Positions 1-24,462 of a stretch of 24,462 bases of DNA are shown here, in pieces. The stretch covers positions 1-24,462 of the IMG/VR virus record IMGVR_UViG_3300011129_000069. One strand, written 5' to 3'. How positions within the stretch are numbered: position 1 is the stretch's first letter; the number at the start of each line of letters is the position of its first letter. Position numbers and translations under genes: made by a program. The DNA is from a virus. The notes under the pieces were generated by a model that had not been told where the DNA came from, did not search any database, and saw only the letters and a list, made by a program, of their open reading frames with translations.

Positions 1-1236
1 AAATACCCTGACTGGTGGACAGGAAAGCGGTTTACCAAGCCAATCAACGCTTGGGCCGCTGGTGCTAGTACGGTTACGACAAGAGACATCTTACAGAAAG
101 AGCTGTTGGGTGATCCTGTCAACTTAGAACTAAGAGGGTCTGGAGCAATACCTAAAGACTGCATTGTAGATGTCGTCAGAAAGCCTCAGATACCAAACGC
201 AGTAGAAAGTATTGTAGTCAAGTTTCACAATGCTTTTGGCGTACACATAGGTGAGTCGGTACTATCTTTTAAGTCCTATGAAATGGGCGAAGAAAAGTTC
301 ATGGGTTCATCATTAGACTGGGTGTGGCTAGACGAGCAACCAGCACAGAATATATATACCCAGTGTTTAACAAGGACGTTGGATAAAAGGGGTTACGTTA
401 TGATGACGTTTACTCCTGAGAGCGGCATGACTCCTGTTATTAATCAGTTCTTGAAAGACAGGAAGAAAGGCCAGTTCTTAATACAAGCAGGGTGGGACGA
501 AGCGCCGCACCTTGATGAAGATGCAAAAGAGCAGATCCTAGCGCAGTACCTTCCTAACGAAAGGGAAATGCGTACAAAGGGTCAGCCTGTATTTGGTAGA
601 GGCATGGTCTTCCCTTACTCGCTTGAGAAGCTGGTAGTGGAGGACTTTGACATACCTGATTCTTGGCTTAGAATATGCGGCATTGACTTTGGGTTTGATC
701 ATCCTACAGCGATTGTATGGGGTGCGATTAACCCAGAGAACGGTTGCTTTTATATAGTTGACGAATACAGAGAATCTCGTCAGACCGCAGTCGAACACGC
801 CATAGCAATAAGGGCTAGACCAAACCAACCGCCTATAGCCTGGCCGCACGATGGAAACAGGACGTTTGATGGCGGCGACTCAATGGCACAGCAGTACAGG
901 CAGGAAGGAGTCAACTTTCTACCAGAACACTTTACAAATCCCCCTGACATATCGCAAACTAAGGGAGATATAAAGATTTCTGCTGGTATCACTGCGTTAA
1001 CAAGAGCAATGCAGAAAGGATTATTTAAAGTATTTCAGAGTTGTCACTTCTGGCAGCAGGAGTACGGGACTTATCATTTTGGTGATAACGGTAAGATAGT
1101 AGATAAAGAAGACGATTTAATGTCTGCCACACGATACGCATTCCAAAGTCAAAGGTTTGCACAGGCATCCGAGTCAAACAAGAAAAGGCGACCTTGGGAA
1201 ACCGAGGAAACTAACAACTACAACTGGGTCACATAA
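1..1236 (+). CDS. terL: Terminase large subunit, 5'-truncated by the window edge
   Basis: This is the packaging motor ATPase and nuclease that cuts concatemeric DNA and pumps it through the portal. The frame is open from base 1. A TTG at 106 could be read as a start, but residues before it (YPDWWTGKRF, WAAGAST) look like terminase sequence, so the gene begins outside the window. The Walker B motif VWLDEQP has its Asp-Glu at 331-336. The C-terminal RNase H-like nuclease shows IDFGFDHP (Asp codon 685-687), a central PHDG motif, and a late EDDLMSATRYAF with its acidic pair near 1108-1116. Walker A is missing only because of the truncation. The stop overlaps the portal start in TAATG. The identification is firm; the packaging subtype (headful or other) is not established. 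Confidence 0.93.
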   Translation, partial: KYPDWWTGKRFTKPINAWAAGASTVTTRDILQKELLGDPVNLELRGSGAIPKDCIVDVVRKPQIPNAVESIVVKFHNAFGVHIGESVLSFKSYEMGEEKFMGSSLDWVWLDEQPAQNIYTQCLTRTLDKRGYVMMTFTPESGMTPVINQFLKDRKKGQFLIQAGWDEAPHLDEDAKEQILAQYLPNEREMRTKGQPVFGRGMVFPYSLEKLVVEDFDIPDSWLRICGIDFGFDHPTAIVWGAINPENGCFYIVDEYRESRQTAVEHAIAIRARPNQPPIAWPHDGNRTFDGGDSMAQQYRQEGVNFLPEHFTNPPDISQTKGDIKISAGITALTRAMQKGLFKVFQSCHFWQQEYGTYHFGDNGKIVDKEDDLMSATRYAFQSQRFAQASESNKKRRPWETEETNNYNWVT

Positions 1237-3179
1237 TGGCAGTTTCCAACAAAGACTTACTAACTACGATAAACGCATACGAAGACAATGTATCTGACCA
1301 CATGGACAGCGATGCAGCGCAAACTCGCGCTGATCTTATTGATTACTATCTTGGTGAGCGATACGGGAATGAACGTGACGGCTACTCGAAAATCGTTACC
1401 AGAGAAGTCTATCAGACTGTTGAGAATATCAAAGCCGATGTTGCCGAGCTTTTCATTGCAGACGATGAAACTGTTAGATTCGAGCCAGAAGGCCCAGAAG
1501 ACGTAGAAGGCGCACAACAAGCAACCGACTATGTTCGATATGTGTTCTATCGTCAAAACGATGGCTTTAGCGCAATCTTGGACTCATTAATGGACGGCCT
1601 TCTTCAGCGTCAAGGTGTTATTAAACGCTGGCGGCATATGGAAGACATGGTAACCAACCATAGCTTTGAAGAGGTCTCAGAAGCTGCATTTGCTATTTTG
1701 ATGGCAGATCCAGAAGTAGAAATCACTGAGTTTGAAGAAGCAATTGATGAGTTAACACAATTAAGTGTTTACAGCGGTAAGTTGCTAAGAACTAAGACTC
1801 AAAGCGAAACAAAAATAGAAGTAATTCCGCCTGAAGAGTTTGCAATAGATCGAAGCGCAGTTAGCGTCGAAGAAGCCAAGTATGTAAGGCAAAGAAAGTT
1901 AGTTTCTAAAAGCGACCTCCTGCAAATGGGATTTGATGCAGATAAGGTTGAAAAAGCAGCGACATCTTCTGGATATAACGAATATGACTCTCCTGAAAAA
2001 ATTGCTAGGGATTTTGACGGCGATAACTATTATGATGATGATGACAACAATATTAGTCCTGTTTACGATTTGCACGAAATTTATATGCGGTATGATCGTG
2101 ATGAAGACGACTATGACGAGCTTGTTAAAATCTGCAAAGTAGGCAATGTTGTCCTTAATGTAGAAGAAGTAGATGAGATACCTTTTGTTATATGGACTCC
2201 TATCCGCATTCCACACAGATTGACAGGTCTTTGCCCTGCTGATGCAGCGGCTCCACTACAAAAGGTTAAGAGTACACTTTGGCGTAACCAGCTAGACAAC
2301 CAGTACAACCTTAACAATGGTCGTCCTGTTATCGTAGAGGGTCAAGTAGACCTAGACTCAGTAATGAGCAGTAAGCCCGGTGCGCCTTACATCGTCAAGC
2401 ATCCCAATGCTATCTCATTCCCTCAACAACCTTCATTTGGCCAGCATACTTACAACATGATGGGTATTGCTGATCAGATGTTAGAGCAGAATGTAGGCGC
2501 TACTGATAACTCTATCAGCCCTGATATTTTGCATGGCAACACAGCGGCGGGTGCAGTTAGCCAGGTTTTATCTAAGCGCCAAGCTAGAGTTCGTTTGATA
2601 GCGAGAGAGTTTGGTGAATTTTTACGCAAAGTCTTTATGGGTATCTACGAGCTAGAGATAGCTCATTCAGATGACAAGTCTATATTCCGGCTAGACAACA
2701 AGTTTGTAGAGGTAGACCCAAGACACTGGCACGCAAGAAAAGACGTTACAGTTCTTGTCGGTTTAGGCAACGGATCTAAGACTGAGCAGTTATTCCATAT
2801 GCAACAAACTATGGCCGCACAACAAGCTATGCTTAGCGCTGGCGGCATGGGAGTTACTGTTACACCACAGCAGATTGTACAGTTGCAAGAAGATATGGTA
2901 AGACTGTATGATAAGAGCGCACACGGTAGGTACTTCACAGAGCCACCTGCTGAGTTTACAGGGCAACCTGAACCACAGCCACCATCAGCGCAAGAACAGG
3001 CGTTAATGGCGCAGGTAGAGATAGAGAGAGCTAAGCTTGAGCTAGACAGGCAAGAGCTGGCCCTTAAAGAGCAACAATTCATGCTTAAAGTGCGAGAGCA
3101 TGAAGATGAGAACGAATTTAAGTTAGCGGAACTTAACTTGGAGGCACGCAGTGAGAGAGCAGTCAAGATTGGTAACTAG
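1236..3179 (+). CDS. Portal protein, P22-like
   Basis: This protein should form the dodecameric ring at the capsid vertex through which DNA enters and leaves. It has 647 residues, in the usual range for P22-type portals. The N-terminus has the typical early helices (residues 1-50, ending near DLIDYYLGERY) followed by a TVENIKADVAELF segment. The middle holds the conserved region IRIPHRLTGLCPADAA and a region near residue 425 with GATDNSISPDIL and AAGAVSQVLSKRQAR. The last 60 residues are a charged Gln/Glu/Lys coiled coil, as in the barrel of P22-like portals. Residues 265-275 are an Asp/Asn-rich loop encoded by a short GAT repeat near 2031-2050. The gene starts in the TAATG overlap with the terminase and ends 29 bases inside the next gene. 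Confidence 0.9.
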   Translation: MAVSNKDLLTTINAYEDNVSDHMDSDAAQTRADLIDYYLGERYGNERDGYSKIVTREVYQTVENIKADVAELFIADDETVRFEPEGPEDVEGAQQATDYVRYVFYRQNDGFSAILDSLMDGLLQRQGVIKRWRHMEDMVTNHSFEEVSEAAFAILMADPEVEITEFEEAIDELTQLSVYSGKLLRTKTQSETKIEVIPPEEFAIDRSAVSVEEAKYVRQRKLVSKSDLLQMGFDADKVEKAATSSGYNEYDSPEKIARDFDGDNYYDDDDNNISPVYDLHEIYMRYDRDEDDYDELVKICKVGNVVLNVEEVDEIPFVIWTPIRIPHRLTGLCPADAAAPLQKVKSTLWRNQLDNQYNLNNGRPVIVEGQVDLDSVMSSKPGAPYIVKHPNAISFPQQPSFGQHTYNMMGIADQMLEQNVGATDNSISPDILHGNTAAGAVSQVLSKRQARVRLIAREFGEFLRKVFMGIYELEIAHSDDKSIFRLDNKFVEVDPRHWHARKDVTVLVGLGNGSKTEQLFHMQQTMAAQQAMLSAGGMGVTVTPQQIVQLQEDMVRLYDKSAHGRYFTEPPAEFTGQPEPQPPSAQEQALMAQVEIERAKLELDRQELALKEQQFMLKVREHEDENEFKLAELNLEARSERAVKIGN

Positions 3180-3438
3180 TCTTGTTAGTGAGAGCGCAAA
3201 TAACGACACTAAGTTAAAAGTAGCAAACGCAGCCGCAAGGCTCATTGAGGATGGCGCAGTACAGTTTATTTTTCAGGAGATGGAAGATAATCTATACAGG
3301 GCTTTTTCTGGAGTGCAAACACCCGAATTAGGTGAAGCTCTTTGGAGAGAGGTTAAGGTAGTTAAGGCTTTAAAAGAGAACTTGGAGTGGTATGCAAACC
3401 AACGAGAAACACTCGGAAAACAAATCCGAGGAAGATAA
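3151..3438 (+). CDS. Small phage protein of unknown function
   Basis: This is a 95-residue, mostly helical, mixed-charge protein with a GTG start inside the portal 3' end (29-base overlap). The start is supported by GGAGG at 3140-3144, six bases upstream. Residues 20-50 (KVANAAARLIEDGAVQFIFQ) and 60-90 (alternating Trp, Val and Lys) would form amphipathic helices. No signal peptide or membrane segment is present. The position between portal and scaffold suggests a role in head assembly, or a small accessory protein translated together with the portal. I do not recognise a named family. Confidence 0.75.
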   Translation: MREQSRLVTSLVSESANNDTKLKVANAAARLIEDGAVQFIFQEMEDNLYRAFSGVQTPELGEALWREVKVVKALKENLEWYANQRETLGKQIRGR

Positions 3439-3607
3439 AGAATATTACATCGTATCTGATGATTTAATTAACTGGATGCGAGGAGTAGCGTACACAAAGT
3501 TGACGTTACAAGAGGTAGATGGGTTTACTGATCAGTTGTTCAATGCACCAACTCTTCAGCAATACCTAGAACTGCAAGAAAACAAAAAACCAAAAATTAT
3601 CACTTAA
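3392..3607 (+). CDS. Small phage protein of unknown function
   Basis: This is a 71-residue, hydrophilic protein that starts at an ATG 47 bases before the end of the previous gene, with GGAG at 3384-3387. It has a charged N-terminus, a predicted helical core (DDLINWMRGVAYTKLTLQEV) and a second helix (LFNAPTLQQYLELQENK). No domain is recognised. Two consecutive long overlaps between portal and scaffold suggest translational coupling in a compact cluster. About 40 bases separate it from the scaffold gene. They contain a small CGGC-AAG-GCCG hairpin at 3618-3628 that is too weak to call a terminator. Confidence 0.7.
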   Translation: MQTNEKHSENKSEEDKEYYIVSDDLINWMRGVAYTKLTLQEVDGFTDQLFNAPTLQQYLELQENKKPKIIT

Positions 3608-3647
3608 CAAAGGATAACGGCAAGGCCGACCCTTAAAGGATATTAAA

Positions 3648-4697
3648 ATGAGCGAGAAACTTGAGAACAACCCTTTGGAATTCTCTACTATAGACCCCAT
3701 GACAGAAGCTGCTGGACTTGAAGCGGTATTGGGCATGATTAACCCTAAAGAAGATTTAGGAGAAATTGAGAATGATTCTGTACCTGAAGCTGAGTTAGAA
3801 GAGGAATTTGAAGAAGAATACCTTGAAGACGAAGTGGAAGAAACACTCGATCAAACTGAAGACGATGAGTTGGAAGAAAGTGATGAGCCAGAAATGTCTG
3901 GTGACATCGAGCTTGACGACAGCGAATACGATTATTTAGTTTCTGCCAAAGAGTTCTTGAATGAGAACGGTCTTGATGATATTGAAAAGATCAAGAGTGG
4001 CATATTGATGCAGGGTGATTATACTCGTAAGACTCAGGCGTTATCTGACGAGCGTAAATCTTTTGAGGCGGAGCGAAACACATCTCTCGAAGAGACAGCA
4101 AGGCTGTTAGAGGTGGCTCAAGCAATGGTATACGGTCAGCGACCAACCCACACAACTCAAGAGCTTTTAGCGTTAAAAGAGTCAGATCCCTATGCTTATG
4201 AACAAGCTTTAGAAGCAAAGGTTCTTTACGAACAAAAGGAATCTGAAATAAACGGTGTAGCCAGTAAAGTATCAGAGCAATACCAAGCACAACAAGCAGA
4301 GCAGTTACAGGCTCAATCAGCACAACAGGCAGAATTGTTAATTCAATTAGAGCCTGGTTTCGCAGACCAAAACACTGCGACTCAGAAAGTAAGTGTAATG
4401 ACTGAGTATTTCAAGAGCATTGGGGGCGACCCAGAAGCGCTTAATACTGTAAATGACGCTATTGTGTTAAAGGTGTTACACGATGCTGCAATGGCTAGTC
4501 AATCGCAAAAACAGGTTGCTGAAAGTAAAGCTCCTAAGAAAAAGACTTCTAAAACTGTTATAAGGAAAGGAACGTCAAAGAGTCGAGCGGAAAAACAGGC
4601 TGCGGCAAAACAAGCTAGAGTCAAAAAAGCTATAAAAGCTGATGGGTCTATTAGCAAAGAATCTGCCGTAGATTTAATTCTCGACTCTTTTAAATAG
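3648..4697 (+). CDS. Capsid scaffolding protein
   Basis: This probably acts as the internal scaffold that directs procapsid assembly and is then released or degraded. The 349-residue protein has the usual layout of podovirus scaffolds. There is a strongly acidic N-terminal third (residues 35-95, largely Glu and Asp) and a long Gln/Glu/Ala-rich helical middle with coiled-coil character (about 120-235). A Lys/Arg-rich tail (about 295-335) ends in a short helix, VDLILDSFK. The basic tail is the part that contacts the coat protein in known scaffolds; here that is inference. AAAGGA at 3635-3640 supports the ATG at 3648. The gene lies 10 bases before the major capsid gene, the classic order. Confidence 0.85.
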   Translation: MSEKLENNPLEFSTIDPMTEAAGLEAVLGMINPKEDLGEIENDSVPEAELEEEFEEEYLEDEVEETLDQTEDDELEESDEPEMSGDIELDDSEYDYLVSAKEFLNENGLDDIEKIKSGILMQGDYTRKTQALSDERKSFEAERNTSLEETARLLEVAQAMVYGQRPTHTTQELLALKESDPYAYEQALEAKVLYEQKESEINGVASKVSEQYQAQQAEQLQAQSAQQAELLIQLEPGFADQNTATQKVSVMTEYFKSIGGDPEALNTVNDAIVLKVLHDAAMASQSQKQVAESKAPKKKTSKTVIRKGTSKSRAEKQAAAKQARVKKAIKADGSISKESAVDLILDSFK

Positions 4698-4707
4698 GTA
4701 AATTATC

Positions 4708-5727
4708 ATGGCTACAATTACTTCAACATCTGCAAAAGTCTTAGAAGACGCTAATAACGTCCGAGAAGACTTAGGCAACATCATTTTCAACGTATCACCT
4801 TACCAAACTCCATTCACTTCTGGCATTAAAACTGGTTCTGCTACAGCAGATAACCACGAATGGTTAACTGACTCTTTTGCTGCTTCTGTTGGTAACAACG
4901 AAACTATCGAAGCAGAAGTTGTTAGCTCGGCTGCTGGATCAAGCCGTACTCGATTAGGCAACTTTGTTCAAATTGCAAGCAAAACTGTTTCAGTAACCAA
5001 AAAAGCTGAAATGTTTGATCGTGCTGGCGTACCCGGCAAAGAAATGGCTTACCAGCTAATGAAGTTAGGTAAAGAGCTTCAAATGGACATTGAGAAGCAA
5101 ACCTTAGCGGTTTACACAGCAAGTACAACTCGTAACACTAAAGTTGCTCCTACTGCATCTGCTGCTGGTCGTTCTGGTGGTGTTCCTTACTGGATTTCTG
5201 CGGCAGCAAACCAAGTTGTAGGCGGTTCAGGTGGCGGCGCTCCAAACACTGGTACTGATGGCGCTGGTACTCAGCTTGTTCCTGGTACAGCGGCAACTTT
5301 AACTACTGCTCAATTAAGCGGTCTTATTGATGCAGTATGGAATGAGTCTGGTGACTTTAACAATGTTAAGTTAATGGGTTCTGCCGCTGCTGTTGCATCT
5401 TTACGAGCAACTGCATCTAGCGGCCCAGGCTTAGGCATGGCTACAGATGTAACTACCAATAGCAGCACTGGCGAAATCGTAAACCGAGTTTCTGTTTACC
5501 AGTCTCAGTTTGGCCCTATGGCTGTTATTCCTAACAAGCATATGAAAGCAAACACTCTTTATGTGTTGGATATGTCTTCTTGGGGATTAGCATTTGGCGG
5601 TGGTAAGAAAATTCACACCACTGACATTGCTACACAAGCATCTGCTGAGCAGAAGTTACTTGAGTGCTACTACACTCTTGAAGCTTACTCTGGCAATGCT
5701 AACGCAGCACATTACTCTGTAGCTTAA
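4708..5727 (+). CDS. Major capsid protein, SU10-like HK97 fold
   Basis: This is the main shell protein. It has 339 residues. The N-terminal segment with REDLGNIIFNVSPYQTPFTS and the following ADNHEWLTDSFA pattern match the SU10 major capsid family (DUF5309), which adopts the HK97 fold. A Gly/Ala-rich loop at residues 170-205 separates the two halves. The C-terminal half has FGPMAVIPNKHM and a closing strand, KLLECYYTLEAYSGNANAAH. The codon usage is even and clean, as expected for the most highly expressed virion gene. An AGGT at 4696-4699 precedes the ATG. A strong terminator follows 17 bases after the stop. Confidence 0.92.
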   Translation: MATITSTSAKVLEDANNVREDLGNIIFNVSPYQTPFTSGIKTGSATADNHEWLTDSFAASVGNNETIEAEVVSSAAGSSRTRLGNFVQIASKTVSVTKKAEMFDRAGVPGKEMAYQLMKLGKELQMDIEKQTLAVYTASTTRNTKVAPTASAAGRSGGVPYWISAAANQVVGGSGGGAPNTGTDGAGTQLVPGTAATLTTAQLSGLIDAVWNESGDFNNVKLMGSAAAVASLRATASSGPGLGMATDVTTNSSTGEIVNRVSVYQSQFGPMAVIPNKHMKANTLYVLDMSSWGLAFGGGKKIHTTDIATQASAEQKLLECYYTLEAYSGNANAAHYSVA

Positions 5728-5744
5728 TAGCAAAGTAAAGGACG

Positions 5745-5764
5745 GGGAGCTTCGGCTCCCTTTT
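5745..5764 (+). terminator. Rho-independent terminator after the capsid gene
   Basis: A perfect 6-base-pair GGGAGC/GCTCCC stem (5745-5750 with 5755-5760) is closed by a TTCG loop with a C-G closing pair. This is the exceptionally stable cUUCGg tetraloop. A run of four T follows at 5761-5764. The position between the capsid stop (5727) and the next start (5785) fits a terminator or attenuator that makes capsid mRNA more abundant than the downstream tail message. It might also serve to stabilise the mRNA 3' end. Confidence 0.85.
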
Positions 5765-5784
5765 CCTGTAACTAGGAAGTTATT

Positions 5785-5895
5785 ATGAAAATGAAAACAC
5801 CAAGTCGTCAAACTAAAAAGAAAAGTAAAAGCACTAAAGCTCTTCCCAAGCGTGGAGGACGCGCAGCTACTAACAAAAAGAAAAGGGGATATTAA
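5785..5895 (+). CDS. Tiny, highly basic protein of unknown function
   Basis: This gene encodes 36 residues. Eleven are Lys and four are Arg, and there is no acidic residue. The sequence is MKMKTPSRQT followed by alternating Lys/Ser clusters, a PKRGGR turn and a KKKRGY end. AGGAAG at 5774-5779 sits five bases before the ATG, and the TAA overlaps the next ATG (TAATG), which supports real translation. The composition suggests nucleic-acid binding or contact with packaged DNA, but this is inference from charge only. It is the first of four consecutive basic genes behind the capsid gene. Confidence 0.6.
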   Translation: MKMKTPSRQTKKKSKSTKALPKRGGRAATNKKKRGY

Positions 5896-6062
5896 TGAAA
5901 GGTGTTAAGCATTATAAAAGAGATGGAACAGAACACAAAGGCTCAACGCATAAAATGGCTGATGGAACATTGCACAGTAATAAAAGCCATACTAAAACTA
6001 GCGTAAAGTTATTTCATTTTAAAGATTTGTCAGCTAAAGCTAAGAAAAAAACAAGGAAATAA
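5895..6062 (+). CDS. Small basic His/Lys-rich phage protein
   Basis: This is a 55-residue protein with 14 Lys and 6 His, starting in a TAATG overlap. It has a central pattern HKMADGTLHSNKSHTK, then KLFHFKDLSAKAKKK. I recall similar LFHFKDLS-plus-Lys-tail mini-proteins in other phages, but I know of no function. The regularly placed His residues could bind metal, but no defined zinc motif is present. It is part of the four-gene basic cluster. Confidence 0.65.
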   Translation: MKGVKHYKRDGTEHKGSTHKMADGTLHSNKSHTKTSVKLFHFKDLSAKAKKKTRK

Positions 6063-6064
6063 AG

Positions 6065-6217
6065 ATGCCGGCTAAAAAAGGTTTATACGCAAACATTAAT
6101 GCTAAACGCAAAAGAATTAAAGCAGGTAGCGGTGAGAAAATGAGAAAACCTGGCACTAAAGGAGCACCGACTGCAAAAGCATTTAAGCAAGCAAAGAAAA
6201 CAGCTAAGAAAAAGTAA
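6065..6217 (+). CDS. Small basic phage protein (KGLYANINAKR type)
   Basis: This gene encodes 50 residues, with 15 Lys, 3 Arg and only one acidic residue. The core KGLYANINAKRKRIKAGSGE and the following MRKPGTKGAPTAKAF segment resemble a short protein motif I recall as widespread in marine and other tailed phages. The function is unknown to me. It begins two bases after the preceding stop and ends in TAATG with the next gene. DNA or capsid-interior binding is plausible from charge alone. Confidence 0.7.
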   Translation: MPAKKGLYANINAKRKRIKAGSGEKMRKPGTKGAPTAKAFKQAKKTAKKK

Positions 6218-6522
6218 TGGCTAAAGTTAGGATAAAACGTAAGACAGACCCTAGACTTGCAAGAGCCGGGGTTTCTGGTTACAACAAGCCTAAAAGAACA
6301 CCTAATCATCCTACTAAGTCACACATAGTCGTGGCAAAGTCAGGTGGTCAGATCAAGACAATACGTTTTGGTCAGCAGGGAGCAAAGACTGCTGGTAAGC
6401 CTAAGAAGGGTGAGTCAGAAGCAATGAAGAAGAAACGAGCGTCATTCAAGGCTCGTCACCGTAAGAATATAGCCAGAGGCCCTATGTCAGCGGCTTACTG
6501 GGCTAACAAAGTTAAATGGTAG
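6217..6522 (+). CDS. Basic conserved phage protein ending in AYWANKVKW
   Basis: This is a 101-residue, strongly basic protein. It begins with a Lys/Arg-rich stretch, then YNKPKRTPNHPTKSHIVVAK, then IKTIRFGQQGAKTAG. A second basic helix (KKKRASFKARHRKNIARG) leads to the C-terminal signature MSAAYWANKVKW. I recall this arrangement as a conserved uncharacterised protein in many phage genomes. No catalytic motif, signal peptide or membrane segment is visible. The gene closes the cluster of four basic genes and is followed after eight bases by a start with a strong ribosome site. A nucleic-acid-binding role is inferred only. Confidence 0.8.
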   Translation: MAKVRIKRKTDPRLARAGVSGYNKPKRTPNHPTKSHIVVAKSGGQIKTIRFGQQGAKTAGKPKKGESEAMKKKRASFKARHRKNIARGPMSAAYWANKVKW

Positions 6523-6529
6523 GAGAGAG

Positions 6530-6853
6530 ATGAAGAAGATTGATAGACAGTTAAATCAAGGAATATTGGAAGATACCTATACTGATGGGGAAGGCATATT
6601 CCAGCACTATCAAGAAGACATTACCAAGCTAATAGAAGACAACAAAAGAAAGCAAAACGAAACAAACGACTGGATTAAATTTGATCCTAAAAAAGATTAT
6701 CATCAAATACTAGACCTATCTATGACTGATGTTATGAAATTAAAAAATGAACATGGGGTTGATATAATGGGATCCCATGTAGACTGGAAGTATGTGTTTA
6801 AACTAATAGAAACACATTACCCATATATGAAAACCACAACAGCGAGACTGTAA
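6530..6853 (+). CDS. Conserved small virion-region protein
   Basis: This is a 107-residue soluble protein. The ribosome site AGGAGAG lies directly upstream. The layout is an early DGEGIFQHYQED segment, then ITKLIEDNKRKQNE, a Trp-containing linker, then a DYHQILDLSMTDVMKLKNEHGVDI helix pair and a C-terminal Tyr/Thr/Arg-rich end. It resembles a family I recall between the capsid and adaptor genes of several podovirus-like phages (LLEANKR, then a conserved Trp, then a helix ending in GI). Its function is unknown. The TAATG overlap with the adaptor gene suggests coupled expression and a possible head-completion role. Confidence 0.7.
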   Translation: MKKIDRQLNQGILEDTYTDGEGIFQHYQEDITKLIEDNKRKQNETNDWIKFDPKKDYHQILDLSMTDVMKLKNEHGVDIMGSHVDWKYVFKLIETHYPYMKTTTARL

Positions 6854-7485
6854 TGGCAATAAGCACACTAGGAGATTTAAAAGTTTCAGTCGCAGACTGG
6901 CTAAATAGATCAGACTTATCTTCACAGATACCTGACTTCATTACTTTGGCTTTAAGAAATGTAAATAGACAGCTATCTATTCCTTTGCAAAACAAAGAAA
7001 GCACCATAACACCAATAGCCTTTGCTACCGACCTTCCTTCAGACACTATATATGTTATTAGTGTTACAGATTCTAAAGGCCGATTAGTTGAACCTGTTAC
7101 AATTGATGAGGTTTACAACTTTTCATCAGAAAGCGGAGCTAATGTTAGATACGCGCTTAGAGGGAAAAGTATTCTTTTGGCTCCAGATCCAGGCGCAACA
7201 AACACAGAAGTTTACACAATAGTTTATGTTGCTGATTCAGATTTTGATGGCGATGAAACTACAAGCGCTACAGACACATCAACAATCAACATACAAGATA
7301 TTTATTTATATGCTACCCTTCAAGAAGCGTATGTTTATTTAAAAGACGACAACAGAGTTCAATACTTTGCACAAGAGACAGCTAAAAGAATAGCTGATAT
7401 GGAAGCAAGGCGTTCTCGACAAGGCTCTGTGAGAGGCAGAATTAAAGATGAAAGTATATCCGTTAACGGAGGCCCATTAATCTAA
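6853..7485 (+). CDS. Head-tail adaptor protein
   Basis: This 210-residue protein probably forms the ring bound under the portal that links head and tail, like P22 gp4 or the SU10 adaptor. The N-terminus TLGDLKVSVADWLNRSDLSS followed by QIPDFITLALRNVNRQL is typical of this phage adaptor family. A central beta-rich part (residues 50-130) precedes helices (DIYLYATLQEAYVYL, then AQETAKRIADMEARR) and a flexible C-terminal tail. Family knowledge places the C-terminal helix against the portal. The genes on both sides overlap by single bases, and the order adaptor, spike, nozzle supports tail assembly. Confidence 0.8.
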   Translation: MAISTLGDLKVSVADWLNRSDLSSQIPDFITLALRNVNRQLSIPLQNKESTITPIAFATDLPSDTIYVISVTDSKGRLVEPVTIDEVYNFSSESGANVRYALRGKSILLAPDPGATNTEVYTIVYVADSDFDGDETTSATDTSTINIQDIYLYATLQEAYVYLKDDNRVQYFAQETAKRIADMEARRSRQGSVRGRIKDESISVNGGPLI

Positions 7486-9506
7486 TGACATCATCAATCG
7501 ACATAAGTAAACCAGCCCAAGGTACAGCCTTAACATTAGATGTTAGGAACAACTTTAGCCATGCTAAAGATGAAATTGAGGCTTTACAAGATGCTACTAA
7601 ATCAGTAAAAGATTTTAATGCTGTTGGAAATGGTACGACTGACGACACAACTGCTATACAAAATGCAGTAAACTCAGGAGGAGTAGTATTTGTACCTGCT
7701 GGAACTTATTTAATATCCTCAGCAATAACAATAAGTAATGATGTCATTATTAGGGGAGAAGGTGATAGCAGCATATTTTTAATGAAAGCATCTACAGCCG
7801 CTAATACTTTTTTTAGCAACACTGCCGCTATTCAAGTTAAATTTGAGAATATCAAGTTTGATGGTAATTATGCAAATCAGTCAGCTACAAGTTCTAATAG
7901 AGCAATTAGATTTGACGCAACTACAATAAGCTCAAGGGAAACGCCAAGAGTACTAAGCATTAATAGCTGTACTTTTTGCAATGGCAGCCTCACAGATATT
8001 CTTATTCAGTGTGATAATGACTTAGATAACTCAGTTACTAAGCTTTATATTTCTGAAAGTTATTTTTATGGTGGTTCGTTAGCTAGTGGATCTCAAGCCG
8101 GTGGAGATGCTTATGGCCCAAGGTATGTATATTTAAGGGGTGGGGTTTCTGCATTTATTTATGGTTGCACTTTTGATACAGGTTTAACAAGCGTCCCAGC
8201 GCAAGGTAGGGCTGGCATAGTGCATGATGAAGAAACAAGTCAAGGTGCTTTTACGCGCCCTAATGAACTTTTTATATGTAACAATGACTTTAAGCACGTT
8301 GGAAAGTCAACAGAAGATGGAACTTTAGGTTGTATTGATTTTTATGCTGGAGTAAAAAATTCTGTAATATCTGGAAATAGGCTTGCAAACAGTTATGGTA
8401 GAGCTATTTCTGGCAAAGCTGGCTCAGGGCAAATGATAATTACTAATAACATTTGTTCAGATACTACAAGAGGAACGGCATCTACAACAGGTAACATAGG
8501 TGGTGACATTGTAATAAATGGAATTGCTTCTGGAACACAACCAGATAATGTTGATGATAATATTATTATTTCTAACAATATTTCTGTAAATCATCTTTAC
8601 AGAGCTATTGTTGTTGAGGGATCTAATATTGCAGACGATCAAACTATGAGTAATGTTTTGATTACAGGAAATATAATTCAAAATGCTGGTCAAAGAGCAA
8701 TTCAGGTAAGCCAGCTAAATGGAGTAATTATTAGCACAAACATCATAAAAGGAGGAATGGCAGATACTACTGTTTCTTCTTCTGGTCATACTGCTATATC
8801 CCATCAAGACTGTAGTAACACAATATTAATCAAAGACAATTTAATTGAAGATATTGGCAACTCTAGCCTTGGCAATGGGATCACTTGTGGGACAACAACT
8901 GCCGACACAACTGCTGATGTTAAAATTTGTGACAACACTTTTAGGGGTTTAGCTGGCGGTAGTGCTATTGATAACGGATCTGGAAGCAAAACATTTGTTT
9001 GCTGTAATAATGTTTTTGACACCATAACAAACTCAAGCGGAAAACTCATTGACATGGGTACTTCTGGAACAGGTGTGACAAATGGTGGATATATAAAAGG
9101 CAATGTTTCATTAAATACTGGCGCTGATACTGCGGTTCTTTCTGGCATGGTTTTTACATCAGCCAAAGGGTTTTGGGTTGGAGATAACAACTGGGATAAG
9201 TCTGTAGCATTTTCGGGAGTAAGTAAAGCAGTAATATCCTCTGGCGCTATAACTGCCTTTTTAGAGTTTCATGTTGTTGCAGCCGAGTCAGGAACTACTG
9301 ATGACTTGACTACGATCAATAACGGAACTCAAGGAAAAATCATTACTTTAAGGGCGCAAAGCACTGACACTATTACTGTAAAAGATACCGGAACATTAAA
9401 ACTTAATGGTGATTTTGCTATGGCTGGCAGCGGCTATGACTCTATAACCCTTCTTTGTAGTGATGGTACAAACTGGGTAGAATTATCAAGAAGCGATAAC
9501 CAATAA
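7485..9506 (+). CDS. Tailspike with right-handed beta-helix (pectate-lyase-like) fold
   Basis: This is a probable receptor-binding or polysaccharide-degrading tail protein of 673 residues. Residues 5-35 (IDISKPAQGTALTLDVRNNF and a helix) look like a virion-anchoring segment. Residues 40-75 (FNAVGNGTTDDTTAIQNAVN, then VFVPAGTYLI) are the signature of the Pectate_lyase_3 or glycosyl hydrolase 28-like fold. Repeating short strands rich in Asn, Ile and Val with turns such as ISNNISV, ITGNIIQ and ISTNIIKGG run to about residue 560. The last 100 residues form a separate C-terminal domain ending TNWVELSRSDNQ, a pattern seen at the ends of phage fibres. Enzymatic activity cannot be assigned from sequence. 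Confidence 0.85.
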   Translation: MTSSIDISKPAQGTALTLDVRNNFSHAKDEIEALQDATKSVKDFNAVGNGTTDDTTAIQNAVNSGGVVFVPAGTYLISSAITISNDVIIRGEGDSSIFLMKASTAANTFFSNTAAIQVKFENIKFDGNYANQSATSSNRAIRFDATTISSRETPRVLSINSCTFCNGSLTDILIQCDNDLDNSVTKLYISESYFYGGSLASGSQAGGDAYGPRYVYLRGGVSAFIYGCTFDTGLTSVPAQGRAGIVHDEETSQGAFTRPNELFICNNDFKHVGKSTEDGTLGCIDFYAGVKNSVISGNRLANSYGRAISGKAGSGQMIITNNICSDTTRGTASTTGNIGGDIVINGIASGTQPDNVDDNIIISNNISVNHLYRAIVVEGSNIADDQTMSNVLITGNIIQNAGQRAIQVSQLNGVIISTNIIKGGMADTTVSSSGHTAISHQDCSNTILIKDNLIEDIGNSSLGNGITCGTTTADTTADVKICDNTFRGLAGGSAIDNGSGSKTFVCCNNVFDTITNSSGKLIDMGTSGTGVTNGGYIKGNVSLNTGADTAVLSGMVFTSAKGFWVGDNNWDKSVAFSGVSKAVISSGAITAFLEFHVVAAESGTTDDLTTINNGTQGKIITLRAQSTDTITVKDTGTLKLNGDFAMAGSGYDSITLLCSDGTNWVELSRSDNQ

Positions 9507-9519
9507 TTTAAGGTTAAAT

Positions 9520-11631
9520 ATGCCATTTGAAACTGATAAAAAAAATGGGTTTAAGTTTGACGCTTCAGAATTGTTAAGAACTGGAGTTTACCCTGATACC
9601 TTTGACAGAAACATTCCATTTTGGGATGAGGTCAATGGTGTTCAATATGACGAGTTTGGCATGAAGCGTAAGGCTGGAAGAAGCCTAATTAAAGACATAT
9701 CTGCTTCGCCAACATCATCAACCTCTGAGATAAGGGGTATTGCTACTACAAATGAGTTTGACACCAAAGTAGCTTACATTGCTGATAGAAATAAAATATA
9801 TTCTTATAGGTCTAACACTGACGTAACTAGGTCTGTAGTAGAGTCTGGAACTGATTACAACTTAATAAAAGATTTAAGCGCTACCGATTGGGATGCTGCA
9901 TCTGAATTTGTTGTAACATCAGCCAAGGCGACTCAGACTACAGAGGTAGAGTTAACTTTTGGTGGCCCTCATGGGATGTCTCCAGGAGATACATTTTCTA
10001 TTGCCGGGTTAGGAACTGGGAGCACCTCTAGCGTTGATATTAATAACGGTGGAAGCAATCCTGCAACATATACTTTTGTTACTCCTGTTGGAGGCGCTTT
10101 AAATGACCTAAAGGTTTATTTTAACATCTCAGGTCTAACAAAGGATGAAACATTTAGCACTAGCGGATCTTCAAAGCTAACACCACCAAGACCTACAACT
10201 TGGGATTCCACAGAAACAACTTGGGACATCTCTTCTAACTTTCCGGATACATGGGTTTTTGAAACATTTGGCAGCTTTGTTGTAGGTGCTAGAGGACAAG
10301 GAAAGCCAGTAATAAAGAAAAACAATGTTATATTTAATACTTTTTTTAATGACGAAGTAAGTGGCGGGACTATTACTAATCCAGGAACAGCTAATTACGC
10401 TGTTGATGACGTTCTTGCTCAAGCAAGCGTTAGCCCTAGCGGAGGAAGTAACTTTGCAGCAAAGGTTACTGAGGTTGAATCTGGAACTGTTAAAGCTATA
10501 GAAGTTACAAATTTTGGCTCTGGATATGCTAATGGTGACGTAATTACTATGGCGATACCATCAGGCTCCCCAACAAGGTCAGGTGCGGTTACAGTCACAG
10601 TTACGGAACCAGATATTAACTATACAAAAGTTAAAATATTTAAGAGTCAAGGCCCGCATATGCTTGCCTTTAACTACAGTACAGCGGCAGATGACTTTAA
10701 AACAAGTTTTTCTTGGTGCAGTGCAGATGATTTAGACTCTTGGGTTGGAAGCGCAACAAACACCGCAGGTAATTTGCAAATAAGAGAAGCTAACGGTGAA
10801 ATAATGTGCGTTACTCAGCTAGGTAATAACTTAGCAGTTTACACACAAAATCAAATGTTTATTGTTTCCTATATTGGGCTTCCAAACATATTTGGCTATA
10901 AGTTAGCCTTAGAGGGTGATATAGGAGCAGTATCTCCGCACTCTGTAGTGTCTGTTGGTAGGAAAAACTATGGCTTATCTAGGGATGGTTTTTTTGTAAC
11001 AGATGGAGCCTCTAGTCAGCTTATAGGAAACCAATCAAGCATCAATAAATTCTTTAGAGACAATGTTAGTAATAATGGCGTTTATTTAACGCAAGCTTTT
11101 GATAACAGTAAAGAGAATGAAGTTGTTTGGTCTGTTCCATTAAACAACAATACGGTTTCTAAAGAGCTGTACTACAACTACAATACTGGTCAGTGGGGCA
11201 TGAGAGATGGATCAGTTACAGTATATAAGTCAGCAGATGTTTTTGACAGTGCTCTCTCCGCAGATACTAGCGGTAAATTTTACTTTGAAGGGGAAGGAAC
11301 AGACTTATCCAACTCTTTTGTATCTGCAACAACAAAAGCACATGACTTCAACAATGCAGATAGGATAAAAGAAGTTTCTGCTTTGCGTGTAGGAAAGGAA
11401 GGAAATGGTAGCCCAACTGTAAAGATTGCTTTTACCAACACAATAGACGCAACGCCTGACTTTGAAAATCCAGTTAGTTCAGATCAGTTTGTTGTTAAAG
11501 ACACATTTGAAAGTTTTCCAGTAAGGGTTGCTGGCAGATATATACATTTAAATATATCAAGCGAAGCTAATGATGATACTTGGAAAATAACTGATATGGT
11601 TATACAAGGTCGGTTTGAGGGCGAGAGATAG
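9520..11631 (+). CDS. Tail nozzle/hub-like protein (packaged-DNA stabilisation type)
   Basis: This 703-residue protein probably forms the tail nozzle below the adaptor, like P22 gp10, T7 gp12 or the SU10 nozzle. The pattern is beta-propeller-like: repeated Trp and Gly-Phe strands, then YGLSRDGFFVTDGASSQLIG, SINKFFRDNV and ENEVVWSVPLN, and YYNYNTGQWGM near residue 550. Two stretches look inserted: residues 140-205 (HGMSPGDTFSIAG type) and 280-366, which carries VKAIEVTNFGSGYANGD. The latter GSGY pattern is common in marine-phage tail proteins. AAGG upstream of the ATG provides a ribosome site. The assignment rests on fold pattern and position. Confidence 0.72.
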   Translation: MPFETDKKNGFKFDASELLRTGVYPDTFDRNIPFWDEVNGVQYDEFGMKRKAGRSLIKDISASPTSSTSEIRGIATTNEFDTKVAYIADRNKIYSYRSNTDVTRSVVESGTDYNLIKDLSATDWDAASEFVVTSAKATQTTEVELTFGGPHGMSPGDTFSIAGLGTGSTSSVDINNGGSNPATYTFVTPVGGALNDLKVYFNISGLTKDETFSTSGSSKLTPPRPTTWDSTETTWDISSNFPDTWVFETFGSFVVGARGQGKPVIKKNNVIFNTFFNDEVSGGTITNPGTANYAVDDVLAQASVSPSGGSNFAAKVTEVESGTVKAIEVTNFGSGYANGDVITMAIPSGSPTRSGAVTVTVTEPDINYTKVKIFKSQGPHMLAFNYSTAADDFKTSFSWCSADDLDSWVGSATNTAGNLQIREANGEIMCVTQLGNNLAVYTQNQMFIVSYIGLPNIFGYKLALEGDIGAVSPHSVVSVGRKNYGLSRDGFFVTDGASSQLIGNQSSINKFFRDNVSNNGVYLTQAFDNSKENEVVWSVPLNNNTVSKELYYNYNTGQWGMRDGSVTVYKSADVFDSALSADTSGKFYFEGEGTDLSNSFVSATTKAHDFNNADRIKEVSALRVGKEGNGSPTVKIAFTNTIDATPDFENPVSSDQFVVKDTFESFPVRVAGRYIHLNISSEANDDTWKITDMVIQGRFEGER

Positions 11632-11871
11632 ATGGCTACTTTGCCAGAGGAGTATGACCGGGTAGCGCTTGAGGAAGAGCTAAGGGATCTTCAGCAAAAA
11701 ATAGACGACATGAAGACTCTCATTACGTTTATTCCTTTAGGAAATCCACCTGTAGTGACAAATAAAGACAAGGGATTAGTTGCTTATAGTGATGGAACTG
11801 TTACATGGGTTGGATCAGGTTCAGAAGGGCTGTATAGATATACAGGTAGTGCATGGGTTAAGATAGGTTAA
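11632..11871 (+). CDS. Small tail/fibre-associated protein
   Basis: This gene encodes 79 residues. An N-terminal coiled coil (RVALEEELRDLQQKIDDMKTL) is followed by a Gly/Trp/Tyr beta part with DGTVTWVGSGSEGLYRYTGS and AWVKIG. The DGt-Trp and YxYTGSAW pattern is frequent in phage fibre tips and short virion decoration proteins. It starts directly after the preceding stop, with GAGG at 11617-11620. It is probably a trimerising accessory of the tail, but function is inferred from pattern and position only. Confidence 0.65.
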   Translation: MATLPEEYDRVALEEELRDLQQKIDDMKTLITFIPLGNPPVVTNKDKGLVAYSDGTVTWVGSGSEGLYRYTGSAWVKIG

Positions 11872-11888
11872 ATTAAGAGGGGAGAGAA

Positions 11889-12314
11889 ATGCAGCAGGAT
11901 TTAGTTAAAATAGAACCAGAATATTTAAACAAAGTTTGGCACTTATGTGCGCCGATGCTAGAAAAAGCAATATTAAGATCAGAAGGTTACATTGATATTA
12001 AGGATATGTACCATCTTATAATGTTAAAGCAGTTTGATTTATGGGTTTTAGTGAGCCAAGAAGGGAATATTGATATGTCTGCTATTACAAAAGTAGAAAT
12101 CAACCCACAAAAAACTGTATTGCAGATAAACTTTGTTGCAGCAGATGACCCAAAGGTTTTAAAAGACTTTAGAGAAACTCTTAAAATATGTGAAAAGTGG
12201 GCTAAAGAATTAGGTGCAACCGAAACTGTTATGTATGCAAGAAAAGGTTGGACAAAAGTATTTCCAGAATTTAAAGAAAAATACACAGTAATGACAAAGG
12301 TATATGAGGATTAA
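11889..12314 (+). CDS. GNAT-like phage virion-region protein
   Basis: This is a 141-residue soluble protein with a strong ribosome site (GGGGAGAG, 11879-11886). The order of elements (helical N-terminus, DLWVLVSQEGNI strand, a beta-strand LQINFVAADD, then helix ICEKWAKELGATETVMYARKGWTKVF) fits the acetyltransferase-like fold recalled in many tailed phages next to tail and ejection genes. The acetyl-CoA-binding Q/RxxGxG/A loop is not visible, so catalysis is doubtful. It may be a structural or folding factor rather than an enzyme. The neighbours are tail and ejection genes. Confidence 0.6.
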   Translation: MQQDLVKIEPEYLNKVWHLCAPMLEKAILRSEGYIDIKDMYHLIMLKQFDLWVLVSQEGNIDMSAITKVEINPQKTVLQINFVAADDPKVLKDFRETLKICEKWAKELGATETVMYARKGWTKVFPEFKEKYTVMTKVYED

Positions 12315-12317
12315 GAT

Positions 12318-13052
12318 ATGGGCGGTAAAAGCGGCGGCGGAGATACAACAACAACAACTAGACCATTTCCAGCTCAGGAAAGGGCGTTAACTAAGTTATT
12401 TGGCCTATCACAAGGCGCATTTGAACAGGGGCCAATGGAATACTTCCCTGGTCAAACGGTTGCGGCACAGTCACCTAACACTATTGCGGCACAGGAAGCA
12501 GCATTAGGTGCGGCGGCTCCTCAAGCTGGCTTAGGCATGGCAGGTGCAAGATCAGTTGCTGCGGCACTTGATCCTATATCTGCTCAGTCTCAAGCAGTAA
12601 TGGATCCGTTTATAGCCAAACTACAAAGCCAGATATTGCCCGGAATAGGCAGTCAAGCTATTCGTCAGGGTGCATTTGGTGGTAGCCGTCAAGGCATTCA
12701 AGAACAGCAAGCTGCTGAGTCGACCGCAGGAGCCGCTACACAGGCGATGCTAAGAAACCAACTAGCTGCAATGTCTGCCCTCCCAGCAGCCCAGAGAGGC
12801 CTTCTAGCGCCTTCTCAGACCCTATCAGCAGTAGGTGCACAGCAACAAGGCTATGAGCAAGCACTTATTGATGCAGAAAGACAGCGTTTTGCCTTTGAGC
12901 AACAAGCTCCAGAGACAGCACTTGATCGCTTAGCTAGTCGCATTACTGGTATTAACTTAGGCCAAGTTGGCACTACTAGCGGTGGCGGTGGCGGTACAGA
13001 TGCTGCTCAGCTAGCAGGTCTTGGCTTGGCTGGTTATGGATTAACAAGGTAG
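12318..13052 (+). CDS. Probable ejection / internal virion protein
   Basis: This gene encodes 244 residues that are Gly/Ala/Gln-rich throughout. It starts MGGKSGGGDTTTTT and then carries EYFPGQTVAAQSPNTIAAQE, a motif family I recall in phage proteins just ahead of ejection-protein genes. The C-terminus is Gly-rich (TSGGGGG) followed by AAQLAGLGLAGYGL, which could insert into membrane. GAGGA at 12306-12310 supports the ATG. It resembles the first of the proteins injected with DNA in P22-like phages, but sequence identity to a known ejection protein is not asserted. Confidence 0.6.
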   Translation: MGGKSGGGDTTTTTRPFPAQERALTKLFGLSQGAFEQGPMEYFPGQTVAAQSPNTIAAQEAALGAAAPQAGLGMAGARSVAAALDPISAQSQAVMDPFIAKLQSQILPGIGSQAIRQGAFGGSRQGIQEQQAAESTAGAATQAMLRNQLAAMSALPAAQRGLLAPSQTLSAVGAQQQGYEQALIDAERQRFAFEQQAPETALDRLASRITGINLGQVGTTSGGGGGTDAAQLAGLGLAGYGLTR

Positions 13053-13061
13053 GAATATATT

Positions 13062-13415
13062 ATGTTTGGTTTTAAAGCTGCGGGATCAGGCGTTAGATAC
13101 GGAATAGAAAACAAAGGAGACTTAGGTGCTTCAAGGGTATTTTTTCCTGAAGACACATCTAGCTCTGCATTTTTCCCTGAAATGACTGCCGCAGAAAAAG
13201 CTGCTGAAATTCGTAAATTGTTTGGTGCTGGCACTTACGAGTCCAGAGCACAGCAAGCGCTTCCTGGCATTTTACAGCGTTTACAGACAAATACACCCAC
13301 TTTAAGTGTTGTGCCTACAGGGCAAGGCTTACTACAAAGCTTAGCAACAAAAGGTATGGGTCAGATAGCATCTGGTCAAGCAATGAACCCAACAATATTA
13401 AAAGCAAAAGGATAA
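13062..13415 (+). CDS. Small virion-region protein of unknown function
   Basis: This gene encodes 117 residues with the ribosome site AGGA at 13051-13054. The N-terminus is Gly/Phe-rich (FGFKAAGSGVRYG), followed by an acidic Phe/Pro loop (FFPEDTSSSAFFPEMT), an Ala/Lys helix and a Gln/Leu-rich C-terminal half. It has no recognisable domain, signal peptide or long hydrophobic segment. Its location within the run of Ala/Gln-rich genes suggests an accessory of the ejection complex. Confidence 0.6.
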   Translation: MFGFKAAGSGVRYGIENKGDLGASRVFFPEDTSSSAFFPEMTAAEKAAEIRKLFGAGTYESRAQQALPGILQRLQTNTPTLSVVPTGQGLLQSLATKGMGQIASGQAMNPTILKAKG

Positions 13416-13419
13416 TACA

Positions 13420-14283
13420 ATGGCTTTACCAGCGTTTTTAATACCTATGTTGATAGGCGGTGCAGCTCTTGGCGCCAACGTAGCTAAGAATAAAGATGAA
13501 GACCTTTTAAAAGGCGCTCTTAAAGGTGCTTTGCTGGGTGGTTTGGGTGCTGGCGGCCTATCGGCGGCAGGAGTTGGGGCAGGAGCAGGTGCGGGTGCAG
13601 CAGGAGCAGGAATTACTAAAGCGGCAGCGACTGGCGGAGCTTCGGCAGCGGCAAATCCTATAACGGGTGTTTTAGCTCAACAGACAGGTAGTGGCGGAGC
13701 AGCAGCGGCGTTAAAAGCAGACGTAGCAGCAAAAGCGGCGGCATCTAAAGCAGCAGCAGCAAAAGCTTCTACGGCGGCTATAGTTCCTCCTACAAATGCA
13801 GCCTCAACTGTCGGTGCTGATTCATTATTTTCAGCCGCTGACTTAGGCTTGAATGTAAATCCCGCAACAGGATCTAGCTTAACTACACCTACAAATACTT
13901 TTAGCGCATTTCAAGCTCAAAATACTGCAAACAAAGCCGCTTTAGATTCTGCTGTAGGTAGTATAACAAATCCTATTACTGAAAAAATAGCTTTAAGTCC
14001 TGGAGCAAAACTCCTAGCAACAGCTAAAGCAAAACCTATGGAAACAATGATGTTTGTATCAGCGCTAGGTGGCGGCGGGCAACAACAAGCGCCAGCACCA
14101 TCTATGGTTCCTTTGACTCAACCCGGTGGCTTTGGTGATGTACCAACTATCGAACAGTCTATCGGAATGGATAGCGGTCCTAGATTTGTATCTAAAGGCT
14201 TATTTGATGAGTCAAGGCGGTCTATGGAAGAAGAAGAGATGGCTTTAATGTATGAAAAACTATCAGAGGCAGGATTAGTATAA
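13420..14283 (+). CDS. Gly/Ala-rich probable ejection protein
   Basis: This gene encodes 287 residues. The N-terminus FLIPMLIGGAALGANVAKNK is a short hydrophobic segment. It is followed by GALLGGLGAGGLSAAGVGAGAG and a long run of Gly/Ala (residues 30-75) with the small-residue spacing of glycine-zipper membrane helices. Residues 95-120 are an Ala/Lys repeat (KAAASKAAAAKA). The C-terminal third is Pro/Gln-rich and ends in an acidic helix (RRSMEEEEMALMYEKL). The composition matches internal virion or ejection proteins that enter the host envelope. The DNA of the Ala-rich part (13560-13770) is locally GC-rich and low in complexity. Confidence 0.6.
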   Translation: MALPAFLIPMLIGGAALGANVAKNKDEDLLKGALKGALLGGLGAGGLSAAGVGAGAGAGAAGAGITKAAATGGASAAANPITGVLAQQTGSGGAAAALKADVAAKAAASKAAAAKASTAAIVPPTNAASTVGADSLFSAADLGLNVNPATGSSLTTPTNTFSAFQAQNTANKAALDSAVGSITNPITEKIALSPGAKLLATAKAKPMETMMFVSALGGGGQQQAPAPSMVPLTQPGGFGDVPTIEQSIGMDSGPRFVSKGLFDESRRSMEEEEMALMYEKLSEAGLV

Positions 14284-14284
14284 G

Positions 14285-15589
14285 ATGGCAAGTTATTTAG
14301 ATCAGTTAATTCAAGAGTTCAGTATGCCTGATATTGCTGGGCAAGCTGGTATTGATCCTATGCAAGCCTTGCAGGTTGATCAAGAGCCTCAAGGTATAGA
14401 TCGTCTTACTGCGTTAATGAGACAGCAACAGGACTTACAGCAAAGACAAAGAGAAGCTTTAAGTGACTACTCTGCATTAGCGTCTAAGCGCCCTGAGTCT
14501 CGCTTGTTACAAGAAAACCAGACGCTAGGCGGATTCTTTAAAGACCCATCTGAAGCACAAAGACAGTTTATGATTAATGCTGGTCTTAAATTAGCTATGG
14601 GCGACACTACCAGAGACTTGTCCGCTCGTTTAGCGGAATCACTTGGTCAAGGTGTAGGTGCTTTACAGGCATCAAGAGCCGCTGAATTAAAACAAGAACA
14701 AGCACAAGCAGCATCTCAGCTAAAAAGCTTACAACTACAAGGCCAACAAACTAAAGAGCAGTTTGACTTACAAAAAGAGATTGTACAAGAAACTAGATTA
14801 AGAGATGCGGCAAGGGCTAAGACCACACCAACATCTCCGCTTTTAAAGATTGTTAAAGAAAGAAATACTTTAATGGCTCAAGGAGATCCAGAGTCTATAG
14901 CTGCGGCTGATATATTACAACAACAGATCAATGTGTTGACTACAGGCGAACTAACCAAGGATGACTTTAAATTCTTTTCTGACGACTTTAAAGGCATTAG
15001 AGAAAGCGCAAGAAAAACAGATAATATGCTCAGATCGGCAGATAGAGCTGAGTTAGCGCTTGCAAACGCAGAAACAGGATTTGGGTCTGAAACAATCCTT
15101 GGTCTTAAAAAGTTTGCTAACTTATTTGGAGTAAAAGCATTTAAATCAGACATTAGTGACTCTGAAGCTTTGCAACAAGTTCTTGGCGAGAATGTACTTG
15201 ATGTATTAGGATCTGGTGATCTTGGTGCTGGTACAGGCTTATCGGATAAAGACGTTGAGTTCGCAAGGCAAGTTGCTGGCGGTACTATACGGCTTGATGA
15301 AGAAACTATTAGGTACGCTATTGACGCTAAACGAAGAGCTGCAAACTTCTTTAGAAAACAACACAACGATGCTCTGGGTGTTGCCGCTGAATCGTTCCCT
15401 GGCACAACCCTAGCAAAAGGCAAGCCATACGACCTTGTTGAGTTTACCCCAATATCAGAGCAAGGCAGGGTGTTAGCAGGTATGCCTGAAGGTTCTTACA
15501 AGCAGTCTCAGCAAGTACCTAGCCGTATCGCAACACCTTATCAAGGTCAATCTGATGATGAGTTCCTTAAAACATTACAAGGGTTCTAA
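14285..15589 (+). CDS. Probable internal virion / ejection protein, helical
   Basis: This is a 434-residue, largely helical protein. Residues 40-60 are Gln/Arg-rich, and 130-180 form a Lys/Gln coiled coil (ELKQEQAQAASQLKSLQLQ). The C-terminal half contains GAGTGLSDKDVEFARQVAGG and the following LDEETIRYAIDAKRRAANFF. I recall this arrangement in phage DNA-transfer proteins. No signal peptide or membrane segment is seen. It is the middle one of three large genes between the Gly/Ala-rich protein and the holin, and is probably packaged with them. Confidence 0.62.
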   Translation: MASYLDQLIQEFSMPDIAGQAGIDPMQALQVDQEPQGIDRLTALMRQQQDLQQRQREALSDYSALASKRPESRLLQENQTLGGFFKDPSEAQRQFMINAGLKLAMGDTTRDLSARLAESLGQGVGALQASRAAELKQEQAQAASQLKSLQLQGQQTKEQFDLQKEIVQETRLRDAARAKTTPTSPLLKIVKERNTLMAQGDPESIAAADILQQQINVLTTGELTKDDFKFFSDDFKGIRESARKTDNMLRSADRAELALANAETGFGSETILGLKKFANLFGVKAFKSDISDSEALQQVLGENVLDVLGSGDLGAGTGLSDKDVEFARQVAGGTIRLDEETIRYAIDAKRRAANFFRKQHNDALGVAAESFPGTTLAKGKPYDLVEFTPISEQGRVLAGMPEGSYKQSQQVPSRIATPYQGQSDDEFLKTLQGF

Positions 15590-15592
15590 ATA

Positions 15593-17518
15593 ATGGCAAG
15601 CGCACAAGAAACTTTACAAATCTTGCAGGAAACAGCAAATAGAGGAATGCAAGATCAGCTTGATAATCGTCAGAGAGCTATGTTTGACGAAGCTGTAAAC
15701 AGAGGCATGGTTACTATGCCTGGACAGCAGATGGAAGATCAGCCGCTTACTGGAGAGACTGTTCAAGACGTTCAGTTTAGCCCTGCTGAGCTAGAGCTTT
15801 GGAAGCGTGATAACCTTAGCCCTGTAAAACGAGCTAAGATGGAAGACCGCAGAGCGTTAAACTTGATGCGTGTTGACTTTCTTGAGTCAGGCGTAGACAA
15901 AGACTCATTCTTGTTAGGCGAGAAAGCTCCGTCAGGCATGGAGCAAGCAGGTGTAGGTCTTGCACAAGGCGCTAGAAGCGTTGCACAGGAGATAGGAAAG
16001 CTTGGCTTAGCCGCCGGTGATGTTGCAGGTATTGTAGAGCCAGAAACAAGACAGCAGTTTGCAGAAGATGTTAGTCAGCAACGCAGAGAGTTTGCTGAGT
16101 CAGATATAGGTCAGATGGGCATAACCAAAGGATTCCAAACAGTTGGCGAAGTATTGCCGACTATGGTTGTTCCTGGCGGCGTAGTAGGCGGTATCATGCG
16201 AAGACTTGCTACTGGTGCGGCTGGTGGTATTGTTGGTGGCGTTGTAATGCCTACTAATAGCGCTGATGTGGCATCTGACCAGCGATTACAGAATATCTTA
16301 CTATCAAGTGCTGGTGGCGCAATATTCGGTGGTGTTACTGCGGTAGGGGCTAAGGCTGTTGACTTAGGCGGTGACTTGATAAGCGGATTCACCAAAAAAG
16401 GCGGTAAAGTTACAATATCAGAGCCTTTATCTGAGCTAGTCAGTAAAGCAGACCTAGAAGCCTCTGACAAAGCTGCAAAAGGCATTGGTGTATTTCTAAG
16501 CCCTGCGGAAAGAACTAGACTTCCATTAGTTGTAGATTTAGAAAAAACAATTAGCTTGCCCAAAGACACAGCCCTTAACTTTCAGCTCAAATTGCAAGAA
16601 AGAGAAACGATTCTTGATACCTCAATCAAGAAGTTAATACAAGACATAGCACCAGAAAGCCCTACTAGAGCTGCAGCAATCAAAGAAGGCTATGACCTAA
16701 TCGCAAGAACAGAGATGCCTGCTGAGCTGTTATCAAAGGTAGAAGGCGATATGGTTCTTGGCCCTCAATATAAGAAGATGCTAAGAGATACTGGCTTTGC
16801 TCCAGAGTTAGCTAAGATACCAGAAAACTCTTTAGCTAGACTTGATACATTCCAAAAGTTTTTGAGAGAACGAGCAGGAGTACTAGATAAGTCAAAACCT
16901 ACTAGCGCAAGAAACCTAAGAGAGGCCAGAAAAGAGCTGATTGACGTACTTGATACAGCGGCCCCTCCTTATGCTGTAGCGAGAAGAGAAGCTCAGTTAG
17001 ACATCATTAGAAAGAGCATAGAAGACAAGACTTCTGGCATAAAAGGTACTTTGATTGACACCGAAACAGGCACTAGAACTCCAAGCGCAGTTCAGTTCTA
17101 TCAAAAGTTTCTCAAGTCAGACAAAGACTTTAACGATTTAATCAGAAACTTAGACGATAGTTCAGACGCAGCTATAAAAGCATCTCAGTTAAGAGTTGTT
17201 TTAAGCTCAATAGAGAACACTCCGCTAGAAAAAGTATTCTCTTCTACTGAGCCTTTATCTTCTTCAAGAACACTTGGTATGGGTAAAGCTGGTATAGCTG
17301 TTAGCAACTTTGCTGAAAACCTTAGAAAGCAATACTCTGAGGGTATGCTAGAGTATATTACTAACCCTAACCTATCTGATGACCTCTTAGCGGATGCAGC
17401 AGAGATTGCTTCAAGAAGAGGCAAGATACCTGTCGCAGACTTAGATCGCTTAGGTGGCATTACAGCTAAAGCCTTATCAAGAAGCATCGCAGCAGGCCAG
17501 AACGAAGAAGATCAATAA
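15593..17518 (+). CDS. Large internal virion / ejection protein
   Basis: At 641 residues, this is the largest product of the ejection-type group. The N-terminal 110 residues are helical and charged. Residues 115-260 contain Gly-rich membrane-active stretches (GVGLAQGARSVAQEIGKLGL, then TMVVPGGVVGGIMRRLATGA, and later LLSSAGGAIFGGVTAVGAK), as expected of proteins that cross or insert in the host envelope. The C-terminal half is helical, including an Arg/Lys-rich region near residues 420-470. No lytic transglycosylase motif is visible. Size and position resemble P22 gp16 or the equivalent large ejection protein. The holin starts immediately after its stop. Confidence 0.65.
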   Translation: MASAQETLQILQETANRGMQDQLDNRQRAMFDEAVNRGMVTMPGQQMEDQPLTGETVQDVQFSPAELELWKRDNLSPVKRAKMEDRRALNLMRVDFLESGVDKDSFLLGEKAPSGMEQAGVGLAQGARSVAQEIGKLGLAAGDVAGIVEPETRQQFAEDVSQQRREFAESDIGQMGITKGFQTVGEVLPTMVVPGGVVGGIMRRLATGAAGGIVGGVVMPTNSADVASDQRLQNILLSSAGGAIFGGVTAVGAKAVDLGGDLISGFTKKGGKVTISEPLSELVSKADLEASDKAAKGIGVFLSPAERTRLPLVVDLEKTISLPKDTALNFQLKLQERETILDTSIKKLIQDIAPESPTRAAAIKEGYDLIARTEMPAELLSKVEGDMVLGPQYKKMLRDTGFAPELAKIPENSLARLDTFQKFLRERAGVLDKSKPTSARNLREARKELIDVLDTAAPPYAVARREAQLDIIRKSIEDKTSGIKGTLIDTETGTRTPSAVQFYQKFLKSDKDFNDLIRNLDDSSDAAIKASQLRVVLSSIENTPLEKVFSSTEPLSSSRTLGMGKAGIAVSNFAENLRKQYSEGMLEYITNPNLSDDLLADAAEIASRRGKIPVADLDRLGGITAKALSRSIAAGQNEEDQ

Positions 17519-18007
17519 ATGTTTGGTCTAATCACCATGCTGTTATCAACGCTTGGAGCCACAGGGATGGGTTCCATGCTGAAGATACTAGGTGGTGCAG
17601 TACAGAGCCGTAACGAGGCTAAAGAAGCAGAAGCAAAGAGAGAGCTAATACGTGATCTGCAAATGAAACAAGCAGACATAGAGTTCCAGAAGGCAATATT
17701 TGGAGATGCCAGCGATGACCCGGAAGCGACTATATTTACTCGGACTACTCGTAGGATTATTGCTCTTATCGGGATGCTCAATTTTGCAACCATCTCAATC
17801 CTCTGTACAATATATCCCACAGTCGAACTCATTACATTTATCCCCCCTGAGCAAACCCAAGAAATTAGTATCTTGTGGGGACTCTATAAGATGCCAGTCG
17901 ATCAGGGAATTACAACTTCAATCACAACAGGGCATATCTCCCTTGTCTCGATTACCACTTTGGGCGCTATAATAGGGTTCTACTTCACACCAGCAGGAAA
18001 ACGATAA
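17519..18007 (+). CDS. Three-transmembrane holin
   Basis: This is a 162-residue membrane protein. Hydrophobic segments lie at residues 3-27, 79-99 and 138-157. Between the first two is a charged helical stretch (NEAKEAEAKRELIRDLQMKQ). The end FYFTPAGKR is basic. Three segments, a charged linker and a basic tail fit the 3-TM holins of the gene-transfer-agent release type (PF11351-like). Immediate coupling to the lysozyme gene (TAATG) supports a lysis role. A lipoprotein-like frame is embedded in it at 17715-17972. An alternative reading as an i-spanin-like protein is possible because of the helix after the first segment, but three hydrophobic segments argue against it. Confidence 0.7.
   Translation: MFGLITMLLSTLGATGMGSMLKILGGAVQSRNEAKEAEAKRELIRDLQMKQADIEFQKAIFGDASDDPEATIFTRTTRRIIALIGMLNFATISILCTIYPTVELITFIPPEQTQEISILWGLYKMPVDQGITTSITTGHISLVSITTLGAIIGFYFTPAGKR
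17715..17972 (+). CDS. Candidate embedded lipoprotein (o-spanin-like), +1 frame of the holin gene
   Basis: An 85-codon frame lies wholly inside the holin gene, shifted +1. It reads MTRKRLYLLG, then a hydrophobic stretch to residue 18, then LSGC with Cys21 and Ser22. This is a textbook lipobox with a basic n-region and an outer-membrane-compatible +2 residue. The mature part (65 residues) is moderately Pro/Ser/Gln-rich (QPSQSS, PLSKPKK). GGAG at 17702-17705 is nine bases before this ATG. Embedded Rz1-type outer spanins are known in lambda, so the layout is plausible. It may still be chance, because the overlapping holin frame is also hydrophobic there. No clear i-spanin partner is found on the same strand. 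Confidence 0.4.
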   Translation: MTRKRLYLLGLLVGLLLLSGCSILQPSQSSVQYIPQSNSLHLSPLSKPKKLVSCGDSIRCQSIRELQLQSQQGISPLSRLPLWAL

Positions 18008-18618
18008 TGGACATTGATTTAGTCAATCAAACTGTAGCGATGATGAACCCTCAAGAGCGGGTTGTCGCTGAGCAGATAGCACAGCCTTTGATTCGTGAAG
18101 CGTCCAAGTTAAGTGATGAAGAGTTTATACAGCAAATCAAGCCAAGGCTTAGAGCGCATGAAGGCGTTGCTTTAAATGAAAATGGCAATCACATTCTTTA
18201 TAAAGATAGCCTAGGCAAGATGACTGGAGGTATTGGTCACTTAATAACACCTAAAGATAAGAAGTACGCTGGTAAGCCAGAAGGAACAATAATAGATCCA
18301 GCAGATGTAGATAGGTGGGAAGTAGAAGATACTAAGACAGCACTATCAGACGCTAAAAATTACCTTGGCGATAGCTGGAAAGACTCTAGCTTAGCGGTAA
18401 AAGAAGTTGCGACAAATATGGCTTTTAATCTTGGCAGGACAAAGTTATCTCAATTTAAAGAGCTGAGAAAAGCATTGGTGTCTGGAGATATGCAGAAAGC
18501 ATCAGATGAGATACTTTTTGACACTAAGACTGGAAATAGAAGCAAGTGGGCAAGCCAAGTTAAACGTAGAGCAGATGACCTAGCTGCAATGCTTAATCCG
18601 CCTTCCTCGGCAAGATAG
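18007..18618 (+). CDS. Endolysin, GH24 lysozyme (T4-type)
   Basis: This is a 203-residue muramidase that should cleave the peptidoglycan glycan strand at lysis. The catalytic arrangement is visible: Glu52 in RAHEG, Asp67 in YKDSLG and Thr73 in KMTGGIGH. The Asp-to-Thr spacing is as in T4 lysozyme, while the Glu-Asp loop is longer. The C-terminal part NMAFNLGRTKLSQFKELRKA and later GNRSKWASQVKRRADDL corresponds to the second lobe. There is no signal peptide, so export depends on the holin. About 50 helical residues precede the catalytic domain. The 3' end overlaps a convergent gene by 26 bases. Confidence 0.9.
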   Translation: MDIDLVNQTVAMMNPQERVVAEQIAQPLIREASKLSDEEFIQQIKPRLRAHEGVALNENGNHILYKDSLGKMTGGIGHLITPKDKKYAGKPEGTIIDPADVDRWEVEDTKTALSDAKNYLGDSWKDSSLAVKEVATNMAFNLGRTKLSQFKELRKALVSGDMQKASDEILFDTKTGNRSKWASQVKRRADDLAAMLNPPSSAR

Positions 18619-18733
18619 TATTCTTATTCCTCTTAACCTCTGAGTCTTTCTTCTTACGGAAGATTCTATCGAAGTTCTCTTTAAACTCCTTCTGACTGAC
18701 TTCCATTGGTCTTGGCTTTGATCCTTTACCCAT
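18593..18733 (-). CDS. Small conserved phage protein (MGKGSKPRP type)
   Basis: This gene encodes 46 residues, starting MGKGSKPRP and continuing with KEFKENFDRIFRKKK and a Lys/Arg-rich tail. Short proteins with the MGKGSxxRP start and a FDxIF motif are common in tailed phages; I know of no function for them. I chose the internal ATG at 18733 over an in-frame ATG at 18799, because the 22-residue extension is not typical of the family and neither start has a clear ribosome site. It overlaps the endolysin gene end to end by 26 bases. It is the last gene of the leftward module. Confidence 0.65.
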   Translation of the reverse strand: MGKGSKPRPMEVSQKEFKENFDRIFRKKKDSEVKRNKNTILPRKAD

Positions 18734-18821
18734 AATAAGTACCGACGGTGGGAGTAAGCTGGCCGGTGCAGCTCTGGAGGGATGCCTACCCACTGGCATA
18801 TTCTGTTAAACAAAGTATAGA
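18734..18821. other. Intergenic stretch between two leftward genes
   Basis: These 88 bases separate two minus-strand genes in an otherwise gap-free module. They contain an 8-base-loop hairpin, ATGCC/GGCAT (18782-18786 with 18795-18799), and on the minus strand a TATACT (18814-18819) without a convincing -35 element. The minus frame stays open across much of the stretch. It may hold a weak promoter or processing site; nothing firmer can be supported. Confidence 0.3.
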
Positions 18822-19121
18822 CTATAATTCTTCAATTGACTTCACTTTTCTTGGTTCTGGGAACAAATAATCTATCTTAGTGGCCCAGTCCGTAGGAATA
18901 GCTGTACAGCCACCCCCTTGCGTTATTTCTTCTTCAGTCATACATCTAGCGGCAGAACTCATTAAAACAATAGTATCATCGTTATGCTCTACCAGCCAAC
19001 CTACGGTATAACATATAGCCATAGGTGTTTTCTTACAGTCTTCTATGTCTAGCCAACCCTGCTCGCTTTCCTGAGCATCTCGCCAGGTTACTCTTACGAT
19101 AGGGTATCGACCTATATCCAT
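18822..19121 (-). CDS. Small conserved phage protein of unknown function
   Basis: This gene encodes 99 residues. It opens with YPIVRVTWRDAQESEQGW, followed by a CYTVGWLVEHNDDTIVLMSS segment and a C-terminal GCTAIPTDWATKIDYL. The pattern (Val-Arg-Val-x-Trp-x-Asp-Ala, then VGWLV, then a late IP motif) matches a small beta-barrel-like family that I recall in many tailed phages. Its function is not known to me. Three or four Cys residues are present but do not form a zinc motif. The ATG follows the previous stop after one base, so translation is probably coupled to the 34-residue gene upstream. Confidence 0.75.
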   Translation of the reverse strand: MDIGRYPIVRVTWRDAQESEQGWLDIEDCKKTPMAICYTVGWLVEHNDDTIVLMSSAARCMTEEEITQGGGCTAIPTDWATKIDYLFPEPRKVKSIEEL

Positions 19122-19122
19122 T

Positions 19123-19227
19123 CTAACTTCTTGACTCTACTGTTAGGACTTTTAACTTCTTAAACAGGTCCTTAACTTTATTGATTAACTTCTTTACAGC
19201 TTCTTTGATCTTATTAATTATCTTCAT
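19123..19227 (-). CDS. 34-residue cationic amphipathic peptide
   Basis: The product begins MKIINKIKEAVKKLINKVKD, continues LFKKLKVLTV and ends ESRS. Hydrophobic residues at 3, 4, 7, 11, 14, 15, 18, 21, 22 and 25 alternate with Lys in near-perfect i, i+3, i+4, i+7 spacing, so residues 1-28 form one amphipathic helix with a strongly positive face. The ribosome site AGGAT lies seven bases upstream. The gene sits four bases after the upstream stop and one base before the next start. Such peptides can bind membranes. A role in membrane disruption, like the disruptin lysis peptides, or regulation of a membrane partner is inference. Confidence 0.6.
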   Translation of the reverse strand: MKIINKIKEAVKKLINKVKDLFKKLKVLTVESRS

Positions 19228-19231
19228 AGTA

Positions 19232-19729
19232 TTATCCTAATGGCGATGATGCTGCATCAAGTCCTTTCCACAGATCATCTATCTCAGTTTTAAATTTACC
19301 TACAGCGTCCTCAAAGCTTTTAATAGCATCTGCCATAGCCTTGTACTCGTTTCTAATCTCTATCCAGTCTTTCTCCATGCTGTTTAACTTAGCAGTAGAT
19401 GCCGCAGCATTGTCCAAGACTTCCTGTTGCCTTTCTTTTATATTATCCAACAATGTAGATAGTTCAGCCAACTTACCCTGCAAGTGACCTAGGTCGTTGT
19501 CTGTAATCTTTGTTTCTATCGCAATGATTTGTTTTTGCATAGGTCCTATATCTGGGATACTGCTAGACAGACTTGCAACACTTGCCTCTAAGTTATCTAT
19601 TCGACTAACAAACTCACTAGCGGCCCATATACCACCGCCGATGGTTGTAGAAAAAGACATCAATATCGCTATGTAAACACCCTTAAACTTGACTCCCCCA
19701 ACGTCAAGCTCTATATCCTCAACACCCAT
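19232..19729 (-). CDS. Membrane-anchored coiled-coil protein
   Basis: This gene encodes 165 residues. One hydrophobic segment, about residues 17-40 (GVYIAILMSFSTTIGGGIWA), is followed by a long heptad-like coiled coil to about residue 155 (IDNLEASVASLSSS, then IETKITDNDLGHLQGKLAEL, then SMEKDWIEIRNEYKAM). The topology (single N-terminal anchor plus coiled-coil ectodomain) is what an inner-membrane spanin would show, but the gene is on the strand opposite to the holin and lysozyme. Similar coil-plus-TM proteins of unknown function occur in marine phages as I recall. The start overlaps the preceding stop in TAATG. Confidence 0.7.
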   Translation of the reverse strand: MGVEDIELDVGGVKFKGVYIAILMSFSTTIGGGIWAASEFVSRIDNLEASVASLSSSIPDIGPMQKQIIAIETKITDNDLGHLQGKLAELSTLLDNIKERQQEVLDNAAASTAKLNSMEKDWIEIRNEYKAMADAIKSFEDAVGKFKTEIDDLWKGLDAASSPLG

Positions 19730-20799
19730 TAAAGACCGCCTAGATTACCGTTCTGATTGTTGTAATTTGTAGTTGGATTTTCATTCGTAACTTCTATAAC
19801 ATCTTGAACCAACTGTACTGGGTCATAGAGCTTTGCGTTTATATTATAACCAGATCCCATAGATGCCACATTCTCTCCTGAACCGTAGCTGTAAGCGCTG
19901 TACATCTCATTAATAGTAACGGGAGGGGTATCACCGTAAAAGCCGTCATAGACCTCTGCAGTAGCTTGTGTCCACCCTATATTGGCATCGTTGTTAAAGA
20001 ATACACCTTGGAGCACAGTATTGGTTGCATTATCCCAAGTAACTGTTAATTGGTCAGTCCAGGCATCGTAGGCCACTGTAGAGTTAGTTATGTTCGATAG
20101 CGTAGCAATGCCATCGTAATTGATCATAGCGAGTGTTGCTGAGTCCTGACTCGCCCAGAGGCTTGCTGTAGCCGCCTGCGCTTTATCTTCAATAGTATCC
20201 AGTGACTGATTAAAGGTTTGGACTGTCGATTGGTCAATCTGTACATCATTTGCGCGAATGTAATTCTGCAACTGTATACGTTCATCGTCAGTTTGAGCAT
20301 TAACAGCTTCAGTGTAAATTGCTTCCGCTTTAGATATTTCTGTAGCCGAGTCTGAGAACATATCAATTGCTGCTTGCATCTGGTCCATATTTTCTTCATA
20401 AGAGTCCACCAGTAAGTGTTCGGCTGAATAGTAATTAGCGTTGGCTGTATCGAGTATAGATTGGTTGTAGTAAGCGACTTCTACTAAGTCTATCTTGTGG
20501 CTATCTGTACGCCCTGCTACCGGCACAACAGTACCTGCAACGCCTGTAGGGTCAGTTGGTACACCCATTGACATCTCTATCACACTGGCTTGAGCATCGC
20601 TGACTTGAGTATTGATGTAATTAGCAGTGTTGACCAGCTCTTGTATTTCTACAAAATCACCGATAGGACGTAAAGGGTTGATGTTGGGATCAATGAGGGA
20701 CCCAAAGCTAACGGCTTGTGGATAGTAAACCCCAGTGTCACCACTCAGTTGTGCGGAAACTAGAAGAGATAGACTTGCCGCTATTTTCTTTTTGTTCAT
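19729..20799 (-). CDS. Secreted protein of unknown function with signal-peptide-like N-terminus
   Basis: From the internal ATG at 20799 the protein has 356 residues and begins MNKKKIAASLSLLVSAQLSG, a basic n-region plus hydrophobic core typical of a Sec signal. An upstream in-frame ATG at 20814 adds five residues (MENLE). Both have ribosome sites: AGGA before 20814 and GGAG nine bases before 20799. I prefer the latter because of the signal peptide. The body is Asn/Asp/Thr/Ala-rich and helical in the middle (residues 120-220), then beta-like with Tyr/Gly/Asn. The C-terminus is Asn-rich (TTNYNNQNGNLGG). I do not recognise the family. The 5' end overlaps the next secreted gene by 62 to 77 bases depending on the start. 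Confidence 0.65.
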   Translation of the reverse strand: MNKKKIAASLSLLVSAQLSGDTGVYYPQAVSFGSLIDPNINPLRPIGDFVEIQELVNTANYINTQVSDAQASVIEMSMGVPTDPTGVAGTVVPVAGRTDSHKIDLVEVAYYNQSILDTANANYYSAEHLLVDSYEENMDQMQAAIDMFSDSATEISKAEAIYTEAVNAQTDDERIQLQNYIRANDVQIDQSTVQTFNQSLDTIEDKAQAATASLWASQDSATLAMINYDGIATLSNITNSTVAYDAWTDQLTVTWDNATNTVLQGVFFNNDANIGWTQATAEVYDGFYGDTPPVTINEMYSAYSYGSGENVASMGSGYNINAKLYDPVQLVQDVIEVTNENPTTNYNNQNGNLGGL

Positions 20800-21406
20800 C
20801 TCCAGATTCTCCATTAATTCCTAAAGCTATATCAAAGTATTCTTTGTTTTTTTCATACCCGACAACAAATAACTTAGGCTTCCTTTTCATCGTTAAATAA
20901 GCATTCTTACCAGCGACTACCTTACCATTTACTATCAGAGGACAAGGGGTTCCGCTTTGGAACATACTAAGCCAGATTTTATCCGACTGGCACATCCTGG
21001 TTATAGATGCAATCTTCATGTTAATTGAGAAGAGAACTGTAGCATCCTTACGCCGGTTACACTCTTCATCCTGTATGTACTTACCAGTGCTGATGCCTAT
21101 CTGTAAAGTAGATACGCCGCCGCTGGTAGACTTTAGGCAACTATCGTTACCGCCTGACATCAAACTTGGAGCTACTGCCGAAGCAACAGGTATCTCACTG
21201 GCAGAACCAGCACCGTTGTACTGATTCGTGTTAGTGGTAGTCTCATTGTTTGAATCGACAGTCGCACCCTGCTGATTGGTGTTTAAATCACCACTCTGGG
21301 TTGAGGTATTGCCGCTATCCGTCTGGGCGTAAAGATCTACAGGAAGTAAATACACTACCAAGAGGACAGTACATAAAATACTCAGTCTTGAGCTATATTC
21401 TTTCAT
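20738..21406 (-). CDS. Secreted Cys-containing protein, marine-phage type
   Basis: This gene encodes 222 residues. Residues 1-27 (MKEYSSRLSILCTVLLVVYL and PVDLYAQ) form a signal peptide with a plausible cleavage at YAQ. Residues 28-65 are a low-complexity Ser/Thr/Asn/Gln stretch (NNETTTNTNQYNGAG). The folded part has Cys in NDSCLKS, in QDEECNRRKDA, in TRMCQSDKIW and in SGTPCPL, consistent with disulfides in the periplasm. I recall the same order (Asn/Thr-rich linker, DxC, C-x-n-A, GTPCP) in uncharacterised proteins of marine phages. The ribosome site is weak. It is followed by the second secreted gene with overlap, so they are probably co-expressed. Confidence 0.7.
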   Translation of the reverse strand: MKEYSSRLSILCTVLLVVYLLPVDLYAQTDSGNTSTQSGDLNTNQQGATVDSNNETTTNTNQYNGAGSASEIPVASAVAPSLMSGGNDSCLKSTSGGVSTLQIGISTGKYIQDEECNRRKDATVLFSINMKIASITRMCQSDKIWLSMFQSGTPCPLIVNGKVVAGKNAYLTMKRKPKLFVVGYEKNKEYFDIALGINGESGDEQKENSGKSISSSFRTTEW

Positions 21407-21425
21407 AATGAAAAGAACTTTGCCA

Positions 21426-21623
21426 CTAATCTAAGTTTTCGCCAGCAGCAGATAGGTAGTCGCCTAAAGCCATCATAGTCTTAGGGTCGTTTATAATAAA
21501 ACTGTATAAGGCTTCGTACCCGTCAATACTTATGGTTATAAGCTTATCCTGAGGTAAATAGTCAACTAATAGCTTCTTGTTGCTTTCGCCATCATCGATG
21601 ACCATTGATAGTGATTCAATCAT
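21426..21623 (-). CDS. Small acidic protein of unknown function
   Basis: This gene encodes 65 residues. I chose the ATG at 21623 because it overlaps the NinG stop in ATGA and has GAGAGG five bases upstream. A longer reading from 21662 lacks this support. The sequence is acidic and mixed alpha/beta: MIESLSMVIDDGESNKK, then LLVDYLPQDKLITISIDGYE, then a helix LGDYLSAAGENLD. No domain is recognised and there is no signal peptide. It joins the recombination genes upstream to the secreted genes downstream. Confidence 0.65.
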   Translation of the reverse strand: MIESLSMVIDDGESNKKLLVDYLPQDKLITISIDGYEALYSFIINDPKTMMALGDYLSAAGENLD

Positions 21624-22048
21624 GTTATCCTCTCCAATTGTTCTTTGATTTGTTTTTCCCACTCCTCAATCATCTCTCGATAATCGGCGGTGTAGAGCTT
21701 TTTGGGTTTATTAGCATCAGCCAACATCTGCCTTACCATCTCATCGCCGTACATATCCTGCATGTATAGCGTGTAATTCTGTGCAGCAGAGCCATGCTTC
21801 ATACCAAACTGGTTACAATATACGCATTGGGGGTGAACATTCTCTTCCTCCAAGGCCCAGTAGGAACTAGACCCTTTAGGAATAAAGTGACCACCTTGCA
21901 TACCCTCGTTCCAAGGCTTTGTACAGCCGCAGGAGACACAGGAGCAATACCCGTTATCATCTGCTGCCTTTAACCTTACAAGCTTCTGTAGAGCCTTTAA
22001 CGCGTCTTTACGAAGCTGTTGTGCAGTCTTAGCCTTCTTTTTTGGCAT
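21620..22048 (-). CDS. ninG: NinG/Rap-like recombination nuclease
   Basis: This is a 142-residue protein of the lambda NinG (Rap) family, which acts on branched or Holliday-junction recombination intermediates. The N-terminus is basic (MPKKKAKTAQQLRKDALKAL). A Cys cluster follows (C35, C37, C40 and C42 in GYCSCVSCGC). Then comes the family core GMQGGHFIPKGSSSYWALEE with His54, followed by ENVHPQCVYCNQ with His72, Cys75 and Cys78, an HNH-like zinc arrangement. A helical tail ends the protein. The neighbours are an SSB-like protein and an ERF annealase, which supports a recombination set. Confidence 0.88.
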   Translation of the reverse strand: MPKKKAKTAQQLRKDALKALQKLVRLKAADDNGYCSCVSCGCTKPWNEGMQGGHFIPKGSSSYWALEEENVHPQCVYCNQFGMKHGSAAQNYTLYMQDMYGDEMVRQMLADANKPKKLYTADYREMIEEWEKQIKEQLERIT

Positions 22049-22211
22049 ACTTCAGTTCATTCTCATGTTCAGCGGTTGACTTAACATTGATGTATGTACA
22101 AGACTTAACCAAAACACCTTTGCAGAAGTAGCCTAGAAGGTCACCTTTGGCGCTATGGACTGACTCCAATAAAGCGCCGCAGTCAGGACAAGGGTTCACT
22201 GTGACACCCAT
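22029..22211 (-). CDS. Small zinc-ribbon protein
   Basis: This gene encodes 60 residues. Cys8 and Cys11 (CPDC) and later Cys30 and Cys38 (FCKGVLVKSC) give two Cys pairs compatible with one bound zinc, although the second pair is spaced wider than usual. A short basic helix follows. The start overlaps the SSB-like stop (TAATG), and the end overlaps NinG by 20 bases, so it is embedded in the recombination operon. It may recruit or modulate the recombination proteins; that is inference. Confidence 0.65.
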   Translation of the reverse strand: MGVTVNPCPDCGALLESVHSAKGDLLGYFCKGVLVKSCTYINVKSTAEHENELKYAKKEG

Positions 22212-22465
22212 TAGAATGGCACATCGTCTTCAAAGTCGTCACTTCCCGCTGGCTCAGCAGCTTTAGGCGCATCCTTCTTCCAAGAATCCTTCTCTTGGAT
22301 AGACATACTCATAAAACTCTTGCCTGCTTGGGACTTCTTAATCCAGGCAGATACCTCAAAGTCCTTACCGCCAACATTCAGTGGTCCCCGGTAGTCAGGC
22401 TGATTGCCTTGCTTACCATCGTTCTTAAACAATGCACCAGAATTGGTGTTATCATAATCGCTCAT
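22211..22465 (-). CDS. SSB-like protein with acidic C-terminal tail
   Basis: This gene encodes 84 residues. The sequence NSGALFKNDGKQGNQPDYRG followed by PLNVGGKDFEVSAWIKKSQAG resembles small phage OB-like proteins of the DUF736 type. The last residues DDFEDDVPF match the acidic tail by which bacterial and phage SSBs contact partner proteins. GGGAG seven bases before the ATG is a good ribosome site. It starts one base after the ERF stop. It probably binds single-stranded DNA beside the ERF annealase, but length and fold leave this as a likely, not certain, call. Confidence 0.65.
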   Translation of the reverse strand: MSDYDNTNSGALFKNDGKQGNQPDYRGPLNVGGKDFEVSAWIKKSQAGKSFMSMSIQEKDSWKKDAPKAAEPAGSDDFEDDVPF

Positions 22466-22466
22466 T

Positions 22467-23114
22467 TTATGCTCCCTTCAGTAGTCTACGTTCTTCAGTT
22501 GTAAACGGTGCAGAAGATACCTTGGTAGGTGCCTTCCACATCGCTCGTTGATCGTCTTCTTCAATCTCACCAAATGCTTCTTTAGCGAATTGTACATTCT
22601 GTTCACTAGGATCGGCTAGTAAGTCTTTAACAGCGTCTACAGACTCCTGGTTGCGCTTAACGGCCTGTAAGCATAGATCCCATTCACTTGGTCCTTCTAC
22701 AAGCTCAAGTGACTTTCCCCGCATCATCGCAGCCTCTGCATCATCGTCAGCAGTAGGTATACCAGCCATAGCCTGTAACGCATAACGTCTAGCGTAGGTT
22801 ATCGCACTACCGCCGGCTTGTGGGTCAGACTTGGTTATGGGTAAGTAGAACTCTGACTCAATGAACTGACCAGAGGTATGCATGAGGATTGTCTTAACAC
22901 CGATACCTTTGCCACCATCAGAGGTAGTAGGTAGCTGCACATAAGACAAACCGTTCTTATTGAACGGCTCTTTGATAGCTTTGATTACGCTAGTAAGATC
23001 AGCGTAGGATGATTTAAAGAATGGATTCTTAGCGTCTTTGACAGCGCCTCCCATCTCATTCTGGGCCTTACATAGAGCTGTTGCCAGCTCGTTTAGGTTT
23101 TCTGACTTATTCAT
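22467..23114 (-). CDS. erf: ERF-family single-strand annealing protein
   Basis: This 215-residue recombinase should anneal complementary single strands during phage recombination or genome circularisation. The ERF signature is clear: KNPFFKSSYADLTSVIKAI (residues 29-47), a central VKTILMHTSGQFIESEFYLP, then DPQAGGSAITYARRYALQAM (98-116) and an acidic DDDAE segment. I start at the ATG at 23114, which has the strong GAGGAGG site. A longer reading from 23150 runs into the upstream small gene and lacks such a site. The C-terminal third is helical and basic at the end. The SSB-like and NinG genes follow. Confidence 0.9.
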   Translation of the reverse strand: MNKSENLNELATALCKAQNEMGGAVKDAKNPFFKSSYADLTSVIKAIKEPFNKNGLSYVQLPTTSDGGKGIGVKTILMHTSGQFIESEFYLPITKSDPQAGGSAITYARRYALQAMAGIPTADDDAEAAMMRGKSLELVEGPSEWDLCLQAVKRNQESVDAVKDLLADPSEQNVQFAKEAFGEIEEDDQRAMWKAPTKVSSAPFTTEERRLLKGA

Positions 23115-23238
23115 TTTCTTCCTCCTCGACTTCGGGTAAACATTCTTCACATACCCAAATTAAATTTTTAGTTGCAGTACAAGGTGACCAATCATCATCT
23201 TTAAAATCATTGCAGTTTTCACAAGTATAGATGGCCAT
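23107..23238 (-). CDS. 43-residue zinc-ribbon protein
   Basis: The sequence MAIYTCENCN, then SPCTATKNLIWVCEEC, has four Cys in pairs C6/C9 and C30/C33, plus C20. This is a typical small zinc ribbon. The last ten residues are mostly Glu (LPEVEEEENE). It overlaps the ERF start by eight bases and begins one base after the preceding stop, so it is probably coupled. The function is unknown. The acidic tail and zinc finger hint at a protein-binding accessory, perhaps of host transcription or restriction, but this is speculation. Confidence 0.6.
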   Translation of the reverse strand: MAIYTCENCNDFKDDDWSPCTATKNLIWVCEECLPEVEEEENE

Positions 23239-23239
23239 C

Positions 23240-23392
23240 TTAATTATCGCCCTCTTCCTCTTCTGCTTTAATCTTTTCTAAACGTATAGATGCTTCACCC
23301 AAGATCGGATAAATATCATAGTGCTTAATTAGCCATCCATGTGGGCATAAACTAATCCAATTAATAAAAGCTTTCTGTTCAGTGTTATCCAT
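23240..23392 (-). CDS. 50-residue protein of unknown function
   Basis: The product is MDNTEQKAFINWISLCPHGW, then LIKHYDIYPILGEASIRLEK, with an acidic tail AEEEEGDN. The GGAGAGGG site directly upstream supports the start. The first 40 residues look like a compact helical pair with several aromatic residues. No domain is recognised. It stands in an uninterrupted string of small genes between the acidic protein and ERF. Confidence 0.55.
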   Translation of the reverse strand: MDNTEQKAFINWISLCPHGWLIKHYDIYPILGEASIRLEKIKAEEEEGDN

Positions 23393-23401
23393 ATCCCTCT
23401 C

Positions 23402-23626
23402 CTAAAATGGTATGTTATCGTAATCAATAGAATCTTCTTCTAAATCATCGAACACTAGGTCAGCTAAATCTTCTAGCCAACCTAAGAACTCCATACGATT
23501 ATAGCCCATATTCTCGGCTGCACATCGTAATGTGGACAAAAGTTCATGTTCGATAGATGCTTCAGCATGATCTGCTGGGAATGTATCTGGTTCTTCGATA
23601 GGTACTAACTTTTTAATCTTGCTCAT
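23402..23626 (-). CDS. Small acidic protein of unknown function
   Basis: This gene encodes 74 residues, strongly acidic at the C-terminus (ADLVFDDLEEDSIDYDNIPF). The core HAEASIEHELLSTLRCAAEN is helical. GGAGG lies just upstream, and the start overlaps the methyltransferase stop in ATGA. Acidic small phage proteins can mimic DNA and inhibit host nucleases, but nothing in the sequence proves that here. The terminal DNIPF also resembles an SSB-type tail that recruits partners. Confidence 0.6.
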   Translation of the reverse strand: MSKIKKLVPIEEPDTFPADHAEASIEHELLSTLRCAAENMGYNRMEFLGWLEDLADLVFDDLEEDSIDYDNIPF

Positions 23627-24390
23627 AAACCCTCCAGTCTACTTGATAATACTTGCCACGCCTTCGCAGCAGTTTGTGGAACTACACCATTACCTAAAAG
23701 TCTAATCCTGTCAACCCTGTCGGCACACCCATCAACCACTCTACCCACTCCGGGTTCAGGTTGCCAGTTGGCTTGTTGGGGTCTTTGATCTTGGCACACA
23801 GATAACTCCGCTTCTCCATATGCACCTGGCTTTTGCTCCCCACTGGCCCGCAATCTTTGTACTCGCTGGCTCTCGGTGTCGGCCATGATATAGACTCGCT
23901 TTCTTTGGTGAGGAGCGCCGACTTCACGCGCTGAGAATATTCCCCACGTTGCTCCGTAACTATCTTCTTCCAAGTCGCTGATGACTGTGGAGAGTCCCAT
24001 CGAGATGTGTCCTTCGACATTTTCGAGGAAGACTCTAGAAGGCTGTATTGTGTAGATATGCTCTCGGATGTAGGGCCAGAGGTGTCTTGGGTCTTTTTCT
24101 CCAAGTCTCTTGCCCGCCGCTGAAAACGGCTGACAGGGATAGCCGCCAGTGATGATGTCAACTGCATCTCGAAATAACTCTGATGGGAAGGTTTTAAGAT
24201 CCGTGTAAATAGGTGCGGGATCCAACTGACCCTGTTCCATCTTTGAGACCAAGTTCGCAATGGCGAAGGCTTCGATCTCCACATAAGCGATGACTCGATG
24301 TCGGATTCCAGCAAGGTCAAGTCCTCTTTCGATTCCAGCGTAGCCACTACAAAAGCACAAGACAGTTGGTAGTTCTTCGGTATTATCCAC
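23623..24390 (-). CDS. C5 cytosine DNA methyltransferase
   Basis: This 255-residue enzyme would methylate cytosine C5 in a specific sequence, probably shielding phage DNA. The motifs are in order: I, LCFCSGYAGIERGL (residues 11-24), a variant of FxGxG for S-adenosylmethionine; IV, GGYPCQPFS with catalytic Cys86; VI, ENV at 123-125; VIII, QRKR at 162-165; and X, LGNGVVPQTAAKAW near 232-245. The region for target recognition (about 170-225) is short. The GTG at 24390 is preferred because GGAGG is seven bases upstream. It overlaps the acidic gene in ATGA and heads the visible part of the leftward module. Confidence 0.9.
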   Translation of the reverse strand: MDNTEELPTVLCFCSGYAGIERGLDLAGIRHRVIAYVEIEAFAIANLVSKMEQGQLDPAPIYTDLKTFPSELFRDAVDIITGGYPCQPFSAAGKRLGEKDPRHLWPYIREHIYTIQPSRVFLENVEGHISMGLSTVISDLEEDSYGATWGIFSAREVGAPHQRKRVYIMADTESQRVQRLRASGEQKPGAYGEAELSVCQDQRPQQANWQPEPGVGRVVDGCADRVDRIRLLGNGVVPQTAAKAWQVLSSRLEGL

Positions 24391-24391
24391 A

Positions 24392-24434
24392 TCACTCCCT
24401 CCAAGGATTGTTTAGTGGCTGGCTCGGTAAGCTT
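24392..24434 (-). CDS. Possible 3' end of an upstream leftward gene, truncated
   Basis: In one minus frame the last phage bases read SLPSQPLNNPWRE and stop at TGA (24392-24394), just before the methyltransferase GTG. The spacing would be natural for an upstream gene in the same operon. Only about 13 codons remain before the adapter begins, and another minus frame is also open, so the call is weak. Confidence 0.25.
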
Positions 24435-24462
24435 AGATCGGAAGCGCGTCGGGTAGGGGAAG
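24435..24462. other. Illumina sequencing-adapter remnant at the contig end
   Basis: These 28 bases match the start of the common Illumina TruSeq read-through adapter, beginning AGATCGGAAG, at 25 of 28 positions. The three mismatches (24445, 24452 and 24459) are all to G or C. A HindIII-like AAGCTT (24429-24434) directly precedes it. This segment is not phage DNA and should be trimmed. Confidence 0.85.

Follow-up and report, generated by a model that had tools for sequence, protein, structure and literature searches.

The holin-like gene of a marine phage analysed here harbors a second open reading frame, shifted by +1, which, going by the comparison of homologues, is almost certainly a translated and selected protein-coding gene. 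In the clade of this phage its predicted product has the textbook layout of a lipoprotein precursor and is very probably a lipoprotein. We put at about two in three the probability that it acts as an outer-membrane spanin (o-spanin) which pairs with a separately encoded inner-membrane spanin (i-spanin).

The overprinted frame and its host gene

The window, i.e., the whole stretch of DNA analysed, is a virus record of 24,462 bases with genes for terminase, portal, and major head protein. The portal is ~30% identical to portals of podovirus-type phages. The host gene (17519..18007, + strand) codes for a holin-like membrane protein of 162 aa: a hydrophobic N-terminus and a charged helix are followed by two further TM helices. 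It is positioned between an internal-virion-protein-like gene immediately 5' and the gene of a lysozyme-type endolysin immediately 3' (18007..18618, +; phrog_7 endolysin, E=2e-14), the start of which overlaps the holin stop (TAATG).

The initial annotation designated the host protein a 3-TM holin. It looks like a holin and adjoins a lysozyme, yet it has no curated family match above threshold. PF11351 (GTA_holin_3TM) is matched by 4 of 28 members of the family with a best E of 0.021, below the curated cut-off. A profile comparison (hhalign) of the host family with a 12-member GTA_holin_3TM alignment gave a probability of 52% and E=1.4e-4 for that single pair. We term the gene holin-like; its identity as a holin is weakly supported by these matches. 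GTA_holin_3TM holins, e.g., gp41 of Methylophilales phage Venkman, share the succession of helix, charged stretch, TM, and TM, and gp41 adjoins an endolysin gene just as the host gene adjoins the lysozyme. The WRP signature of these holins is TRR in the host protein. Unlike the host gene, all 12 GTA_holin_3TM genes examined from other phages are devoid of a +1 lipoprotein frame. Structure predictions for the holin-like protein and the lipoprotein are of low confidence (pLDDT 52.5 and 58.4, respectively).

The overprinted gene (17715..17972, +) specifies 85 aa followed by TAA and translates as MTRKRLYLLGLLVGLLLLSGCSILQPSQSS...LPLWAL*. The lipoprotein pattern which had been noted initially is complete. 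A predicted signal peptide of 20 residues (17715..17774, +) with the basic n-region MTRKR and a Leu-rich core ends before Cys21, and the lipobox L-S-G-C (17766..17777, +) has its Cys codon at 17775-17777. The mature part of 65 aa (17775..17969, +) is rich in Ser, Pro, Gln, and Lys and has Ser at +2. The precursor pattern MTRKR...LLLLSGC|S reads in full MTRKRLYLLGLLVGLLLLSGC|SILQPSQSS..., where the bar is placed after the lipobox Cys, the first residue of the mature protein. The putative Shine-Dalgarno-like GGAG, likewise noted initially, is located at 17702..17705 (+), nine nt ahead of the ATG; an additional in-frame ATG is present at 17706. A six-frame scan which asked for a basic n-region, a hydrophobic core, a lipobox, and ≥20 mature residues returned this frame as the sole match across the 24.5-kb window. 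The identical scan of two other marine phages, 186 kb, gave about one spurious-looking match.

Selection on the +1 frame

A first search identified 80 contigs which carry the holin-like protein with 65-100% identity. Further scans extended this to ~100 related contigs with 63-100% holin identity, spanning from a few kb to 185 kb, and a scan keyed to the C-terminal half of the holin-like protein recovered the same family. The non-redundant set comprises 64 genes of <97% nucleotide identity and 27 lineages of <85%. One contig from a bacterial genome (L182) is among the relatives, and none were found among cultured phages and plasmids. Many contigs carry small membrane-protein genes related to those of the T4-like phages HTVC008M and Melnitz.

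Each third position of a holin codon falls in the middle of a +1 codon; thus, constraint on the +1 frame is visible as a loss of synonymous variation. Holin codons 62-134 are free of +1 stops in all 64 genes. When codons 62-150 are examined 16 stops are observed vs. 355 expected from codon usage (z=-23, a score which overstates precision because related sequences are counted separately). Two figures guard against this counting of kindred sequences: the 27 lineages have 9 stops vs. 161 expected, and the +2 control frame is flat with 239 vs. 235, although fluctuating at the level of sub-regions. Resampled with synonymous codons, each of the 27 lineages retains an open +1 frame in 0-0.3% of trials.

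The ratio of observed to expected synonymous difference is 0.92 in codons 2-61, 0.50 in codons 73-88, which cover the hydrophobic core and the lipobox, 0.79 in codons 89-150, the mature part, and 1.01 in codons 151-162 just past the +1 stop. Excluding stop-creating codons from the expectation changes these values to 0.97, 0.58, 0.83, and 1.07. Synonymous constraint starts and stops with the +1 frame. The +2 frame and the remaining part of the holin-like gene served as controls because the flanking genes had too few aligned sequences for windowed synonymous rates. The initial annotation had suggested a comparison of homologues; across the 64 genes +1 stops in codons 62-134, loss of the lipobox, and undiminished synonymous change were all absent.

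The lipobox is LSGC in 37 genes, LWGC in 11, LLGC in 8, LSAC in 7, and FLGC in one; the Trp at -2 of the LWGC form departs from the usual lipobox. Residue -1 is Gly or Ala in all 64. Position +2 is S, V, L, A, or Q and Asp in none of the 64, as in signals of outer-membrane lipoproteins. The conserved Cys is weak and non-independent evidence because, with Leu or Cys after the invariant holin Met86, the +1 frame necessarily reads TGY. What is informative is Leu at -3, Gly/Ala at -1, and Ser/Thr at +2/+3, together with the absence of stops. The codon of Gly85 is GGG (8% background) in 23 of the 27 lineages and GGC in 4, giving Gly at -1. GGA and GGT, which would place Glu or Val there, occur in none of them despite a background of 71%. 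All 27 lineages have CTT or TTT as codon 83 (Leu at -3), CTC encodes Leu87 in 22 of 23 (Ser at +2), and AAC encodes Asn88 in 25 of 27 (Thr at +3). The hydrophobicity of the core exceeds that obtained by synonymous resampling (mean z 2.5, 27 lineages).

Clade-dependent start sites

A few homologues have no ATG, GTG, or TTG near the lipobox, which at first seemed evidence against a gene. They are explained by a start elsewhere, either an ATG or GTG at codon 32-33 or an ATG upstream of the holin gene. Accordingly, three groups are distinguished. In group W (13 genes including the window) +1 stops in codons 2-45 are at or above chance (55 vs. 44 expected). By about codon 55, if not earlier, the frame is open, and the start is ~20 codons before the Cys, near codon 65. 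Group I (27 genes) has 87 stops vs. 91 expected in codons 2-31 and 2 vs. 30 in codons 32-61. Nearly all of its members have an ATG at codon 32 or 33; L035 and L036 have GTG, whereas L078 and L136 resemble group W. Group O (24 genes; L052-L079, L157, L182, and others) has no stops in codons 2-61 vs. 118 expected, a count which is circular because the group was defined by the absence of stops. Independent evidence is provided by a +1-frame ATG which in 24 of 24 genes precedes the holin ATG, by 44 nt in L072 and by 5-14 nt in the others, and by a per-gene P(open) of 0-0.0017 in 9 lineages. The inspected loci of groups W and I showed no such upstream ATG.

With the start shifting from clade to clade, overlap of the two genes is almost complete in 24 of 64 cases, and in group O each has ~150-165 codons. 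Several group O loci display a TATAAATA-like late-promoter sequence just upstream. The dual-start holin S105/S107 of lambda also has two nearby starts at one lysis gene; in group O, however, the starts are in different frames and the proteins are unrelated. When the O label is mapped onto a tree of the holin, up to 5 changes are required, and well-supported branches force at least 2 of them; many branches are weak, and the tree gives the changes no direction. Judged from these alignments, the overprinted gene is kept while its 5' end moves. The earlier notion of a nested frame was right in that the frame is real, but it missed the clade-dependent start and the near-total coverage of the holin-like gene in one group.

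In ~48 of the 64 sequences the likely start leaves ~50-85 residues ahead of the hydrophobic segment (~85 in 24 genes, ~50 in most of group I). This is unusual for a lipoprotein signal, and in these long-form clades the signal segment is internal to the +1 product. Such leaders, and the LWGC of 11 genes, would fit an uncleaved bitopic membrane protein in the clades with an upstream start, with a lipoprotein in the clade of the window only. We consider this rather doubtful, as codon choice holds Gly/Ala at -1, Leu at -3, and Thr at +3 in all groups. The proposal concerns the long forms and is compatible with a lipoprotein and an o-spanin in the window.

A spanin function and its alternatives

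Embedded o-spanins are defined as located inside an i-spanin gene in the +1 frame (PMC3556154, PMC6139136). As in lambda Rz/Rz1, the frame of a short, putative outer-membrane lipoprotein is entirely contained, at +1, in a second lysis-type gene. In lambda the host is a type II coiled-coil i-spanin, whereas in the window it is a multi-TM holin-like protein; further, the candidate partner of the window lipoprotein is encoded elsewhere and the start varies by clade. The overlapped spanins LysB/LysC of P2 and gp105/gp106 of phiCbK share the +1 overlap. The P2-type o-spanin runs past the i-spanin gene, whereas the window lipoprotein is inside the holin-like gene or, in relatives, nearly coincident with it. 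The open-access literature (subscription papers were outside the scope) gave no account of a holin gene with a lipoprotein frame nested in it, and no similar nested frame was found in HTVC008M. At about record position 81005 HTVC008M (L282) does have a short lipoprotein ORF, MRLLIILSILFLTAC, with a mature part of 28 residues, which could be an unrecognised o-spanin.

The initial annotation envisaged an o-spanin nested in a holin. What stands is a selected lipoprotein frame in a holin-like gene beside a lysozyme. The case for an o-spanin draws on topology, position, and i-spanin-like neighbors, and on sequence matches which are weak. Pfam LysC (Rz1-like) is matched by 2 of 46 lipoprotein members (E=0.0037), PHROG Rz-like spanins are matched with E~0.05-0.2 (PHROG 456, E=0.05), and none of the members passes the curated threshold of a known o-spanin family. 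Because o-spanin families are very diverse (PMC6139136), a match to a curated family is not strictly defining.

Candidates for the partner are suggested by gene layout; coiled-coil proteins match many families weakly. In the window a putative i-spanin of 165 aa with one N-terminal TM and a long coiled coil is encoded at 19232..19729 (-), i.e., on the strand opposite to the holin-like gene and ~1.2 kb away. L012 has a weak relative of it immediately 5' of the holin and on the holin strand, and L014 has a similarly placed ORF. The leftward operon of the window (19232-21406, -) compared with L012 suggests a rearrangement of the module which includes the candidate i-spanin. In L040 a 73-aa ORF with TM and coiled coil directly downstream overlaps the holin stop and matches the Rz-like spanin phrog_739 (E=6e-5). 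Many relatives have TM/coiled-coil proteins of 89-98 aa (phrog_18771) 3' of the holin, sometimes immediately. An i-spanin candidate at one fixed place in all clades was not found among the homologue loci.

The surroundings of these loci show further recurrent genes. From L028 to L081 the phrog_18771 proteins, of unknown function, recur as a pair ~0-3 kb downstream of the holin. In HTVC008M and Melnitz relatives of this pair adjoin curli-type csgF/csgG genes, and HTVC008M has a cyclase near its curli genes. By eye, L057, L074, and L157 have CHASE2-type cyclase-like and FecR-like genes on the opposite strand downstream of the holin; L028 and L043 have a serine hydroxymethyltransferase-like gene upstream of it.

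We envision that a late mRNA is translated from both starts. The zero frame would give the holin-like inner-membrane protein, the +1 frame the small lipoprotein. The latter would enter the Sec pathway, become lipidated, and be cleaved at Cys21 as predicted from the lipobox, and Ser at +2 would direct it to the outer membrane. Following the opening of the inner membrane and the wall by holin and endolysin, the lipoprotein, as the outer-membrane half of a spanin, would pair with a separate TM and coiled-coil protein. In other clades the same gene would start further upstream, up to before the holin start.

An envelope lipoprotein other than a spanin is improbable, yet it is the most serious competitor for the function. 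It might affect holin timing in an antiholin-like manner or block superinfection from the outer membrane like Cor/Llp. Nesting in a holin-like gene couples its dose to the holin, one member weakly matches the Cor superinfection-exclusion family (E=0.15), and the spanin matches are likewise weak. The adjoining lysozyme in the window and the TM/coiled-coil neighbors in many relatives argue against it, as does a short mature part rich in Ser and Pro like that of Rz1-like proteins. It is even less probable that the host gene itself codes for an i-spanin with extra TM helices, i.e., an unusual version of the classical embedded Rz/Rz1 layout. Classical embedded o-spanins are indeed read from the i-spanin gene at +1 (PMC6139136, PMC3556154), the inner-membrane spanins of phiCbK have extra TMs (PMC3556154), and the host protein contains a charged helical stretch. 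However, this helix precedes TM2 with an RR pair and is predicted to be cytoplasmic by the positive-inside rule, the basic C-terminus after the last TM is predicted to be inside instead of in the periplasm, and the weak family match is to GTA_holin_3TM.

The probability that the frame is open by chance, or is an RNA or DNA element instead of a protein, is negligible. The Cys is forced by Met86, and some other holin genes have fairly long chance open +1 frames; yet stop avoidance is frame-specific, ends where the frame ends, and tracks three start sites with the +2 frame at expectation, and the 12 GTA_holin_3TM genes of other phages lack such a frame. Chance was rejected on the deficit of stops (16 vs. 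355), the synonymous constraint, and a P(open) of 0-0.003 in 27 lineages. An RNA element as the sole cause was rejected because of the frame specificity of stop avoidance.

Somewhat less firmly than the o-spanin assignment itself, we favor the wider proposal that marine phages have a dual-frame lysis locus, made up of a holin-like gene and an overprinted gene for an outer-membrane lipoprotein whose start has moved repeatedly, and that this is a new spanin architecture. If this is true, gene callers biased against overlaps would miss it. In a survey of phage genomes about 13%, including many marine cyanophages, were without a recognisable spanin, and 196 of the o-spanins it covered had previously gone unannotated (PMC6139136). 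Were the lipoprotein an o-spanin, some of the marine phages which seem to have no spanin would conceal one in a frame of a different lysis gene that has escaped annotation, and a single stretch of DNA would tie together the doses of the inner- and outer-membrane disruptors. The three start classes constitute a natural series for studying how an overprinted gene grows or shrinks.
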